Part shown: piece after piece, positions 1 through 64,000 of the stretch | How positions within the stretch are numbered: the first letter of the stretch is position 1 | How the letters are laid out: each line of letters begins with the position of its first letter | From: Leucobacter weissii | Lineage (GTDB): Bacteria; Actinomycetota; Actinomycetes; Actinomycetales; Microbacteriaceae | Direction: 5' to 3' | NCBI RefSeq assembly: GCF_017565745.1 | Contig: NZ_JAGDYM010000003.1 | Span: forward strand, 186,001 to 250,000 | DNA length: 64,000 nucleotides | Position numbers and translations under genes: made by a program | Notes under the pieces: generated by a model | What the model was told of the DNA's origin: nothing | What the model saw: only the letters and a program-made list of their open reading frames with translations | The model's database searches: none

Positions 1-1530
1 GCGCTCGAGGCGCACCTGCCGGTGATCCTGGCTGTGAACAAGACCGACCGCCCCGACGCGCGGATCGAGGAGGTGGAGAGCGAGGCGCAGGATCTGCTGC
101 TCGGGCTCGCCAGCGACCTCTCGGAGGATCACCCGGATATCGATGTCGACGCGGTGCTCGACGTGCCGACCGTCTACCTGTCGGGCCGAGCCGGCGCCGC
201 GAGCCACGCCCGCCCCGGCGACGGCGAGCTGCCCGACAACCCGGATCTCGAGCCGCTGTTCGAGACGATCATCGAGCGCGTGCCCGCGCCGCAGCACGAC
301 GACGAGCACCCGCTGCAGGCCCACGTGACGAACCTCGACTCCTCGCCGTTCCTCGGCAGGATCGCCCTGCTCCGGGTGCATCACGGCACGATCAAGAAGG
401 GGCAGACGGTCGCCTGGGTGCGGCACGACGGCAGCGTGCAGAACGTGCGCATCACCGAGCTGATGCTGACCAAGGCGCTCACGCGCTATCCCGCGGAGGA
501 GGCGGGCCCCGGAGACATCGTCGCGATCGCCGGCATCGAGGACATCACCATCGGCGAGACCATCGCCGATGCGGAGGACGTGCGCCCGCTGCCCACCATC
601 ACCGTGGACGAGCCGGCGATCTCGATGACGATCGGCGCCAACACCTCGCCGCTCGTCGGCAAGGTGAAGGGGCACAAGCTCACGGCGCGGATGATCAAGG
701 ACCGCCTCGACCGCGAGCTGATCGGCAACGTCTCGCTGCGCGTGCTCGACACCGGCAGGCCGGACGCCTGGGAGGTGCAGGGCCGGGGTGAGCTGGCGCT
801 CGCGATCCTCGTCGAGAACATGCGCCGGGAGGGCTTCGAGCTGACCGTCGGCAAACCGCAGGTGGTGACCAAGGAGGTCGACGGGAAGACCCACGAGCCC
901 TACGAGCACCTCACCATCGACACGCCGGAGGAGCACCTCGGCGCGATCACCCAGCTGCTCGCCGCGCGCAAGGGCCGCATGGAGAACATGGTGAATCACG
1001 GCACCGGCTGGGTGCGCATGGAGTTCATCGTGCCCTCGCGCGGGCTCATCGGGTTCCGCAGCGAGTTCATGACGATCACCCGTGGCACGGGCATCGCCAA
1101 CGCGATCTCGCACGGCTACGACGCGTGGGCCGGCCCCATCGTGACCCGCAACAACGGCTCGATCGTGGCCGACCGCGCCGGCGTGGCGACCCCGTTCGCG
1201 ATCATCAACCTGCAGGAGCGGATGACGTTCTTCGTGCAGCCCACCGAAGAGGTCTACGAGGGCATGGTGATCGGCGAGAACTCGCGCAACGAGGACATGG
1301 ACGTGAACGTCACCAAGGAGAAGAAGCTCACGAACATGCGCTCCGCGACCGCCGACTCCTTCGAGTCGATGACGCCGCCGCGCCAGCTGACGCTGGAGGA
1401 GTGCCTCGAGTTCGCGCGCGAGGACGAGTGCGTGGAGGTGACCCCGGACGCCGTGCGCATCCGCAAGGTCGAGCTCGACGCGACCTCCCGGGCGCGCGCC
1501 GCCTCGCGGCTCAAGAACCAGGGCAAGTAG
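1..1530 (+). CDS. typA: TypA/BipA translational GTPase, 5' end outside the window
   Basis: This is a ribosome-associated GTPase of the EF-G superfamily, linked in other bacteria to 50S assembly and stress or cold adaptation. The reading frame is open from base 1, so only the last 509 codons are seen. The G4 motif NKTD lies at visible codons 13-16, so the P-loop and switch regions are upstream of the window. It is followed by an EF-Tu-like beta-barrel (about codons 95-200), an EF-G-like alpha/beta domain, and the BipA-specific C-terminal region with the conserved stretch around GLIGFRSEF. The TAG stop is followed by about 150 bp of non-coding DNA with a short GCCG/CGGC stem near 1573. A valine codon at 22 could look like a start, but it lies inside the G domain and is not one. 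Confidence 0.96.
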   Translation, partial: ALEAHLPVILAVNKTDRPDARIEEVESEAQDLLLGLASDLSEDHPDIDVDAVLDVPTVYLSGRAGAASHARPGDGELPDNPDLEPLFETIIERVPAPQHDDEHPLQAHVTNLDSSPFLGRIALLRVHHGTIKKGQTVAWVRHDGSVQNVRITELMLTKALTRYPAEEAGPGDIVAIAGIEDITIGETIADAEDVRPLPTITVDEPAISMTIGANTSPLVGKVKGHKLTARMIKDRLDRELIGNVSLRVLDTGRPDAWEVQGRGELALAILVENMRREGFELTVGKPQVVTKEVDGKTHEPYEHLTIDTPEEHLGAITQLLAARKGRMENMVNHGTGWVRMEFIVPSRGLIGFRSEFMTITRGTGIANAISHGYDAWAGPIVTRNNGSIVADRAGVATPFAIINLQERMTFFVQPTEEVYEGMVIGENSRNEDMDVNVTKEKKLTNMRSATADSFESMTPPRQLTLEECLEFAREDECVEVTPDAVRIRKVELDATSRARAASRLKNQGK

Positions 1531-1672
1531 GCCGCGCCGGGCCGATACCCGCCGCGATCGTGCTCGGCGTGTCGCCGTTTCTCGGCGGCGGCCGGGTGAA
1601 CAGAGGGTAATCATTTCCTTGCCGGAAGGAGTTTTTGCCGACACGGGATCGACACCCAGATAACTCTCAGGC

Positions 1673-1678
1673 TAAGCT
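1673..1678 (+). promoter_or_regulatory. Candidate -10 hexamer TAAGCT of a leaderless or near-leaderless transcript
   Basis: TAAGCT ends 8 nt before the ATG at 1687. A possible Shine-Dalgarno (GGAAGGAG near 1623-1630) is too far upstream to serve this start. The spacing matches ten other starts in this window. Confidence 0.45.
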
Positions 1679-1686
1679 ACAGAGTT

Positions 1687-3567
1687 ATGGATGAGACCGG
1701 GGGTAAGATCTTGCGCGCGCCGAAGGGCGCGTGGCGTCGTTCACTGACCGCTGCCGCAGCGATCGCGCTGCTCGCGTCCGCGCTCACCGTGCCGCTGCAC
1801 GGGGGAGCCTCGCAGGCCACCGAGCAGGGATCCGAGGATCCGGGCGCCGGCTCCGAGGCGCTCTCGGGCGGAGGCGAATTCGCGCCGGGCGAGCAGCCCA
1901 CCCTCCTGGGCGTCGCGCAGCCGGACCGCACGATCGAGCTCACGGTGGACGGGGAGCCCGACTTCGAGTACCAGTGGCTGCGGGACGGCGAGGAGATCGC
2001 CGGAGCCACGGACCGCAGCTACACCTACGAGCCCGTGCCGGCGGGGGACCCCGAGATCGCGGTGCGGGTGACCGATGCGGGCGACGGGAGCGATGCGGCC
2101 GCAGACGGGGCCGAGACGGCCGCGACGCCAGGGGAGCCCGAGACCTCCGGGGACGGCGAGGTCTCCGAGGGCGGCGACGGCGCCGGCGACGGTGAGGAGG
2201 ACGTCCCCTCGGAGTCGCTCGACGGCGCCGCGGCGGACGGAGCCGAGCGCCCCTGGGTGGTGCTCTCCGCGAACACGGCGCAGCTCGCGCCGACGATCGC
2301 CGACGCCTCGGGCGCGCCCGTCGTGTCGGGAGTGATCCGGGTCGGGCAGGTGCTCACCGCGCAGTTCGAGGCGAGGCCCGGCTACGAGCCCACCTTCCGT
2401 TGGCTCCGCAACGGCGAACGTCGCAAGGATGCGGCGTCGATGCGAGAAGCGTACACGATCAGATCCGCGGACCTCCTCAGCGAACTCAGGGTCGAGGTGA
2501 CGCAGACGTCGTCGTCGGGCGCCAAGATCGTCGGCACCTCCGCGCCCACCCCGCTGGTCAGCCAGGGCATCCTGCCCAAGCTCTCTCCGCGCATCTCCGG
2601 GCTGATGAAAGTGGGCGAGCGGCTGACGGTCACGACGGCGAAGCCGAGCCTGAACACCGCGCTCAAGATCAACTGGCTGCGCGACGGGAAGATCGTCAGC
2701 AGCCGGACGGGGACCAGCTACCTGCTCACGCCGAGCGATCTCGGCAAGCGCATCAGCGTGCGCGTCTCGCAGTCGAAATCCGCGTACGCCCCCGGTGTGG
2801 AGACCTCGGCGAGAACCCCGAAGATCACGATCAAGGGCACCCTCGCCAGCACGAAGCCCAGGATCACCGGCACCGTGCGGGCCGGGGCCACGCTCAAGCT
2901 GAAGCGCGGCTCCTGGACCTCGGGCACCAAGTTCACCTATCAGTGGTACAGCGGGGGCAAGAGGATCCCGAAGGCGACCAAGTCGTCGCTGAAGCTCACG
3001 AAGGCCCACAACGGCCGGCTGATCCGCGTCAAGGTGACGGGCAAGCGGACCGGGTTCTACGACAAGGCCGTGACGAGCGAGCCGGCGTCGATCAAGGGAC
3101 TGCGCGGGCCGAGGAACAAGAACGGATGGGCCTGGCCGACCGACACGCGGAAGTACGGCTACGGCTACCACGACGGCTACTCCGTCGACATCAATTCGAC
3201 GGCGGGCGGGCCGATCTATTCGCCCTACACCGGGGTCGTGGTGAAGGTCGGCGGAGACGGCGGCGGCGTCCCCTGGGTATGCGTGGTGAACCCCGGCTGG
3301 TGGCGGGGAGAGAACCAGACCGTCATCATCCGGCACAAGTACAAGGGCAAGACGCGGTATTCGAGCGTGAACCACGTCGCCCGGGGATCCAGCAAGGCAC
3401 TGGGCATCAAGGCGGGTGCGAGGATCAAAGCGGGGCAGCAGATCGCGACGGAGGGCATGAGCGGCTGCACCTCGGCGCCGCACAACCACTTCCTCATCAA
3501 GAAGAGCGTCGGAAACTACTGGGGCGACGTGAAGCCCGAGACCTACATCGGTAAGCCGCGCCGATGA
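1687..3567 (+). CDS. Secreted M23 (LytM-type) metallopeptidase-domain protein with repeat N-terminal modules
   Basis: This is a 626-aa exported protein that probably acts in the cell envelope. Residues about 15-40 are a hydrophobic export signal, followed by an acidic, low-complexity stretch (about 135-190) and four or five beta-sandwich repeats of about 90 residues with recurring F/YxWLRDG and FTYQWYSGG motifs, typical of actinobacterial wall-associated repeats. The C-terminal 140 residues match an M23 peptidase fold: H495 and D501 form the first part of the zinc site and H599-x-H601 the second. Family members cleave peptidoglycan cross-bridges, but many are inactive regulators. Here the Zn ligands appear intact, although the first motif is HxxxxxD rather than the usual HxxxD. 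It overlaps the next gene by 4 bp. Confidence 0.85.
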   Translation: MDETGGKILRAPKGAWRRSLTAAAAIALLASALTVPLHGGASQATEQGSEDPGAGSEALSGGGEFAPGEQPTLLGVAQPDRTIELTVDGEPDFEYQWLRDGEEIAGATDRSYTYEPVPAGDPEIAVRVTDAGDGSDAAADGAETAATPGEPETSGDGEVSEGGDGAGDGEEDVPSESLDGAAADGAERPWVVLSANTAQLAPTIADASGAPVVSGVIRVGQVLTAQFEARPGYEPTFRWLRNGERRKDAASMREAYTIRSADLLSELRVEVTQTSSSGAKIVGTSAPTPLVSQGILPKLSPRISGLMKVGERLTVTTAKPSLNTALKINWLRDGKIVSSRTGTSYLLTPSDLGKRISVRVSQSKSAYAPGVETSARTPKITIKGTLASTKPRITGTVRAGATLKLKRGSWTSGTKFTYQWYSGGKRIPKATKSSLKLTKAHNGRLIRVKVTGKRTGFYDKAVTSEPASIKGLRGPRNKNGWAWPTDTRKYGYGYHDGYSVDINSTAGGPIYSPYTGVVVKVGGDGGGVPWVCVVNPGWWRGENQTVIIRHKYKGKTRYSSVNHVARGSSKALGIKAGARIKAGQQIATEGMSGCTSAPHNHFLIKKSVGNYWGDVKPETYIGKPRR

Positions 3568-4238
3568 CGAGGAAGACCTGGATCATCGCCGGGGCGACGG
3601 TCGCCGTCGCGGTGCTGGCGACCGCCGGAGCCCTGCTGTGGTGGTCGACGGCGAACACCACGAACCCCGAGGAATCGCCGGTCGTCGCGTCCGGGACCGA
3701 GCAGGGGGCCCAGGCGGGAAGCGGCTCCGACGGGCACGACCACGACGAGGCGCACGTGCACGCGGTCGAGGAGACCGGCCCGGAGGTGTGGCGTGAGCGC
3801 AGCGAAGAGGGAGAGTACCTCGACATCCTGGACACGCCGGAAGCCTTCCTCGAGCGGGGGCTGGGGCTGGCCGCGGTCTGGGTGACGTTCGACAGCCGCG
3901 AGACCGATGCGGCCCGCGAGCGCCAGCTCGCGCCGCACATCGAGAACCCCGCCGACTGGACGGCTCTGCCGGAGGAACTGCTCCACCCGCAGCGGAGCGG
4001 CGCCGGAGATGCGACCCGCTACACGGTGGCCGAGGTCGACGGCGCGCCGAGCATCAACGAGAGCTGGACGTTCAGCGCCGACGGCTCCCACAGCGTCTCG
4101 GTCGATATCCCGTTCACGGTGCGGTACTTCGGCGACTCGGCGTCTCGGAAGCCGCTCGCGGAGACCTGGAACTGGACCTTCGAGTTCGACGAGTCGGGCG
4201 AGCTGACCGGGGTCGACGGCCCGGAGACCGACCTGTAG
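3564..4238 (+). CDS. Small membrane-anchored protein with a His-rich linker, function unknown
   Basis: This 224-aa protein starts with an ATG that overlaps the M23 stop codon (ATGA), so the two are probably co-translated. Residues 5-27 form one hydrophobic helix, so it is an anchored extracytoplasmic protein. Residues about 53-66 carry a short His/Asp-rich segment (DGHDHDEAHVHAVEE) that could bind a transition metal. The remaining 150 residues look like a globular alpha/beta domain with no motif I recognise; an NTF2/TcpC-like fold is only a guess. Its place between an M23 protein and a metal-responsive regulator makes an envelope or metal role possible, but nothing shows it directly. Confidence 0.7.
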   Translation: MTRKTWIIAGATVAVAVLATAGALLWWSTANTTNPEESPVVASGTEQGAQAGSGSDGHDHDEAHVHAVEETGPEVWRERSEEGEYLDILDTPEAFLERGLGLAAVWVTFDSRETDAARERQLAPHIENPADWTALPEELLHPQRSGAGDATRYTVAEVDGAPSINESWTFSADGSHSVSVDIPFTVRYFGDSASRKPLAETWNWTFEFDESGELTGVDGPETDL

Positions 4239-4285
4239 CGGCCGGGTCCGAACGCCCGCGGCGAGGACGCGGCGCGAGCGGGTGC

Positions 4286-4987
4286 CTATGCGGTCGGTCG
4301 CCCCTCGTCCGCGTCTTCCCGCGAGACGTAGAGGGCGCGCGTCGCGCTGCGGCCCAGCGCGATCTCGGGAGCCGCCGGGTCGGTCCTGACGTTCACCGAA
4401 TCCGAGAACGGCGCGCCGTCCTCGACGGCGAGCCGCGAGCCCGGAGCGATGCCCCGATCCTTGAAGAACTGGAGCAGTGCGGGATCGTCGTCCGCGATCC
4501 GCTCGACCAGCACCGTGGAACCCGCCGGCACCTCCGAGAGCTGGATCGCATCGGGCAGGCTGACGGTGCCGTCGGCCTTCGGGATCGGATCGCCGTGCGG
4601 ATCCCGGTCGGGGTGGCCGAGGTACTCGTCGATCCGGTCGACCATGAAGTCGGAGACGGCGTGCTCGAGATGCTCCGCCTCGTCGTGCACCTGCTCCCAG
4701 CTATAGCCCAGCACGCTCACCAGGAAGGACTCGATGAGCCGATGCCGGCGCACCATCGCCACGGCGTAGGCGCGTCCGGCCTCGGTCAGCTCCACCGCTC
4801 CGTACGGCGAGTGCTCGAGCAGCCCCTGCGCGGTCAGCTTGCGCACCGCGTCCGAGACCGAGGAGAGCCGCAGCTCCGTCCGTTCCGCGATGAGCGTCGG
4901 GGTGACCGGGGCGTCGGACCATTCCGCCAGGGTCCAGACGGCCTTCAGATAGTTCTGGGTGCTCGCCGACAACTCGGAAACAGACAT
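4286..4987 (-). CDS. DtxR-family metal-dependent repressor, probably manganese-type
   Basis: This 233-aa cytoplasmic repressor has an N-terminal winged helix (about residues 8-70), a dimerisation and metal-binding helix region (about 75-145) and a C-terminal FeoA/SH3-like domain (about 150-225). In diphtheria DtxR the ancillary metal site contains Cys102, Glu105 and His106. The aligned motif here, HDEAEHLEH at 101-109, has Glu105 in place of that Cys, as in Mn-responsive MntR, and Asn12 where DtxR has Met10. I therefore infer manganese rather than iron as co-repressor, although the SH3 tail is a DtxR/IdeR trait. It probably uses a leaderless start. It lies 18 bp downstream of the yceI stop. 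Confidence 0.9.
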   Translation of the reverse strand: MSVSELSASTQNYLKAVWTLAEWSDAPVTPTLIAERTELRLSSVSDAVRKLTAQGLLEHSPYGAVELTEAGRAYAVAMVRRHRLIESFLVSVLGYSWEQVHDEAEHLEHAVSDFMVDRIDEYLGHPDRDPHGDPIPKADGTVSLPDAIQLSEVPAGSTVLVERIADDDPALLQFFKDRGIAPGSRLAVEDGAPFSDSVNVRTDPAAPEIALGRSATRALYVSREDADEGRPTA

Positions 4988-4993
4988 GACACC

Positions 4994-4999
4994 AGCGTA
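4994..4999 (-). promoter_or_regulatory. Candidate -10 TACGCT for the DtxR-family gene
   Basis: On the minus strand TACGCT lies 6 nt before the ATG of the repressor gene. There is no Shine-Dalgarno sequence, so transcription would start at or next to the start codon. The site sits between the yceI stop and the repressor start. Confidence 0.45.
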
Positions 5000-5005
5000 C
5001 GCGGT

Positions 5006-5713
5006 TCACTCCCTGGTGAGCACGAGATCGAACTCGACGTACCCGTCGGGCTCCACCGAGACGAAGCCGAGGTCGGGCGCGGCGACGCCGAAGTCGGCGA
5101 ACACGATCGGAACCTGGCCCACCACCTCCGCGGTCGTGCCATCGGTCCGGGCCTGGGCGGTGAAGGTGACCGCGCGCGTCTCGCCGGCGAGCGTGAGATC
5201 CCCGGTCAGCTCGTACTCGAAGGTGCTCCCCGCGGTCGGCGCCTCGTCGGCGGTCACCGCCTCGGTCAACGCGAACGAGGCCGTCGGATGAGTGTCCGTG
5301 CGCAGCGCCTGGTCGCGGAAGTAGTCGTCGCGCGATCCGCTGTCGGTCGAGATCGAGGCGACGTCGACCGACAGCACGGCCTCGGTGAGCGTCAGCCCGT
5401 CCACCTCGAGGTCGCCGCTCACCTCGGTGGTGCGCCCGGTGACGGTCACATCGGTGCCGTTCAGCACCTCGTCGACCCGGTATCCGGCCTCGGAGCCCTC
5501 GGCGACGACCCATGAGCCGCTGAAGCCGTCCGCGTCGACGTCCGCGCCCGTTCCCGGGTCGAGGGTCGATTCGTCCGCCGTGAGCGTGGGCGCCTCGGCC
5601 GCCGGTTCGGCGATGAAGTCGCGGTAGATCACCGGTCCGGCGATCGCGGCGATCGCGCCGAGGACGACGATGACGGCCGAGACGGCGATGGTGATCTTCG
5701 TACGACGGCGCAT
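5006..5713 (-). CDS. YceI-family lipid/isoprenoid-binding-like protein
   Basis: This 235-aa protein has an N-terminal membrane anchor (residues about 7-28) and a YceI beta-barrel (about 60-235). Family hallmarks include the SGSWVVAEGSEAGYRV start of the barrel, TVTGRT, the RDDYFRDQALRTDTHPTASF segment and a final VEFDLVLTRE strand. YceI proteins are lipocalin-like and bind long polyisoprenoid or lipid ligands; their role in actinobacteria is not established. The start is supported by an AGGAG six nt before the ATG. It is followed at 18 bp by the DtxR-family gene on the same strand, so read-through is possible. Confidence 0.9.
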   Translation of the reverse strand: MRRRTKITIAVSAVIVVLGAIAAIAGPVIYRDFIAEPAAEAPTLTADESTLDPGTGADVDADGFSGSWVVAEGSEAGYRVDEVLNGTDVTVTGRTTEVSGDLEVDGLTLTEAVLSVDVASISTDSGSRDDYFRDQALRTDTHPTASFALTEAVTADEAPTAGSTFEYELTGDLTLAGETRAVTFTAQARTDGTTAEVVGQVPIVFADFGVAAPDLGFVSVEPDGYVEFDLVLTRE

Positions 5714-5817
5714 ATCGGGCTCCTACGGTCGCGTGCGGGGGCATTGCTGGGATCTACTCTGGCGCGTTCGCATATGAAGCGGATGTGAGTCGACGGGGAG
5801 CTTGCTGACTCACCCGG

Positions 5818-5864
5818 GATTCGCGACGGAATCTCCTAGATAGCCGAGAATCCATGACGGAATC
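5818..5864. promoter_or_regulatory. Two related GACGGAATC sites, possible operator
   Basis: A palindrome GATTC-N6-GAATC at 5818-5833 is followed by a related site at 5850-5864. The two 15-mers agree at 12 of 15 positions and share GACGGAATC. They start 31 bp apart, close to three helical turns, about 70-115 bp upstream of the FAD oxidoreductase start. No regulator is identified. Confidence 0.35.
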
Positions 5865-5933
5865 CGTTGCGTTCGTGCCAGATCGCGCCGGATTCGATAT
5901 CGTTGCTCTAACTGCTCGATGGAGGAACTCGGG

Positions 5934-7304
5934 ATGATCAACGGCAACGTGTCGCACTGGTGGGAGCAGATCGGCCCGGCGAAGCCGCGCCCCGAGCTGC
6001 CCGGCGACCTTCAGGCCGATATCGCCATCGTCGGCGCCGGCTACACGGGACTGTGGACGGCCTACTACCTGAAGCGGGCCAGGCCCGACGCCCGCGTCGT
6101 GGTGCTCGAGCAGCGCCACGTGGGCTACGGCGCCTCCGGCCGCAACGGGGGATGGCTGACCAACGCCATCACCGGAGGCCGCGAGCAGTACGTCAAGACG
6201 CACGGTCGGGATGCGGCGGAGCGCTTTCAAGCCGAGATGAACCGCACCGTCGACGAGGTGATCCGCGTGGCGCGGGCGGAGGGCATCGACGCCGACATCG
6301 AGAAGGGCGGCGAGTTCAACGTCGCCTACACCCCGGCGCAGGAGCAGCGGATCCGCGACTTCGCCGCCGCCGAGCAGCAGTGGCGGCACACCGATCTCGA
6401 GCTCTTCGAAGCGGCCGAGGCCACGGAGAAGATCAACGTCGCCGGCACCCGGGCGGCCGTCTGGCATCCGCACTGCGCCCGGATCCAGCCCGCCAAGCTC
6501 GCGGCCGGGCTCGCAGACGCGGTGGAGCGATCGGGGGTCGAGATCTACGAGGGCACCCGTGTCGAGGAGATCGCCCCGCACCGGGCGCGCACGGCCCGCG
6601 GCACGGTCTCCGCGGAATACGTCGTGCGCGCGACCGAGGGGTTCACCGCGGGGCTCAGCGGGCTCCGGCGGCTCTGGCTGCCCATGAACTCCTCGCTCAT
6701 CGCGACCGAACCGCTCGCCGCCGAGGTGTGGGACGAGCTCCGCTGGAGCGATGGGGAGACGCTCGGCGACTTCGCCCACGTCTACATGTACGCGCAGCGC
6801 ACCGCGGACGACCGCATCGCGATCGGAGGCCGCGGCGTGCCCTACCGCTACGGATCCCGCACCGATCTCGACGGCGAGACGCCGCTCGTCACGGTCGACA
6901 CCCTCAGCGAGATCCTGCACCGCTTCTTCCCCGCGACCCGGGGCGCGGCGATCGACCACGTGTGGTCGGGGGTGCTGGGCGTGCCCCGCGACTGGGCGGC
7001 CACCGTGGGCCTCGACCGGGAGACCGGCATCGCCTGGGGAGGCGGGTACGTGGGCACGGGGGTGACGAGCACCAATCTGGCCGGGCGCACCATCACCGAC
7101 CTGATCCTCGGCGAGCGGAGCGACCTCGTCTCGCTGCCCTGGGTGAACCACCGGGTGCGCAAGTGGGAGCCCGAGCCGCTGCGCTGGATCGCGACGAAGG
7201 CGCTCTACGCGGCCTACGGCGTCGCCGATCGCTCCGAGCTGCGGGGGAGGGCCACCACCTCGCCCATCGCCCACCTCGCCGACGTCGTCACGGGACGCTC
7301 ATGA
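5934..7304 (+). CDS. FAD-dependent amine oxidoreductase (DAO family, gamma-glutamylputrescine oxidase-like)
   Basis: This 456-aa flavoprotein oxidises a C-N bond of an amine or amino acid derivative. The Rossmann FAD motif is GAGYTGLWTAYYLKRARP at about residues 33-50, followed by the family ASGRNGGW motif near 70 and a C-terminal FAD-contact region (GWGGGYVGTGVTSTNLAGRT-type). Length and layout fit PuuB-like oxidases. I prefer ATG 5934 over ATG 5919: GGAGGA at 5921-5926 is correctly spaced for 5934, and 5919 would place that ribosome site inside the gene. The stop overlaps the next start by 4 bp, so the enzyme and the amidohydrolase are probably made together. The substrate is not shown by the sequence. 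Confidence 0.88.
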   Translation: MINGNVSHWWEQIGPAKPRPELPGDLQADIAIVGAGYTGLWTAYYLKRARPDARVVVLEQRHVGYGASGRNGGWLTNAITGGREQYVKTHGRDAAERFQAEMNRTVDEVIRVARAEGIDADIEKGGEFNVAYTPAQEQRIRDFAAAEQQWRHTDLELFEAAEATEKINVAGTRAAVWHPHCARIQPAKLAAGLADAVERSGVEIYEGTRVEEIAPHRARTARGTVSAEYVVRATEGFTAGLSGLRRLWLPMNSSLIATEPLAAEVWDELRWSDGETLGDFAHVYMYAQRTADDRIAIGGRGVPYRYGSRTDLDGETPLVTVDTLSEILHRFFPATRGAAIDHVWSGVLGVPRDWAATVGLDRETGIAWGGGYVGTGVTSTNLAGRTITDLILGERSDLVSLPWVNHRVRKWEPEPLRWIATKALYAAYGVADRSELRGRATTSPIAHLADVVTGRS

Positions 7305-8938
7305 CCGGCGGGACGGGGCTCGCCGCAGAGGCGGCCGGCGGCGGGTTGGCGATCACCGGGGCGAGGCTGCGGGGCGCCGCCGCCTTCGAGGACGCCACGG
7401 CGATCCTGATCCGCGGGGGGAGGATCGCGGCGCTCGGAAGCGACGCGGAGATCCGCGCCGCGGCGGAGGCGGAAGCCGTGCCGGTGCGGGACGTCGGCGG
7501 CGCCACCGTGACCCCGGGGCTCTTCGACTCGCACACGCATCCGCACTGGGCCGCCGAGGTCACGGCGGGCGTCGACCTCGGCGGGCTCGGGACGATCGAG
7601 GAGATCGCGGCGGCGCTCGCCGCGGAGCACGCCCGTCTGCCGGAGGGCGCCTGGCTGCGCGGATGGAACCTCGAGTACGAGCCGTTCGAGCGCAGCGGCC
7701 TGCGCGGCGACCTCTTCGACGCCGCGGTGGGCGAACGGCCCCTCGCGCTCATCTGCTACGACCTGCACACGGGGCTCGCGAACCGCCCCGCGCTCGCCGC
7801 GGCCGGCATCGGCGGCGCGCGGGCGTTCGACGACGCCAGCGAGATCGTCGTCGACGCGGACGGACTCCCGACGGGCGAGCTGCGCGAACCCAGCGCCTAC
7901 CAGCTGGTCTTCGGCGCCGCGCCCGCTCCGTCCCACGAGGAGGAGCGCGACGGCCTGCGAGACATGTTCCGCCGGCTCGCCGCGGCGGGGCTGACCGGCG
8001 GCGCCATCATGGACGGGCGCGAGCGCACGGTCGAGATGCTCGACGAGCTGGAGCGGCGCGGAGAGCTCGATCACCGCGTCACGCTGCACCACTGGCACGC
8101 CGTGGGCGACGACGACGCGGCGGTGCGGCGGCGCATCGAGACGAGGGACCGACGGGGCCGCCTCTGGCAGACCGGGGCGATCAAGCTCTTCAGCGACGGC
8201 GTCATCGACACCGGCACCGCCTGGCTGCACCGCCCCGACGCCCGCGGCGACGGGGGAGCCGCGTTCTGGCCGGATTGGGGCCGCTACGCCGAGGTCGTGC
8301 GGGCCTATCACGAGGCGGGCCTGCTCATCGCGACGCACGCGGTGGGCGACTACGCGGTGAGCCGCGTCCTCGAGGTGTACGCCGGGCTGCCGCCGAGGGA
8401 CGGACTGCCCTTCCACTCCGTCGAGCATCTCGAGGTGCTCTCGGACGCCGACGTGGAGCAGCTCCGCGGCAGCGGGGTGACGGCCTCCATGCAGCCGCTG
8501 CACATGCAGTGGCGGGCCGAGGATCTCAGCGACAACTGGGCCTCCCGGCTCGGGGACCGCGCCGCCACCGGCTACCGGGTGCGCGATGTGCTCGACGCGG
8601 GCGTCAGGCTCGTGCTGGGCTCGGACTGGCCCGTGGCGCAGGTCGATCCGCGACTGGGCATGGCCTGGGCGCGGGGCCGGCACACGCCCGGCGATCCGCA
8701 CGCCCACGTCTTCGAGCCCGAGCAGCGGCTCACCGGCGAGGAGGCCCTGCTCGCCTACACGCTCTGGCCGGCGCAGGCGCGCGGTCACGACGATCGCGGG
8801 GTGCTGGCCCCGGGCGCCGTGGGCGACCTCACGGTCTGGGGCGCCGACCCGGTCGACGCGACGCCCGACGAGCTGCCCGGGGTGCCGATCCTGCTGACCG
8901 TCGTCGACGGCCGGATCGTCCATTCCGCCGCCGACTGA
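7301..8938 (+). CDS. Amidohydrolase family 3 (YtcJ-like) metal-dependent hydrolase
   Basis: This 545-aa cytoplasmic enzyme belongs to the amidohydrolase superfamily and hydrolyses C-N bonds in small amides or related compounds. The first metal motif is DSHTHPHW at about residues 70-77, a central Lys/Asp region appears in GAIKLFSDGVIDTG (about 296), His ligands appear in IATHAVGDYAV and HSVEHLE, and the final Asp is in VLGSDWPVAQ (about 441). The start is the ATG overlapping the oxidoreductase stop (ATGA). An oxidase that releases an amine product followed by an amidase is consistent with breakdown of an acylated or glutamylated amine, but this is inference. Confidence 0.88.
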   Translation: MTGGTGLAAEAAGGGLAITGARLRGAAAFEDATAILIRGGRIAALGSDAEIRAAAEAEAVPVRDVGGATVTPGLFDSHTHPHWAAEVTAGVDLGGLGTIEEIAAALAAEHARLPEGAWLRGWNLEYEPFERSGLRGDLFDAAVGERPLALICYDLHTGLANRPALAAAGIGGARAFDDASEIVVDADGLPTGELREPSAYQLVFGAAPAPSHEEERDGLRDMFRRLAAAGLTGGAIMDGRERTVEMLDELERRGELDHRVTLHHWHAVGDDDAAVRRRIETRDRRGRLWQTGAIKLFSDGVIDTGTAWLHRPDARGDGGAAFWPDWGRYAEVVRAYHEAGLLIATHAVGDYAVSRVLEVYAGLPPRDGLPFHSVEHLEVLSDADVEQLRGSGVTASMQPLHMQWRAEDLSDNWASRLGDRAATGYRVRDVLDAGVRLVLGSDWPVAQVDPRLGMAWARGRHTPGDPHAHVFEPEQRLTGEEALLAYTLWPAQARGHDDRGVLAPGAVGDLTVWGADPVDATPDELPGVPILLTVVDGRIVHSAAD

Positions 8939-8953
8939 GTTCGCCCCGGCCCG

Positions 8954-9003
8954 GCGAGCGCAGATCCGCCACCGCGCGCGATGCTCAGCGGATCCGCGCT
9001 CGC
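8954..9003. terminator. Hairpin between convergent genes
   Basis: Arms 8954-8969 and 8988-9003 form a 16-bp stem with one mismatch around an 18-nt loop, without a U-tract. It lies between the convergent amidohydrolase and LysR genes, so it could terminate both. Confidence 0.6.
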
Positions 9004-9049
9004 GCGGAGCCGGTCTCGAACGGGGGCGGATCTCGGATCGGGCGGAGGG

Positions 9050-9985
9050 TCAGCCCACGCGTGAGACGAGCGGCGAGAGGGCGGCGCCGGGGGCCGTGAG
9101 GAGGTCGGCCACCTCCCGGATGGTGGCCTGCAGGCTCGCGCTCGCGTGCGTGGGCGCCATGTCGGAGCGGCGCGCCAGGCTGACCGTGCGCGTCAGATCC
9201 TGCAGGGGCGTGGCCCGCAGCTGCGAGCGCTCGGTGGCCACCATGGCGGGCACCACGGCGACGCCGATGCCCCGCTTCGTGAAGCTGAGTGCCGCGTCCA
9301 TCTCGGCGCCCTCCACGGCCACGAGCGGCGTCAGCCCCTCGGCCCGGAACGCCGCATCGACCGCCGAGCGCAGATCGTAGCTCTCGGGGAACATCATCTG
9401 CGGCACCTCGGCGAGCCCGCGAAGCGTGACCGACGAGGCGCCGCCGAACGGGTCGGGCCGCTCCGCGGACGACACCACCACGAGCCGTTCGCTCAGGATC
9501 GGCTCGCGCTCCAGCACGGCCCGCGCGCCGGAGGAGACGCTGGTGACGATGAGCGCGAGATCCAGCACGCCCTCGAGCAGTGCGGTGATGAGGCTCCGGG
9601 ATCCGCGCTCCATCACCTCGATCTCGATCCCCGGATAGCTGGCGTGGTACTTCGCGAGCACCTCCGCCACCAGGGAGGTGCAGAGCGTCGGCGGTGCGCC
9701 GAGCCGGATGCGACCGCGTGTGAGCCCCGCGAGCTCCGCCATCTCGGCCGCGGCGGTCTCGGCATCCGAGAGCATGCGACGCGCGATCGGCAGCAGGCGC
9801 TCTCCGGCGGCGGTGAGGGAGACGTTGCCGCGAGCCCGGTGGAAGAGGTCGACGCCCAGCTCCGATTCGAGGGAGCGGATCTGCCGGCTGAGCGACGGCT
9901 GTGCAAGATGCAGCCGTTCCGCGGCGCGGGTGAAGTGCCCGACCGCCGCGACCTCGGCGAAACCGCGCAACTGCTCGAGATTCAT
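9050..9985 (-). CDS. LysR-family transcriptional regulator
   Basis: This 311-aa regulator has the typical N-terminal winged helix (MNLEQLRGFAEVAAVGHFTRAAERL, with HLAQPSLSRQIRSLE as recognition helix, residues 1-60) and a periplasmic-binding-protein-like effector domain (about 90-300). I start it at the MNLEQL methionine, which matches the family; a longer frame adds ten residues with no ribosome site. It is divergent from the flavoprotein gene at 10146, the standard arrangement for a LysR protein and its target. The intergenic stretch 9986-10040 is AT-rich for this genome and is the likely operator. Confidence 0.9.
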   Translation of the reverse strand: MNLEQLRGFAEVAAVGHFTRAAERLHLAQPSLSRQIRSLESELGVDLFHRARGNVSLTAAGERLLPIARRMLSDAETAAAEMAELAGLTRGRIRLGAPPTLCTSLVAEVLAKYHASYPGIEIEVMERGSRSLITALLEGVLDLALIVTSVSSGARAVLEREPILSERLVVVSSAERPDPFGGASSVTLRGLAEVPQMMFPESYDLRSAVDAAFRAEGLTPLVAVEGAEMDAALSFTKRGIGVAVVPAMVATERSQLRATPLQDLTRTVSLARRSDMAPTHASASLQATIREVADLLTAPGAALSPLVSRVG

Positions 9986-9995
9986 CGCTCGATAG

Positions 9996-10036
9996 CCTAC
10001 ACGCATCATGATCATTTGATCTATTCATTGGAGTAA
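9996..10036. promoter_or_regulatory. AT-rich divergent region, probable LysR operator
   Basis: The region around TGATCATTTGATC and TATTCATTGG is markedly AT-rich. It lies between the divergent LysR and flavoprotein genes, where LysR proteins normally bind T-N11-A sites. No exact operator can be fixed by eye. Confidence 0.35.
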
Positions 10037-10145
10037 TGCTCGGGTGGCGAATACCTTGGGACGCGGCCCGGGTGCGCGGCCCGGAACACCAGGTCCGACC
10101 CGCGAGCCCGAGCGCACAGAGACCGCGATCCTCAGGAGGGGCGAG

Positions 10146-11939
10146 ATGCCGACGCAGCAGAGCACACCGAACACCCAGAAGCTGGGCAACGAGGGGTTGA
10201 AGCAGGAGTTCGCCTATCCCGAGCGCGTGCTCAGCACCGGGGCGGTCGTCATCGGCGCCGGCGGCGCCGGACTGCGCGCGGCGATCGAGTTCGACGCGCA
10301 GGGCGTCGACGTGCTCGTGCTCGGCAAGCGCCGCAAGAACGACGCGCACACGATCCTCGCCGCGGGCGGCATCAACGCGGCGCTCGGCACGATGGATCCC
10401 GAGGATTCGTGGCAGCAGCACGCCGCCGACACCATCAAGGAGAGCTACTTCCTCGGCCACCCCCACACGGCGGAGGTCGTGGCGCGGGGCGCCGCGCGCG
10501 GCATCCAGGATCTCGTCGACTACGGCTGCCGCTTCTCGCGCGAGGAGGACGGCCGCATCTCCCAGCGCTTCTTCGGCGCCCACAAGTGGCGCCGCACCTC
10601 GTACTTCGGCGACTACACCGGCCTGGAGATCCATCGCGCCCTGCTGCACCAGGCGCAGCAGCAGAGCATCGAGATCCGCGACACCGTGTACGTGACCCGC
10701 ATCCTGGTGAGCGACGGGCGCGCCTTCGGCGTCTACGGCTTCGACGTCGACACCGGCGAGCGGATCATGGTGTTCGCCGACGTGGTGGTGCTGGCCGCCG
10801 GCGGGCACAACCGGATCTGGAAGGTCACCTCCTCGCGCAAGGACGAGAACACCGGCGACGCGCTGCGGCTCGCCCACCTCGCCGGGGCCGAGATCCAGGA
10901 CGCGGAGCTCGTGCAGTTCCACCCGAGCGGCATCCTGGAGCCGCTCGAGGAGGCCGGCACCCTCATCACCGAGGCGGCTCGCGGAGAGGGCGGCATCCTC
11001 CGCAACGCGCTCGGCGAGCGGTACATGGCGAAGTACGATCCGGAGCGGATGGAGCTGTCGACCCGCGACCGGGTCGCCCTCGCCTCGTACACCGAGATCG
11101 CCGAGGGGCGCGGCACCGACAAGGGCGGCGTCTGGCTCGACGTCTCGCACCTGCCGGACGAGATCATCCACGAGCGCCTCCCGCGCATCTACAACATCGT
11201 GCAGGAGCTGCAGGGCAAGGACATCACCCAGGAGCCGATCGAGATCGCCCCGACCTCGCACTACACCATGGGCGGCGTGCGGGTCTCGCCCGAGGACCAC
11301 TCGACCGGCGTCGACGGGCTCTACGCCATCGGAGAGACCTCGGCCGGACTGCACGGCGCGAACCGGCTGGGCGGGAACTCGCTGATCGAGCTGCTGGTCT
11401 ACGGGCGGATCGTCGGAGAGATCGGGGCCGCGCGCGTGCGCGCGTACGCCCCCGCCGAGCGCTCCCGTGCGGCGATCGAGGAGGCCCGGGAGGAGGTCGC
11501 CGCCCTCGACCGCGCGGACGGCCCGGAGAACGCGATCGTCCTCTTCGAGGAGCTGCGCCAGATCCTCACCGACCACGCGGGCGTGGTGCGCAGCGAGACC
11601 GGCCTGACGCTCGGTCTCGAGAAGCTCGCCGCGCTCGAGGAGCGGGCGGAGCGCATCGGCGTGCACACCGACATCGCCAGCTATCTCGACCTCACCCGGG
11701 CCTTCAACCTGAAGGCCGGGCTGATCGCCGCGCGGGCCACCCTCGAGTCGGCGCTGGCCCGCACCGAGACCCGCGGCGCGCACAACCGCAGCGACTTCCC
11801 GGAGCAGGACGAGAGCCTGCGGGTGAACATGGTCTGGTCCGGTCCCGGGCGGGTCGCGCCGCAGCCGATCCCCGCGGTGCCGGAGGAGATCGCCGCGCTG
11901 ATCGAGGAGATCTCGACCGAGGGCAAGATCCTCGAGTAG
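10146..11939 (+). CDS. Fumarate reductase/succinate dehydrogenase-like flavoprotein, orphan
   Basis: This 597-aa protein is homologous to the flavoprotein subunits of succinate dehydrogenase, fumarate reductase and L-aspartate oxidase. An FAD Rossmann motif GAGGAGLRAAIEFD lies at about residues 38-51, the substrate-domain motif HYTMGGVRV near 375, and the flavin-binding HGANRLGGNSL segment near 403. The start is the ATG with AGGAGGGGCGAG directly before it; an upstream in-frame start at 10044 would add 34 low-quality residues. No iron-sulfur or membrane-anchor subunit lies nearby, so it is either a soluble oxidoreductase or works with partners elsewhere. The divergent LysR gene is a likely regulator. 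Confidence 0.85.
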   Translation: MPTQQSTPNTQKLGNEGLKQEFAYPERVLSTGAVVIGAGGAGLRAAIEFDAQGVDVLVLGKRRKNDAHTILAAGGINAALGTMDPEDSWQQHAADTIKESYFLGHPHTAEVVARGAARGIQDLVDYGCRFSREEDGRISQRFFGAHKWRRTSYFGDYTGLEIHRALLHQAQQQSIEIRDTVYVTRILVSDGRAFGVYGFDVDTGERIMVFADVVVLAAGGHNRIWKVTSSRKDENTGDALRLAHLAGAEIQDAELVQFHPSGILEPLEEAGTLITEAARGEGGILRNALGERYMAKYDPERMELSTRDRVALASYTEIAEGRGTDKGGVWLDVSHLPDEIIHERLPRIYNIVQELQGKDITQEPIEIAPTSHYTMGGVRVSPEDHSTGVDGLYAIGETSAGLHGANRLGGNSLIELLVYGRIVGEIGAARVRAYAPAERSRAAIEEAREEVAALDRADGPENAIVLFEELRQILTDHAGVVRSETGLTLGLEKLAALEERAERIGVHTDIASYLDLTRAFNLKAGLIAARATLESALARTETRGAHNRSDFPEQDESLRVNMVWSGPGRVAPQPIPAVPEEIAALIEEISTEGKILE

Positions 11940-12191
11940 GCGTCGCCCGGCCCGCGACATGCGCGAGGGGCGACGAGGCGGGGTGGCTCTCGTTCGGGGG
12001 AGGGGATGACCGCGGAAACTGCGCGATCCCGGCGCTTCGCGGGCGCGAGCGGAAGTCTGTGGATGACTCGCGAGAGCACCGCACCGTGATCCGTGGACGA
12101 CCCGAAGGCCTGCCCCTCCGAACTCCGCTCTGCGCGGGCATGACGCGGGTATGGCCGGAAGCCGCCGACGGCCCGCGCGGTGCCGACTCGT

Positions 12192-12677
12192 TCAGGCCCC
12201 GGCCGGCGGCGTGCGCTCGCCCGACCAGATCCGGGTGAGCTCCGACTCGATGCGGCGCCAGAAGCTGTGCATGATCGAACTGGTGCGCGCCCCCGTCCAC
12301 ACGGTGAAGTGGCGGCCCGATGCCGGGTCGGCCCGAAGCCACTCGTCGAGCCACGCATCGACCGCGTCCGCGAGGGCCTGGCCGCGCGGGATGCCGATGC
12401 CCGGTCGCGGGCTGGGGCGGAGCTGCTCCCGGCAGATCCAGGTCACCCCGATGCCCGGCGGGGGGTTCAGCGGCTCGATCTGGATGGGGGAGAACACCTC
12501 GATGAAGATGCGGCCGTAGCTCTCCGGAGGGAGGGTGGCGCACCAGAGGCGGAGTCCGGGCAGGTCGGCCGCGTCGCCGCCGGCGAGCACGCAGTCGAGG
12601 TGCTCGGGGTCGAGGAACACGAGCTCCTGCGACATGGACTCCTGGGGGTCGTCGGGGAACGGGTTTCTGGCACTCAC
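12192..12677 (-). CDS. Lone SIP-like C-terminal domain protein (siderophore-interacting protein family)
   Basis: This 161-aa protein resembles only the C-terminal NAD(P)H-binding half of siderophore-interacting ferric reductases (SIP): a GRIFIEV strand followed by PLNPPPGIGVTWICRE matches the family's core, and FTVWTGARTSSIMHSFWRRIESE matches its last helix. The FAD-binding barrel is absent. It could assist iron release with a partner, or do something else. Two starts are possible: GTG 12677, only 5 nt from an iron-box-like site, or ATG 12635 with AGGAG three nt before it. The iron box supports a link to iron. Upstream bases 11940-12191 on its 3' side hold nothing recognisable. Confidence 0.65.
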   Translation of the reverse strand: MSARNPFPDDPQESMSQELVFLDPEHLDCVLAGGDAADLPGLRLWCATLPPESYGRIFIEVFSPIQIEPLNPPPGIGVTWICREQLRPSPRPGIGIPRGQALADAVDAWLDEWLRADPASGRHFTVWTGARTSSIMHSFWRRIESELTRIWSGERTPPAGA

Positions 12678-12681
12678 GGTA

Positions 12682-12700
12682 CTACTTTAGGCTGGCCTAA
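12682..12700 (-). promoter_or_regulatory. IdeR/DtxR-type iron box
   Basis: CTACTTTAGGCTGGCCTAA agrees with the 19-bp IdeR/DtxR consensus TTAGGTTAGGCTAACCTAA at 14 of 19 positions and contains the palindrome TTAGGC-TG-GCCTAA. It lies 5 nt upstream of the GTG of the SIP-like gene, where a bound repressor would block transcription. Confidence 0.6.
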
Positions 12701-12830
12701 TAATCATCGGCTGAATACCCAGCGGATCGTCAGGAACGCGGGGCGTCCGTGCGCCGCTCCCGCGCCGGCGGCCTCGGCGGGCCGATCCGCGGGCGGCAGC
12801 GTCCGGAACCGGAGGTCCGGGGACTCGCGG

Positions 12831-15608
12831 TCAGGTCCGCAGGACGCGGTAGCCCTTCACCGCGTCGTAGCCGTGGATCTCGCGAGTGTCGAGCACCGCC
12901 ATGAAGTCGAGGATCTCGCGAGTGATCACCTGCCCCGGCACGAGGACCGGGAAGCCGGGCGGGTAGGGCGTCACGAAGCCCGCGCTGACCGGCTGCTCCC
13001 CGCGGTCCACGCGTTCCCGCAGCTCCGTCGGGGAGACGTGCTCCACCCCCGAGCGGCGCTGCGCTCGGAAGAACGCGGCGCGGAGGTCCCCGTCGGGGAG
13101 CACGGCGTCGGTCGCGTACTCCGGCGCGAACGCGCTGAAGTCGGGCAGGGGCGGCATCGGCACCTCGACCGGCTGCGGGAGGGCGGCGTCGCGCTGCTCC
13201 TGGATCTCCTCGAAGCGCTCGGCGAGCTTCACGAGCACCTCGATGAGGTAGGCGATCGCGCTCCGCGAGGTGCCGATGTTCGTCATGAACAGCACCGTGT
13301 TGCGGCTCGTCTTGTTGACCTGCACGCCGTAGCGATCCATCAGGTGATCGTGCTTGAAGGTGTCGCCGTCGACCCCGGTGCGGCTGATCTCGATCGTGAT
13401 CCGGCTCGGATCGATCACGAGCTCGTCGTGCGTCCAGGCGCGCCACATCGTCGCGAGCCCGTCTCGGAGCGGCATCGGCCGGCCGACCTCGCGGAGCTCG
13501 GCGGGGATCAGGTCGTGCGCGGTGAGCACGCGGAAGGTGCGGCGCAGCAGCGGATGCCGGGCGATCGCCTGCGAGAGGCTCGTCGCGAGGTCGAGCTGCC
13601 GCTGCACGAGCTCGTAGCCCTCGAGCTCCACCTGACGGCGGCCCAGATCGAGCGAGCTGAGGATCTGGTAGTTGGGCGAGGTGGTCGTGTGCGTCATGTA
13701 CGCCTCTTGGAACGGCTCCTCGGCCTCCCGCACCCAGTCCTGGTCGTAGACGTGGATCATGGAGCCCTGGCGCAGCGAGGTGAGCGTCTTGTGCGTCGAC
13801 TGGGTCGCGTATACGCGGAGCCGGGCGCGCGGCGACGGGATGAGCCGCTCGCTCAGCCACGCCTCATCGGCCTTCGGCGTCCCGTCCTCGTCGAAGAGCC
13901 GCTGCCGCTGCTCCTCGTAGGCGGCCTCGTGCTCGGCGGTCCTGAAGCGCTCCTCGAGCCGCTTCGCGGCGGCCATCGCGGTGCGTCGGCGGGTGACCGG
14001 GTGGAAGGCGGCGAACGCGAACCAGGCCTCGTCCCACAGGAACACGAGATCCGGCTTGATCGCCAGGCACTCCGCCATCACCCGTTCGGGGTCGTAGACG
14101 ATGCCGTCGAAGGTGCAGTTGGTGAGCGTGATCATGCGCACCTCGTCGAGCCGGCCGGCGGCGCGGTAGTCCAGCAGCAGCTGCTTGATCCGGCTCAGCG
14201 GCACGGCGCCGTAGAAGGCGAAGTCGTTGAGCGGATAGGCCTCGAGGTAGGCCGGGCGCGCGCCCGTCAGCATGATGGCGTGATGGTGCGACTTGTGGCA
14301 GTTGCGGTCGACCATCACCACGTCGTTCGGCGAGACGAGGGCCTGGTGCACGATCTTGTTCGCGGTCGAGGTGCCGTTCGTGACGAAGAACGTGTGCTTG
14401 GCGCCGAAGGCGCGGGCGGCCAGATCCTGCGCCTTCTTGAGCGTGCGCACCGGGGCGAGCAGCGAGTCGAGGCCGCCGGAGGTGGCGCTGGTCTCCGCGA
14501 GCAGCAGGTTGAGGCCGTAGAACTCGGCGAGGTCGCCGATCCACTTCGAGCCCACCACGGAGCCGCCGCGGGCGACGGGCAGCGCGTGGAACACCCCGAC
14601 CGGGCGGCGCGCGTGCTCCTGGATCGCGCCGAAGAACGGGGTGTCGTAGAGGTGGGAGATCCGGCGCAGCAGCGAGAGGTGCAGCTCGAGGTGATCCTCC
14701 CGGCGGAAGACGCGGCGGAACCGCTTGGTCAGCGCACCGGCCAGATCCTCGATGTGCGCGCCCGCCATGAGATAGAGGTCGATCTCGGGGCGGACCGAGT
14801 TGAGGGTGTCGGCCAGCGCGAGCACGCGCCGGACGGAGGGGAGGGCGCTGATCGCGGCCGAGGACCGGCTCCCCGCCTCCCCGTGGGCGAGGGCGATGGC
14901 CTCGAGCAGGTCCCGGCTGAGCGGCTGCTTGGTGCGGGCGATGAAGCCGGGGCGCACGACCACGGCGAGGATGTTCGGGTTCGTCAGCACCGCCGCGACC
15001 GCGTCGTCCGCGGAGGGCACGATCACGTAGTCGTAGATGAAGTCGTCGGCGGGGTTGCGGAGGCGGCGCGCCTCGGCGCGTATGGCGTCCCGGTCCGCGG
15101 CCGTCGTCTCGTCGACGATCAGCACCTCGAAGCGGGGCCGCGGATCCCGATCCTCCTCGAGCTCGCCCCGTTCGCCCTCTTCGACGGCGCCGTCCGAGGG
15201 CTCGTCGGTGAGCTGGCTCGTCCGGAGCCGCCCCACGACGCGCCCGATCCGGTCCAGCGCCGTCTCGAACTCGCCCCGGCGCAGCAGATCGGCGACGCCG
15301 GCGACGTAGCGCTGGCCGAAACCGGCCCAGTACATCTCGATCGTCTCGAGCGCGCGCAGGCCGTGCCAGATCTCGTGGTCGGCGCTCAGCTCGCCGTCCT
15401 CCTCGCTGCCGTGCACGAGGCGCTTCACCGCGAAGCGCAGGTACTCCCAGGCGTCGCTGCGCAGGCGCCAGGTGCTCGACGGCATCCCGGGCCCGCGACG
15501 GAGCGGCGGGATCTGCGTCGGCGCCGCGGGGGCTTCGTCGATCGGCTCGGCCGTCTCCCCGGTGCTTCTCGCGCCCGCGGCTTCGAGCGCCTCATCGAAC
15601 AGGCTCAT
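12831..15608 (-). CDS. Orn/Lys/Arg decarboxylase family protein (PLP-dependent)
   Basis: This 925-aa enzyme belongs to the fold-type I basic amino acid decarboxylases that make putrescine, cadaverine or agmatine. The N-terminal 210 residues are an alpha-rich region plus a receiver-like domain (FEVLIVDETTAADRDA near 175). The PLP domain carries the RNCHKSHHHA segment, the DEAWFAF aspartate, and the Schiff-base lysine K607 in STHKTL. The C-terminal domain ends near GYDAVKGYRVLRT. AAAGGA eight nt before ATG 15608 decides the start; the frame stays open 79 codons further but without coding character. Substrate choice between Arg, Lys and Orn cannot be read from the sequence. Confidence 0.9.
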   Translation of the reverse strand: MSLFDEALEAAGARSTGETAEPIDEAPAAPTQIPPLRRGPGMPSSTWRLRSDAWEYLRFAVKRLVHGSEEDGELSADHEIWHGLRALETIEMYWAGFGQRYVAGVADLLRRGEFETALDRIGRVVGRLRTSQLTDEPSDGAVEEGERGELEEDRDPRPRFEVLIVDETTAADRDAIRAEARRLRNPADDFIYDYVIVPSADDAVAAVLTNPNILAVVVRPGFIARTKQPLSRDLLEAIALAHGEAGSRSSAAISALPSVRRVLALADTLNSVRPEIDLYLMAGAHIEDLAGALTKRFRRVFRREDHLELHLSLLRRISHLYDTPFFGAIQEHARRPVGVFHALPVARGGSVVGSKWIGDLAEFYGLNLLLAETSATSGGLDSLLAPVRTLKKAQDLAARAFGAKHTFFVTNGTSTANKIVHQALVSPNDVVMVDRNCHKSHHHAIMLTGARPAYLEAYPLNDFAFYGAVPLSRIKQLLLDYRAAGRLDEVRMITLTNCTFDGIVYDPERVMAECLAIKPDLVFLWDEAWFAFAAFHPVTRRRTAMAAAKRLEERFRTAEHEAAYEEQRQRLFDEDGTPKADEAWLSERLIPSPRARLRVYATQSTHKTLTSLRQGSMIHVYDQDWVREAEEPFQEAYMTHTTTSPNYQILSSLDLGRRQVELEGYELVQRQLDLATSLSQAIARHPLLRRTFRVLTAHDLIPAELREVGRPMPLRDGLATMWRAWTHDELVIDPSRITIEISRTGVDGDTFKHDHLMDRYGVQVNKTSRNTVLFMTNIGTSRSAIAYLIEVLVKLAERFEEIQEQRDAALPQPVEVPMPPLPDFSAFAPEYATDAVLPDGDLRAAFFRAQRRSGVEHVSPTELRERVDRGEQPVSAGFVTPYPPGFPVLVPGQVITREILDFMAVLDTREIHGYDAVKGYRVLRT

Positions 15609-15717
15609 CGGCGCGATCCTTTCAGGTGTGGCGCCCAGCGGCGGGCGGGCACAGTCGGTTTGCGACGATCCTACCCGCTCGCATATTCCGCCCCGCCGCT
15701 CGCTGCTGAAGCGGTTA

Positions 15718-15800
15718 GGGCCGAGATCTCCGTTCAGGCTGACGTTCTCGGCTGAACATCTCCGCCGGAGGCGCAGCTTCAGCCCGAAGCGCGCACGCCG
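15718..15800. repeat. Copy A of an ~85-bp structured intergenic repeat (second copy at 62984-63073)
   Basis: This stretch aligns with 62984-63073: GGGC-GAGATC, TTC-GGCTGA, CTCGG, then GAGGCGCAG (15768-15776), TCAGCC, GAAGCG and CGCAC occur in the same order with small gaps. Both copies contain several GGCTGA/TCAGCC half-sites and lie 59-65 nt upstream of a leaderless gene. Confidence 0.6.
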
Positions 15801-15821
15801 CGGGCGCCCGTGCGAACCGCG

Positions 15822-15827
15822 TAGACT
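15822..15827 (+). promoter_or_regulatory. -10 TAGACT for lpdA
   Basis: TAGACT ends 7 nt before ATG 15835 with no Shine-Dalgarno sequence, which is the clearest leaderless layout in the window together with 21600. Confidence 0.55.
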
Positions 15828-15834
15828 TGCAGCC

Positions 15835-17277
15835 ATGGGCAGCACTCAGGAGCGCAGGCATCGGATCGTGGTCCTGGGCGGCGGGCCGGGCGGCTACGAG
15901 GCGGCCCTCGCGGGAGCCCAGCTCGGCGCCGATGTGACGATCGTCGAGCGCGCCGGCATCGGCGGCTCGGCGGTGCTGACGGACGTGGTGCCCTCGAAGA
16001 GCCTGATCGCCACCGCGGGCGCGGCGCAGGCGGTGCGCGAGTCCGGCAAGCTCGGCGTGCAGGCGTTCCTGCCCGGCGCCGACGGCAAGCCGGTGCGGCC
16101 CAGGATCGCCGTGAACCTCGCGGCGGTGAACACGCGGCTGCTCGCCATGGCCGGCGCGCAGTCGGTCGACATGCGGCGCAACCTCGAGGAGGCCGGCGTG
16201 CGGATGGTGCACGGCTCGGGCCGGCTCGACGGGCCGGATGCCGTGCTCGTCTCGACGTCCGAGTCCGGCGGCACCGACTTCGATCGGATCGAGGCCGACA
16301 CGGTCGTGATCGCGGTGGGGGCGAGCCCGCGCGAGCTCGACTCGGCGAAGCCCGACGGCGAGCGCATCCTCACCTGGAAGCAGGTCTACGACCTGAGCGA
16401 CGTGCCCGAGCACCTGATCGTCGTGGGCTCCGGCGTGACCGGAGCCGAGTTCGCGAACGCCTACCGCACGCTGGGCAGCGAGGTGACCCTCGTGTCGAGC
16501 CGGGAGCGCGTGCTGCCGGGCGAGGATCCGGACGCCGCCACCGTGATCGAGGACGAGTTCAAGCGCATCGGCATGAACGTGATGTCGAAGTCGCGCGCCC
16601 AGGCCGTCGAGCGCACCGAGCACGGCGTCGTGGTGACCCTCGCCGACGGCGGCACCGTCGAGGGCTCCCACTGCCTCATGGCGGTCGGCTCGATCCCGAA
16701 CACCGCGGGTCTCGGCCTGGAGGAGGCGGGCATCGAGCTCAGCGAGAGCGGGCACATCAAGGTGAACAAGGTGGCCCGCACCTCGTTCCCGTCGGTCTAC
16801 GCCGCCGGGGACTGCACCGACTTCTTCCCCCTCGCCTCGGTGGCCTCGATGCAGGGGCGGACCGCCATCATGCACGCGCTCGGCGACTTCGTGCGCCCGA
16901 TCGATCTGCGCAACGTCGCCGCCAACGTGTTCACCTACCCCGAGATCGCGACCGTCGGCTGGAACGCGCGCACGCTGGCCGAGGCGAGCGACGTCGCGAA
17001 GGCGGTCACCCACACCATTCCGCTGAACACGAACCCCAGGGCGAAGATGATCGGCCTCACCGAGGGCTTCGTGAAGCTCTTCGCCTGGGAGGCGTCCCGC
17101 ACCGTGATCGGCGGGGTCATCGTCGCCCATCGCGCGAGCGAGCTGATCTTCCCGCTCGCGCTCGCCGTCGAGCACCGGCTGACCGTCGATCAGGTGGCCT
17201 CGGCGTTCACCGTCTACCCCTCCCTGACGGGCGCGATCACCGACGCCGCCCGCGCGATGCACCAGAGCGCGCTGTGA
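15835..17277 (+). CDS. lpdA: NAD(P)H-quinone reductase of the LpdA type (flavoprotein disulfide reductase family)
   Basis: This 480-aa FAD protein has the family layout: GGGPGGYEAALAGAQLGADV (FAD, residues about 14-33), GSGVTGAEFANAYRTLGSEV (NAD(P)H, near 180), the AAGDCTDF FAD motif near 322 and a C-terminal dimerisation domain. The redox-active CxxxxC of lipoamide dehydrogenases is missing: the aligned segment reads GGSAVLTDVVPSK, with no cysteine. This is as in Mycobacterium tuberculosis LpdA (Rv3303c), which reduces quinones instead of disulfides. It overlaps the cupredoxin gene by 4 bp (GTGA), so the two are probably co-expressed. Confidence 0.87.
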   Translation: MGSTQERRHRIVVLGGGPGGYEAALAGAQLGADVTIVERAGIGGSAVLTDVVPSKSLIATAGAAQAVRESGKLGVQAFLPGADGKPVRPRIAVNLAAVNTRLLAMAGAQSVDMRRNLEEAGVRMVHGSGRLDGPDAVLVSTSESGGTDFDRIEADTVVIAVGASPRELDSAKPDGERILTWKQVYDLSDVPEHLIVVGSGVTGAEFANAYRTLGSEVTLVSSRERVLPGEDPDAATVIEDEFKRIGMNVMSKSRAQAVERTEHGVVVTLADGGTVEGSHCLMAVGSIPNTAGLGLEEAGIELSESGHIKVNKVARTSFPSVYAAGDCTDFFPLASVASMQGRTAIMHALGDFVRPIDLRNVAANVFTYPEIATVGWNARTLAEASDVAKAVTHTIPLNTNPRAKMIGLTEGFVKLFAWEASRTVIGGVIVAHRASELIFPLALAVEHRLTVDQVASAFTVYPSLTGAITDAARAMHQSAL

Positions 17278-17648
17278 AGCGGCGGGCGATGCTCCGCGCC
17301 TGGGCCGGGCTGGGGGCGCTGGCGCTGCTCGCGGGAGCGACGGGCTGCGCGCCGGCGAAGCCGGATCCGGTGCCGTCGGACACGGGCGCCGATCCCGTGG
17401 TCACCATCCAGGTGATCGACAACCGCTTCGAGCCCTCCACGGTCGAGATCGAGGCGGGTCAGGCGGTGCGCTGGGTGTTCGGCGGGCAGGCCGATCACGA
17501 CGTCGTCGCCGAAGACGGCAGCTTCGTCAGCGAGCTGATGCGGAGCGGGGAGTACGTGCACGTGTTCGACGATCCGGGCGAGTGGGCCTACGACTGCTCC
17601 ATCCACCCGGAGATGACCGGCACGGTCGTCGTCAGTGAGCGGGGCTGA
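17274..17648 (+). CDS. Cupredoxin-domain lipoprotein
   Basis: This is a 124-aa exported blue-copper-type protein. Residues 1-25 are a signal peptide, with Cys25 in GATGCAP as probable lipidation site, so it would be anchored on the outer face of the membrane. The plastocyanin-like domain follows: NRFEPSTVEIEAGQAVRW, His in QADHDVV, and C-x2-H-x2-M in YDCSIHPEM, which together give a complete His-Cys-His-Met type 1 copper site. It is translationally coupled to the quinone reductase, so an electron-transfer role is plausible but not shown. Its last codons lie in a 32-bp tandem repeat. Confidence 0.87.
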   Translation: MKRRAMLRAWAGLGALALLAGATGCAPAKPDPVPSDTGADPVVTIQVIDNRFEPSTVEIEAGQAVRWVFGGQADHDVVAEDGSFVSELMRSGEYVHVFDDPGEWAYDCSIHPEMTGTVVVSERG

Positions 17649-17700
17649 CCGGCACGGTCGTCGTGAGTGGACGGGGCTGACCGGCCCGGCCGTCGTCCGG
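17614..17700 (+). repeat. 32-bp tandem repeat spanning the cupredoxin stop codon
   Basis: Units 17614-17645 and 17646-17677 agree at 29 of 32 bases, and a partial third unit follows from 17678. Each begins TGACCGGC. The TGA at the start of unit 2 is the stop codon of the cupredoxin gene, so the duplication continues the coding end into non-coding DNA. Confidence 0.75.
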
Positions 17701-17719
17701 TCGGCGCGCCTCGCCGGTG

Positions 17720-18700
17720 TCAGGCCGGGGCGGCGAGGCGCACGGAGGCCAGGCGCTCGGCCGGGCTCGGCGCCGGGTGCACGGTCACGAGCTCGTCCGC
17801 GTCGGCGTGCGCCGCGAAGGCGGCGAGCTCCTCGCGCACCCGCTCCGGGCCGCCGATCGCGGTATGGCGCAGCATGCCGCGGATCTCTCGTCCCGCGGGT
17901 GCGTCGAAGAGCGCGCCGGCCTCCTCCTCGGTGAGCTCGCGATCCCGTCCGCGCGACAGGAAGCGGCGCACCCGATCGAGCTCGGTGCGTGCGAAGAGGT
18001 CCTCCGCCTGCGCGTCGCTCTCGGCGGCCACGACGTTGACGCCCGCGTACACGTAGGGTTCGGGATGCGCTGCGCTCGGCACGTAGTTCGCGCGATAGTG
18101 GGCGACCGCGGCCGTCAGCGCCTGCGGCGAGAAATGCGAGGCGAAGGCGTAGGGCAGCCCGAGCTGCGCGGCGAGGCTCGCGCCGAACAGGCTGGAGCCG
18201 AGGATGACGAGCGGCACCCGGGTGCCGCGGCCGGGATAGGCGTTGACCGCGGTGCGCGGCAGCTCGTCGCCCAGCAGCCGCTGCAACTCCATCACGTCGT
18301 TCGGGAAGTTCTCGCTCGCCGCGAGGCTGCGCCGCAGTGCGCGGAAGGTCGCGCCGTCGCTGCCCGGCGCCCGGCCGAGGCCCAGCTCGATGCGTCCGGG
18401 GTGCAATTCGGCGAGGGTGCCGAACTGCTCCGCGATCACGAGCGGCGAGTGGTTGGGCAGCATGATGCCGCCCGCTCCCAGACGGATGCGCTCGGTGCGC
18501 GCCGCGACGTGCGCGATCAGGACCGCCGTGGCGCTCGAGGCGATCGACGGCATGTTGTGGTGCTCGGCGTACCAGACCCGCCGGTATCCGCCGGCCTCCG
18601 CGGCGCGGGCCAGTTCGACCGAGTGTGCGAGCGCGTCGCCGATGCGGCCCTCGCTCTCGACGGTCGCGAGGTCGAGCAGCGAGAGCGGCACATCGGTCAT
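17720..18700 (-). CDS. Luciferase-like monooxygenase (LLM class, FMN/F420-dependent)
   Basis: This 326-aa protein is a TIM-barrel flavin-dependent oxidoreductase of the LLM type with the MsnO8-like opening [14 protein letters not shown]. Typical motifs are [17 protein letters not shown] (about 43-60), [15 protein letters not shown] (about 73-87) and [11 protein letters not shown] (about 105-115), which shape the flavin pocket. Family members oxidise small organic molecules, and the substrate cannot be inferred. It is full-length and convergent with the cupredoxin gene. Its upstream 230 bp hold an inverted-repeat element (18768-18940). Confidence 0.88.
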
Positions 18701-18767
18701 GCGAGATGCAACCGTCTGCCGTCTCGCCCTATTCCGCTTCCGGTGCTCCCGTGCGTCGGGGAGGGAG

Positions 18768-18940
18768 GACTAGGGCATGTCTCGCAGATCCTGCGTCTCC
18801 TGCGCGAGCCCTGGCGGCACGTCTTGCAGCGTTGTCGTCAGTCGACGATGCTTCCGGCATCGCCTCCCTCCTCCGCCTCGCGATACGCACCGCCAGGGCT
18901 CTGCTCGCGACGACGAAGATCTACGAGACATGCCCTAGTC
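18768..18940. mobile_element. 173-bp inverted-repeat element (MITE-like)
   Basis: The ends are GACTAGGGCATGTCTCG (left) and its inverted copy (right). The outer 21 bp match with one mismatch, and similarity extends about 60 bp inward, including CCCTGGCGG in both arms. There is no coding capacity. CTAG occurs just inside both ends (18770-18773 and 18935-18938) and could be the duplicated target, as in some IS630-type elements. The right CTAG contains the TAG stop codon of the adjacent biotin carboxylase gene. I assign it as a non-autonomous element by structure only; no cognate transposase is visible here. Confidence 0.6.
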
Positions 18941-20698
18941 GGCGACGACGCTCATGAGCACGTGACCGCTGGGCACGGTCTGCCCGATCGGCGCGTCGAT
19001 CCCGGTGACGGCGCCGTCGTGGGGCGCGTAGATCGACTGCTCCATCTTCATCGCCTCCAGCACCGCGACCAGTTCGCCGCCCTCGACCCGCTGCCCTTCC
19101 TCGACGGCGACCTTGACCACGGTCGCCTGCATCGGCGCCGACACCGCGTCGCCGGACGCCCCGGCGATCGACGCGCTCTTGGCGCGGCGGGGCGCGGGAC
19201 CGCGCGTCACGTCCTGATCCGAGAGCGGGATCAGCGAGGCGGGCATGGCGACCTCGATGCGGCGCCCGGCCACCTCGACCACCACCGTCTGCCGCTTCTG
19301 CTCCGGGGCGATCGCCCCGACCTCCCCCTCCCAGGGCGCCAGATCGTTGTCGAACTCGTTCTCGATCCACAGCGTGTAGACGCCGAACCCGCCGCCCTCG
19401 GCGGTGAACGCCGGATCCCGCACGATCTTGCGGTGGAACGGCAGCACCGTGGGCAGGCCCTGCACCTCGAACTCGTCGAGCGCCCGTCGCGCGCGTTCGA
19501 GCGCCTCGGCGCGGGTGGCTCCGGTCACGATGAGCTTGCCGAGCATCGAGTCGAAGGCGCCCGATACCACGTCGCCGGAGGTCACCCCGCTGTCCACGCG
19601 GACCCCGGGCCCCGAGGCGGGCTTGAAGAGGCTGACCGGCCCGGGAGCGGGCAGGAAGCCGTTCGCCGGATCCTCCCCGTTGAGACGGAACTCGAAGGAG
19701 TGGCCGTGCGCCGTCGGGTCGCCGTAGTCGATCGCGCCGCCCTCCGCGATGCGGAACTGCTCGCGCACCAGGTCGATGCCCGTGACCTCCTCGGACACCG
19801 GGTGCTCGACCTGCAGGCGGGTGTTCACCTCGAGGAACGACACGGTGCCGTCGCGGGCCACCAGGAACTCGCAGGTGCCGGCTCCGACGTAGCCGACCTC
19901 GCGCAGGATCGCCTTCGACGACTCGATGAGCGCGCGGTTCTGCTCCTCGCTGAGGAACGGCGCCGGCGCCTCCTCCACGAGCTTCTGGTGCCGGCGCTGC
20001 AGCGAGCAGTCGCGGGTCGAGACGACCACCACGTTGCCGTGACGATCCGCCAGGCACTGGGTCTCCACGTGACGCGGCTTCTCGAGGTACTTCTCCACGA
20101 AGCACTCGCCCCGGCCGAAGGCCGCCACGGCCTCGCGTGTCGCCGATTCGAACAGCTCGGGGATCTCGTCCCGTTCCCGGGCGACCTTCAGCCCGCGCCC
20201 GCCGCCGCCGAACGCCGCCTTGATGGCGACGGGCAGCCCGTGCTCGTCCGCGAAGGCCAGCACCTCGTCGGCGGACTGGACCGGGTCGCTCGTGCCCGCG
20301 GCCAGCGGGGCCCCGACCTTCTCGGCGACGTGCCGCGCGCTGACCTTGTCGCCGAGGCGCTCGATGGCCTCGGGATCGGGTCCGATCCACACCAGGCCGG
20401 CGTCCTGGACCGCGCGGGCGAAGTCCGCGTTCTCGGCGAGGAACCCGTAGCCGGGGTGCACCGCGTCGGCGCCGGACCTGCGGGCCGCGCCGAGGATCTT
20501 CTCGATCACCAGGTACGTCTCGGCGCTGGTGCTGCCGTTCAGGGCGTAGGCCTCGTCGGCCAGCTGGGCGTGCAGCGCATCGCGATCCTGATCCGCATAG
20601 ACCGCGACCGAGGCGATGCCGCCGTCCCTGGCGGCGCGGATGATGCGGACGGCGATCTCACCGCGGTTGGCGATGAGCACTTTACGAATGCGCGACAT
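18935..20698 (-). CDS. Acyl-CoA carboxylase alpha subunit: biotin carboxylase plus biotin carrier domain
   Basis: This 587-aa enzyme carboxylates biotin with ATP and bicarbonate and carries it to a carboxyltransferase for acetyl- or propionyl-CoA (AccA3/AccBC type). Residues 1-115 are the N-terminal carboxylase domain starting [19 protein letters not shown]; the ATP-grasp region has a glycine-rich [13 protein letters not shown] near 160; the C-terminal lipoyl-like domain carries biotinyl Lys551 in EAMKME. No beta subunit lies next to it, which is normal in actinobacteria. ATG 20698 gives the usual family start. ATG 20740 is possible and would add 14 residues. The stop codon lies inside the right end of the MITE-like element. 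Confidence 0.92.
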
Positions 20699-20944
20699 GG
20701 TCTCCAGCTTATTGGAGTGGACCGGGGGAGTTTTGGACATCCTCGACAAACCTTTCGGCGAACCGTTGCCGTTCCGCACAGGGTCGGGCGTCGGGTCGCG
20801 CCGCCGTGGTGCGCATCGAGCCGGTGGGCGGCGGCTTCCCGCGCCGTCATCGGGCGCCATCCGGAGTGCCGGAGACGCCCGCGCCGCGGTAGTGTTGGTG
20901 TGCCCCGGCACTCGGGTTCCGCGCTACTCCACGGGAGGCCACCC

Positions 20945-21580
20945 ATGTCCCAGAACACGCAGCTCGACGATCTGCTGAGCCGGGTCCCCGTGGCCGAGCT
21001 CGCGGGACGGTTCGGCGTCGACGAGGCGACGGTCGAGGCGGCCGTCCGCCAGACGCTGCCGGGCCTGGTCGGGGGCCTCGCGGTCAACGCGAGCGAGGCC
21101 GAGGGCGCCGAGAAGCTCGAGAAGGCGCTCGAGAAGCACGGCGCGGGCGAGGCGAAGCCCACGCTGAAGGGCATCGACACCGAGGACGGCACGAAGATCG
21201 TGACGCACGTGCTCGGAGACCGGCGCGACAGCGTCGCCCACGCGCTCGGGGCCCAGTCGGGCAACTCGGCGATCGCGGATCTCATCCCCAAGCTGCTGCC
21301 CATCCTCGCCCCCCTCGTGCTCCAGTTCCTCGCCGGCCGGGTCGGCGGCGGTGCGGCGTCGAGCACTTCGGGGAGCGCTTCGGCGGGCGGCGAGGCCGGC
21401 GTCGGGGGCGTGCTGGGCGATCTGCTCGGGGGCCTGCTGGGCGGCGGTTCGAACGGCGGCGCGGCGCAGTCGTCCGGCGGCGACCTCGGCGGCGTGCTGG
21501 GCGGCCTGCTCGGCGGCGGCTCGGGATCCTCCGGCGGGGGACTCGGCGATCTGCTCGGCGGGCTCCTGGGCGGGAAGTAG
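20945..21580 (+). CDS. DUF937-family protein with a Gly/Leu repeat tail
   Basis: This 211-aa protein has a DUF937 domain (about residues 1-125: LDDLLSRVPVAELAGRFGVDEATVEAAVRQTLP, then ADLIPKLLPILAPLVLQFLAG). Residues about 130-211 are a low-complexity tail in which LGGLLGGGS-like units recur four times. The family's function is unknown; some members are linked to cytoplasmic or spore structures. GGGAGG six nt before ATG 20945 supports the start. There is no signal peptide. The 246 bp upstream, back to the carboxylase start, hold the divergent promoters but no gene. Confidence 0.8.
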   Translation: MSQNTQLDDLLSRVPVAELAGRFGVDEATVEAAVRQTLPGLVGGLAVNASEAEGAEKLEKALEKHGAGEAKPTLKGIDTEDGTKIVTHVLGDRRDSVAHALGAQSGNSAIADLIPKLLPILAPLVLQFLAGRVGGGAASSTSGSASAGGEAGVGGVLGDLLGGLLGGGSNGGAAQSSGGDLGGVLGGLLGGGSGSSGGGLGDLLGGLLGGK

Positions 21581-21599
21581 GCAGGTCGAGCCCATTCGG

Positions 21600-21605
21600 T
21601 AGACT
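21600..21605 (+). promoter_or_regulatory. -10 TAGACT for the MaoC-murB operon
   Basis: TAGACT ends 7 nt before GTG 21613 with no ribosome site, the same hexamer and spacing as at lpdA. Confidence 0.55.
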
Positions 21606-21612
21606 CGGTACC

Positions 21613-22095
21613 GTGGTCAATCCAGACGTGCAGGGCAAGGTCTATCCGCCCGCGAAACCCTATTTGGTCGGGCGCGAGAAGGTGCGCGAGTTCGCCCGGG
21701 CGGTGCTCAGCGAAGCGCCGGTCCACCACGACCCCGAGGCCGCGCGCGCAGCGGGGCACGCGGATGTGGTCGCCCCGCCGACCTTCCCGGTGGTCGTTCA
21801 GGAGGCGACGCTTGCGCAGCTCCTCGCGGACGAGGAGGCCGCCGTCGACTTCTCCCGCGTGGTGCACGGGGATCAGCGCTTCACCTACACCCGCCCCATC
21901 GTGGCGGGCGACGAGCTCACGGCGACGCTGACGATCGCGTCGGTGAAGCAGCTCGGGGGCAACTCGATGGTGACGGCGTCGAGCGACATCGTCGACGCCG
22001 CGGGCGAGCACGTGGTGACGGCGATCTCGACGCTCGTGGTGCGCGCCGCCGAGCCCGGCGGGCCGGACGCCGAGCGACCGGGGGCCGGGGCATGA
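21613..22095 (+). CDS. MaoC-like dehydratase, HadA-type N-terminal subunit
   Basis: This 160-aa hotdog-fold protein resembles HadA/HadC, the non-catalytic partner of (3R)-hydroxyacyl-ACP dehydratases. The opening GKVYPPAKPYLVGREKVREFARAV and the central VVHGDQRFTYTRPIVAGDELTATLTI are characteristic, and the catalytic hydratase dyad sits in the next gene. Together they would form a heterodimer working in fatty acid elongation or a related acyl chain. GTG 21613 follows a leaderless promoter. It overlaps the next gene by ATGA. Confidence 0.87.
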   Translation: MVNPDVQGKVYPPAKPYLVGREKVREFARAVLSEAPVHHDPEAARAAGHADVVAPPTFPVVVQEATLAQLLADEEAAVDFSRVVHGDQRFTYTRPIVAGDELTATLTIASVKQLGGNSMVTASSDIVDAAGEHVVTAISTLVVRAAEPGGPDAERPGAGA

Positions 22096-22514
22096 GCCCG
22101 CGGTTCGAGGAGCTCGCCGTCGGCGACGTCGTCGCCGAGCGGGAGACGATCCTCACCCGTGACGCGCTCGTGCGCTATGCCGGCGCGTCGGGCGACTTCA
22201 ACCCCATCCACTATCGCGACGACGTCGCGCAGTCGGTGGGGCTCCCCGGGGTGCTGGCCCACGGCATGCTGACGATGGGCGTCGCGGCCTCGGCGGTGAC
22301 GGACTGGCTCGGCGCGGCCGGCCGCGTGGTCGACCACCAATCGCGTTTCACCCGACCCGTGCCCGTCGACGCCCGGAACGGCGCTCTGCTCCGGGTGACG
22401 GCGACCGTCGGCGCGCTCGACGAGGCGCTGCGCGTCGCGCGCATCGACCTCGCCGTCGTCTTCGACGGCGCCACGGTGCTCGGAAAGGCGCAGCTGGCGG
22501 TGTCGTTCGCGTGA
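22092..22514 (+). CDS. MaoC-like dehydratase, HadB-type catalytic subunit
   Basis: This 140-aa hotdog protein carries the R-specific hydratase motif YAGASGDFNPIHYRDD (about residues 23-38), in which the Asp and His of DFNPIH are the catalytic pair, followed by GVLAHGMLTMG. With the preceding HadA-like subunit it should dehydrate (3R)-hydroxyacyl thioesters. It overlaps both neighbours by 4 bp, so hadA-like, hadB-like and murB form one coupled operon, an arrangement common in actinobacteria. Confidence 0.9.
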   Translation: MSPRFEELAVGDVVAERETILTRDALVRYAGASGDFNPIHYRDDVAQSVGLPGVLAHGMLTMGVAASAVTDWLGAAGRVVDHQSRFTRPVPVDARNGALLRVTATVGALDEALRVARIDLAVVFDGATVLGKAQLAVSFA

Positions 22515-23719
22515 TCCTGCCCGAGTCCGGCGGCGCTCGGCCCGGCGGCGCCGAGGCCCCCGGCACCGCCCCGACGCTCGCCGAGCTGACGACGATGCGC
22601 GTCGGCGGGCCGGCGGAACGGGTGCTGGTGGCGCGTACCGGCCAGGAGATCGTCCGGCTCGCCCGGGTGCTCTGGGACGAGGGCGAGGACTGGCTGCTGC
22701 TGGGCGGCGGATCCAACACGGTCGTCTCCGACGCGGGCTTCCCCGGAGCCGTGCTGCTGCTGCGCAGCGAGGGGATCGAGCGGGTCGACGAGAGCGTCGA
22801 CGGGCCGGGCGACGATCCGGATCCGGCGTCGAGGATCCGGCTCCGGGTGCAGGCCGGCCACGACTGGGACGCGCTCGTCGCCGAGTGCGTGGAGCGCGGC
22901 TGGTCCGGGATCGAGTCGCTGGCGGGGATCCCGGGGCGGGTCGGCGCCGCGCCGGTGCAGAACATCGGAGCCTACGGGGCCGAGCTGAGCGACGTGCTGC
23001 ACTCGATCGAGTTCCTGGACGCGGCCAGCGGGGAGGTGGTGCGCCTCCCGGCCGAGGCGCTCGACCTGGGATACCGGCATTCGCGTCTCAAGGCCGGTCT
23101 CGCGGGCGTGGTGCTGTCGATCGATCTCGTGCTCCGGTCGGATCCGGAGCATCCGAACCCGCTCTCCGCGCCGGTGCGCTACGGCCAGCTCGCCGACGCC
23201 CTGGGCATCACGATCGGCGAGCGCGTCGCGCTGCGCGAGCTGCGCCGCACCGTGCTGCGGCTGCGCGCCTCGAAGGGCATGGTCCTCGACGAGCAGGACC
23301 ACGACACGTGGAGCGCCGGCTCGTTCTTCACCAATCCGATCGTCTCCGAGTCGTTCGTCCGCACGCTGCCCAGCAGCGCGCCGCGCTTCCCCGTCGCGGG
23401 CGCCGATCCCGCGCCCGCCGTCACGAGCTTCGAGGAGCTCGCGGCGGGCGTGCCGCTCCGCCTGCCGGATACCGCGCCCCCGCGCCGGATGAAGCTCTCC
23501 GCGGCCTGGCTGATCGAGCGCGCCGGGATCCCGAAGGGGTTCCGCATCCCCGGCTCCGGCGCGGCGATCTCCTCGAAGCACACCCTCGCGATCACCAACC
23601 GCGGCGCGGCGAGCGCCGACGACGTGGCCCAGCTCGCCCGCTACGTCGTGCAGCGGGTGCAGGCGGAGTTCGGCGTGATCCTGGTGCCCGAGCCCAACCT
23701 CTACGGCTTGGAGCTGTGA
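22511..23719 (+). CDS. murB: UDP-N-acetylmuramate dehydrogenase
   Basis: MurB reduces UDP-GlcNAc-enolpyruvate to UDP-MurNAc with NADPH in peptidoglycan precursor synthesis in the cytoplasm. The 402-aa protein has the FAD site LLLGGGSNTVVSDAGF (about 55-70), GIESLAGIPGRVGAAPVQNIGAYG (about 136-159), the catalytic serine in SAGSFFTNP (about 267) and the C-terminal VPEPNLYG with its catalytic Glu. The start GTG overlaps the upstream stop (GTGA). It is slightly long for the family because of a loop near residues 290-325. Confidence 0.95.
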   Translation: MILPESGGARPGGAEAPGTAPTLAELTTMRVGGPAERVLVARTGQEIVRLARVLWDEGEDWLLLGGGSNTVVSDAGFPGAVLLLRSEGIERVDESVDGPGDDPDPASRIRLRVQAGHDWDALVAECVERGWSGIESLAGIPGRVGAAPVQNIGAYGAELSDVLHSIEFLDAASGEVVRLPAEALDLGYRHSRLKAGLAGVVLSIDLVLRSDPEHPNPLSAPVRYGQLADALGITIGERVALRELRRTVLRLRASKGMVLDEQDHDTWSAGSFFTNPIVSESFVRTLPSSAPRFPVAGADPAPAVTSFEELAAGVPLRLPDTAPPRRMKLSAAWLIERAGIPKGFRIPGSGAAISSKHTLAITNRGAASADDVAQLARYVVQRVQAEFGVILVPEPNLYGLEL

Positions 23720-24028
23720 TCGGCCGACCCCGTGCGGCCCGGGGCCGACCGTGTGCCGATCGCCCTCCGACCGCCTCCGAGTCCCACTGATCCGGCGGCA
23801 GTGGGGCCGAATCGGGTGCCGAGCGCCCCACGGCCGCCGGATCATCGCGGGTCGCGACCGGGGGCAGGACGTGCGGACGTGCCGGTGCGGGGCGCCCCTT
23901 GTGGAGCGCGCACAAAGAGGCGCGTCGCTGGATCGTCCGCCGCTGGCGGGGGGCGACGCGACGCTTGCAGCCCCGCCGGCTCTGTCGTAGCTTGACGATG
24001 AACCGTACTCGTTGGCGAAGGAGCACCC
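23720..24028. other. Gene-free 309-bp stretch
   Basis: No credible gene is present. It holds a long hairpin (23788-23843) and, near its end, TAGCTT (23988-23993) as a possible -10 element, with AAGGAG five nt before the acyl-CoA oxidase-like start at 24029. Confidence 0.6.
23788..23843 (+). terminator. Long hairpin after murB
   Basis: Arms 23789-23807 and 23825-23843 pair over 19 bp with one mismatch around a 17-nt loop. There is no U-tract. An alternative CCCACTG/CAGTGGG stem (23783-23805) overlaps the left arm. It is probably the terminator of the hadA-hadB-murB operon. Confidence 0.6.
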
Positions 24029-26059
24029 ATGAGCACCGCACCGCGGATCGATGTCGCGTCCGTCCGGGACGCCCTCTACGGAAAGTGGAAGGACGAGCGA
24101 GTCGAGGGGCGGCGGGTCGCCGCCCAGCCGAGATTCCAGGGCATCCCCGGCCAGTCGATGGAGGATCACCGCGCCCGGGTCCTGGAGCAGCTCGGCGGCC
24201 TCGTCGAGGAGGGAGCGATCCAGCGCGCCTTCCCGAAGGGCCTCGGCGGCGGCGACAATCACGGCGGCAACATCGCCGCCTTCCAGGAGCTCGTCTACGC
24301 CGATCCGTCGCTGCAGATCAAGAGCGGCGTGCAGTGGGGGCTGTTCGGCGCCGCGATCCTGCACCTGGGCACGCGCGAGCACCACGAGCGGTGGCTGCCC
24401 GACATCATCAGCCTCGAGCTCCCCGGCGTCTTCGCGATGACCGAGATCGGGCACGGCTCCGACGTCGACTCCCTCGGGACCACGGCCACCTACGACCCCG
24501 AGGCGCAGGCGTTCGAGATCCACACCCCCTTCGCCGGGGCCTGGAAGGACTACCTCGGCAATGCGGCGCTGCACGGGCGGGCCGCGGTCGTCTTCGCGCA
24601 GCTCATCACCCGCGGGGTGAACCACGGCGTGCACGCGTTCTTCGTGCCGATCCGCACCCCCGAGGGCGAGCTGCTGCCCGGCGTCGGCGCCGAGGACGAC
24701 GGGGTCAAGGGCGGACTGAACGGCATCGACAACGGGCGCCTGCACTTCACGCGGGTGCGCATCCCGCGCCAGAACCTGCTCAACCGCTACGGCGACGTGG
24801 CGCCCGACGGCGCCTACTCCTCGCACATCGAGAGCCCGGGGCGCCGGTTCTTCACCATGATCGGCACGCTCGTGCAGGGGCGGGTGTCGCTCGACGGCGC
24901 GGCGGTGGGCGCGATGAAGGGCGCGCTGGCCATCGCGATCTGCTACGGCAGCGAGCGCCGGCAGTTCCCCGGCCCCGACGGGCGCGACACCGTGCTGCTC
25001 GACTACGGCCAGTACCAGCGCCGGCTGCTGCCGCGCCTCGCCGAGACCTATGCCATGCAGTTCGCCGACCACCGCCTGCTCGAGACCTTCGACGAGGTGT
25101 TCTCGGGAGCGGGAGACACCGACGAGAACCGCGAGGATCTCGAGACGCTCGCGGCGGCGCTCAAACCGCTCTCGACCTGGGCCGCGCTCGACACCCTGCA
25201 GGAGGCCCGCGAGGCCTGCGGCGGCGCCGGATTCATGGCGAAGAACCGCCTCACCGGCTGGCGCGCCGACCTCGACATCTACGTCACCTTCGAGGGCGAC
25301 AACAACGTGCTGCTGCAGCTCGTCGGCAAGCGGCTGCTCGGCGACTACGCGGCCCAGTTCTCAGGCGGCGATCGGGCGGCGCTCGCGAGGGCCGCCGCGG
25401 AGCAGTTCAGCGAGCGTGTGACCCGCTTCGGGCTGCGGCGGATCGGCCAGAGCCTCTCCGATCTGGGGCAGGTCTCGCGCTCGGTCGACAGCGTGCGCAA
25501 CCCGGAGGCCCAGCGCGCGCTCCTGACGGAGCGGGTGCAGGCCATGGTCGCGGATGTGGCGCTGGCGCTGCGCGAGGCGACGAAGGATCTGCCCAAGGAG
25601 GAGCGGGCCGCGGCCGGGGCCGCGGCGTTCAACGCGCAGCAGGCCAAGCTCATCGAGGCGGCGCGCGCCCACGGGGAGCTGCTGCAGTGGGAGGCCTTCA
25701 CCGCCGAGCTCGCGGCCTTCAGCGGCGACACGCTGACGGTGATGACGTGGCTGCGCGATCTCTTCGGGCTGCGCCTGCTCGAGAAGCACGCCGCCTGGTA
25801 TCTCGTCCACGGGCGGCTCTCCGGGGCGAGGGTCGAGGCGGTCAGCGCCTACATCGATCGCCTCGTCGGCCGGATCAGGGAGCACGCGCTCGACCTCGTC
25901 GAGGCCTTCGATCTGGGGCCCGAGCTGCTGCGCGCCGAGATCGCCACGGGCATCGAGGCCGAGCGCCAGGCGGAGGCGCAGCGGCACGTGGAGTCGCAGA
26001 TCGCGGACGGCACGCGTCCGGTGCACGAGAAGGAGCTGCGCAAGCGCGCGAGGTCCTGA
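24029..26059 (+). CDS. Acyl-CoA oxidase/dehydrogenase-like flavoenzyme
   Basis: This 676-aa protein is far longer than ordinary acyl-CoA dehydrogenases (about 380-400 aa) and has the acyl-CoA oxidase architecture: an N-terminal alpha domain, a middle beta domain with GVFAMTEIGHGSDV (about 131-144) for FAD and substrate contact, and two C-terminal alpha-helical domains. The catalytic glutamate is expected in the FEGDNNVLLQL region (about 421). It would catalyse the first oxidation of fatty acid beta-oxidation, with oxygen or an electron-transfer flavoprotein as acceptor, which the sequence does not decide. AAGGAG five nt before the ATG fixes the start. Confidence 0.9.
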   Translation: MSTAPRIDVASVRDALYGKWKDERVEGRRVAAQPRFQGIPGQSMEDHRARVLEQLGGLVEEGAIQRAFPKGLGGGDNHGGNIAAFQELVYADPSLQIKSGVQWGLFGAAILHLGTREHHERWLPDIISLELPGVFAMTEIGHGSDVDSLGTTATYDPEAQAFEIHTPFAGAWKDYLGNAALHGRAAVVFAQLITRGVNHGVHAFFVPIRTPEGELLPGVGAEDDGVKGGLNGIDNGRLHFTRVRIPRQNLLNRYGDVAPDGAYSSHIESPGRRFFTMIGTLVQGRVSLDGAAVGAMKGALAIAICYGSERRQFPGPDGRDTVLLDYGQYQRRLLPRLAETYAMQFADHRLLETFDEVFSGAGDTDENREDLETLAAALKPLSTWAALDTLQEAREACGGAGFMAKNRLTGWRADLDIYVTFEGDNNVLLQLVGKRLLGDYAAQFSGGDRAALARAAAEQFSERVTRFGLRRIGQSLSDLGQVSRSVDSVRNPEAQRALLTERVQAMVADVALALREATKDLPKEERAAAGAAAFNAQQAKLIEAARAHGELLQWEAFTAELAAFSGDTLTVMTWLRDLFGLRLLEKHAAWYLVHGRLSGARVEAVSAYIDRLVGRIREHALDLVEAFDLGPELLRAEIATGIEAERQAEAQRHVESQIADGTRPVHEKELRKRARS

Positions 26060-26125
26060 TCCGCCCGTGAACGCCCACCGCCGGACGTGCGGGGCGGGCG
26101 CGGGGCGGTCGGCGCCGCCGCGCAC

Positions 26126-26131
26126 TACAGT
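26126..26131 (+). promoter_or_regulatory. -10 TACAGT for the proline iminopeptidase gene
   Basis: TACAGT ends 6 nt before ATG 26138, and there is no Shine-Dalgarno. This fits a leaderless mRNA. Confidence 0.45.
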
Positions 26132-26137
26132 GAGTGC

Positions 26138-27145
26138 ATGACCGACTCGCCGCGCACGCTGTATCCGCCGACGGAGCCCTACGAGCACGGCAGGCTGGAC
26201 GTCGGCGACGGGCAGGAGCTCTACTGGGAGGCCTGCGGCGATCCCGACGGCGCGCCCGCGGTGTTCCTCCACGGCGGCCCGGGCGGGGGCTGCACGCCCG
26301 ACCACCGCCGCTACCACGATCCCGAGAGATACCGGACCATCCTCTTCGACCAGCGCGGCTGCGGGCGCAGCACCCCGCACGCCGGCGCCCCCGACGCGGA
26401 TCTGTCGGCCAACACGACCTGGCACCTCGTCGCCGACATCGAGCGGCTGAGGGCCCACCTCGGCATCGAGCGGTGGCAGGTGTTCGGCGGATCCTGGGGT
26501 TCGACCCTGGCCCTCGCCTACGCGCAGGCCCACCCGGAGCGGGTGAGCTCGCTCGTGCTGCGCGGCATCTTCACCCTGCGCCGCAGCGAGATCGACTGGT
26601 TCTACCAGGAGGGCGCGTCGCAGCTCTTCCCCGACGCCTGGGAGGAGTACCTGGCGCAGATCCCCGAGGCCGAGCGGGGCGATCTCGTCGCCGCCTACCA
26701 CCGCCGCCTCTTCGATCCGGACCCGGCCGTCCACGTGCCCGCCGGCGTGGCCTGGACGGTGTGGGAGAACTCGACCGTCCGCCTCGTCCCCGACGCCGCC
26801 GCGATCGCGGCCGCCAGAGCCGATCGACCCGCGGCCGTCGCCTTCGCCAGGATCGAGAACCACTTCTTCACCCACGGCGGCTGGCTCGAGGAGGGGCAGC
26901 TGATCCGCGACGCGACCGCGCGGCTCACGGGGATCCCCGGGGTGATCGTGCAGGGCCGCTACGACGCCTGCACGCCGCCCCGCACGGCCTGGGATCTGCA
27001 CCGGGCCTGGCCCGAGGCGGAGTTCCGGATGGTCCCCGATGCGGGGCACGCCGCGAGCGAACCCGGCATCGTGGATGCGCTCGTCCGGGCCACCGACCGC
27101 CTTGCTCGTGCGGCCGACGCGGTGGCTCCACCGCCCGATGCTTAG
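26138..27145 (+). CDS. pip: Proline iminopeptidase (alpha/beta hydrolase, S33)
   Basis: This 335-aa cytoplasmic serine peptidase removes N-terminal proline from peptides. The oxyanion motif HGGPGGG lies at about 42-48, the nucleophile in GGSWGST at about 116-122, the acid in GRYDACTP (about 274) and the histidine in DAGHAASEP (about 305). The family-specific DQRGCGRS at about 70 is present. ATG 26138 is preceded by a TACAGT -10 box only. The gene is convergent with the AbiEi/DUF559-like gene; bases 27146-27311 between them hold no clear feature. Confidence 0.92.
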   Translation: MTDSPRTLYPPTEPYEHGRLDVGDGQELYWEACGDPDGAPAVFLHGGPGGGCTPDHRRYHDPERYRTILFDQRGCGRSTPHAGAPDADLSANTTWHLVADIERLRAHLGIERWQVFGGSWGSTLALAYAQAHPERVSSLVLRGIFTLRRSEIDWFYQEGASQLFPDAWEEYLAQIPEAERGDLVAAYHRRLFDPDPAVHVPAGVAWTVWENSTVRLVPDAAAIAAARADRPAAVAFARIENHFFTHGGWLEEGQLIRDATARLTGIPGVIVQGRYDACTPPRTAWDLHRAWPEAEFRMVPDAGHAASEPGIVDALVRATDRLARAADAVAPPPDA

Positions 27146-27311
27146 GATGCGATGGCCGCGCCCTTGCGCCGAGGGTACGTTGTTGCTCGTGGCGTATCTT
27201 GGGTGACCGCGATAGCGTGCCCCGCGACGCGCTTCGTACTTTTCGATGGTGTCGGATGGGCAGAATCGAAGGGGTCGGCGGTCAGCCGAGGGCGAACCGC
27301 GGAAGCCGCGA

Positions 27312-28346
27312 TCAGTAGAGGTCAGGCCGAGCCGATCCGTCCGGGCGAGGCGGATCGATACCGGCACCCCGCAGGAAGTCGAGCATTGCCCCACTCGTCG
27401 TCGAGTCGTTCCAGCGGCAGCGGATCATGCGGAACTGAGTCACGGCGCGAATCTCGTCCTCGCGTCTCTTCTCGGCGAGCACGACTTCCTCCGCTGTGCG
27501 GCCGTCACGGAGCTTCGGATCGAGATACTTGTTGCGGCCGTCCGCCTCGAGAAAGGTGCGGTGTCCGAGCAACTCGATATCAACCCGGTAGCTGGTGCCT
27601 CTCGAGCCGACGACCTCCACCTGCTCCCTGACCGCGATGCCGAGTCGGGCGAGCTGCAACCTGCAGAGCGTCTCGAGAGGGGATTCGACCAGGGGGCTCG
27701 CGAAGGCGGTGACGCGTCTCGCGCGATCCTTCCCTGCGGATCGGGGGAGTTCCTCGAGACGCGCCAGCATGACCCGGCGAGCCTCCTCGATCCCGATCCT
27801 CCGCGTGTTGATGAGGGTCCGCATTCCCGCGTCTGCGCACACCAGGCCGGCGTCGAAGGATGAGCTCCGTGCGACGTCGAGGACCGTGCGAATGAGATCG
27901 GTGTGGCGCAGCCCGGTCGTCTCGGCGATCTCGCTCTTCAGGATCGGGGACCGGTGGCGCGACACGCGCGTCGGCGGAAGCACCTCTTCCTTCGTGTCGC
28001 TGCGGGTGCGGCGGGGCGTGCTGCGCGTATTCGCCGCGATGAGGTGCACCCGCTCTCCCGCGAAGCGCAGCAGGGGGAGGGATTGCAGCGTCGCGGCTGT
28101 GTGGTGAGAGAAGACCGGGCGGCCGATGGCATTGGCGTGCACCGCGAGCGCGCGGATCCGGTGCTGATCCTCGAATGAGAGCGCGTGCCACTGCGATCCT
28201 GCAACGTACCACCCCCGCAGGATCCGCAGCAGCTCGCCACGTTTCACGGCGCGGCGCAGTTCGGCGGGGGCGCGGCCGACCGCCGCGAGCTGGTGCCGGT
28301 GCTGCAGCTTGGATCGGAGTTCGCCGAGTCGCCCTTTTCCATCCAT
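27312..28346 (-). CDS. AbiEi/DUF559-type protein: winged-helix N-terminus and nuclease-like C-terminus
   Basis: This 344-aa protein begins with a short helical region matching the AbiEi antitoxin N-terminal winged helix (GELLRILRGWYVAG, about 40-53). The C-terminal 90 residues have a PD-(D/E)XK-like pattern: SPLETLCRLQLARLGI, then YRVDIELLGHRTFLEADGR and a following Lys/Arg-rich segment, as in DUF559 (very-short-patch-repair-like) proteins. Such proteins are common and scattered in Microbacteriaceae, usually without the cognate AbiEii toxin, and no toxin gene is next to it. I chose the MDGKGRLGEL start, since the 111 upstream codons lack coding character. Codon use is less GC-biased than in neighbours, hinting at transfer. 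Confidence 0.7.
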   Translation of the reverse strand: MDGKGRLGELRSKLQHRHQLAAVGRAPAELRRAVKRGELLRILRGWYVAGSQWHALSFEDQHRIRALAVHANAIGRPVFSHHTAATLQSLPLLRFAGERVHLIAANTRSTPRRTRSDTKEEVLPPTRVSRHRSPILKSEIAETTGLRHTDLIRTVLDVARSSSFDAGLVCADAGMRTLINTRRIGIEEARRVMLARLEELPRSAGKDRARRVTAFASPLVESPLETLCRLQLARLGIAVREQVEVVGSRGTSYRVDIELLGHRTFLEADGRNKYLDPKLRDGRTAEEVVLAEKRREDEIRAVTQFRMIRCRWNDSTTSGAMLDFLRGAGIDPPRPDGSARPDLY

Positions 28347-28509
28347 GACACAGAAGTCTCGCGCTTCACGACGCGCCGACGGCCGAACCCCGGTTTCTGT
28401 GGACGAGTCGGGGGTGCCCGGGCGTATGAGGCGTTCGGTGAGGGGCATGGGGAGCTGTGCCGCGTGGGGCATGTGCGGCGGTGCTGTGCGGCGGTGGGTT
28501 CTGCGTGCC

Positions 28510-28535
28510 GAAGTACGCTGCGGAAGTACGCTGCG
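28510..28535 (+). repeat. 13-bp tandem duplication GAAGTACGCTGCG
   Basis: Two exact copies lie head to tail, and a third TACGCTG follows at 28546. TACGCT matches the -10 hexamer used elsewhere in this window, so the duplication multiplies a possible promoter element. Confidence 0.6.
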
Positions 28536-28652
28536 GTTCGGGGGGTACGCTGGTGTCACGCCAAAAGGGGTGCCCCGACACGCAAGATACCCCCCGACGG
28601 CCGGGTCCGCGTCGGTTCCGCGGTGAATCCACGTCGGCTCCGGGTCGGCGAC

Positions 28653-28668
28653 GTTACCGAGCGGTAAC
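28653..28668. promoter_or_regulatory. Perfect 16-bp palindrome GTTACCG-AG-CGGTAAC, possible GlnR/MtrA-type box
   Basis: Read as GTTAC-N6-GTAAC this has the 5-6-5 layout of boxes described for the OmpR-family regulators GlnR and MtrA in actinobacteria. Further CGTAAC (about 28682) and AACGTT motifs follow. It lies about 180 bp upstream of phoH2. Confidence 0.4.
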
Positions 28669-28845
28669 TGGTGGTTCACGACGTAACAAAACGTTCATCT
28701 CGCGATCGCGTGTCGTACTGCGAGCGGATCGGCTCTGGGCGTAGCGTGTGTGGCATCGGGCAAAGCGCTCGATCGAGGCGGCCAGGCCCCTCGCAGGAAA
28801 CGGCCGCTTCGCTGATCCGGAACACCCGGATAGTGAGGAGTCACC

Positions 28846-30234
28846 GTGGCCGAGCGACCGCAGACCGACACCGGCATCATTCCCACCGGCATCATCGACG
28901 AGACGGAGCGCGCGGCGCGCGAGTCCTCCGGCGGCCACGATGCGCTGCCGCAGCAGGAGCGCACCTATGTGCTCGACACCTCCGTGCTGCTGAGCGATCC
29001 CGGTGCGATCTTCCGCTTCGCGGAGCACGCCGTGGTGCTGCCCGTCGTCGTCATCACCGAGCTCGAGAAGAAGCGCCACGATCCCGAGATCGGCTATTTC
29101 GCCCGCCGCGCGCTGCGCCTGCTCGACTCCCTCCGCGAGCAGCACCTGCGGCTCGACTTCCCGGTGCCGGTGGGGGAGCAGGGCGGCACGCTCCGCGTCG
29201 AGCTCAATCACTCCAGCGCCGAGATCCTGCCGAGCGGCATGCGGCTCGGCGACAACGACACCAGGATCCTCGCGGTGGCGCAGAACCTCGCCGCCGAGGG
29301 GCTCGACGTGTCCGTCGTGTCGAAGGATCTCCCGATGCGCGTGAAGGCCGCAGCCCTCGGGCTCGGGGCGGAGGAGTACCGGGCGGAGCTCGCGAGCGAC
29401 GACTCGTACTCGGGCGTCGCCGAGCTCGATCTCGGCGAGGACGAGATGGCGGTCCTGTGGGAGGACGAACGTCTCGACGGCGTCGCGGCCGCCGCGTCGC
29501 TCCCGCTCGGCACGGGACTGATCCTCGGCTCGCCGCGGGGCTCCGCGCTGGGCCGGATCGACGGCCCCGAATCGCTGCGGCTCGTGCGGGGCGACCGCGA
29601 GGCGTTCGGGCTGCACGGTCGCAGCGCCGAGCAGCGCCTCGCGATCGACCTGCTGCTCGATCCCTCGGTCGGGATCGTGTCGCTCGGCGGCCGGGCCGGA
29701 ACCGGCAAGTCGGCGCTCGCCCTCGCCGCGGGGCTCGAGGCGGTGCTGGAGCGGCAGCAGCATCGCAAGGTGATGGTCTTCCGCCCGCTCTACGCGGTCG
29801 GCGGTCAGGAGCTCGGCTACCTGCCGGGCGACCAGAACGAGAAGATGAACCCCTGGGGGCAGGCGGTGTTCGACACCCTCGGCTCGATCGTGTCCCCCAA
29901 CGTGCTCGAGGAGATCGAGGCGCGCGGCATCGTCGAGGTGCTGCCCCTCACGCACATCCGCGGGCGCTCGCTGCACGACGCCTTCGTGATCGTCGACGAG
30001 GCGCAGTCGCTGGAGCGCAACGTGCTGCTCACGATGCTGAGCCGCATCGGGCAGAACTCCCGGGTGGTGCTGACGCACGACGTGGCGCAGCGGGACAACC
30101 TGCGCGTCGGGCGGCACGACGGCATCGCCGCCGTGATCGAGAAGCTGAAGGGCAACCGGCTGTTCGGACACGTCACCCTGACCCGCTCGGAGCGCAGCGA
30201 GATCGCCGCGCTCGTCACCGACATGCTCGACTGA
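28846..30234 (+). CDS. phoH2: PhoH2: PIN-domain RNase fused to a PhoH ATPase
   Basis: This 462-aa protein joins an N-terminal PIN ribonuclease domain ([16 protein letters not shown] with catalytic Asp44, residues about 40-170) to a C-terminal PhoH P-loop domain (Walker [13 protein letters not shown] near 283, Walker [15 protein letters not shown] near 382, arginine-containing HDVAQRDN later). In mycobacteria PhoH2 is a sequence-specific RNA helicase and RNase. GTG 28846 is preceded by GAGGAG at 5 nt. Its presence near fumC, DUF4245 and xseB recalls the mycobacterial phoH2-fum-xseB-xseA-lytB2 order, here opened up by other genes. Confidence 0.93.
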
Positions 30235-30275
30235 TCGGGCGCTTCCGCGCTGCGCGGGATGTCGCGGACGCGAGT

Positions 30276-30322
30276 GGATCCGAATCGCCCGTTCCGAGCT
30301 GCTGAACGGGCGATTCGGGTCC
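30276..30322 (+). terminator. Long hairpin after phoH2
   Basis: Arms 30276-30294 and 30304-30322 pair over 19 bp with one mismatch around a 9-nt loop, without a U-tract. Confidence 0.7.
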
Positions 30323-30364
30323 ATCGGGCGGAGGATCCGGGCCGATGGGCGGCGAGAACGCGCG

Positions 30365-30370
30365 TAGGCT
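30365..30370 (+). promoter_or_regulatory. -10 TAGGCT for the acyl-CoA dehydrogenase gene
   Basis: TAGGCT ends 7 nt before ATG 30378. The spacer TGGGAAG is too close to the ATG to be a good ribosome site. Confidence 0.45.
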
Positions 30371-30377
30371 TGGGAAG

Positions 30378-31604
30378 ATGAGCGCGCGCACCCCCGAGGA
30401 TCTGCTGCCCGAGTCGATGCTGCGGGGGTTCCGGGCGCGGGCGCCGCGGTACGACGCGCAGAACGTCTTCTTCGACGAGGATCTCGCGGAGCTGCGCGGG
30501 CGCGGCTATCTCGCCGCGCCCGTCCCGGTCTCCCTTGGGGGAGCGGGACTCTCGCTCGAGCAGCTGCTCGCCGCGCAGCGACGCCTCGCCGCGCACGCCC
30601 CCGCCACCGCGCTCGGCGTCAACATGCATCTCGTCTGGGTGCAGGTGGCGCGCTTCCTCCACGACCGCGGCGATGACCGCCTCGACTGGGTGCTGCGCGA
30701 CGCGGTGCGGGGCGAGGTGTTCGCCTTCGGCATCTCGGAGGCCGGCAACGAGGCCGTCCTGATGGACGCGGGATCCTCCGCCGAGCGCCTGGGGGAGGGG
30801 GCGGGCTACCGCGTCAGCGGCACCAAGATCTTCACGACGCTCTCGCCGGTGTGGACCCGCCTCGGCGTGCACGCCCGCTGGGATCCCCCGCGCCCTTCGG
30901 CAGGTGCGGAGGGCGCGGCGGGCGTCGGCTCCGGGGGTGGGGATCCGCACCTCGTCTTCGGCTTCGTCAGACGCGACGGCGGGGTGCTCGCGGAGGGCGC
31001 CATCTCGCACCCGGGCACGTGGAACCCGCTCGGGATGCGCGCCACCCAGAGCCTCACCACCGCACTGGACGGCGTCCGGATCGCCGAGGACGACGTGGCC
31101 GCGCGGATCGCTCCGTACGACGGCAGCGATCCGTTGATCCTGGCGATCTTCTCGTCGTTCTCGCTGCTGACCGCGGCGGTCTACGCGGGGATCGCGGATC
31201 GCGCGCTGGAGCTCGCGACCGAGGCCGCGAATCGTTCCGCGCCGACCCCCGACGGCCGCGAGGGGATCCGGCTGGACGACCCCGACGTCGCCGCTCGCCT
31301 GAGCGACGCGGTGCTCGACCACCGGGCGAGTCTCGACGCCCTCGCCGTGCTCGCACGCGACGTCGACGCCGTGCGCGAGCGCGCGGACTGGTTCCTCGCG
31401 CTCGCCGCGGCCCGCAACCGGGTGACCGACGAGGCGCGCCGCACGGTCGATACGGCGATGCGGCTGGTCGGCGCCGCCGCCTACGACGCCGACGGCGAGC
31501 TCGCCCGCCTCTACCGCGACGTGCTGGCGGGCCTCTTCCACCCCTCGAGCTCCCGTGCGCTCGCCCGCACCGTGCGGGGATCGCTCGCCGCCGACCCCGG
31601 CTGA
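30378..31604 (+). CDS. Acyl-CoA dehydrogenase family protein
   Basis: This 408-aa flavoprotein has the three-domain acyl-CoA dehydrogenase fold: helical N-terminus (LAELRGRGYLAAPVPVSLGGAGLSLE near 37-62), a middle beta domain with FAFGISEAGNEA (about 115) and VSGTKIFTT (about 147), and a C-terminal helical domain. The usual catalytic Glu near the FAD is not obvious to me in the last helices, so substrate type is open; members of this group include nitroalkane-, isovaleryl- and sulfur-related enzymes. The start is chosen for its leaderless promoter. It ends just before a perfect 14-bp hairpin. Confidence 0.8.
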   Translation: MSARTPEDLLPESMLRGFRARAPRYDAQNVFFDEDLAELRGRGYLAAPVPVSLGGAGLSLEQLLAAQRRLAAHAPATALGVNMHLVWVQVARFLHDRGDDRLDWVLRDAVRGEVFAFGISEAGNEAVLMDAGSSAERLGEGAGYRVSGTKIFTTLSPVWTRLGVHARWDPPRPSAGAEGAAGVGSGGGDPHLVFGFVRRDGGVLAEGAISHPGTWNPLGMRATQSLTTALDGVRIAEDDVAARIAPYDGSDPLILAIFSSFSLLTAAVYAGIADRALELATEAANRSAPTPDGREGIRLDDPDVAARLSDAVLDHRASLDALAVLARDVDAVRERADWFLALAAARNRVTDEARRTVDTAMRLVGAAAYDADGELARLYRDVLAGLFHPSSSRALARTVRGSLAADPG

Positions 31605-31625
31605 ATCCCGGCGGCTCCCAGGCCG

Positions 31626-31670
31626 GTGTCCCGCACCGGTCTCGGCAAAACGACTCCCGGTGCGGGACAC
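31626..31670 (+). terminator. Perfect 14-bp hairpin after the acyl-CoA dehydrogenase gene
   Basis: GTGTCCCGCACCGG at 31626-31639 pairs exactly with 31657-31670. The 17-nt loop includes GGCAAAAC. It lies 22 bp after the stop codon. Confidence 0.7.
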
Positions 31671-31726
31671 TTGAGTGCGCGCACCGGGAACGGCCGGGCG
31701 CACGACGAGCAAGGGGTTGATCGGAC

Positions 31727-33262
31727 ATGTCAGCGATCGTCGCTGCACACGGACCATTCGATGACGAGCGGGGAGCGCGCATGCTGGAGCGCATGCGGCA
31801 CCGGGGACCGGACGGCGGGGAGGTCCGTCGAGGGGACGGGTGGTGGCTCGGCACGCAACGGCTCGCGATCGTCGCCCCCGACGCGTCGCCGATGACCGGG
31901 ACGATCGACGGCGACGCACAGCTCTGGCTGGCCGGCGACGGCCAGATCTACAATCATCGCCGCATCCGGGATCGGCTGGGCCTCGAGGCGGACGGCGGCG
32001 CCCGCGGCGACGTCTCCGACCTCGATGCGGCGCTGAGACTCTTCGTCCGCGAGGGGGCCGGAGCGTTCGAACAGCTCTGGGGCGCGTTCGCGCTGGTGAT
32101 CGCGGGCTCCGACGGGCGCTTCGCGGCCGCCCGCGACGTGCTCGGCATCGCCCCGCTGTACTGGGCGCGCCGCGGGGAGACGGTGCTCTTCGCCTCGGAG
32201 CTCAAGGCGTTCGACGAGGACTGGCGGGCGGACGTCGAGCCGTTCCCGCCGGGGCACGTCTGGACCCCCGGGACGGGGCTCGTCGAGGGGCCGGCGCTGC
32301 CCGGTTCCGGCCCCGTGCTGCTGGCGAGCCGGGATCCCCGGGAGGATCCGCCCGAGTGGGTGTTCGACGCCCTGCGCGAGACCCTCGTCCGGGCGGTCTC
32401 GCAGAGCCTCGACGTGGCGGCTCCGGCCGGAGTGCTGCTCTCCGGCGGTGTGGACTCCAGCATCGTCACCGCCATCGCGGCGCGGATCGTGCGTGAGCGG
32501 GGGAGCTGCCTGCCCAGCTTCGCGGTCGGCATGGCGGGCAGCCGGGATCTGCTGGCCGCCCGGGAGGTGGCGGAGCACGTCGGCACGGACCATCACGAGC
32601 TGATCTACACGGCCGAGGACGCGATCGCCCTGGTGCCGCGCGTGATCTCCGAGCTCGAGTCGTTCGACCCGACCCTGGTGCACAGCGCCGTGCCGCACCA
32701 CCTGGTCGCCGAGCTCGCCGCCGAGCACGTCGAGGTCGTGCTGGCGGGGGAGGGAGCGGACGAGCTGTTCGCCGGCTACACGCATTTCGGCCTGCACGAG
32801 TCGGGCGACGAGCTGCACGGGGAACTGGTGGAGACGCTCGCCGGCATGCACATCGGCGGTCTCCAGCGGGTCGATCGCGTGGCCGCGGCCCACGGCGTCG
32901 AGCCGCGCATGCCGTTCCTCGATCTCGATTTCGTCGAGCTGGCGATGGCCATTCCCCCGGAGTGGAAGATGCTGCGGGAGGGCCGCCCGGCGAAGTGGCT
33001 GCTTCGGCGCGCGTTCGACGGCTGGCTGCCGGACGGCGTGCTCTGGCGCCGCAAGGAGCAGTTCGGTCAGGGCACCGGGATGAACACGGTGCTGCGAGAG
33101 CACTACGGCGCGCTCGTGGAGGCCGAGGATCTTCAGCGCGAATCCTCCCGCGTCGCGCCGCCGCTGCGCACGCGCGAGGAGCTCGCCTACTACCGCATAT
33201 TCGCCGCCGCGCTGCCCGGCATCGACGCCGCGCGGAACGTGGGCCGCTTCATCGAGGCTTAG
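31727..33262 (+). CDS. Asparagine synthetase-like protein lacking the glutaminase cysteine (Cys2 to Ser)
   Basis: This 511-aa protein has an N-terminal class II glutamine amidotransferase domain (1-190) and a C-terminal asparagine synthetase domain with the PP-loop SGGVDSSIV (about 241) and EGADELFAGY (about 345). In AsnB the mature N-terminus begins with the nucleophile Cys (MCGI). Here it begins MSAIVAAHGPF, so Ser2 takes its place while RHRGPDGG (about 26) is kept. Ammonia-dependent synthesis, or a different amide-forming reaction, is therefore likely. AAGGGG lies 10 nt before the ATG. I found no in-frame upstream start that would restore a Cys. Confidence 0.85.
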   Translation: MSAIVAAHGPFDDERGARMLERMRHRGPDGGEVRRGDGWWLGTQRLAIVAPDASPMTGTIDGDAQLWLAGDGQIYNHRRIRDRLGLEADGGARGDVSDLDAALRLFVREGAGAFEQLWGAFALVIAGSDGRFAAARDVLGIAPLYWARRGETVLFASELKAFDEDWRADVEPFPPGHVWTPGTGLVEGPALPGSGPVLLASRDPREDPPEWVFDALRETLVRAVSQSLDVAAPAGVLLSGGVDSSIVTAIAARIVRERGSCLPSFAVGMAGSRDLLAAREVAEHVGTDHHELIYTAEDAIALVPRVISELESFDPTLVHSAVPHHLVAELAAEHVEVVLAGEGADELFAGYTHFGLHESGDELHGELVETLAGMHIGGLQRVDRVAAAHGVEPRMPFLDLDFVELAMAIPPEWKMLREGRPAKWLLRRAFDGWLPDGVLWRRKEQFGQGTGMNTVLREHYGALVEAEDLQRESSRVAPPLRTREELAYYRIFAAALPGIDAARNVGRFIEA

Positions 33263-33300
33263 GGTGCACGAGGTCGCCCCGGAACCGATGTGAGAGCGAT

Positions 33301-33349
33301 TCGCCCCGAAGTGCCCCTTCGGAAGAGGGCAAGGGGCACTTCGGGGCGA
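33301..33349. terminator. Perfect 19-bp hairpin between convergent genes
   Basis: Arms 33301-33319 and 33331-33349 are perfectly complementary around an 11-nt loop. It separates the convergent asparagine synthetase-like gene and the ABC binding-protein gene and can serve both. Confidence 0.75.
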
Positions 33350-33364
33350 CGGGGCGATGCACGT

Positions 33365-34312
33365 CTAGGAGATGAAGCCGTTCTCCTGCAGCCACGCCTC
33401 GGCGACGTCGCGGGGCTCCTCGCCGTCGTTGTCGACCTGGCCGTTCAGCGCGGTGACGACCTCGTTGGTCAGGGCCGTGCTGATCGGGGCGAGGATCTCG
33501 GCGATGATCGGGTGCTCGTCCAGCGTCTCCTGGCGCAGCGTGACGAGCCCGGCGTACTCGACGAAGAAGCTCTGATCGTCCTCGAGCACGGTCAGATCGT
33601 TCGTGATGATCCGGGCATCGGTCGAGAACACCTCGCCGAAGTTGCAGGACTCGCCGATCTGGGTGTAGATCAGGTTCAGGTCCAGCTCCGAGAGCGGGGA
33701 GAAGTCGATGCCGTAGGCCTCCTCGAGCCCGGGCAGGCCGTCATCCCGGTTGATGAACTCGCTCGCGGCGCAGAGGCTGGTCTCGGCCCCCGCGCCATCG
33801 CCGTAGGCGGCCGCGTCGCTCATCGTCGCGAGACCGTGCTCCGCGGCGAAGTCGGACTTCACCGCGATGCGGTAGGCGTTCTCGAAGTTCGCGGGCTCCA
33901 GCCAGGCGATGCCGTTGGCGGCGTCCGCCTCGGCGACCGCCGCGTGCAGATCCTCGGGCAGATCCTCGGTCGTGTTGCCGAGGTAGTTGACCCAGGCCGT
34001 GCCGGTGTAGTCCCAGTAGATATCGATCTCGCCGGTCTCCAGCGCCTCGCGCACGGTGGCGCTGCCCGAGATGCCGGTCTGATCCACGATCTCCGCTCCC
34101 GCGTTCTCGAGCGCGAGGGCGGTGATCTGTCCGAGCACATGGGACTCGGTGAACTCCTTGGAGCCCACCGTGATCGTGGTGCCGGCGAGTTCCCCGTCGC
34201 CCGCGGCGCCGTTCGTGGAGTCCCCGTCGGATCCTCCGCCGCACGCGGTGAGGGCGAGGGCGAGCCCGACCCCCGCGGCGGCGAGGGCGGTCGTCTTGCG
34301 CGATGTCTTCAT
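33365..34312 (-). CDS. Glycine betaine/choline-type ABC transporter substrate-binding lipoprotein
   Basis: This 315-aa lipoprotein is the extracytoplasmic receptor of the importer encoded upstream. The signal peptide ends in the lipobox ALTACGGG (Cys24). The OpuAC/ProX-type domain follows, with ITVGSKEFTESHVLGQITALALENAG near 46 and YWDYTGTAWV near 99. Binding pockets of this family hold quaternary amines in an aromatic box. It is last in the operon, 100 bp after the permease gene, with its own AGGAG seven nt before the ATG. Confidence 0.9.
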   Translation of the reverse strand: MKTSRKTTALAAAGVGLALALTACGGGSDGDSTNGAAGDGELAGTTITVGSKEFTESHVLGQITALALENAGAEIVDQTGISGSATVREALETGEIDIYWDYTGTAWVNYLGNTTEDLPEDLHAAVAEADAANGIAWLEPANFENAYRIAVKSDFAAEHGLATMSDAAAYGDGAGAETSLCAASEFINRDDGLPGLEEAYGIDFSPLSELDLNLIYTQIGESCNFGEVFSTDARIITNDLTVLEDDQSFFVEYAGLVTLRQETLDEHPIIAEILAPISTALTNEVVTALNGQVDNDGEEPRDVAEAWLQENGFIS

Positions 34313-34412
34313 CGTGTTCTCCTGTTCGTGTTACTGGTGGCGGATGGATCTGGACGGGGCGGGTGCCGGCCGACGGCGTCCTCGCCGCTGAGGGGGATGG
34401 CGGGGCGCTGCG

Positions 34413-35189
34413 CTAGAGACCGCGCGGGCGGAGCAGGTCCTCGGCGATTCCGGCGAGGTAGTCGATGGCGAGCGCGAGCACGGCGGTGAGCACCGCGCCG
34501 ACGAGCTGCACGATGACGCGGTTCGTGGAGAGCCCGGCCACGATGATGTCGCCGAGCCCGCCCGCGTTGATGTACGTGGCGAGGGTCGCCGTGCCGACGT
34601 TGATGACGAGGGCGGTGCGGATGCCGGCGAGGATCACGGGCACCGCGAGGGGCAGCTCGATCCGCCCGAGCACGGTGAGCCGGGACATGCCCATGCCGCG
34701 GCCGGCCTCCAGCACCGAGGCGTCGACCTGCTCGAGGCCGACGATCGTGTTGAGCAGCACGGGGACGATCGCGTACAGGACCAGGCCGACGATCGCGGCT
34801 TCGAAGCCGACGAAGAGGAAGGCGACCGCGAGCAGTACGAGGATCGCGATCGTGGGCACCGCCTGCCCGAGGGTCAGCAGGGTGATCAGGTAGGGCCGGA
34901 AGCCGCGCGAGAACGGGCGGCTGAGCAGGATCCCGAGCGGCACCGCGATGACGAGCGTGAAGAGGGTGGAGACGCCGGCCAGCTGGATGTGCTGCCAGAT
35001 GGCGCCGCTCAGCCGTTCCGGCGCGAGGGCGCGCGCTTCGATGGTGTCGAGCGTCTGATTCGAGACGGCGACGAAGAGCGCGAGGCACACCGCGGCGAGG
35101 ACCAGCGGCATGGTGAGGTACCTGGCCCAGGACGATCTGCGCGGCTCGCGCACCGGGGCGGCGGCGGACTGAGCCGCGACGGTGCTCAT
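34413..35189 (-). CDS. ABC transporter permease, glycine betaine/proline family
   Basis: This 258-aa membrane protein has about six transmembrane helices and the BPD_transp_1 coupling motif in EAGRGMGMSRLTVLGRIELPLAVPVILAG (about residues 149-177). It pairs with the permease at 36370 to form the translocation pore. The start ATG overlaps the stop of the ATPase gene (ATGA); a longer frame upstream is only a shadow of that gene. The N-terminal 30 residues are cytoplasmic and Ala/Arg-rich. Confidence 0.88.
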   Translation of the reverse strand: MSTVAAQSAAAPVREPRRSSWARYLTMPLVLAAVCLALFVAVSNQTLDTIEARALAPERLSGAIWQHIQLAGVSTLFTLVIAVPLGILLSRPFSRGFRPYLITLLTLGQAVPTIAILVLLAVAFLFVGFEAAIVGLVLYAIVPVLLNTIVGLEQVDASVLEAGRGMGMSRLTVLGRIELPLAVPVILAGIRTALVINVGTATLATYINAGGLGDIIVAGLSTNRVIVQLVGAVLTAVLALAIDYLAGIAEDLLRPRGL

Positions 35190-36373
35190 CCCCCGCTCAC
35201 CAGCCCGGCGCGCGACTCGCTGACCGCGGCGGCCCGCATATCGTGGATCGCCTCCTGGATCTGATCGAAATCGGCGACCCCCAGGTAGACCCCGTCGCCG
35301 TCGGTGACGGCGATGGCGCTGTACCGGGCCGTGATGAGCTCGTTCAGCGCATCGGCGAGGGTGGCGTGCGGCTCGACCGTGCCCGCGGCGCTGACCCCGA
35401 TGCCGGCGAGTCCGCGCTCGCCGCCTCTGCGCAGATCGTCGGCCATCACCCAGCGCAGGGGGCGGCGCTCCGGGTCGAGCACGAGCAGCGCTCCCTCCTC
35501 GACCGAGCGGAGGAGCTCGAGCGCCCGGGCGGGGGTCTCCCCGACCGGGATCGTCGGCCACTGCCGCAGCGGGATCTCGGAGAGGCGCGTCAGGTTCAGC
35601 CGCTTGAGCGAGGCCCCCCGGCCGACGAAGTCCACCACGAAGTCGTTCGCGGGCGCGGTGAGGATCTGCTCCGGGGTGTCGTACTGGGCGATCCGAGATC
35701 CCTCCTGCAGGATCACGATGCGGTCGCCGAGTTTGATCGCCTCGTCGATGTCGTGGGTGACGAAGACGATCGTCTTGTGCAGCTCGGCCTGCAGGCGCAG
35801 CAGCTGGTTCTGCAGCCGGTCCCGGGTGATGGGGTCGATCGCGCCGAAGGGCTCGTCCATCAGCAGCACGTCCGGGTCGGCGCCGAGGGCGCGGGCCACC
35901 CCGATCCGCTGCTGCTGCCCGCCCGAGAGCTGCTTCGGGTAGCGGTCGCGGTACTCCTCGGGGGGCATGCCGACGACTCTCAGCAGTTCGTCGACGCGCG
36001 CGGCGATGCGGTCCCTCTTCCAGCCGAGCAGCTTGGGCACCGTCGCGATGTTCTCGCCGATGGTGAGATGCGGGAAGAGGCCGATCTGCTGGATCACGTA
36101 GCCGATGCGCCGCCGGAGCTGATCGGGGTTCGTCCGGGTGACGTCCTCGCCGTCGAGCAGGATCCGGCCCGAGGTGGGCTCGATGATCCGGTTGATCATC
36201 TTCATGGTCGTGGTCTTGCCGCAGCCGGACGGGCCCACGAACACCACGATCTCGCCCCGCCGGATCTCGAGGTCGAGATGCTCCACCGCATCACGGCTCT
36301 GCCCGGGGTAGCGCTTGGTGACGCCCTCCAGCCGGATCATGACCGGGGCGGGCTGGTCCTGGGTTGCGGTCAT
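35186..36373 (-). CDS. ABC transporter ATP-binding protein with C-terminal CBS domains
   Basis: This 395-aa ATPase drives the importer. Walker A is GPSGCGKTTT (about 48), the signature LSGGQQQRIGVARALG (about 147) and Walker B VLLMDEPFGAID (about 168). Residues about 265-390 form two CBS motifs, which in OpuA-type transporters sense ionic strength or c-di-AMP; this suggests an osmotically controlled osmoprotectant importer. It overlaps both neighbouring permease genes by 4 bp. Confidence 0.92.
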   Translation of the reverse strand: MTATQDQPAPVMIRLEGVTKRYPGQSRDAVEHLDLEIRRGEIVVFVGPSGCGKTTTMKMINRIIEPTSGRILLDGEDVTRTNPDQLRRRIGYVIQQIGLFPHLTIGENIATVPKLLGWKRDRIAARVDELLRVVGMPPEEYRDRYPKQLSGGQQQRIGVARALGADPDVLLMDEPFGAIDPITRDRLQNQLLRLQAELHKTIVFVTHDIDEAIKLGDRIVILQEGSRIAQYDTPEQILTAPANDFVVDFVGRGASLKRLNLTRLSEIPLRQWPTIPVGETPARALELLRSVEEGALLVLDPERRPLRWVMADDLRRGGERGLAGIGVSAAGTVEPHATLADALNELITARYSAIAVTDGDGVYLGVADFDQIQEAIHDMRAAAVSESRAGLVSGG

Positions 36374-37026
36374 CGGATCCCCTTGGAAGTGGTCAGGCGG
36401 CGGACGATGTGGAAGAGGACGTCGAAGAGGATCGCGAGGATCACGACGCCCAGGGTCCCCGCCAGCACGAGGTCGACGGCGACCGGCGTGCCGACCCGGG
36501 CCAGACCGGTGAAGATGAACTCGCCGTAGCCCGGCCCGTTCACGATGGCGCCGATCGCGGCGATGCCGAGCAGCGTGAGCGTGGTCACCCGGATGCCCGT
36601 GATGATGACCGGCCAGGCGAGCGGCAGCTCGATGCGGAGCAGCCGCTGCCAGCGGCTCAGGCCGACGCCCCGGGCCGACTCGATGACCGCCGGATCGACG
36701 TTGTTCAGCCCCGCCACCGTGTTGCGCACGATCGGCATCAGGCCGTACATCGTCAGCGCGACGATGACCGGCTGCGCGCCCAGCCCGAGCGGGCCCAGCA
36801 GCAGGATGAAGAGGGCGAACGACGGGATGGTCAGCATCGCGCCGGTCAGCGCCAGGACGAAGCCGCGGGCCCGCTCGCTCCGGTAGGTGAGGAAGCCGAG
36901 CGAGATGCCGATGACGGAGGCGAGTACGACCGAGATCCCGACGACCGCGGCATGCCCGAGACCCATCTCGAGCATGTCGTCGCTGCGTTTGACGAGGAAC
37001 TCGATGAACTCGATCGCGTGCTCCAA
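36370..37026 (-). CDS. ABC transporter permease, glycine betaine/proline family (first gene of the operon)
   Basis: This 218-aa protein has about five or six membrane helices and the EAA-type motif ESARGVGLSRWQRLLRIELPLAWPVIITG (about 115-143). It is the partner of the permease at 34413. The start is uncertain: the full frame opens with TTG 37026 without a clear ribosome site, and the next Met is at residue 18. A TAGGCT hexamer (minus strand, 37079-37084) would give a leader of about 45 nt. The operon order is permease, ATPase-CBS, permease, binding protein. Confidence 0.85.
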   Translation of the reverse strand: MEHAIEFIEFLVKRSDDMLEMGLGHAAVVGISVVLASVIGISLGFLTYRSERARGFVLALTGAMLTIPSFALFILLLGPLGLGAQPVIVALTMYGLMPIVRNTVAGLNNVDPAVIESARGVGLSRWQRLLRIELPLAWPVIITGIRVTTLTLLGIAAIGAIVNGPGYGEFIFTGLARVGTPVAVDLVLAGTLGVVILAILFDVLFHIVRRLTTSKGIR

Positions 37027-37078
37027 TCGTCATGAGGGGCGGGTTTCAGGGCGTGGTCTCGGCGCAAGGCACCCGTCC

Positions 37079-37084
37079 AGCCTA
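37079..37084 (-). promoter_or_regulatory. Candidate -10 TAGGCT for the osmoprotectant ABC operon
   Basis: TAGGCT on the minus strand lies about 52 nt before TTG 37026. Unlike other sites here it would leave a short 5' leader. Confidence 0.3.
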
Positions 37085-37157
37085 CGAGAAATCCGCCCGG
37101 TCGTCACATCGGAGCGCGCGGCGGCGGGGCGCTCGGAGGGCGCTCGACGTCGCAGGC

Positions 37158-37184
37158 CGGTCGCTCGCGATCCGCCCGCGACCG
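37158..37184 (-). terminator. Short hairpin and direct repeat after the glutaminase gene
   Basis: CGGTCGC at 37158-37164 pairs with GCGACCG at 37178-37184. The 15-mer CGCTCGCGATCCGCC also occurs twice (37162-37176 and 37198-37212), the second copy reaching the last base before the glutaminase stop codon. Confidence 0.4.
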
Positions 37185-37212
37185 TCGGCAGGATGACCGC
37201 TCGCGATCCGCC

Positions 37213-39039
37213 TCAGCGTCGCATGCGGGCCGCCTCCGAACGGGCGTCGAGGTCCATTCTGAAGTAGGCGTCGCGGGCGAGCGCGCGCCAGAGCTGCACC
37301 GCCAGTGCCGGATCGTCCCGCTCGAGATCCTCGATCGCATCGGCTCGCAGCACCATCACCTCCACCCGGCCCTCCGCCTTCGCGGTGGTCTCCTGGCGGT
37401 CGTCGTCGCCGAGCGCCAGATCTCCGAAGGTCATGCCCGCGGTGAGCGTGCTGAGCCGCACCCGGGTGCCGTCGGCGTCGACCGCGGTGATGCCGACGGC
37501 GCCGGAGAGGATGAAGAACACGCCGCCGAAGCGCTGGCCGACCCGGCGCACCACGTCGCCGTCCGCGAAGGAGTGGCGCTCCATGAGCGCGGCGATGCGC
37601 CGCGTGTCGGTGTCGCCCAGCAGCGCCAGCGCGGGAGACGCCACCACGGGCACCGAGTCCGGTCGGGCCCCGGCCGCGCCGTACCGTTCGAGGAGCAGAT
37701 CCTCGCAGTGGGCGACGGCCCGGTCCCTCGTGGCGAAGCGGGGCACCTCGCCGTCGGCGAAGGCGGGGTCGAGCCGGCCGTCCGGGTCGACGAGCACGAG
37801 TGCGCGCCCCTGCTCGGCGAGGCCGCGCCGCAGCTCCGCCAGCATCATGGTGGCGAGGCGGCTGATCTCGTCGACGTCGCGCACGTCCACGATGATCCAC
37901 TCGACCTCGCGCGGCAGGCCGCTCAGCTCGCGGACCACCGATTCGGTCCCGGCGAAGAAGAGGTCGCCGGTGAGGCGGACGACCGCGGCCCGGTGGCCGT
38001 GCTCGGCCAGCGCCGCGGCGGCCTCCTCGGTCCGGCGGGTGGTCGACGGCTCCCGGTCGATCGTTCCGCTGGAGCGGATCGCCGACTGACCCGCGCGGGC
38101 GGATCGCACGAAGTGCATCTCCATGTCGCGCGAGATGCGCCGGCAGGTGGCCACCCCGCGCACGCTGTTCCCGTGCCGGTCGAGCGGCGGGGAGTAGACG
38201 GCGAGACCGGCCTGGCCGGGGAGCACGGCGATGATCCCGCCGCCCACGCCGGATTTCGCCGGCATGCCGACGCTCGCCACCCAGTCGCCCGCGTCGTCGT
38301 ACATGCCGGACGTCATCATGACCGACAGCACCCGTTCCACGGCGTCGAGTCCGAGCGCCTCGGCACCGGTCACCGGATTGGTGCCGCCGTTGGCGAGGGT
38401 CGCGGCCATCATCGCCAGGTCGCGGCAGGTCACCTGGATCGCGCACTGCCTGAGGTACGTCTCCAGCGCTCGCGTGGGGTCGCCGTCGATCACGCCCGCC
38501 GAGCTCAGCAGATAGGCGAGGCCGTGGTTCCGGTCGCTGTTGGCGAGCTCGGTGCGGAACACGCGTCCGTTGCTTCCGAGCGGCCGGCCGGCGAAGAGGG
38601 AGTAGTGCTCCTCGATGCGCCGGATCGCGGAGCGGCCGCCCGAGCCCTTGAGGAGGGAGGCCACCGCGAGCGCCCCGGCGTTGATCATGGCGTTCGCCGG
38701 GCGGCCGCCGGCGCCGCCGAAGGAGAGTTCGTGGAACGCCTCTCCCGAGGGCTCGACGTCGACCTTGGCGTCGACCGCGTCGAAGCCGTGATCGGTGAGG
38801 GCGAGCCCGTAGCTCAGCGGCTTGGAGATGGAGTGCAGCGAGAACTCCTTCGCGGTCGCCCCGACCTCGTAGACGTAGCCGTCGACGGTGGCGAGGGCGA
38901 TGCCGAAGTCCCCGGCGGCGTCCGTGTCGTCGGGGGCGGCGAGGGCGTCCGTGCGACCGGCGGAGTAGGGCGCGCCCTCCTCCAGCCGGGCGAGGTCGGC
39001 GTGCACCCGGCGCAGATATTCGAGGATCGGCGACTGCAT
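37213..39039 (-). CDS. glsA: Glutaminase fused to STAS and cyclic-nucleotide-binding domains
   Basis: This 608-aa protein begins with a complete glutaminase A domain (residues 1-305) that hydrolyses glutamine to glutamate and ammonia: the S70-I-S-K73 catalytic motif, ANAMINAGALA (about 115) and GNSVRGVATCRRIS (about 290). It continues with a STAS domain (about 345-440; VEWIIVDVRDVDEISRLA) and a cNMP-binding domain (about 460-590; FADGDVVRRVGQRFGGVFFILSGAVGI, then FGDLALGDD). Bacterial glutaminases are usually about 310 aa, so roughly 300 residues are added regulatory parts. Control by a cyclic nucleotide is inferred. ATG 39039 follows a leaderless -10 box. Confidence 0.92.
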   Translation of the reverse strand: MQSPILEYLRRVHADLARLEEGAPYSAGRTDALAAPDDTDAAGDFGIALATVDGYVYEVGATAKEFSLHSISKPLSYGLALTDHGFDAVDAKVDVEPSGEAFHELSFGGAGGRPANAMINAGALAVASLLKGSGGRSAIRRIEEHYSLFAGRPLGSNGRVFRTELANSDRNHGLAYLLSSAGVIDGDPTRALETYLRQCAIQVTCRDLAMMAATLANGGTNPVTGAEALGLDAVERVLSVMMTSGMYDDAGDWVASVGMPAKSGVGGGIIAVLPGQAGLAVYSPPLDRHGNSVRGVATCRRISRDMEMHFVRSARAGQSAIRSSGTIDREPSTTRRTEEAAAALAEHGHRAAVVRLTGDLFFAGTESVVRELSGLPREVEWIIVDVRDVDEISRLATMMLAELRRGLAEQGRALVLVDPDGRLDPAFADGEVPRFATRDRAVAHCEDLLLERYGAAGARPDSVPVVASPALALLGDTDTRRIAALMERHSFADGDVVRRVGQRFGGVFFILSGAVGITAVDADGTRVRLSTLTAGMTFGDLALGDDDRQETTAKAEGRVEVMVLRADAIEDLERDDPALAVQLWRALARDAYFRMDLDARSEAARMRR

Positions 39040-39046
39040 AGGGGTG

Positions 39047-39052
39047 AGACTA
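39047..39052 (-). promoter_or_regulatory. -10 TAGTCT for the glutaminase gene
   Basis: On the minus strand TAGTCT lies 7 nt before ATG 39039, without a ribosome site. Confidence 0.45.
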
Positions 39053-39101
39053 TCTGAACACCGGGCATGACGCGGCGGTGACGATCAGACGTCCCTCGCG
39101 T

Positions 39102-39136
39102 CCGTGTCGACGATCTCGGGCCGTTCGTCGACACGG
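39102..39136 (-). terminator. Perfect 12-bp hairpin after the GDSL gene
   Basis: CCGTGTCGACGA at 39102-39113 pairs exactly with 39125-39136 around an 11-nt loop, 50 bp after the stop codon of the fumC-GDSL pair. Confidence 0.6.
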
Positions 39137-39185
39137 CCCGCGGCGACCCTCGGATCGGGCAGGTCTGCTCGGCGGCCGGGACGGA

Positions 39186-40016
39186 TCAATCCGACAGCGG
39201 CTCGAGTCGCCGTGACACCCACGGCCAGAAGGCGTCGGCCCACACCTCGTAGCCGCGATCATTGGGGTGGAAGGCGTCCGCCGCGAACTCCGTGAGGATG
39301 CCGGGCAGGCTCCGCGCGCGCGTCGCCGCGTAGAGGGGGGCGACGCTCAGTCCCCGCGCGCCCGCGATGCGATGCAGGATCCGGTTCGCCTCGTGGACCT
39401 TGCGATCGTTCCAGGGCAGGTGGAAGCAGGGCAGCTCGGCGACGATCGTGTGCGCGGGAAGCGCGGCGAGGATGCTGCTGAGGCTGCGGTGGAAGCGCAC
39501 CGGATCCCAGTTCGCGATGTCGTTGGCGCCGATCGCGACGGTGACGAGCTGCGGCGCGGTTCGCAGCGCCCCCGCCGCGCGCGGGATCTGCTCCGTCGCG
39601 CACTGCTGCGAGGTGGCGCCGGAGACGGCGAGGTTCGTCACGCGGATCGGGGCGCCGAGCCGTGCCTCGATCCGGTGGACGAGCTGGCCGACGTAGCTGC
39701 GCCCGGGAGCGGAGGCCCCGATGCCCTGCGCGGTCGAATCGCCGAGCGCGAGGTAGTGGAAGTCGCGGATCAGCTGGCGGCGCTGCTGCCACCAGGCCGC
39801 GCTCGGACCCTGCGTCGGGATGAGCGCCTGGGCGGGGCGATCGGCCCAGGCGAAGAGGCGCCCCCAGCCGGCGCGCCGCGCGAGCTGCCAGGTCGACACG
39901 CGGACGAGCGCGAGCAGCCCCGCGGCGACCTCGCCGCGGGGCATGCGCGCGTCGCTCGGACCGGGGACGGAGGCGCCTCCGGGGGCCGACGGCGGCTGCG
40001 TCGTCGGCGGCGCCAC
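39186..40016 (-). CDS. SGNH/GDSL-family hydrolase
   Basis: This 276-aa protein is a lipase- or esterase-like SGNH hydrolase. Block I LALGDSTAQGIG holds the nucleophilic Ser at about 93, block II Gly lies in NLAVSGATS, block III is AIGANDI (about 160), and the Asp/His pair is in DAFHPNDRG (about 248). A hydrophobic segment near residues 31-50 is weak, so secretion is not certain. GTG 40016 follows the fumC stop with no gap, so the two genes are co-transcribed; an internal Met at 25 is an alternative start. Confidence 0.82.
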   Translation of the reverse strand: MAPPTTQPPSAPGGASVPGPSDARMPRGEVAAGLLALVRVSTWQLARRAGWGRLFAWADRPAQALIPTQGPSAAWWQQRRQLIRDFHYLALGDSTAQGIGASAPGRSYVGQLVHRIEARLGAPIRVTNLAVSGATSQQCATEQIPRAAGALRTAPQLVTVAIGANDIANWDPVRFHRSLSSILAALPAHTIVAELPCFHLPWNDRKVHEANRILHRIAGARGLSVAPLYAATRARSLPGILTEFAADAFHPNDRGYEVWADAFWPWVSRRLEPLSD

Positions 40017-41423
40017 CTACTTCGCCACGCCGGGATGCGTCATCGAGAGCAGGTCGAGCGCCTGGTCGAGGTCGGCCTCGCTCACCTCGCCGCGCTGCAC
40101 GTAGCCGAGGTCCACGACCGCCTCGCGCACCGTGATGCCCTTGGCCACGGAGTGCTTCGCGATCTTCGCGGCCGCCTCGTAGCCGATCAGACGGTTGAGC
40201 GGGGTGACCGTCGAGGGGCTCATGCCGGCGAGCGCGGCGGCGCGCTCGAGGTTCGCCTGCAGGCCGTCGACCGTCTTGTCGGCGAGCACGCGGGAGGCGT
40301 TCGCGAGCAGGCGGATCGACTCCAGCAGTGCGGTGCCGATCACCGGGATCTGCACGTTGAGCTCGAAGGAGCCCGAGGCGCCGGCCCAGGCGATGGTGGC
40401 GTCGTTGCCGATGACGCGCGCGGCGACCATCAGCACGGCCTCGGGAACGACCGGGTTGACCTTGCCCGGCATGATCGAGGATCCGGGCTGCAGGTCCGGG
40501 ATGTGCAGCTCGCCGAGCCCGGTGTTCGGGCCGGAGCCCATCCACCGGAGGTCGTTGTTGATCTTGGTGAGCGACACCGCGATCGTGCGCAGCGCGCCGG
40601 AGGCCTCGACCAGCCCGTCGCGATTGGCCTGCGCCTCGAAGTGGTTGCGCGCCTCGGTGATGGGCAGCCCGCTCGACGCCGCGATCTCGGCGATGACCTT
40701 CTCGGGGAAGCCGAGCGGCGTATTGATGCCGGTGCCGACCGCGGTGCCGCCCTGGGGCACCTCGGCGACGCGCGGCAGGGCCGCCTCGATCCGTTCGATG
40801 CCGTAGCGGATCTGCGCGGCGTAGCCGCCGAACTCCTGACCGAGGGTGACGGGCGTCGCGTCCATCAGGTGGGTGCGTCCCGGCTTCACCGCGCTCTTCC
40901 ACAGCTCGGCCTTCGCCTCGAACGCCTCCGCCAGGTGACCGAGCGCCGGGATCAGCTGCTCGAGCAGCGCGCCCGTCACCGCGATGTGCACGGAGGTGGG
41001 GAACACGTCGTTCGACGACTGCGAGGCGTTGACGTGATCGTTCGGATGCACGGGCGCGCCGAGGTGCTTCGAGGCGAGCGTGGCGAGCACCTCGTTCGTG
41101 TTCATGTTCGACGAGGTGCCGGAGCCGGTCTGGTAGGTGTCGACGGGGAACTGATCGTGGTGGGCGCCGTCGATCACCTCGTCGGCGGCGGAGACGATGG
41201 CATCGGCGATGCCGCCCTCGAGGATCCCCAGCTCCTTGTTGGCGATCGCGGCGGCCCGCTTGATGCGCGCGAGGGCCACGATCTGGGCGGGCTCGAGCCC
41301 GGTGCCCGAGATGGGGAAGTTCTCCACGGCGCGCTGCGTCTGCGCGGCGTAGAGGGCGTTCTTGGGCACCCGCACCTCGCCCATCGTGTCGTGCTCGATG
41401 CGGTATTCGATCTCTTCGGTCAC
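40017..41423 (-). CDS. fumC: Class II fumarate hydratase
   Basis: This 468-aa TCA-cycle enzyme interconverts fumarate and malate. The superfamily signature [11 protein letters not shown] is at about 317, [13 protein letters not shown] at about 102, [12 protein letters not shown] at about 132, and the catalytic His is in [11 protein letters not shown] (about 189). Length is normal. GTG 41423 has AAGGA five nt before it. It is followed directly by the GDSL gene and preceded by a REP-like hairpin. Confidence 0.95.
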
Positions 41424-41458
41424 TGTCTTCCTTGCTTCCTGTGATGGCGGCGCCCCCT

Positions 41459-41506
41459 GAGCCTGTCGCAGGGGACTGGGATCGTTGCGTCCCCTTCGAC
41501 AGGCTC
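41459..41506. repeat. REP-like palindrome containing GAGCCTGTCG / CGACAGGCTC
   Basis: GAGCCTGTCGCAGGGGAC (41459-41476) pairs with 41489-41506 with one mismatch. Palindromes with CCTTCGACAGGCTC are a widespread intergenic repeat in high-GC bacteria. It lies 36 bp after the carbonic anhydrase stop codon and may terminate that transcript. Confidence 0.7.
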
Positions 41507-41541
41507 GGGGTCCGGGTTGTGGTTCAGGATCCGGTCGCGGT

Positions 41542-42219
41542 TCAGTCGAGCGCGGTGAGCGCGATGTCGAGCGGGCCGACCGCCGTGTACGGCACCGCGC
41601 GACCCTCGGTGAGCCGGTACTGGCAGCCGACGACGCCGAGCCGCCCGCGATCGACCGCGTCGCTGATGGCGCGGGATCCTCGGAGCAGCTCGTTCACCGT
41701 GGCGGCGAGGTGGATCCTCCCCACCGCGTTCGCGTCGATGAGGGCCGCGTCGGCGTAGGGCGTGTCGTGGTGCCGGCGGTGCCAGAGCTGCTGCACGGCG
41801 GGCTGGATCGGGGCCAGGGTGTTCTGCACCGCGGCGGTGACGGGTGAGGGCTCGCGGCCCGACTGGTCGATCGCCGCCGCGACCGCGCCGCAGGAGTCGT
41901 GAGCGAGCACGACGATGAGCGCTGAGCCGAGTGCGGTCACCGCGTACTCCATCGACGCGACGATCGACTCGGCGACCACGTGGCCCATGTTCCGGGCGAT
42001 GAAGAGATCCCCGAGGCCGCAGTCGAAGATGATCTCCGCGGCGAGCCGCGAGTCCGAGCATCCGAAGAGGGCGATGTCGGGGGTCTGGGTGTTGACCAGT
42101 TCCGTGCGCCGTCCGACATCCTGGTTGGGGTGGTGGGAGTCGCCGCTGACGAACCGCTCGTTGCCCGCGATGAACGCGTCCCAGGCCTGCTGCGGGGTGA
42201 CGCGGGTTCCTGTGCTCAC
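41542..42219 (-). CDS. Beta-carbonic anhydrase
   Basis: This 225-aa zinc enzyme hydrates CO2 to bicarbonate. The Zn ligands are in [13 protein letters not shown] (Cys and Asp at about 52-56) and [10 protein letters not shown] (His-x2-Cys at about 108). The length fits the family. The start GTG overlaps the DUF4245 stop (GTGA) and has GGAGA four nt before it. Bicarbonate supply for the carboxylases is the usual role. Confidence 0.93.
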
Positions 42220-42926
42220 GGGGTCTCCTCTGCTTCTGCTTCTGCTTCGTCCGCTCCGGCCGGTGCGGACGCGTCCAGCCGGTCGGACACTTCCGCGGCC
42301 AGCGCTCGGAGCTCGCCCGGGGCGTCCGTGCCGTAGACGAGCACGGCCTCGTCGCCGACGCGGGTCTCGAGTCCGAAGATCATGTTCGCCTCGTCGGGGT
42401 TGCGCTCCGGATGGTCGTACACGGTCCAGTCGAGACCGCCGATCCGCTCCGCGCCGGTCGGGGTCTGGGCCTCGAGCTGCTGCGCGATCCAGGTGTCGTC
42501 GACCGGCGCCGCCGTCTCGGTGAAGGCCTGCACCACCGCGGCGTAGGCGCCGTTCGCCGTGGTGTAGCCGATGTACCAGTAGCGGATGTCGCCGCTCGGA
42601 GCCGAGCGCACCTCCGCCTGCTTGGCCAGCCAGCCCTCCGGCACCTCGGGCGCGACGAGCGTGCGCGAGGCGGACGCCGCCGCCGCGGATGCCGCCGCGG
42701 GGACGTCGACGGCGTGCCGGCTCCAGGTGTCCGTACCGCGCGGCACGACCAGCACGATCACGATCGAGAGCGCCACGGTGACGATGAGCGAGAAGACGAG
42801 GTTGTTGACGGTCTTGCGCTGCCGGTAGAGACGGCTGTTCTCGGCCTTGCGCGCGGCGGTCTCCGCGGGCGTCTCCGGGCGGCCGAGCTCGGCGACGACG
42901 ACCGGCGGTCTCTGCGTGCCTGTCAT
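42216..42926 (-). CDS. DUF4245 family membrane protein
   Basis: This 236-aa protein has a cytoplasmic N-terminus (1-40), one membrane helix (about 43-63, [20 protein letters not shown]) and an extracytoplasmic DUF4245 domain. The function is unknown. The family is restricted to actinobacteria and is often found next to fumarase and xseB, as here. ATG 42926 overlaps the xseB stop codon (ATGA). The C-terminal 15 residues are an Ala/Glu run coded by a short repetitive GAAGCA-type tract. Confidence 0.88.
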
Positions 42927-43201
42927 GCCGGGCGATCGCCCTCGGCCGTCGGATCCGCGGGCTCGGCTGTGCCGTCCGCGCTCCCGGCCCCGGTCCCGGC
43001 CCGGGCCGCCTCCAGCCGTTTGCGCGCGCCGAGCAGCCACTCCTCGCAGCGCGCCGCCAGGGCCTCGCCGCGCTCCCAGAGCTTCAGCGACTCCTCGAGG
43101 GTGGCGCCTCCCTGCTCCAAGCGGTTCACGACCTCGATCAGCTCGTCGCGCGCCTGCTCGTAGCCGAGGGACGCGGTGTCGATCGCAGCGGTTTCTGCCA
43201 T
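42923..43201 (-). CDS. xseB: Exodeoxyribonuclease VII small subunit
   Basis: This 92-aa helical protein is the small subunit of exonuclease VII, which degrades single-stranded DNA with XseA. Family features are [26 protein letters not shown] (about 10-35) and [16 protein letters not shown]. It heads an operon with DUF4245 and carbonic anhydrase, with a leaderless -10 box TAGGAT. Its partner xseA lies 18.5 kb away on the same strand instead of next to it. Confidence 0.92.
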
Positions 43202-43208
43202 GCGCCCA

Positions 43209-43214
43209 ATCCTA
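43209..43214 (-). promoter_or_regulatory. -10 TAGGAT for the xseB operon
   Basis: On the minus strand TAGGAT lies 7 nt before ATG 43201 with no ribosome site. Confidence 0.45.
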
Positions 43215-43381
43215 CCCGCTGGCGCGGGAGCCGGCAGGGCGCCCGCGGGCGGGCGGGCGTTCACATCCCGTTCACCGGAGGAGGGATCCGTTCACCCGCA
43301 GGACAGATTGCGGCCATCTGCGATCGTCACGCTAGTGGGCGTTTGCCCCTCGCTCATGAACACCGGGAAAGAAGCGCCATC

Positions 43382-46300
43382 TTGAGTCTCACGCCGAACT
43401 CCGGCCCCGCACGAACCCTCTCCCGCGTCTCGCGCCGACTGGCGGTCCTCGTCACGGCGGCCGCGCTGTCCCTGACCGGCATCGCGACCGTTCCGTCCGT
43501 CGCCCACGCGGCGACCATCGACGGCCTGGACGGCACCGGCTCGAGCGAGGATCCGTTCGTCATCGACTCCGCGGAGCATCTCGACGCGGCGGCGGCGGCC
43601 GTCAACGACGGCTTCGAGGCGTACGGGTCGCTCCATTACCGCCTGGGCGCGGACATCGACTACCGCGGCGCGACCTTCGACACCTTCGCGAGATTCTCGG
43701 GGGTGTTCGACGGGAACGGCCACGCGATCGAGAACCTGACCCTGAAGCCCGGCTCTGCGGTGGACTCGTCGGATGCCAACGCGACCCAGACCGGGTTCGC
43801 GCAGATCCTCACCGGGACGATCACCGGACTGACCCTGCGGAACGTCGTCGCGGTCACCGCAGGGGGCACGTCCGCCCGCGTCCAGCAGGGGGCGTTCGCG
43901 GGGCGGATATCCGGTGCGACGATCACGCGATCCGCGTTGATCTCCGCGGAGGTGAAGACACCGGCGAACATCGAGAACTCGTCGGCGGTCGGCGGCCTGG
44001 TGGGCAAGTCGGTCGGAGCCGGCAACACGATCGCGGACAATCTGATCTCGGACGTCGAGGTGTTCAGCGACAAGCGGGTCGGCGGCGTGATCGGCTGGCA
44101 GAACTCCGCGGCGGACGTGTCGAACACTCTCATCGTCGACACCCGGGTCACGCAGAACGGCAGCTCGGGAGCAGGGGCGGCGTTCATCGCCGGGCATACG
44201 GTGTTCGCGGGAGCGCTGACCGGGAACGTGGTGATCTCCGGGAGGATCACGCAGTCCGCTCCCGCGAGCTACGGCTGGGTCCGATCCGGCAGCGGTGGCA
44301 CCTCCTCGGGCAATCTGGTCAATGCCGACAACAACATCGATCCCGCCGCGCCGGTCGGCCACACCTCGGCGCCCGACCCGAACCCCTTCGACGTCTTCTG
44401 GTCGGGCTCGTCCGCCCTCGACACCGCCGGCCAGTGGACGGTGGGCGACCTGGGGCAATACGCGACGCGCGAGGAGCTCGGCGCCGCGTCGACGTATACC
44501 GATCTGGGCTGGGATTTCGAGAACGGTTGGCGCTGGGACGCCGAAGCCGGGCACCCCGTTCCGCAGAGCGCACCGAGCATCACCACCGCGCTCACGAGCC
44601 TGACCATCGGCCTCGGCGACGTGCAGAGCGAGGCGCAGATCCTGAGCGCCCTGGGCGCATCGGCGGATCGCGGCACCCCGACGATCGACCTGACGGACGT
44701 CGACTTCCATACCGAGGGCGTGTACCGGACGGCTGTGCTGGTGACCGAGGGGCGCTTCACCAGCTCCGTGCCCGTCGAGATCACCGTCACCGCGCTCCCG
44801 TTCATCACGGTCGCCGAGACCTCGGTCTCGTACCGGGCGGGCAGCGCGCCCACCCCGGCAGAGGTGCTCGACGCGATCGGCGCCAGCACCGACCGCGGGG
44901 TGCTCGGCATCGACCTGAGCGGCGTCGACTTCGCCGTCCTCGGGAGCTACGAGGCGAAGGTCACGGCGACCGACGGCGCCGACGAGGCGAACCCGGTGAC
45001 GGTGACGATCAACGTGACCCCCCTTGCGGGCGCAGGCACCGCGGCGTCGCCGTACCGCATCGACTCGGTCGCCGACCTCGACGCGGCGGCCGCGTTCGTC
45101 AACGCCGACGCCGCCGGGAGCGGCGCGGCGGCCGCGCGCTACCGGCTGACCGAGGATCTCGACTACGGCGGCGCCGCTTTCGCCGGATTCACCCGCTTCT
45201 CCGGCGTGTTCGACGGCGCCGGCCACGCCGTCAGCGACCTCGAGATCGTCGCCGAGGGCAACCCCGGCGCGGGCTTCTTCGCCGAGCTCGTGGGCGCCGA
45301 GGTCACGGGGCTGACGCTCGCGGACGTCGACATCACCAACACGGTGGGCACCAGCCGCGCCGGGATCATCGCCGCCAGCGCGGCGAACTCGAAGATCGAG
45401 CGGAACACGATCCTCGGCGGTTCGGTCACGCTCGACTTCGCGACGGGCGCCAACAACGGCCAGGCCGCCGGCGTCGTCGCGAGCACGAGCAACGGCACGA
45501 GGATCTCGGACAACCTCGTCATGAACAGCACGGTGCGCGGCGCGAAATACGCCGCGGGCATCAGCGCCTACCCCCTGAACAACCAGGGGAACGCCGTCGT
45601 GAACAACCTCCTCGTCGACGTGACGGTCTCCGCGCGCGCGGCGGGCGCCGGGTCGACCGTCGGCCTGATCAACGCGCAGGGCGGCACCGGGGTCGACGTG
45701 TCGGGCAACGCGGTGATCCGGGGCGGGGTCGGCTCCGACACCGCGGCCGCAGTCGAGAACATCATCCCGGTGTCGCTGGAATCCACGGCCTCCACGGTCA
45801 ACCGCGTGAGCGCCGCCACCTCGATCACGCCCAAGGGCGCCCGGATCCCCACCGCCGCCCAGGTCGCCGAGCTCCCCGCCGCGAGCAGCGAGGAGACCTA
45901 TGCGGCGCTCACCTGGGGCTTCGACGCGGAGTCCGGGCCCTGGGCCTGGGACGACTCCCGGGCCCATCCCGTGCCGGCGGCATCCGTGTTCCCGAGCGCG
46001 CCCGTCTCCATCGACCTCGCCGGAGGCGTCGACGGCGGCGCCAACCCCGCCGCCCACGGCTACGGAGCCACCACCAGGCTGGTCGCCCCCACGCGCGAGC
46101 ACCACGTCTTCGCCGGGTGGACCGGCACCGGGATCACCGGCGCCGCGACCGAGGTGACCCTGCCCCGGTATCCGAGCGAGGCGCTCGCCTACACCGCGAC
46201 CTGGACCGCGATCGAGTTCACGATCGCCTACGATCTGGCCGGCGGGACAGCGCCCGACGGCAATCCGGGCTCCTATACCGTCGACTCGGAGCCGTTCTCG

Positions 46301-47446
46301 CTGAAGAACCCGACCCGCACGGGATACGCCTTCGCCGGGTGGACCGGCACCGGGATCACGGGCGCCTCCGACGCGGTGACCGTCGCCTCCGGCTCGACCG
46401 GCAACCGCGCCTACGCGGCGACCTGGACGCCCGTCGCCTACGGGATCGACTACGATCTCGCGGGCGGCGCGGCCGAGGGCGCGAACCCGCCCGCCTTCAC
46501 CGTCGAGACCTCGACGTTCGCGCTCACGAACCCGAGCCGCCCCGGATACTCTTTCGCCGGATGGACCGGCACGGGTCTCCCCGAGCCGACGAGGACGGTG
46601 ACCGTCCCGGTCGGATCGACCGGGGCGCGGAGCTTCACCGCCACCTGGTCGCCCGTGTCCTACGACCTCATCTACGAGCTGGCCGACGACGAGGACTTCG
46701 CCGAGGAGCCCCGCGGCTCGTACTCGATCGAGTCCGAGGCCTTCACGCTGCCCGCCCCGGTTCGCCCGGGCTACACCTTCACGGGATGGACCGGAACCGA
46801 TCTGACCGAGCCGACGCTCTCCGTCGGCATCCCGGCCGGATCGATCGGAGATCGCAGCTACGCGCCCACCTGGAGCCCGACCGAGTACTCGATCCGCTAC
46901 CAGCTGCGGGGCGGCACGATCGCCGCGGGCAACCCGAGCCGCTACACCGTCGAGTCGGCTCCGTTCGTCCTGCGGCAGCCCACGCGCCTCGACTACACCT
47001 TCGCCGGCTGGTCGGGGCTCGGCGTGACGCGCACCGCGCTGACCGTGCCCTCCGGCACCACGGGCGACCTCGCCTTCGCCGCGAACTGGAAGAAGCGGGC
47101 CAAGACCGTGTCGTCGCTCTCCGTCTCCTACGCCAAGAAGCCGAAGACGCAGCGGAACCACTCGGCCGTCTCCGTCACCGTGCGCACCGCCTCCGGCTAC
47201 ACTCCCGCCTCAGGCTCGCTGAGCGCCAAGGTGACGGGCAAGGTGAAGAAGAAGGTCGGCAAGAAGACCAGGTGGGTCCGGGTGAGCAAGACCGTCAGAG
47301 GCAAGCTCGCAGCGGGTCGGGGCACCGTCAAGATTCCCCGCGGCCTCCGGACGGGCAGCTACAAGCTGACCGTCGCCTATCACGGCAACTCGGTCTACAA
47401 GAAGGGCGCGGCCAAGGCGCTCACCCTTCGCGTCAAGAAGAGGTGA
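43382..47446 (+). CDS. Large secreted modular surface protein (beta-helix-like, Ig-like and InlB-type repeats)
   Basis: This 1354-aa protein has a Sec signal (residues 1-43, cleavage after AHA). Two GLUG/beta-helix-like regions follow (about 44-398 and 548-870), each opening with DGLDGTGSSEDPFVIDSAEHLDAAA-like sequence, separated by two 70-residue Ig-like repeats (about 399-546). Five Listeria-Bacteroides (InlB B-type) repeats with F-AGWTGTGI motifs occupy about 875-1240, and a Lys-rich Ig-like domain ends the protein. No LPXTG or membrane tail is present. I start at TTG 43382, which places a clean signal peptide first; TTG 43343 would add 13 residues. It is coupled to the next gene. An adhesive or wall-bound role is inferred from the modules. 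Confidence 0.82.
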   Translation: MSLTPNSGPARTLSRVSRRLAVLVTAAALSLTGIATVPSVAHAATIDGLDGTGSSEDPFVIDSAEHLDAAAAAVNDGFEAYGSLHYRLGADIDYRGATFDTFARFSGVFDGNGHAIENLTLKPGSAVDSSDANATQTGFAQILTGTITGLTLRNVVAVTAGGTSARVQQGAFAGRISGATITRSALISAEVKTPANIENSSAVGGLVGKSVGAGNTIADNLISDVEVFSDKRVGGVIGWQNSAADVSNTLIVDTRVTQNGSSGAGAAFIAGHTVFAGALTGNVVISGRITQSAPASYGWVRSGSGGTSSGNLVNADNNIDPAAPVGHTSAPDPNPFDVFWSGSSALDTAGQWTVGDLGQYATREELGAASTYTDLGWDFENGWRWDAEAGHPVPQSAPSITTALTSLTIGLGDVQSEAQILSALGASADRGTPTIDLTDVDFHTEGVYRTAVLVTEGRFTSSVPVEITVTALPFITVAETSVSYRAGSAPTPAEVLDAIGASTDRGVLGIDLSGVDFAVLGSYEAKVTATDGADEANPVTVTINVTPLAGAGTAASPYRIDSVADLDAAAAFVNADAAGSGAAAARYRLTEDLDYGGAAFAGFTRFSGVFDGAGHAVSDLEIVAEGNPGAGFFAELVGAEVTGLTLADVDITNTVGTSRAGIIAASAANSKIERNTILGGSVTLDFATGANNGQAAGVVASTSNGTRISDNLVMNSTVRGAKYAAGISAYPLNNQGNAVVNNLLVDVTVSARAAGAGSTVGLINAQGGTGVDVSGNAVIRGGVGSDTAAAVENIIPVSLESTASTVNRVSAATSITPKGARIPTAAQVAELPAASSEETYAALTWGFDAESGPWAWDDSRAHPVPAASVFPSAPVSIDLAGGVDGGANPAAHGYGATTRLVAPTREHHVFAGWTGTGITGAATEVTLPRYPSEALAYTATWTAIEFTIAYDLAGGTAPDGNPGSYTVDSEPFSLKNPTRTGYAFAGWTGTGITGASDAVTVASGSTGNRAYAATWTPVAYGIDYDLAGGAAEGANPPAFTVETSTFALTNPSRPGYSFAGWTGTGLPEPTRTVTVPVGSTGARSFTATWSPVSYDLIYELADDEDFAEEPRGSYSIESEAFTLPAPVRPGYTFTGWTGTDLTEPTLSVGIPAGSIGDRSYAPTWSPTEYSIRYQLRGGTIAAGNPSRYTVESAPFVLRQPTRLDYTFAGWSGLGVTRTALTVPSGTTGDLAFAANWKKRAKTVSSLSVSYAKKPKTQRNHSAVSVTVRTASGYTPASGSLSAKVTGKVKKKVGKKTRWVRVSKTVRGKLAAGRGTVKIPRGLRTGSYKLTVAYHGNSVYKKGAAKALTLRVKKR

Positions 47447-47451
47447 TCCCG

Positions 47452-50400
47452 ATGCTCACACGTGCTCGCAGCCTCGCCCTGGTCGTCGTGGCGGCCCTGT
47501 TCGGCACGATCCTGGTGGCGGCGAGTCCCGCGGCGGCGGCGACCATCCCCGGGCTCCCCGGCACCGGCTCCGCCGGCGATCCGCTCGTGATCGACTCGGC
47601 CGAGGATCTCGATGCCGCCGCGCAGTCGGTGAACGCGGAGCCCGGCGCCTACGGCTCGCTGCACTACCGCCTGGACGCCGACATCGACTACCGGGGCAGG
47701 ACCTTCACCCCGTTCGCCGCGTTCTCGGGCACCTTCGACGGCAACGGGCACGCCGTCAGCAATCTCGCGATGGCGGCGACGGACACCCGCGTCGGGTTCT
47801 TCGTGAGCGTCAACGGCGGGACGGTCAAGGACCTCACCCTCCGCTCGGTGCAGGTCACCCACACCTCCGAACTGGAGACGCCGGGCCGCCTGTACGGCGC
47901 CATCCTGGTCGAGACGGCCAACAACGCGGTGATCGAGGGCAACTCCCTCATCGACTCGAGCTTCACCGCGCTCAGCGAGGCGACCAACTCCTACGCGGCG
48001 GGCCTGGTGCGCGGGGCGACCGGCACCACGGTGGTGAGGAACAACTACCTCAACGGCGTCACCGTGAACGCGCCGACCAAGTACGTCGGCGCGGTCGCGT
48101 TCGTGGCGACCGGGACGGCCTCGATCCTCAACAACCTCGTGCTGAACACGCGCGTCACCCAGGGCGCGCAGGGCGCCGCCGGCCAGGCCGCGTTCATCGT
48201 GACGACGTGCACGACCTCGACGGTCACGGTCAAGGGCAATGCGGTGCATTCGGGGTGGCTCTACCAGAACGCCTCGAACAACACCTACTACTACGGATGG
48301 ATCACCGCGCAGGGGCAGAACTGCCGGCACTCCGACAACCTCACCAACTCCAACAACAACCGCAACTTCAACGCGGAGGGCCACGTCGAGCAGCCCGTGC
48401 GCACCCGCGGAACGGGATCGTACGACCTCGCCTGGGACAGCGACTTCGAGCTGGTCTCCTCGTCCCTGCTGACCTGGAACCACGGCGTCGACGGCGCACC
48501 GACCACCAGGGAGCAGCTGGAGACGCAGTCCACCTACGAGGGCATCGGCTGGGACTTCGCCGTGGGCTCGGGGAAGTGGCGCTGGGAGCCGGCGATGCAG
48601 CATCCCGTCCCCGCGCGTGCGAGCATCGCCCCCTTCATGCGGGCGGGCATCCCCGGTGCCGGCACGGCGGCGTCGCCGTACCAGATCGACTCGCCCACCG
48701 ATCTCGAGGCGATGCGCGCGGCCATCAGCTCGAACTCCGACGCCTACGGCGGCGCCAACTACCGGTTGACGGGGGACATCGATCTCGCGGGCGCCGAGTT
48801 CGTCGGCTTCGACGCCTTCTCCGGCGTGATCGACGGCAACGGGCATGTCGTCTCCGACCTCGTGTACGCGCCGAGCGAGACCTCCGACGACCTCGCGTTC
48901 ATCCGGGATCTCAGGGGAGTGGTGCGCGGTCTCACCCTCGCCGATGTCTCGCTGGCCCCCGTCGCGGGCACCGGGAGCGTGGCGGGCGTCGCGATCCGCG
49001 CCGAGGGCACGCCGGCCAAGCCGGCGACCATCACCCGGACGCAGCTCCGCGACGCGGCGCTCATCGCGCCGGGTGCGGCGCGCGGCGCCGGGCTCGTGGC
49101 GGAGAGCGGCGGGCGGGGCGTCGTCAGCGACAACGACGTCGACGTCGAGATCGAGGTGGACGGACTCGCCGCGGGCGCGGTCGGCCGTGCGGCCGATGAG
49201 ACGGCGGTCCGCAACAACCTGATCCGGAGCGCGAGTCTCCGGGGGGCGGCGAGCGCGGCCGTCGTGGGCGAGCGCGTCGGCTCGGCGGTCGCGGTGGCCG
49301 GCAACGTCGTGGTCGGCGACGACGACGGCCTGGACGAGCACCACAAGACCACGTACACCGGTCTGGGGTGGGACTTCGTCGACGCCTGGATGTGGGATCC
49401 CGTCGCTCAGCTCCCGCGGATCAAGTACGTGGCCCCCGAGGAGAAGCCGAACCGGATCACCGCGACCTTCCACGGCGATCCCGAGACCCGTCGCGCGTTC
49501 ACCTGGTACCAGAACGTCGACATGGTCGAGCCCGGCGCCATCGTGAGCACCGATCCGAGCTTCCCCGAGGACGCGACCGCGACGGTGACCGCGACGGCGG
49601 AGGTCAGCAACGAGGGCGAGGCGTTCTATCGCGCGATCGCCACCGGTCTCACCCCGGGGCTGACCTACCACTATCGCGTGGGCGACGCCTTCACCGGCAA
49701 GTGGAGCGAGACCGGCACGTTCGAGACCGCCGACGGGGGCGACGACTTCACCTTCATCAACGTGACCGACACCCAGGCGCGCGGCGGTGCGAGCGAGGCC
49801 GTGGTGTCGGCCAACACCATCTCCGAGGCGCTGAAGACCGCGCCGGACGCCGAGTTCATCGTCCACGGCGGCGACGTCGTGCAGACGAGCGAGGAGGAGA
49901 ACGACTGGATCGAGCTCTTCGGCTACGCGCAGGAGAGCCTGCTCGCGACCACCGTCGCGCCCGTGTCGGGCAACCACGATGCGGGCAAGGACGAGTTCAC
50001 CCAGCACTTCACGCTCGACGCCGCCGGCGACCAGGACACCTCGACCGGTGTCTACTACTCCTACGACTACAACGACGCGCACTTCGTGATGCTGAACACG
50101 AACGAGGGGCGCGACGGCCACAACGCCTACGACATGGGCGACCTCGACTACGAGCCCATCAGCGACGAGCAGCTGGCGTGGATCGAGAGGGACGTCGAGC
50201 AGGCCCGCGAGCGCGGGGCGAAGTGGATCATCCTCACGACGCACAAGGGCCCCTACACCGCCGGCGCGCACGCGGCGGACCCCGACATCCTCTCGATGCG
50301 CGACCGCCTCGTCCCGCTCATCGACGAGCTCGACATCGACCTCGTGCTGCAGGGCCACGACCACTACTGGACGCGAACCCAGGCGCTGCGAGCCGATCCC

Positions 50401-53400
50401 GATTCGCCGGTGAAGGCGAAGACCGTGGACTCCGACGTGATCACCGAGGTCGTCTCGGGCATCCGTGTCGACTACAAGGTCGACCAGGAGGGCGCGGTCT
50501 ACGTCACCCCGGGGACCGCCGGCTCGAAGCACTACGGCCAGCTGCAGGGCATCGCCGAGGGCGACGCTCCGTTCGGCAACGAGGACTATCTCGATCTCTT
50601 CGACCGGCTCGGCGGCGGCGTGCGGTTCAGCAGCAACACCCACGAGTCGTTCCTCGAGGTCGCGGTGAGCGACGGGCGGCTCACCGTCAACCGGCACGAG
50701 GTGGGCGCCAACGACAAAGCCACCTTCGCCGAGGGCTTCGGCATCGATCGGGAGATCACGCCGGTGCAGCGTCAGATCGGCGAGCTCCCGGAGGCCTCAC
50801 GGGTCGCCCTCTCCGACGAACCGGCCGTCGCGGCTGCGCGCGCCGCCGTGAAGCGGCTCACCAAGGTGCAGCGCGCGCACCTGACGAATCTCGAGCGACT
50901 CCGGGAGGCCGAGGACGCGCTGCGCGAACTGCGCGGCACGACGTCGTCCGACGGGTCCAAGGTCGCCTGGGCGGATCCCGGCGCGAGCGAGCGCCAGCCG
51001 CTCACCGTGACCAACGACCAGCGCCGAGACCTCACCGACGTGCCCGTGCGCCTCGTCATCGAGGACACCCCCGACGTGTCCGCGGAGACCTTCTCGCTGA
51101 GCACGTCGCGCAGCGTTCCGGTCTCGTTCGAGATCGAGAGCTGGGCGCCCGGCGGCACGTCGGTCGTGTGGGCGAAGCTCGAAGAGCTCGAGAAGCGGTC
51201 GTCGCAACTCCTCTGGGCCTATTTCGGGGGCTCGGGCGCGCCCGAGAACGATCCCCGAGACGTCTGGAGCAACCAGTTCGAACTGGTCGAGCACTTCGCG
51301 AACAGCGTCGAGCCGGGAGGTGCTCTCGTCGATTCGACCGGTCGGGTCTCTGGCACGCTCGTCGGATCCGAACTCGTGTCGAGCACCGGCGCGGGGGCGG
51401 GCCTCGAGGGCGGAGGATCGGTGCGCTTCGAGGCTTCGCGCCTGCAGTACGGCGGCAACATCGGCAAGAACAACCGTGAGTTCACGCTCTCCGCGGTGCT
51501 CAGCCTGACCCCCGAGGACATCGCTGCCATCGGCAGCGGCACGGCCTCGCTCGTCGCGCGCAAGGCCCCCGGCGACGAGGATCCGACGCTGCGGCTCGGC
51601 ATCCGCAAGGCCGACGGCCTGGTGGACACCCTGACGCCCTACGGCAGTGCGACCTCGCCCCTCGCGAAGGACGGCGAGCCGCACCTGCTGACGATGACCT
51701 TCGACGGCCTGACCTATGCGGTGTTCCTCGACGGCGTCGAGGTGCACTCCGCCATGGGCGAGGGGCGCATCTTCCCGAACCTCCCCGGCGTGCCGCTCAC
51801 CATCGGCGACGGCGAGGTGGATCCCGAGGATCCGAACCGCCTCGTCTCGCCCTTCTCGGGCGTCGTCGACGAGGTGTGGATCGCGAGCAACGAGTTCATC
51901 CCGGAGTTCGACGCCTTCCGCGCCGACAACTACTTCGGCGACGCGGTGACCCCGGGCAAGCGCGAGAAGCAGGCGGACGACGGCCTGCTGCTCACCCTCG
52001 GCGCGCCCGGGAACGGCGCGTCGGTCGAGGCCGGCAACGTCGAGGTGTTCGGGGCGGTGACGAAGCGCTCGGTGCTCGAAGCGAAGATCGACGGCGAGTC
52101 GGTGTTCTCGCAGCGGGTCGACTCGGGCACCTTCGCCGTGCACGTGCCCGTGGTGCAGACCGGCGAGGAGGTCGAGGTGATCTTCACCGCGACCTCGACG
52201 GCGGACGAGGGCCTCGTCTCCGAACCGGAGACGCTGACGCTGCAGGTCGCCGACACGACGGCGCCGGCGGTCCCGCTGACGAGCGCCGAGAAGCCGGCGA
52301 ACCAGGCGCTCAAGCTGCAGGTCACGCCGCAGACCGACGTTCCCGAACGGGTGCGCGCGCAGTTCTACGCGAACGACTCGGTCGCGCTCGACGCCGGGAA
52401 CGCGGTGGTTCGGGCGGGATCGACGAAGGATCGCGTGCCCGATGCGATCACCCCGACCAGCGGAACCATCACCTCGGACCTCACGCCCGAGACGGTCGGA
52501 GCGGACGAGAACCCCTATCAGATCTACCGGATCGCCCTGACGGAGGAGCAGGCCGCCCAGGGGGAGTGGCACTTCTCGTGGCGGGGCACCGCCGATACGC
52601 GCACCGTGTCGGCCTGGGTCTGGGACACGGCCGCGAACGAGTGGGCGCTCAAGGAGTCCGACGCGAGCCCCGAAGGCGGAACGGTGAACCTCGACGTGCG
52701 GGCCGGCGCGGCGGACCGCGCCGTCGACGAGAACCGCACCCTCACGGTGCTGGTCTGGCGCGGCCTCACCGAGGAGCCGTGGGCGCAGGGCGTCGACTTC
52801 GACAACCGGGTGCCCTCCGCCGACGACTACGACTGGTCCTTCAACCACGTGGGCGACACGCAGCTCTACACCGAGGCCACGCCCTGGACGATGACCGAGC
52901 AGTTCGAGTACATCCGCGACAACGCCGAGGCGAAGAAGACGGCGATGGTCATCCAGGCCGGCGACTGGGTCAACCGCGAGGAGTACGAGGACGAGTGGCA
53001 GTGGAAATCCGCCGAGCCCTCCGCGCGGATCCTCGAGCAGGCGAAGCTCCCCTTCGCGATCTCCTGGGGGAACCACGACTACAACGAGCGCTACAACGGG
53101 CGCCAGCTGCTGCCGAAGTACTTCCCGATGGAGCGATTCGAGAACAGCCTCGAGGGATCGCCGTGGACGTTCGGGGGCAGCAACGACATCGACAACTACT
53201 ACTACACCGGTGAGATCTCAGGTGCGAAGATCCTCTGGCTGCAGGTGGGCTTCTGGTCGGCGGAGCACGACGATACGCCCGGGATCAAGTGGGCGAAGAG
53301 CGTGATCGAGGCGCATCCGGAGCACACGGTGATCCTCTCCACCCACCACCACCTGTGGGCGCGCGACGTGCAGAACCCGTACTCGAACCCCCGGGTCAAC

Positions 53401-54942
53401 ACCGAGCTCATCGATCCGTACCCGAACGTCAAGCTCGTGCTGAGCGGGCACCAGTCGGGCACCTTCGTGTCGTCGCGGATCAACGATCACGGCGTTCGCA
53501 CCTACGGGATCCTCTCCGATTATCAGACGCGGGCCTGGGGCGGCCACGGCTACCTGAAGAACCTGAGCGTCGATGCCGAGAACGGCCTGATCCACGTGAA
53601 CACCTACAGCCCCTGGCTGCAGAAGACCACGTCCGAGGGGCGCTGGAGCCAGCCGATCCCGCTCACGGCCGAGGAGGGGTACCACGGCGAGAACTCCGAG
53701 AACTACGTCATCGAGCTCGACCTCGGCGGAGAGCAGACCCGCACGCTGGACACCTCGCGGGTGACGTTCGCCTCGGGTGAGCCCGAGAAGCTGGGGGATC
53801 CGGTCCCGCTTGTCGGCGACGAGCGCGGCGAGGTCGAGTTCGCCCCCGAGCTCGACGTGGATCAGGAGTGGTACGCGGTCGTCACGGACGCGGCGGGCCA
53901 TGCCACCGCGTCGAAGACCAGCGTGATCCGACGGGTGGCCTCGCACAGCATCGGCTACGACCTCGCGGGCGGGACCGTGGAGGGGGCGGCGAACCCCGAG
54001 GCCTACTCGGCCGAGGACGACGCCATCGCGCTGACGAACCCGAAGCGCTCGGGGTACACCTTCGTCGGCTGGACGGGAACGGGCCTGTCGTCGCCGAGCA
54101 CCGACGTGACGATCCCGGCCGGATCCAGCGGCGATCGCAGCTACACGGCGCACTGGAAGCTGACCGAGTACCCGCTGGAGTACGACCTCGGGGGCGGGTA
54201 TCTCACCTCGGCCAATCCCAAGAGCTACACCATCGAGTCCGAGGCCATCGCGCTGAGCAAGCCGCGCCGCACGGGCTACGCCTTCGCGGGATGGACCGGC
54301 ACCGGGCTCGACGAGCCGACGGCGTCGGTCGAGATCGCCGCCGGCTCCACGGGCGCGCGCAGCTACGCCGCCACCTGGACCCCCGTCGGATTCCCGATCG
54401 TCTACCGGCTCGGCGGCGGCACGGCGACGGGCAACCCGACGAGCTACACCGTGAGATCCGACGGGTTCACGCTGGTGAACCCGACCCGCCCGGGCTACAC
54501 CTTCGCCGGATGGACGGGCACCGGGCTGTCGAAGCGGACCGTGAAGGTCACCGTGCCGAGCGGCACGCGCGGTGCGCTCACCTACACGGCGAACTGGACC
54601 CGCAAGGCGAAGGCCAAACCGGGTGTCTCGGTGAAGATCAACTCGGCGGGCAAGAAGCGGCCGTCGAGTGCGACCGTGACCGTGAAGACCGCGGGCGGGT
54701 ACGCGCAGCCGAGCGGTCGGGTGACGCTCAAGGCGACCGGCAAGATCGCCAAGAAGGTCAAGGGCAAGAAGCGCAGCGTGACGGTCACGCGCACGGCTTC
54801 GGCGTCGCTCAGGGCGGGCAAGGCGACGGTGCGGCTGCCGAAGGGCCTCGCGAAGGGCAGATGGAAGGTGACGGCGAGCTACGCCGGGAACGATCAGTAC
54901 CGCTCCGGCTCCTCCCGGGCCGTGACGCTCCGGATCCGCTAG
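47452..54942 (+). CDS. Giant secreted protein with two metallophosphoesterase domains, LamG-like and InlB-type repeats
   Basis: This 2496-aa exported protein has a signal peptide (1-29). Two beta-helix-like regions (about 30-395 and 397-655) are followed by an Fn3-like purple-acid-phosphatase N-domain (663-760). Metallophosphoesterase 1 (about 765-1090) has D773/Q775, D808, GNHD 840-843, H931 and GHDH 968-971. A helical stretch (1115-1161), DUF2341/LamG-like domains (1171-1500) and Ig-like segments follow. Metallophosphoesterase 2 (about 1797-2110) has D1802/Q1804, D1838, GNHD 1873-1876, H1965 and G1999-H-Q-S. Three InlB-type repeats (2163-2383) and a Lys-rich Ig-like end close it. GAGGTGA five nt before the ATG overlaps the preceding stop. 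Extracellular phosphomonoester or nucleotide hydrolysis is likely; the substrate is unknown. Confidence 0.85.
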   Translation: MLTRARSLALVVVAALFGTILVAASPAAAATIPGLPGTGSAGDPLVIDSAEDLDAAAQSVNAEPGAYGSLHYRLDADIDYRGRTFTPFAAFSGTFDGNGHAVSNLAMAATDTRVGFFVSVNGGTVKDLTLRSVQVTHTSELETPGRLYGAILVETANNAVIEGNSLIDSSFTALSEATNSYAAGLVRGATGTTVVRNNYLNGVTVNAPTKYVGAVAFVATGTASILNNLVLNTRVTQGAQGAAGQAAFIVTTCTTSTVTVKGNAVHSGWLYQNASNNTYYYGWITAQGQNCRHSDNLTNSNNNRNFNAEGHVEQPVRTRGTGSYDLAWDSDFELVSSSLLTWNHGVDGAPTTREQLETQSTYEGIGWDFAVGSGKWRWEPAMQHPVPARASIAPFMRAGIPGAGTAASPYQIDSPTDLEAMRAAISSNSDAYGGANYRLTGDIDLAGAEFVGFDAFSGVIDGNGHVVSDLVYAPSETSDDLAFIRDLRGVVRGLTLADVSLAPVAGTGSVAGVAIRAEGTPAKPATITRTQLRDAALIAPGAARGAGLVAESGGRGVVSDNDVDVEIEVDGLAAGAVGRAADETAVRNNLIRSASLRGAASAAVVGERVGSAVAVAGNVVVGDDDGLDEHHKTTYTGLGWDFVDAWMWDPVAQLPRIKYVAPEEKPNRITATFHGDPETRRAFTWYQNVDMVEPGAIVSTDPSFPEDATATVTATAEVSNEGEAFYRAIATGLTPGLTYHYRVGDAFTGKWSETGTFETADGGDDFTFINVTDTQARGGASEAVVSANTISEALKTAPDAEFIVHGGDVVQTSEEENDWIELFGYAQESLLATTVAPVSGNHDAGKDEFTQHFTLDAAGDQDTSTGVYYSYDYNDAHFVMLNTNEGRDGHNAYDMGDLDYEPISDEQLAWIERDVEQARERGAKWIILTTHKGPYTAGAHAADPDILSMRDRLVPLIDELDIDLVLQGHDHYWTRTQALRADPDSPVKAKTVDSDVITEVVSGIRVDYKVDQEGAVYVTPGTAGSKHYGQLQGIAEGDAPFGNEDYLDLFDRLGGGVRFSSNTHESFLEVAVSDGRLTVNRHEVGANDKATFAEGFGIDREITPVQRQIGELPEASRVALSDEPAVAAARAAVKRLTKVQRAHLTNLERLREAEDALRELRGTTSSDGSKVAWADPGASERQPLTVTNDQRRDLTDVPVRLVIEDTPDVSAETFSLSTSRSVPVSFEIESWAPGGTSVVWAKLEELEKRSSQLLWAYFGGSGAPENDPRDVWSNQFELVEHFANSVEPGGALVDSTGRVSGTLVGSELVSSTGAGAGLEGGGSVRFEASRLQYGGNIGKNNREFTLSAVLSLTPEDIAAIGSGTASLVARKAPGDEDPTLRLGIRKADGLVDTLTPYGSATSPLAKDGEPHLLTMTFDGLTYAVFLDGVEVHSAMGEGRIFPNLPGVPLTIGDGEVDPEDPNRLVSPFSGVVDEVWIASNEFIPEFDAFRADNYFGDAVTPGKREKQADDGLLLTLGAPGNGASVEAGNVEVFGAVTKRSVLEAKIDGESVFSQRVDSGTFAVHVPVVQTGEEVEVIFTATSTADEGLVSEPETLTLQVADTTAPAVPLTSAEKPANQALKLQVTPQTDVPERVRAQFYANDSVALDAGNAVVRAGSTKDRVPDAITPTSGTITSDLTPETVGADENPYQIYRIALTEEQAAQGEWHFSWRGTADTRTVSAWVWDTAANEWALKESDASPEGGTVNLDVRAGAADRAVDENRTLTVLVWRGLTEEPWAQGVDFDNRVPSADDYDWSFNHVGDTQLYTEATPWTMTEQFEYIRDNAEAKKTAMVIQAGDWVNREEYEDEWQWKSAEPSARILEQAKLPFAISWGNHDYNERYNGRQLLPKYFPMERFENSLEGSPWTFGGSNDIDNYYYTGEISGAKILWLQVGFWSAEHDDTPGIKWAKSVIEAHPEHTVILSTHHHLWARDVQNPYSNPRVNTELIDPYPNVKLVLSGHQSGTFVSSRINDHGVRTYGILSDYQTRAWGGHGYLKNLSVDAENGLIHVNTYSPWLQKTTSEGRWSQPIPLTAEEGYHGENSENYVIELDLGGEQTRTLDTSRVTFASGEPEKLGDPVPLVGDERGEVEFAPELDVDQEWYAVVTDAAGHATASKTSVIRRVASHSIGYDLAGGTVEGAANPEAYSAEDDAIALTNPKRSGYTFVGWTGTGLSSPSTDVTIPAGSSGDRSYTAHWKLTEYPLEYDLGGGYLTSANPKSYTIESEAIALSKPRRTGYAFAGWTGTGLDEPTASVEIAAGSTGARSYAATWTPVGFPIVYRLGGGTATGNPTSYTVRSDGFTLVNPTRPGYTFAGWTGTGLSKRTVKVTVPSGTRGALTYTANWTRKAKAKPGVSVKINSAGKKRPSSATVTVKTAGGYAQPSGRVTLKATGKIAKKVKGKKRSVTVTRTASASLRAGKATVRLPKGLAKGRWKVTASYAGNDQYRSGSSRAVTLRIR

Positions 54943-54943
54943 A

Positions 54944-54994
54944 GCCGCCCCTCGCGGCGTCAGCGCCTCCGCCGCTGACGCCGCGAGGGGCGGC
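54944..54994 (+). terminator. Perfect 22-bp hairpin closing the surface-protein operon
   Basis: Arms 54944-54965 and 54973-54994 are fully complementary around a 7-nt loop and begin one base after the stop codon. There is no U-tract. This is the strongest stem in the window. Confidence 0.8.
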
Positions 54995-55015
54995 CTCGCT
55001 CCGCCGCGCAGGTGA

Positions 55016-55044
55016 TTGACATATCATCTATCGATCGCTACCTT
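55016..55044 (+). promoter_or_regulatory. Sigma70-type promoter TTGACA-N17-TACCTT for the MarR/DoxX pair
   Basis: TTGACA at 55016-55021 and TACCTT at 55039-55044 are separated by exactly 17 bp. The AT-rich ATATCATCTATCGATC between them is a likely MarR-binding region. An alternative gene start at 55016 would lie inside this promoter. Confidence 0.6.
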
Positions 55045-55063
55045 GGTCTCCCGAGGGGGACCC

Positions 55064-55561
55064 GTGACGAAACGCAGTGGATCAACCGGCAGGCGCCGCT
55101 CACCCGACCGGGGTGAACTGCTCGTCTGGCGCGATTACATCGAGACATCGGGCGCCGTGAAGCACGCTCTCGCGGCGGACTTCCAGGCGACCTCGGGGAT
55201 CACCCCCAGCGACTACGGAGTGCTGCTCGCGCTCAGCGAAGCGCCCGAGCGCCGGCTGCGCTCGTCGGAGCTCGCGAAGGTCATCGGCTGGGAGCGCAGC
55301 CGGCTCTCGCACCTGCTCGGCCGAATGGAGCGCCGCGGTCTGATCGAGCGCCGACGCGTGGCCGGCGACGCGCGCGGGGCCGCCGTGCAGCTCACCGACG
55401 ACGGCGCCCGGCTCTTCCGCAAGAGCTCGGCCTCGCATCTCCGGGTGGTCCGGGAGGTCTTCATCGACGCCTTCACGCCCGAACAGCTGGACGCGATGCG
55501 GGTCGCGACGCAGGCGCTGCGAGAGCACCTGAGCGGTCGCGCCGCGCCCTCGGACTGCTGA
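55064..55561 (+). CDS. MarR-family transcriptional regulator
   Basis: This 165-aa dimeric winged-helix regulator contains GITPSDYGVLLALSEAPERRLRSSELAKVIGWERSRLSHLLGRMERRGLIERRRV in pieces along residues 45-105, the canonical MarR DNA-binding region, ended by a wing with GDARGAAVQLT. I start at GTG 55064 because of the GAGGGGGA before it and because the longer frame would begin at the -35 box. It lies 52 bp before the DoxX gene and probably controls it and itself. Confidence 0.88.
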   Translation: MTKRSGSTGRRRSPDRGELLVWRDYIETSGAVKHALAADFQATSGITPSDYGVLLALSEAPERRLRSSELAKVIGWERSRLSHLLGRMERRGLIERRRVAGDARGAAVQLTDDGARLFRKSSASHLRVVREVFIDAFTPEQLDAMRVATQALREHLSGRAAPSDC

Positions 55562-55613
55562 GGTCCCGGCCCCCGCCCCCGCTTCACCACGAGAGAAAGT
55601 CAGGATCGTCATC

Positions 55614-55976
55614 ATGCTCATCGCCCTCTGGATCATCACCGTCCTCCTCGCCATCGCCTTCCTCGGCGCCGGCGGGCTCAAGCTCGTCAAACCGCGCAGC
55701 GCGCTGATCGACGGCGGCATGCCGTGGGCCGCCGACTTCTCCGCGGGCTTCATCAAGACCATCGCTGCGCTCGAGGTCCTCGGAGCGCTCGGCCTGATCC
55801 TGCCGCTCGCCACGGGGATCGCCCCGGTACTGGCGCCGATCGCGGCGATCGGCGAGGCGATCCTCATGATCGGCGCGGTCGTCGTGCACGTGCGCCGGAA
55901 GGAGCCGTTCCTCCCGCCGCTCGTGCTCGGACTGCTCTCGGTCGTCGCGGCTGTCCTCGGACTACTCGTCCTCTGA
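55614..55976 (+). CDS. DoxX-family membrane protein
   Basis: This 120-aa protein has four predicted membrane helices (about 2-20, 45-65, 70-90, 100-120), with GGLKLVKP after the first helix, which is typical for DoxX-like proteins. The family is linked to oxidative or thiol stress in mycobacteria. Its pairing with a MarR regulator is common and suggests induction by a small toxic compound. AGGA eight nt before the ATG supports the start. Confidence 0.85.
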   Translation: MLIALWIITVLLAIAFLGAGGLKLVKPRSALIDGGMPWAADFSAGFIKTIAALEVLGALGLILPLATGIAPVLAPIAAIGEAILMIGAVVVHVRRKEPFLPPLVLGLLSVVAAVLGLLVL

Positions 55977-56025
55977 GCGACTCGGGTCGCGTCGCGGGGC
56001 CCGGATGCGCGCGTACGGCTCCGGG

Positions 56026-57054
56026 TCAGGTGCGCGCCGTCGGAGGTCCCTCGTCCGCGGGGGAGGCGGTCGTCACCGCCTTGCGCCCGAGCTTGGCCCA
56101 GGAGCTGCGGATCATGCGCTGGATCGAGCTGTCGAGCGCGACGGCGACGATGAGCGTGGCGCCCACGAGTATGGTCTGGAGGAACGGGGAGGCCTGGAGG
56201 AACACCAGTCCCGCTCGGAGCACGCGGAAGAACAGGAGGCCGGCGACCACGCCGCTGATGCGGCCGACGCCGCCCTCGAACGCGACGCCGCCCAGCAGCA
56301 CGACGGTGAGGGCCTCGAGCTCGAGGCCCGAGCCGATCGTCGGGTTGGCCGATTGCACCTTGGCGGAGAGGAGCAGGCCCGCGAACGCCGCGAACGCGCC
56401 CGATGCGACGAACAGCAGGAACCGGGACCGCTTCACATCGATGCCCATCAGTCTCGCGGCGCGCTCGTTCCCTCCGATCGCGCGGACCTCCTTGCCGAAC
56501 TTGGTGCGGTTCAGCACGTACCATCCCAGCAGGATGACCGCGATCAGTGCCACGATCTGGATCGGCACGGGTCCGACCTTGAGCGTTCCGATCGCGCGGA
56601 AGGCGTCGGGCAGCTCCGAGCGCGGGATGGTCCTGCCCTCCGAGAGCAGCAGCGCGAATCCTCCCCAGACGCTGAGCGCGCCCAGGGTCACCACGAAGGA
56701 GTTGAGCCTGAGATAGGACACGAGGAATCCGTTGAGCGCGCCGGCCGCGATTCCTGTCGCGATCCCGACGAGGAAGCCCAGCGAGGTCGAGCCGGTGGCG
56801 CTCATGGCCATGCCGCCCGTGATCGCGGCCGCCGAGGCGACGGCTCCGACCGAGAGGTCGATCGTGCCCGACATGATGAGGAAGGCGGCGGGGATCGCGA
56901 TGATCCCGAGTTCGGCCGCCTGCATCAGGATGCTCTGGCCGTTCGCGAGGGTGAAGAAGTTGGGGCGCAGGATGGAGAAGACCGCGACGAGCACGATCAG
57001 GGCGAGGAAGATCCCGTTCTTCGCGACGAAGATCTTGAGGCGTTCGGCGTTCAT
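56026..57054 (-). CDS. Sugar ABC transporter permease (RbsC/BPD_transp_2 family)
   Basis: This 342-aa membrane protein has eight to ten helices and the family motif VGAVASAAAITGG region and GGNERAARLMGIDVKRSR (about 192-209), which contacts the ATPase. It forms the pore of a ribose- or xylose-type importer with the ATPase gene 25 bp upstream. The C-terminal tail is Thr/Pro-rich and cytoplasmic. The gene is last in the SBP-ATPase-permease operon. Confidence 0.9.
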   Translation of the reverse strand: MNAERLKIFVAKNGIFLALIVLVAVFSILRPNFFTLANGQSILMQAAELGIIAIPAAFLIMSGTIDLSVGAVASAAAITGGMAMSATGSTSLGFLVGIATGIAAGALNGFLVSYLRLNSFVVTLGALSVWGGFALLLSEGRTIPRSELPDAFRAIGTLKVGPVPIQIVALIAVILLGWYVLNRTKFGKEVRAIGGNERAARLMGIDVKRSRFLLFVASGAFAAFAGLLLSAKVQSANPTIGSGLELEALTVVLLGGVAFEGGVGRISGVVAGLLFFRVLRAGLVFLQASPFLQTILVGATLIVAVALDSSIQRMIRSSWAKLGRKAVTTASPADEGPPTART

Positions 57055-57079
57055 GTCTGTTCTTTCCGGTTCGGGAGGC

Positions 57080-58564
57080 TCAGGCGTTCGGCGGCGCGGT
57101 GGACGGTCCGGCCAGCGCGAGCAGGGAGGCGAGCAGGTCTTCGTTGAAGGTCTCGGTCCGCGGCAGCGGCGTCAGGCGGTCGCCGAGCACGGTGTAGGCG
57201 CGATCGCACAGACTCGCGATCTCGTCGGACTCGCTGGAGGCCACCAGGACGGCCGCGCCCGCGTGCGCCGCGGCGCGGGCGGCCTCGACGATGTCGAGCT
57301 TCGCACCGACGTCGACGCCCTGGGTCGGCTGCGAGAGGATCAGCAGTTCCGGCTCGGCCGGGTACAACCAGCGCGCGAGCAGGTGCTTCTGCCGGTTGCC
57401 GCCCGAGAACTGCGACACCTCGGCGGTGCCCGCCGGGCCGCGGATGTCGAGGGCCGTCCGCGCGCGATCGTAGATCTCCGCTCCGGCGGTTCCCGAGACC
57501 CACCAGCCGCGCGAGCCGCCCTGCGCATACCAGGGCAGCATGACGTTGTCGATCCCGGTCTCCGAGGCCACCAGCCCCTCGGTCTCGCGATCCGGCGGCA
57601 CGTAGAACACGCCCCTCCGGATCGCGGCCGCCGGCGAGCGGAAGCGCACCCGGTCGCCGTGCAGCGCGTACTCGCGCGGATGCTCGGCGGCGCCGGCGAG
57701 CTGGGCGGCGATCTGGAACTGCTCGCCGCCGGCCATGCCGAACAGCCCGACGACCTCGCCCGCGCGGGCGGCGATGGTGCCGCCCGGCGTGTCGAAGGCG
57801 AGGATCTGCGCGCCGGCCTCGACGTGGCTGAAATCCAGCGACCGCAGATCCGGCACCAGCGCCTCGGCGAGCTTCGCGGGGGTGAAATCCGCGGCGGCTC
57901 CGTCCACGACCAGGCGTCCTCCGCGGAGCACCACGATCCGGGTGCACACCTCGAGGATGTCCGGCAGGCGGTGCGAGACGTAGAGCACCGATACGCCGCG
58001 GGCCGCGAAGTCCCGGATCAGCGCGTGCAGCGCCTCGGTCTCCGCCTTGCCCAGCGCCGCGGTCGGCTCGTCGAGCATGAGCACCTTCAGCTCTCCGGAG
58101 AGGAGCCCCCGGGCGAGATCCACGAGCTGCCGCTCGCCGAGCCCCAGCGCCTCGACGGGCATGTCGAGCGGCAACTGCGCGCCGACCGTCGCCAGCGCCT
58201 CGCGGGCGCGCTCGAGACGCGCCGCGCCGCGAGGGGCGTCGCGAGCGAGGAAGAGGTTGTCGAGCACCGTCATGTTCGGCGCGAGGGCCGGCTCCTGATG
58301 GATCACCGCGATCCCGAGGGCCGCCGCCTCGCGCGGGCTGAGCCGGCCGTCGATCCGGTGCCCGTCGACGGAGAACCCGCCGGCGGTCGCGCCGATCACC
58401 CCGGTGGTCACGTTGAACAGCGTGCTCTTGCCCGCGCCGTTGTGCCCGAGCAGGCCCACGATCTCGCCGGGGGCCACGTCGAAGGCGATGCCGTCGAGGG
58501 CGCGGGTCGCACCGAAGTCGACCGTCACCCCGTCGAACACCAGGCGCTTGCCGGAATCGTTCAT
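57080..58564 (-). CDS. Sugar ABC transporter ATP-binding protein (RbsA-like, duplicated NBD)
   Basis: This 494-aa protein carries two nucleotide-binding domains. The first has Walker A GHNGAGKST (about 35), signature LGLGERQLVDLARGLL (about 142) and Walker B LKVLMLDEPTAALG. The second has a degenerate Walker A (GLFGMAGGEQF, about 273) and signature FSGGNRQKHLLARWL (about 398), as is normal for carbohydrate uptake transporters of this type. It lies between the binding-protein and permease genes; a hairpin precedes it. Confidence 0.92.
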   Translation of the reverse strand: MNDSGKRLVFDGVTVDFGATRALDGIAFDVAPGEIVGLLGHNGAGKSTLFNVTTGVIGATAGGFSVDGHRIDGRLSPREAAALGIAVIHQEPALAPNMTVLDNLFLARDAPRGAARLERAREALATVGAQLPLDMPVEALGLGERQLVDLARGLLSGELKVLMLDEPTAALGKAETEALHALIRDFAARGVSVLYVSHRLPDILEVCTRIVVLRGGRLVVDGAAADFTPAKLAEALVPDLRSLDFSHVEAGAQILAFDTPGGTIAARAGEVVGLFGMAGGEQFQIAAQLAGAAEHPREYALHGDRVRFRSPAAAIRRGVFYVPPDRETEGLVASETGIDNVMLPWYAQGGSRGWWVSGTAGAEIYDRARTALDIRGPAGTAEVSQFSGGNRQKHLLARWLYPAEPELLILSQPTQGVDVGAKLDIVEAARAAAHAGAAVLVASSESDEIASLCDRAYTVLGDRLTPLPRTETFNEDLLASLLALAGPSTAPPNA

Positions 58565-58632
58565 CTGTCCCCGTGCTCCTTCCGAGCCCCGTCGCGGGCG
58601 TCGGCCCGCCGTCGTCGTGTCGAGGGGCGCGA

Positions 58633-58665
58633 CGTCGCCCCGGCGGGATCCCCGTCGGGGCGACG
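58633..58665 (-). terminator. Hairpin between the binding-protein and ATPase genes
   Basis: CGTCGCCCCG at 58633-58642 pairs exactly with 58656-58665. A hairpin after the first cistron often protects binding-protein mRNA or partly terminates transcription, so that the receptor is made in excess. Confidence 0.5.
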
Positions 58666-58679
58666 CGACGCCCGCGAGC

Positions 58680-59660
58680 TCACTGGTTGGCGAGCAGGAA
58701 GTCCTCGGCGTTGGCGCTGGTCACCTCGGTCGTCGGGATCACGGTGTCCTCCACCGGGTCGCCGTTCGCGGCGTCGACGAGCATCGCGGCGTTCGCCTCA
58801 GCGATCTGGCGCGTGACCGGGATGAAGGCGTAGCGCCAGAACGAGCCCTCCTCGGCGATGATCTCGAGCTCCGCGTCGGTCGCATCGAGGTTGAGCAGCA
58901 GCAGGTCCTCGTCGGTGGGCGAGACGCCGGAGTCGATCAGGGCCTGGTAGGCGCCGAGCGCGGGATCGTTGGCGATCGCCAGCCAGACCTTGGTGTCGGG
59001 GAAGGCGTTGAGCTGGTTCTGCACGGCCGCGTAGCCGTCGTCGAGATTGAGCACGCTGTGCTCGTTGATGTTGAGGTCGAGACCGGCGGCGTCCAGGGCC
59101 TCCTTGATGCCCTCGCCGCGCAGCCGCCCGAGGTCGGTGTCCGGGTAGCCGAGGAAGCCCACGTCGACCTGCTCGTCGCCGTAGTGCTCCTCGATCCACT
59201 CCGCGGCGCGTTCGCCCGCCTTCAGTCCGTCGGCCTTGTGGTCCAGCACCACGGCCGCGGTGACGCCGTCCCAGGTGCTGCCGTAGCCGAGCACCGGGAT
59301 CCCCGCGTCGCTCGCCTGCTGCGTCACCGCCACCATGGCGTCGGACTGGGCGGGGTAGCCCATGATGGCCTTGATGTCGCCGCGGACGATCCACGATTCC
59401 CAGTCGGAGACCTGGGTGTTCACGTCCCACTTCGGATCGTCGGTGACGAACTCGTAGCCCGCCTCGGTCACGACCTCCTCCATGAACGGCAGCATGTCGT
59501 TCCAGATCTGGATGTCAAGGCCCGCGAAGCTCATCGCGACGGCGCCCTTCGACGCGTCGGAGTCCCCTCCGCCGCCGGTGTCGGAGCTGCAGGCGCTCAG
59601 GGAGAGGGCTGCGGCTGAGGCGAGTGCCACCGCACTCAGGATTCGGCTTGTGCGCTTCAT
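58680..59660 (-). CDS. Sugar ABC transporter substrate-binding lipoprotein
   Basis: This 326-aa lipoprotein is a periplasmic-binding-protein type 1 receptor (RbsB-like). The signal ends with ALSLSACSSD (Cys24). The mature domain has the usual two lobes: FAGLDIQIWNDMLPFMEEVV near 44 and LAIANDPALGAYQALIDSG near 227. The ligand is a small sugar or related polyol and cannot be specified. It is the first gene of the operon and divergent from the HDAC-like gene across an AT-rich region. Confidence 0.9.
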   Translation of the reverse strand: MKRTSRILSAVALASAAALSLSACSSDTGGGGDSDASKGAVAMSFAGLDIQIWNDMLPFMEEVVTEAGYEFVTDDPKWDVNTQVSDWESWIVRGDIKAIMGYPAQSDAMVAVTQQASDAGIPVLGYGSTWDGVTAAVVLDHKADGLKAGERAAEWIEEHYGDEQVDVGFLGYPDTDLGRLRGEGIKEALDAAGLDLNINEHSVLNLDDGYAAVQNQLNAFPDTKVWLAIANDPALGAYQALIDSGVSPTDEDLLLLNLDATDAELEIIAEEGSFWRYAFIPVTRQIAEANAAMLVDAANGDPVEDTVIPTTEVTSANAEDFLLANQ

Positions 59661-59968
59661 TGGTCGGACTCCTTCGTCAGCGGGATGCGGTTGAACACCG
59701 CGCTGCGTGTACGTGATCTGTTCGGGCGCATTCCCCGGGTGCAGGCTTCACTGCCGCGCAGTGTGAACTATACGACCATAGGGGTGCATTAATAGTCAAC
59801 ACTTTTTTTATTTCAATTATGTTTCGGCAGTGTAATAAGAAAAATATTTGTGATTCAGAAATAGAAGTGGGCTATCTTGTACCTAAACCGCCAATCGTGC
59901 GTGATTCGCTCATGAATCGACACGAGCCGAGCTGGTATCGCCACAGAAATCGCGAGAGGAACACCGCA
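59661..59968. other. Gene-free divergent region with an AT-rich core
   Basis: Bases about 59761-59905 are strikingly AT-rich for this genome, with poly-T (59803-59809) and poly-A runs. Imperfect inverted arms GTGTGAACTAT (59761-59771) and ATAGTCAACAC (59792-59802) form a possible operator. It must hold the promoters of the sugar ABC operon and of the HDAC-like gene. Confidence 0.65.
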
Positions 59969-61090
59969 ATGACGCGCAGAACAGGGTATGTGTGGGACGA
60001 GCGCTACGCCTGGCACGACACGGGGACGCACGCCGGCATCTTCCCGTCCGGGGGATTCGTGCAACCGTATCGGAACTTCGAGAGCCCGGAGTCGAAATCT
60101 CGCATGGCCGCCCTCGTGGAGGTGTCGGGCCTCATCGACAGCCTCATCAGGATCCCCGCCAGAGAGGTGGGCGAGGCGGACCTGCTCCGTGTGCACACGC
60201 CCGAGCACGTGGAACGGATCCGGCGGCAGTCCGACGCCTCCGGAGGCGATGCGGGCGACGGGTTCTCCCCGTTCGGGCGCGGATCCTACGAGATCGCCAA
60301 GCTGGCGGCCGGCGGCACCCTCGCGGCGGCCGAGGCCGTGGTCGACGGCCGCGTCGACAACGCCTACGCGCTCGTGCGCCCGCCGGGGCACCACGCCGAG
60401 CCCGACCTGGGCCGCGGCTACTGCCTCTTCTCCAACGTGTCGGTCGCGATAGAGGCGCTCCGGGCCTCGGGCCGGGTGCGTCGCGTCGCCGTGTTCGACT
60501 ACGACGTGCACCACGGCAACGGCGCTCAGAAGATCTACTGGCGGGATCCGGAGGTGCTGACCGTGTCCGTGCACCAGGACCGCCTCTTCCCCGTCGACAG
60601 CGGGCTCGTCGAGGAGCAGGGCGAGGACGACGGCGCCGGCACCAACATCAACATCCCGCTGCCCGCTGGATCGGGCGACGGCGCGTACTGGTCGGTGGTG
60701 GAGCGGGTCGCCGGTCCCGCGATCCGCGCCTTCCGGCCCGACCTCATCATGGTCTCGAGCGGCTTCGATCCCTCGGCCTTCGACCCGCTCGGCCGCATGA
60801 GCGTCACCTCCGGCGGGTTCAAGGGGATCGCCGAGCGGCTGATCGCCATCGCCGAGGAGGCCTGCGGCGGTCGGATCGTGTTCTCGCACGAGGGCGGCTA
60901 TTCCCCGGTGCACGTGCCCTTCTGCGGGCTCGCGGTGCTCGAGGCGCTGAGCGGCGTCGAGACCGGCGTGGAGGATCCGGTGAACATCTCGGTCGGGGAG
61001 TCGCCGACGCGGGCGCTCACCGGGTGGCAGACCGAGACGATCGAGCGCTCGGCGGCGCTGGCGCGGGCGCTCGGCATGATCGTCGGCTGA
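59969..61090 (+). CDS. Histone deacetylase-fold metal amidohydrolase (acetylpolyamine amidohydrolase/AcuC superfamily)
   Basis: This 373-aa zinc hydrolase removes acyl groups from amines. Motifs are RPPGHHAEP with H141/H142, the metal ligands D179 and H181 in DYDVHHGNG, the third ligand D272 in FDPLG, and SHEGGYSP near the active-site tyrosine. It is closest to class II HDAC-like bacterial enzymes. AGAGGA eight nt before ATG 59969 decides the start; the frame is open 50 codons further into AT-rich DNA, which is not coding. Its divergent pairing with a sugar importer suggests that an imported N-acyl compound is deacylated, which is inference. Confidence 0.88.
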   Translation: MTRRTGYVWDERYAWHDTGTHAGIFPSGGFVQPYRNFESPESKSRMAALVEVSGLIDSLIRIPAREVGEADLLRVHTPEHVERIRRQSDASGGDAGDGFSPFGRGSYEIAKLAAGGTLAAAEAVVDGRVDNAYALVRPPGHHAEPDLGRGYCLFSNVSVAIEALRASGRVRRVAVFDYDVHHGNGAQKIYWRDPEVLTVSVHQDRLFPVDSGLVEEQGEDDGAGTNINIPLPAGSGDGAYWSVVERVAGPAIRAFRPDLIMVSSGFDPSAFDPLGRMSVTSGGFKGIAERLIAIAEEACGGRIVFSHEGGYSPVHVPFCGLAVLEALSGVETGVEDPVNISVGESPTRALTGWQTETIERSAALARALGMIVG

Positions 61091-61112
61091 CGGGCCGGGG
61101 CCGGTCGCCGGC

Positions 61113-61637
61113 TCAGCGCGCGTTCGTGATCGGGAACACCGGGCGGTGCGTGTGCACCGACTCGTAGGTGAAGGTCTCGATGCGCGCCACCCCCGGGACC
61201 TCGCGGATGTGCCGGTTGATGAGCGTGAACAGCGCCGCCGAGTCCTCCGCATATGCCTCGACGAGGATGCTGAAACGACCCGTGCCGAGCACGAGGTAGC
61301 GCACCCCGTCGAAACCGGCGATGCGGTCGGCCACCGCGTCGATGTCGCCCTCGACCTCGATCTGCAGGCTCGCGATGCTGCGCAGGCCCACGGCGTGCGG
61401 GCTCGTCACGCCGATCACGCGGACCACCTCGCGCTCCTGCAGCCGTTTCACGCGCGCCCGCACGCCCCCCGGGGTCAGGCCCACCTCGGCCGCCAGATCC
61501 GCATAGCTCATGCGCCCGTCGCGCTCCAGCAGCAGGATCAGCTGCTCGTCGATCTCGTCGAGCACCCAGGGCGCGTCTCCGGCGCCCTCCTGTCGGCTGC
61601 GGAACGGCTCGTTCGCGGAACCCGGTGCTCTGGCCAT
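61113..61637 (-). CDS. Lrp/AsnC-family transcriptional regulator
   Basis: This 174-aa regulator has an N-terminal extension (1-25), a helix-turn-helix (VLDEIDEQLILLLERDGRMSYADLAAEVGLTPGGVRARVKRL in pieces, residues 25-66) and a C-terminal RAM ligand-binding domain (about 85-160, with YLVLGTGRFSILVEAY). Such proteins sense amino acids or similar metabolites. It is convergent with the HDAC-like gene and could control it or the transporter. A CATACT -10 box lies 7 nt before ATG 61637. Confidence 0.9.
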   Translation of the reverse strand: MARAPGSANEPFRSRQEGAGDAPWVLDEIDEQLILLLERDGRMSYADLAAEVGLTPGGVRARVKRLQEREVVRVIGVTSPHAVGLRSIASLQIEVEGDIDAVADRIAGFDGVRYLVLGTGRFSILVEAYAEDSAALFTLINRHIREVPGVARIETFTYESVHTHRPVFPITNAR

Positions 61638-61644
61638 GAAAGGC

Positions 61645-61650
61645 AGTATG
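61645..61650 (-). promoter_or_regulatory. Candidate -10 CATACT for the AsnC-type regulator gene
   Basis: CATACT with an upstream TGG (extended -10 style) lies 7 nt before ATG 61637 on the minus strand. No ribosome site is visible. Confidence 0.35.
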
Positions 61651-61707
61651 CCACGGCCGCGGGCGCCGCGCGCGGGTTCCGCAGCGGTCGCCGGGTTCCT
61701 CGCGGGA

Positions 61708-62934
61708 TCAGGCGGGGCCCGTCGAGGCCGCTCCGATCCGCCCGCCTGCCAGGGTGATGCGGAGCTCTGAACCGGCCGGAGCGTCAGCCGGATCGCGCAG
61801 CACGGCCCCCGCCTCCGCGCCGTGCAGCTGCGCGATCGCGTAGCCGCGCTCGAGCGTCGCGCGCGGCGACAGCGCGCCGAGGCGGGCGCGGCCGTGCGAG
61901 AGCTCCCGCTCGCGATCCGCCACCGCGCGCTCGGCGAGCTCGGTGCCGCGGGCGATCCAGCGCACGAGCTCCTCGGCCCGCTCGTCGACGATGCGCTCGG
62001 GGCGCGACATCGCCGGCCTGGCCCTGAGCTGCCCCACGCGCTCCGTCTCGTGCGCGAGCAGCTGGCCGATCCGTCCGCTCATCCGGCTGCGGGCGCCGTC
62101 GAGGGCGGCCAGTTCCTCTCCCACGTCGGGCACGATGCGCTTCGCCGCGTCCGTCGGGGTCGAGGCTCGCAGGTCGGCGACCTCGTCGAGCAGCGGTCGG
62201 TCGGCCTCGTGCCCGATCGCGCTCACGATCGGGGTCGCGGCCGCGGCGGCGGCGCGCAGCAGCGCCTCGTCGCTGAACGGCAGGAGGTTCTGGAAGTCCC
62301 CGCCCCCGCGCGCGATCACGATCACGTCCACCTCGGGGTCCGCGTCGAGTGCGGCGATCCCCGCCGTCACCTCCGACGCCGCGCGGTCGCCCTGCACCGC
62401 CGCGTAGTGCACGCGGAAGCGCACTCCCGGCCAGCGCAGCGTCGCATTGCGGATCACGTCTTTCTCCGCGTCGCTGTCCCGGCCCGTGACCAGCCCGATG
62501 CGCTGGGGCAGGAACGGCAGACGGCGCTTCCGCCCGGCGTCGAACAGGCCCTCTCCGGCCAGCCGTCGCCGCAGCTCCTCGAGGCGCTGCAGCAGCTCGC
62601 CGAGCCCGACGTGCGAGAGGTCGAACACCTGCACGGTGAGGGTGCCGCCCTTCACCCAGAAGTTGGGTTTGACGAGCGCGATGACGCGGTCTCCCTGGGC
62701 GAACTCGCTGCTCAGCCGCTGCGCGACGGATCGCCACACGGTGAAGCTGACCGTGGCATCGCGCTCCAGATCCCTCAGCTTGCCGTAGACGTGCCCGCCG
62801 CGCAGCTGCCACTGGGTGATCTCGCCCTCGACCCAGACCTGGCCCAGCCGGTCGACCCACTCCGCGATCTTGTCGCTCATCACGCCGACCGGCCATGGCG
62901 CGTCCCGCGTCGCGGGGTCGGTGCGCTCAGCCAT
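61708..62934 (-). CDS. xseA: Exodeoxyribonuclease VII large subunit
   Basis: This 408-aa catalytic subunit has an N-terminal OB fold (residues about 15-110, [22 protein letters not shown]), the XseA catalytic domain with [11 protein letters not shown] (about 148), [17 protein letters not shown] (about 200) and [23 protein letters not shown] (about 235), then a coiled-coil region (about 265-365). It has a leaderless -10 box TAGGGT and faces away from ispH. XseB is not downstream as usual but 18.5 kb away, so subunit synthesis is no longer coupled. Confidence 0.95.
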
Positions 62935-62940
62935 GCCTCA

Positions 62941-62946
62941 ACCCTA
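62941..62946 (-). promoter_or_regulatory. -10 TAGGGT for xseA
   Basis: TAGGGT lies 6 nt before ATG 62934 on the minus strand. Confidence 0.4.
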
Positions 62947-62983
62947 CCGGCGCGCGGTCGGCTCGGCGCGGAGGCCGGCGCTC

Positions 62984-63073
62984 GGGCTGAGATCGGCCTT
63001 CGGGCTGATCCTCGGAGGCCGATCGATCAGCCAGAGGCGCAGTCTCAGCCTGAAGCGGGATCGCGCACACCGG
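62984..63073. repeat. Copy B of the ~85-bp structured intergenic repeat
   Basis: The same ordered blocks as at 15718-15800 are present, with GAGGCGCAG at 63034-63042. This copy folds well: GGCTGAGA (62985-62992) with TCTCAGCC (63043-63050), GATCGGCCT (62991-62999) with AGGCCGATC (63016-63024), or GGCTGATC (63003-63010) with GATCAGCC (63025-63032). The pairings are mutually exclusive. Confidence 0.6.
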
Positions 63074-63093
63074 CTTCTCTCGGCGACGAACGG

Positions 63094-63099
63094 TAGAAT
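63094..63099 (+). promoter_or_regulatory. -10 TAGAAT for ispH
   Basis: TAGAAT ends 7 nt before ATG 63107, with no ribosome site. Confidence 0.5.
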
Positions 63100-63106
63100 C
63101 GCTCGC

Positions 63107-64000
63107 ATGAGTGCCCAGGCTCTAGCCGTGCAGGATCAGCGCACCATCGGCGCCCCGGTGGTGAGCCTGGCCATGCCGCGCGTGCGGCGCGAGGCGGGGC
63201 GGTTGAAGGACCTGCCCGTCGACGGGGCCAAGCAGGTGCTGCTCGCGGCCCCTCGCGGCTACTGCGCCGGCGTGGATCGCGCGGTGGTCGCCGTCGAGAA
63301 GGCGCTCGACCGCTACGGAGCCCCGGTCTACGTGCGCAAGCAGATCGTGCACAACGTGCATGTGGTCCGCACGCTCGAGAAGATGGGCGCGATCTTCGTC
63401 GAGGAGGTCGACGAGGTGCCGCCCGGGGCCAACGTCGTGTTCTCGGCGCACGGCGTCTCTCCCGCCGTCGTCAGCGCGGCCGAGGATCGCGGCCTGCACG
63501 CCATCGACGCGACCTGCCCGCTCGTCACCAAGGTGCACCGCGAGGCGGTGCGCTTCGCCAAGCAGGACATGGAGATCCTCCTCATCGGGCACACCGGCCA
63601 CGAGGAGGTCGAGGGCACCAGCGGCGAGGCTCCGGAGCACATCACGATTGTCAACTCGCCCGACGACGTCGACGATCTCGAGGTGAAGGATCCCGAGCGG
63701 CTCGTGTGGCTCTCGCAGACCACGCTCTCGGTCGACGAGACGATGGAGACCGTGCGGCGGCTGCGCGAGCGCTTCCCGAAGCTGCAGGATCCGCCGAGCG
63801 ACGACATCTGCTACGCGACGCAGAACCGCCAGGTGGCGATCAAGAAGATCGCGCCGGACGCGGATCTCGTGCTGGTGGTGGGATCCTCCAACTCCTCGAA
63901 CTCCGTGCGGCTCGTCGAGGTCGCCCTCGAATACGGGGCGAAGGCCGCCTATCGCGTCGACTTCTCCAGCGAGGTGAAGCAGGAGTGGCTCGACGGCGTG
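63107..64000 (+). CDS. ispH: 4-hydroxy-3-methylbut-2-enyl diphosphate reductase, 3' end outside the window
   Basis: IspH (LytB) makes IPP and DMAPP in the last step of the MEP isoprenoid pathway, using a [4Fe-4S] cluster. Exactly 298 codons are visible and no stop is reached. The three cluster cysteines are Cys53 (in APRGYCAGV), Cys137 (DATCPLV) and Cys235 (ICYATQNRQ); the catalytic-site motifs SAHGVSP (about 113) and [10 protein letters not shown] (about 162) are intact. An N-terminal extension of about 42 residues precedes the core, common in actinobacteria. It is divergent from xseA, an arrangement also seen in mycobacteria (xseA-lytB2). Confidence 0.96.

Follow-up and report, generated by a model that had tools for sequence, protein, structure and literature searches.

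A candidate Pho-regulated gene pair of Leucobacter weissii encoding a predicted surface protein with two unequal phosphoesterase domains and its non-catalytic partner

Introduction

The window, i.e., the whole stretch of 64,000 nt of Leucobacter weissii DNA that was analyzed, contains two adjacent giant genes, A and B, which had been singled out in a sequence-only reading. They raise the question of which role two very long proteins of similar build can have when only one of them carries catalytic domains, and whether the two phosphoesterase domains of that protein are equivalent.

Gene Organization and Modules of A and B

The open reading frames A (1354 aa) and B (2496 aa) were confirmed, and only 5 nt lie between them. 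The start of A is uncertain; besides the TTG at 43382 a second in-frame TTG is present at 43343. Export of both proteins is predicted from N-termini that resemble signal peptides. The following features were located:

43382..47446, + strand: gene A, 1354 aa, predicted exported non-catalytic partner (TTG start, uncertain)
43532..44560, + strand: A, first beta-helix-like module (aa 51-393; module comparison)
44810..45016, + strand: A, InlK_D3 Ig-like domain (aa 477-545; E 1.2e-10)
45029..45976, + strand: A, second module (about aa 550-865; module comparison)
46019..47071, + strand: A, InlB-type (List_Bact) repeats, 5 stretches, limits approximate
47099..47443, + strand: A, basic Ig-like (Big_3_5-like) tail, net charge +30, pI 11.9
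47452..54942, + strand: gene B, 2496 aa, predicted exported double phosphoesterase
47551..49419, + strand: B, two N-terminal beta-helix-like modules (aa 34-386 and 402-656; module comparison)
49447..49728, + strand: B, Pur_ac_phosph_N (aa 666-759; E 4.4e-13)
49753..50364, + strand: B, phosphoesterase 1 (aa 768-971), all five ligand motifs (DTQ, GDVV, GNHD, H, GHDH)
51118..51297, + strand: B, DUF2341-like stretch (aa 1223-1282), below the cut-off here, above it in L034 (Microbacterium)
51646..51891, + strand: B, LamG_3-like stretch
52843..53454, + strand: B, phosphoesterase 2, with DTQ, GDWV, GNHD and H kept; motif V is GHQS, the last ligand His is lost
53947..54561, + strand: B, InlB-type repeats, 3 stretches, limits approximate
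54595..54939, + strand: B, basic Ig-like tail, net charge +29, pI 12.0
54944..54994, + strand: long GC hairpin directly 3' of the B stop (-57.8 kcal/mol, z -6.8), without T run; possible operon end

The 5-nt gap together with the strong hairpin directly downstream of B argues for an A-B operon, and the two genes are probably co-transcribed. At the locus L033 the hairpin after B was not significant, as 17 of 200 shuffles folded equally well. Consensus scans detected neither a sigma-70 promoter nor a T-run terminator 3' of B; they yielded two terminator-like sites, both within B and fewer than in shuffled sequences. The downstream MarR gene was rejected as an operon member, because the strong hairpin lies in between, and at L031 to L034 no MarR match was found at E<=1.

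As the first reading had claimed, A and B have end parts in common: the identity is 43% for the N-terminal module, 48% for a part of the second module, and 50% for the repeat and C-terminal part. In a search of the genome at E<=1e-3, no A-like places were found besides B. The Pfam analysis also bore out that the catalytic domains are confined to B and that A has none, and the model TIGR02543 verified the InlB-type repeats in five stretches of A and three of B. The proposed beta-helix character of the N-termini fared less well, as it gained only sub-threshold matches, to NosD (0.002) and M26_N (0.05); it is plausible from the sequence. The claimed DUF2341 domain stayed below the cut-off in B of the window (16.7 bits versus 23.4) and exceeded it in one orthologue (26.1 bits), and the LamG-like domain just failed (27.0 versus 27.6 bits). 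Big_3_5 was below its cut-off in A of the Nocardioides orthologue L032. A module tree was used to look for module exchange between A and B. L033 was the sole locus at which A and B grouped together (85/86), and no general exchange is claimed.

The Two Phosphoesterase Domains of B

The presence of two calcineurin-type domains in B could be verified. The Pfam model Metallophos (PF00149) matched two stretches above its curated cut-off (together 2e-28 and 100.6 bits, best at residues 768-971), and the second stretch, near residue 1800, alone reached 52.6 bits versus a cut-off of 21.5. The starts of the two domains are about 1030 residues apart, in agreement with the spacing of about 1000 residues first noted.

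Calcineurin-like phosphoesterases have the metal-ligand motif set D, GD, GNH, H, and GHxH. A motif table of all nine double proteins that were found, the window protein included, revealed that domain 1 is complete in each of them (D-x-Q, GD, GNHD, H, GHDH). In 9/9 proteins domain 2 has kept motifs I-IV as well as the first His of motif V, yet in the same nine GHxH has become GHx[SAT], and the last metal-ligand His is absent. Domain 2 of B thus lacks the complete motif set. Because one metal-ligand His is missing from domain 2 in all nine proteins, the two phosphoesterase domains are not equal, and equal catalysis by both was rejected, although the loss does not prove inactivity. The lost residue is presumably the same ligand as the histidine by which the enzymes MPPED1 and MPPED2 differ. 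According to PMC10547211, MPPED1 and MPPED2 differ by one histidine and both rat enzymes have been reported to be phosphodiesterases. Since both are reported to act as phosphodiesterases despite the difference, the loss in domain 2 is no proof that the domain is inactive.

The last His was followed on a tree of second domains, from which five short rows (under 240 aa; four domain 1 pieces and L013) had been left out. Among its 35 sequences the His was absent from 18 and kept in 17; for the 26 sequences that do not stem from double proteins, which comprise only those relatives whose loci were fetched, the numbers were 9 and 17. At least three changes of state are needed on this tree. Independent of whether the last His is kept, the family of second domains has a nearly invariant Tyr-Gln after motif V, which is Tyr-His in L029.

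A profile search of the PDB with domain 1 matched the purple acid phosphatase 6gja at 8.9e-11. PDB searches with the full B sequence and with a domain 2 profile had no match, and domain 2 alone yielded one chance match (0.57). The ColabFold models were poor, with mean pLDDT values of 54.6 and 41.2. The Foldseek search was made with the domain 2 model only. The top match of this low-confidence model was Lmo2642 (2xmo; E 6.2e-07, 20% identity), a metallophosphoesterase. Nine matches were found at E<=0.001, namely two Lmo2642 chains, five named purple acid phosphatases, 9a6c, and 2cv9, all with low TM-scores of 0.21-0.30 of the query. Phosphoesterase 2 may thus have a fold similar to Lmo2642, from which it differs by the absence of the last His of motif V.

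A PHO Box Upstream of the Gene Pair

The PHO boxes of Streptomyces are described in PMC4415409 and PMC6988585 as direct repeats of 11-nt units with GTTCACC. A site that agrees with this definition was found upstream of A:

43259..43280, + strand: PHO box of two 11-nt units, GTTCACATCCC and GTTCACCGGAG, first base 123 nt before A

A third GTTCAC is located at 43290-43295, and all repeats lie between A and the divergent xseB. The genome was scanned with the pattern GTTCAC-N5-GTTCAC and, as a control, with the reversed pattern. In the 3.37-Mb genome, GTTCACATCCCGTTCAC at 43259-43275 alone matched exactly, and 14 sites were found when one mismatch was allowed, versus none for the control.

Two of the other 13 sites, each with one mismatch, precede genes that are typical of phosphate metabolism. 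The first is 167 nt upstream of phoU, and a pair of histidine kinase and response regulator genes diverges from phoU; the kinase ORF covers this site when read at its longest, while an inner ATG leaves it between the genes. The second is located 110 nt before a gene for a choice_anch_I 5'-nucleotidase; the genes after it encode a PstS-like protein, two permeases, and an ATPase. For the remaining 11 sites no downstream Pho gene was demonstrated, and the first genes scanned after three of them encode SecF-like, TrwC-like, and LTD/LRR proteins.

At all four loci with the A-B pair, a site with at most one mismatch was present within 400 nt of A, with the start of A in the relatives chosen by us. 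In the sense orientation it was found at three loci, at -123 (window), -118 (L. soli), and -128, and in L032 the box is on the reverse strand, 174-201 nt before A. Because the box of the window had itself suggested the pattern, only the other three loci test it. Outside these stretches, no site was found in 632,280 strand-positions of 14 sequences, for which the genome rate predicts about one, and about 1% of 5000 random 400-mers, from a pool that included the boxes themselves, contained a site. The L. soli genome has 11 sites versus 3 in the control; one is the site before A, and another is identical to the phoU site.

The five double loci that have B without A were different. Within 400 nt they had no site with at most one mismatch, the best having 3 to 5 mismatches, and none of the pattern sites listed for the genomes G171, G653, G662, and G617 is near B. 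A link of the enzyme core to the Pho regulon is therefore not general. The neighbors of A-B that were scanned include no phosphate uptake gene.

The 5'-nucleotidase gene mentioned above (L105, G000:C26:14500-19500) and L113 are of interest in their own right. Here a gene preceded by a PHO-box-like site and followed by pst-type genes encodes a choice_anch_I metallophosphoesterase/5'-nucleotidase of 1265 aa that ends in a basic Ig tail. Judged from these features, the L105 protein is probably a second Pho-controlled surface esterase of L. weissii. A further observation concerns GTTCACGCCTGGTTCAC, which recurs about every 116 nt in G662:C1:770106-770587 and other places and looks like a repeat array rather than PHO boxes.

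Distribution of the Double Core and of the Partner Gene

Homologues were collected with one scan of 84,980 species genomes, which used the core and detects only close relatives, and with whole-genome searches on overlapping samples, in which only the best two or three candidates per genome were scored. The species-genome scan revealed four loci, in Leucobacter soli, two Nocardioides (one a MAG), and Microbacterium sp. Gd 4-13, with core identities to the window of 81-82%, 64-68%, and 47-49%, respectively. Full-length cores were found in 2 of 149 relatives (window genome and L. soli, G046), in 2 of 398 genomes of the family (window genome and G171), and in 4 of 394 genomes of the class (window genome, G653, G662, and G617). 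Among 396 genomes of the phylum (E<=1e-60) the window genome alone had a full core, and in G1161 only the first domain was matched. The eight double proteins besides that of the window thus belong to Leucobacter, Nocardioides, Microbacterium, G171, and three members of another actinobacterial family. The double-phosphoesterase family is real, rare, and scattered.

The second domains of the nine double proteins formed one clade (100/98). Within the tree, the two Leucobacter proteins stood beside Nocardioides and not beside Microbacterium and G171, which belong to the same family as Leucobacter, and this grouping speaks for transfer between families.

An A-type gene lies directly upstream of B at four of the nine double loci, two of Leucobacter and two of Nocardioides, and is absent from the other five (Microbacterium L034 and L058-L061); at L034 a helicase-like frame, recognized by eye, is found upstream of B instead. 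Because five of nine double proteins have no neighboring A, B does not need A. Among 299 genomes searched at E<=1e-30, A was matched in two, both of which carry B, and in none without B. The length of A varies with its modules from about 850 to 1940 aa, whereas the core of B is constant.

Two frames deserve mention. In the Nocardioides MAG (L032, 8171-15696) the B frame breaks off and the InlB repeats continue in another frame. A 3095-aa frame of another actinobacterial genome (L063, G1161:C5:66000-85000) has a domain-1-like phosphoesterase, an InlB repeat stretch like that of B, and a hydrophobic stretch with a basic end.

Charge and Ends of the Proteins

The proteins of the A-B loci have acidic bodies, with net charges of -21 to -176. 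In contrast, seven of these eight proteins have a net charge of +20 to +30 in their last 115 residues; the eighth, B of L032, breaks off in its frame and has an end charge of +10. The ends of A and B lack an LPXTG-like motif with hydrophobic stretch and basic end, and the window genome encodes sortases (four matches). The basic tails may hold A and B on an anionic polymer, as their composition suggests. Two of the five proteins from B-only loci end in LPTTG (L034, Microbacterium) or IAATG (L058), followed by a hydrophobic stretch and an Arg run, i.e., in sortase-like ends, and the other three stop soon after domain 2 without a tail. The PHO-box 5'-nucleotidase of the window genome also has a basic Ig-like tail (+24).

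Comparison with Known Systems

The first reading did not know this double arrangement with beta-helix and InlB repeats. Precedents with other accessory domains exist, and a double surface phosphoesterase as such is not unprecedented. YfkN of Bacillus subtilis is a large surface protein with duplicated metallophosphoesterase-nucleotidase (MP-NT) units (PMC13229355, PMC10454023), and EecP of Enterococcus faecalis is a long, LPxTG-anchored surface protein with two such units, of which the first is reported to be the main catalyst and the second to contribute little (PMC13229355). YfkN is likened to B by description only. B has its duplicated units and, by prediction, its surface location, but lacks its nucleotidase part, and a YfkN-type nucleotidase was rejected since that C-terminal domain is absent. 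EecP resembles B as one long protein with two metallophosphoesterase units, inferred for B to be at the surface as well, and the dominance of its first unit parallels the inequality proposed for B. It differs by its LPxTG anchor and the nucleotidase part of each unit, in place of which B has a basic tail and a partner gene; Pur_ac_phosph_N, the DUF2341-like and LamG-like stretches, and the InlB repeats are specific to B.

The likeness to EecP leads to the first alternative, namely that B acts mainly as an ecto-nucleotidase, clearing nucleotides or nucleotide signals from outside the cell, and that phosphate supply is secondary. The unequal pair of units in EecP agrees with it, as do the low-confidence fold match of domain 2 to Lmo2642 and the weak match of domain 1 to the model of SpdA, a 2',3'-cyclic nucleotide phosphodiesterase (39.4 bits, cut-off 400). 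However, the model 5_nucleotid_C (PF02872), which was found in the L105 5'-nucleotidase, had no match in B at E<=0.1, in contrast to the nucleotidase part reported for both EecP units, and the PHO box points to phosphate supply, so that this role appears unlikely.

Two further assignments were rejected. Purple acid phosphatases (6gja, 1kbp) resemble B in that Pur_ac_phosph_N is followed by Metallophos. They have the metal-binding Tyr of GDxxY, and this position is Gln in four and Glu in five of the nine double proteins (GDVVQ, GDVVE or GDIVE). B is not a purple acid phosphatase because the Tyr ligand is absent; it also differs in that a single chain carries two catalytic domains. Like A-B, internalins and other surface proteins with InlB repeats have List_Bact repeats and the InlK_D3-type Ig domain. 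In contrast to internalins, A and B have neither an LPXTG-like end nor, at E<=0.1, any LRR match, and the absence of LRR excludes the pair from this group.

Proposed Function and Alternative Explanations

The explanation that we favor, and consider fairly probable from the sequence features, is a Pho-regulated surface phosphoesterase with a non-catalytic partner that serves phosphate scavenging, with domain 1 as the main catalyst. A-B would be a two-gene operon of the phosphate-starvation (Pho) regulon, and at low phosphate phosphorylated PhoP would bind to the box upstream of A. Both proteins would be exported, and their very basic Ig-like tails would stick to anionic wall polymers at the cell surface, replacing the sortase-like end of the Microbacterium and G171 relatives. 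Phosphoesterase 1, with its full two-metal ligand set behind a PAP-type N-domain, would cut phosphate mono- or diesters outside the cell, and the phosphate would be taken up via the Pst system. Phosphoesterase 2, with one ligand lost, could be a weaker or specialized esterase or a binding domain for a phosphorylated polymer, and A could add similar surface modules without catalysis as a co-displayed partner. The surface phosphatase with a non-catalytic partner that was first proposed is thus retained in part: the conservation of the pair at four loci and the PHO box speak for it, while the inequality of the two domains, the absence of A at five of nine loci, and the precedents YfkN and EecP call for changes to it.

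A bolder version is a Pho-induced "capture and cut" scaffold of two proteins whose acidic bodies and basic tails attach to one another and to the wall. In it, the metal-site-degenerate domain 2 would capture phosphorylated polymer for cleavage by domain 1, and the cassette would be passed between actinobacterial families; we regard this version as speculative and rather doubtful. The substrate could also be the cell's own wall. A-B would then cut phosphodiester wall polymers under phosphate starvation for reuse of the phosphate, with the LamG, InlB, and Ig modules holding the enzyme on the wall. The wall-facing module types, tails able to bind anionic polymer, and the PHO box would all fit, but sequence evidence for wall substrates is absent, and we consider this explanation quite improbable. 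It is very unlikely that A and B serve chiefly as adhesins or matrix proteins in which the phosphoesterase domains are minor passengers. Repeats and binding-type modules do make up most of their length, and the length of A changes with its module content. Yet conservation is highest in the catalytic core (49-82% identity), divergence is faster in the first N-module of B (35-74%) and in the tails (36-51% among B proteins), and the domain 1 ligands are kept in all nine double proteins.

On the favored explanation, two giant ORFs that had no explanation form a phosphate-starvation system open to testing, and double-domain surface phosphoesterases come in a second design besides that of YfkN and EecP. 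New here are the PHO box at A-B, the His loss in domain 2, the basic tails versus sortase-like ends, and the position between xseA and xseB. The regular loss of a single ligand makes domain 2 a test case for the role of a paired degenerate phosphoesterase, and the swap of basic tail and sortase-like end among relatives is a case for non-covalent surface retention in Actinobacteria. For the two-gene architecture, no paper was recognized by title or start of abstract among the matches listed from the open-licence literature, and the search of other genomes for the full architecture yielded the eight further double cores and, in all, the four A-B loci.

Genomic Neighborhood and Insertion Site

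The exonuclease VII genes xseB (42923-43201) and xseA (61708-62934) are 18.5 kb apart in the window. Between them lie A, B, the MarR gene, a histone-deacetylase-like gene, and an ABC transporter, probably of the sugar type. Five other genomes of the genus (L. soli G046, G049, G011, G012, and G007) have xseA, xseB, and DUF4245 side by side, and the xseA and xseB matches are separated by about 50 to 1400 nt. The split in the window versus the adjoining genes in five relatives suggests that the A-B pair arrived or moved recently. In L. soli A-B is located on a different contig from the xse genes, and the ABC transporter and deacetylase-like genes are on the other side of xseA; the xse region has undergone further rearrangement besides that of A-B. 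Several genomes of the genus that lack the pair, e.g., L080, encode, some kb from DUF4245, a separate phosphoesterase that resembles domain 1 and lies within a frame of about 900-1000 aa.
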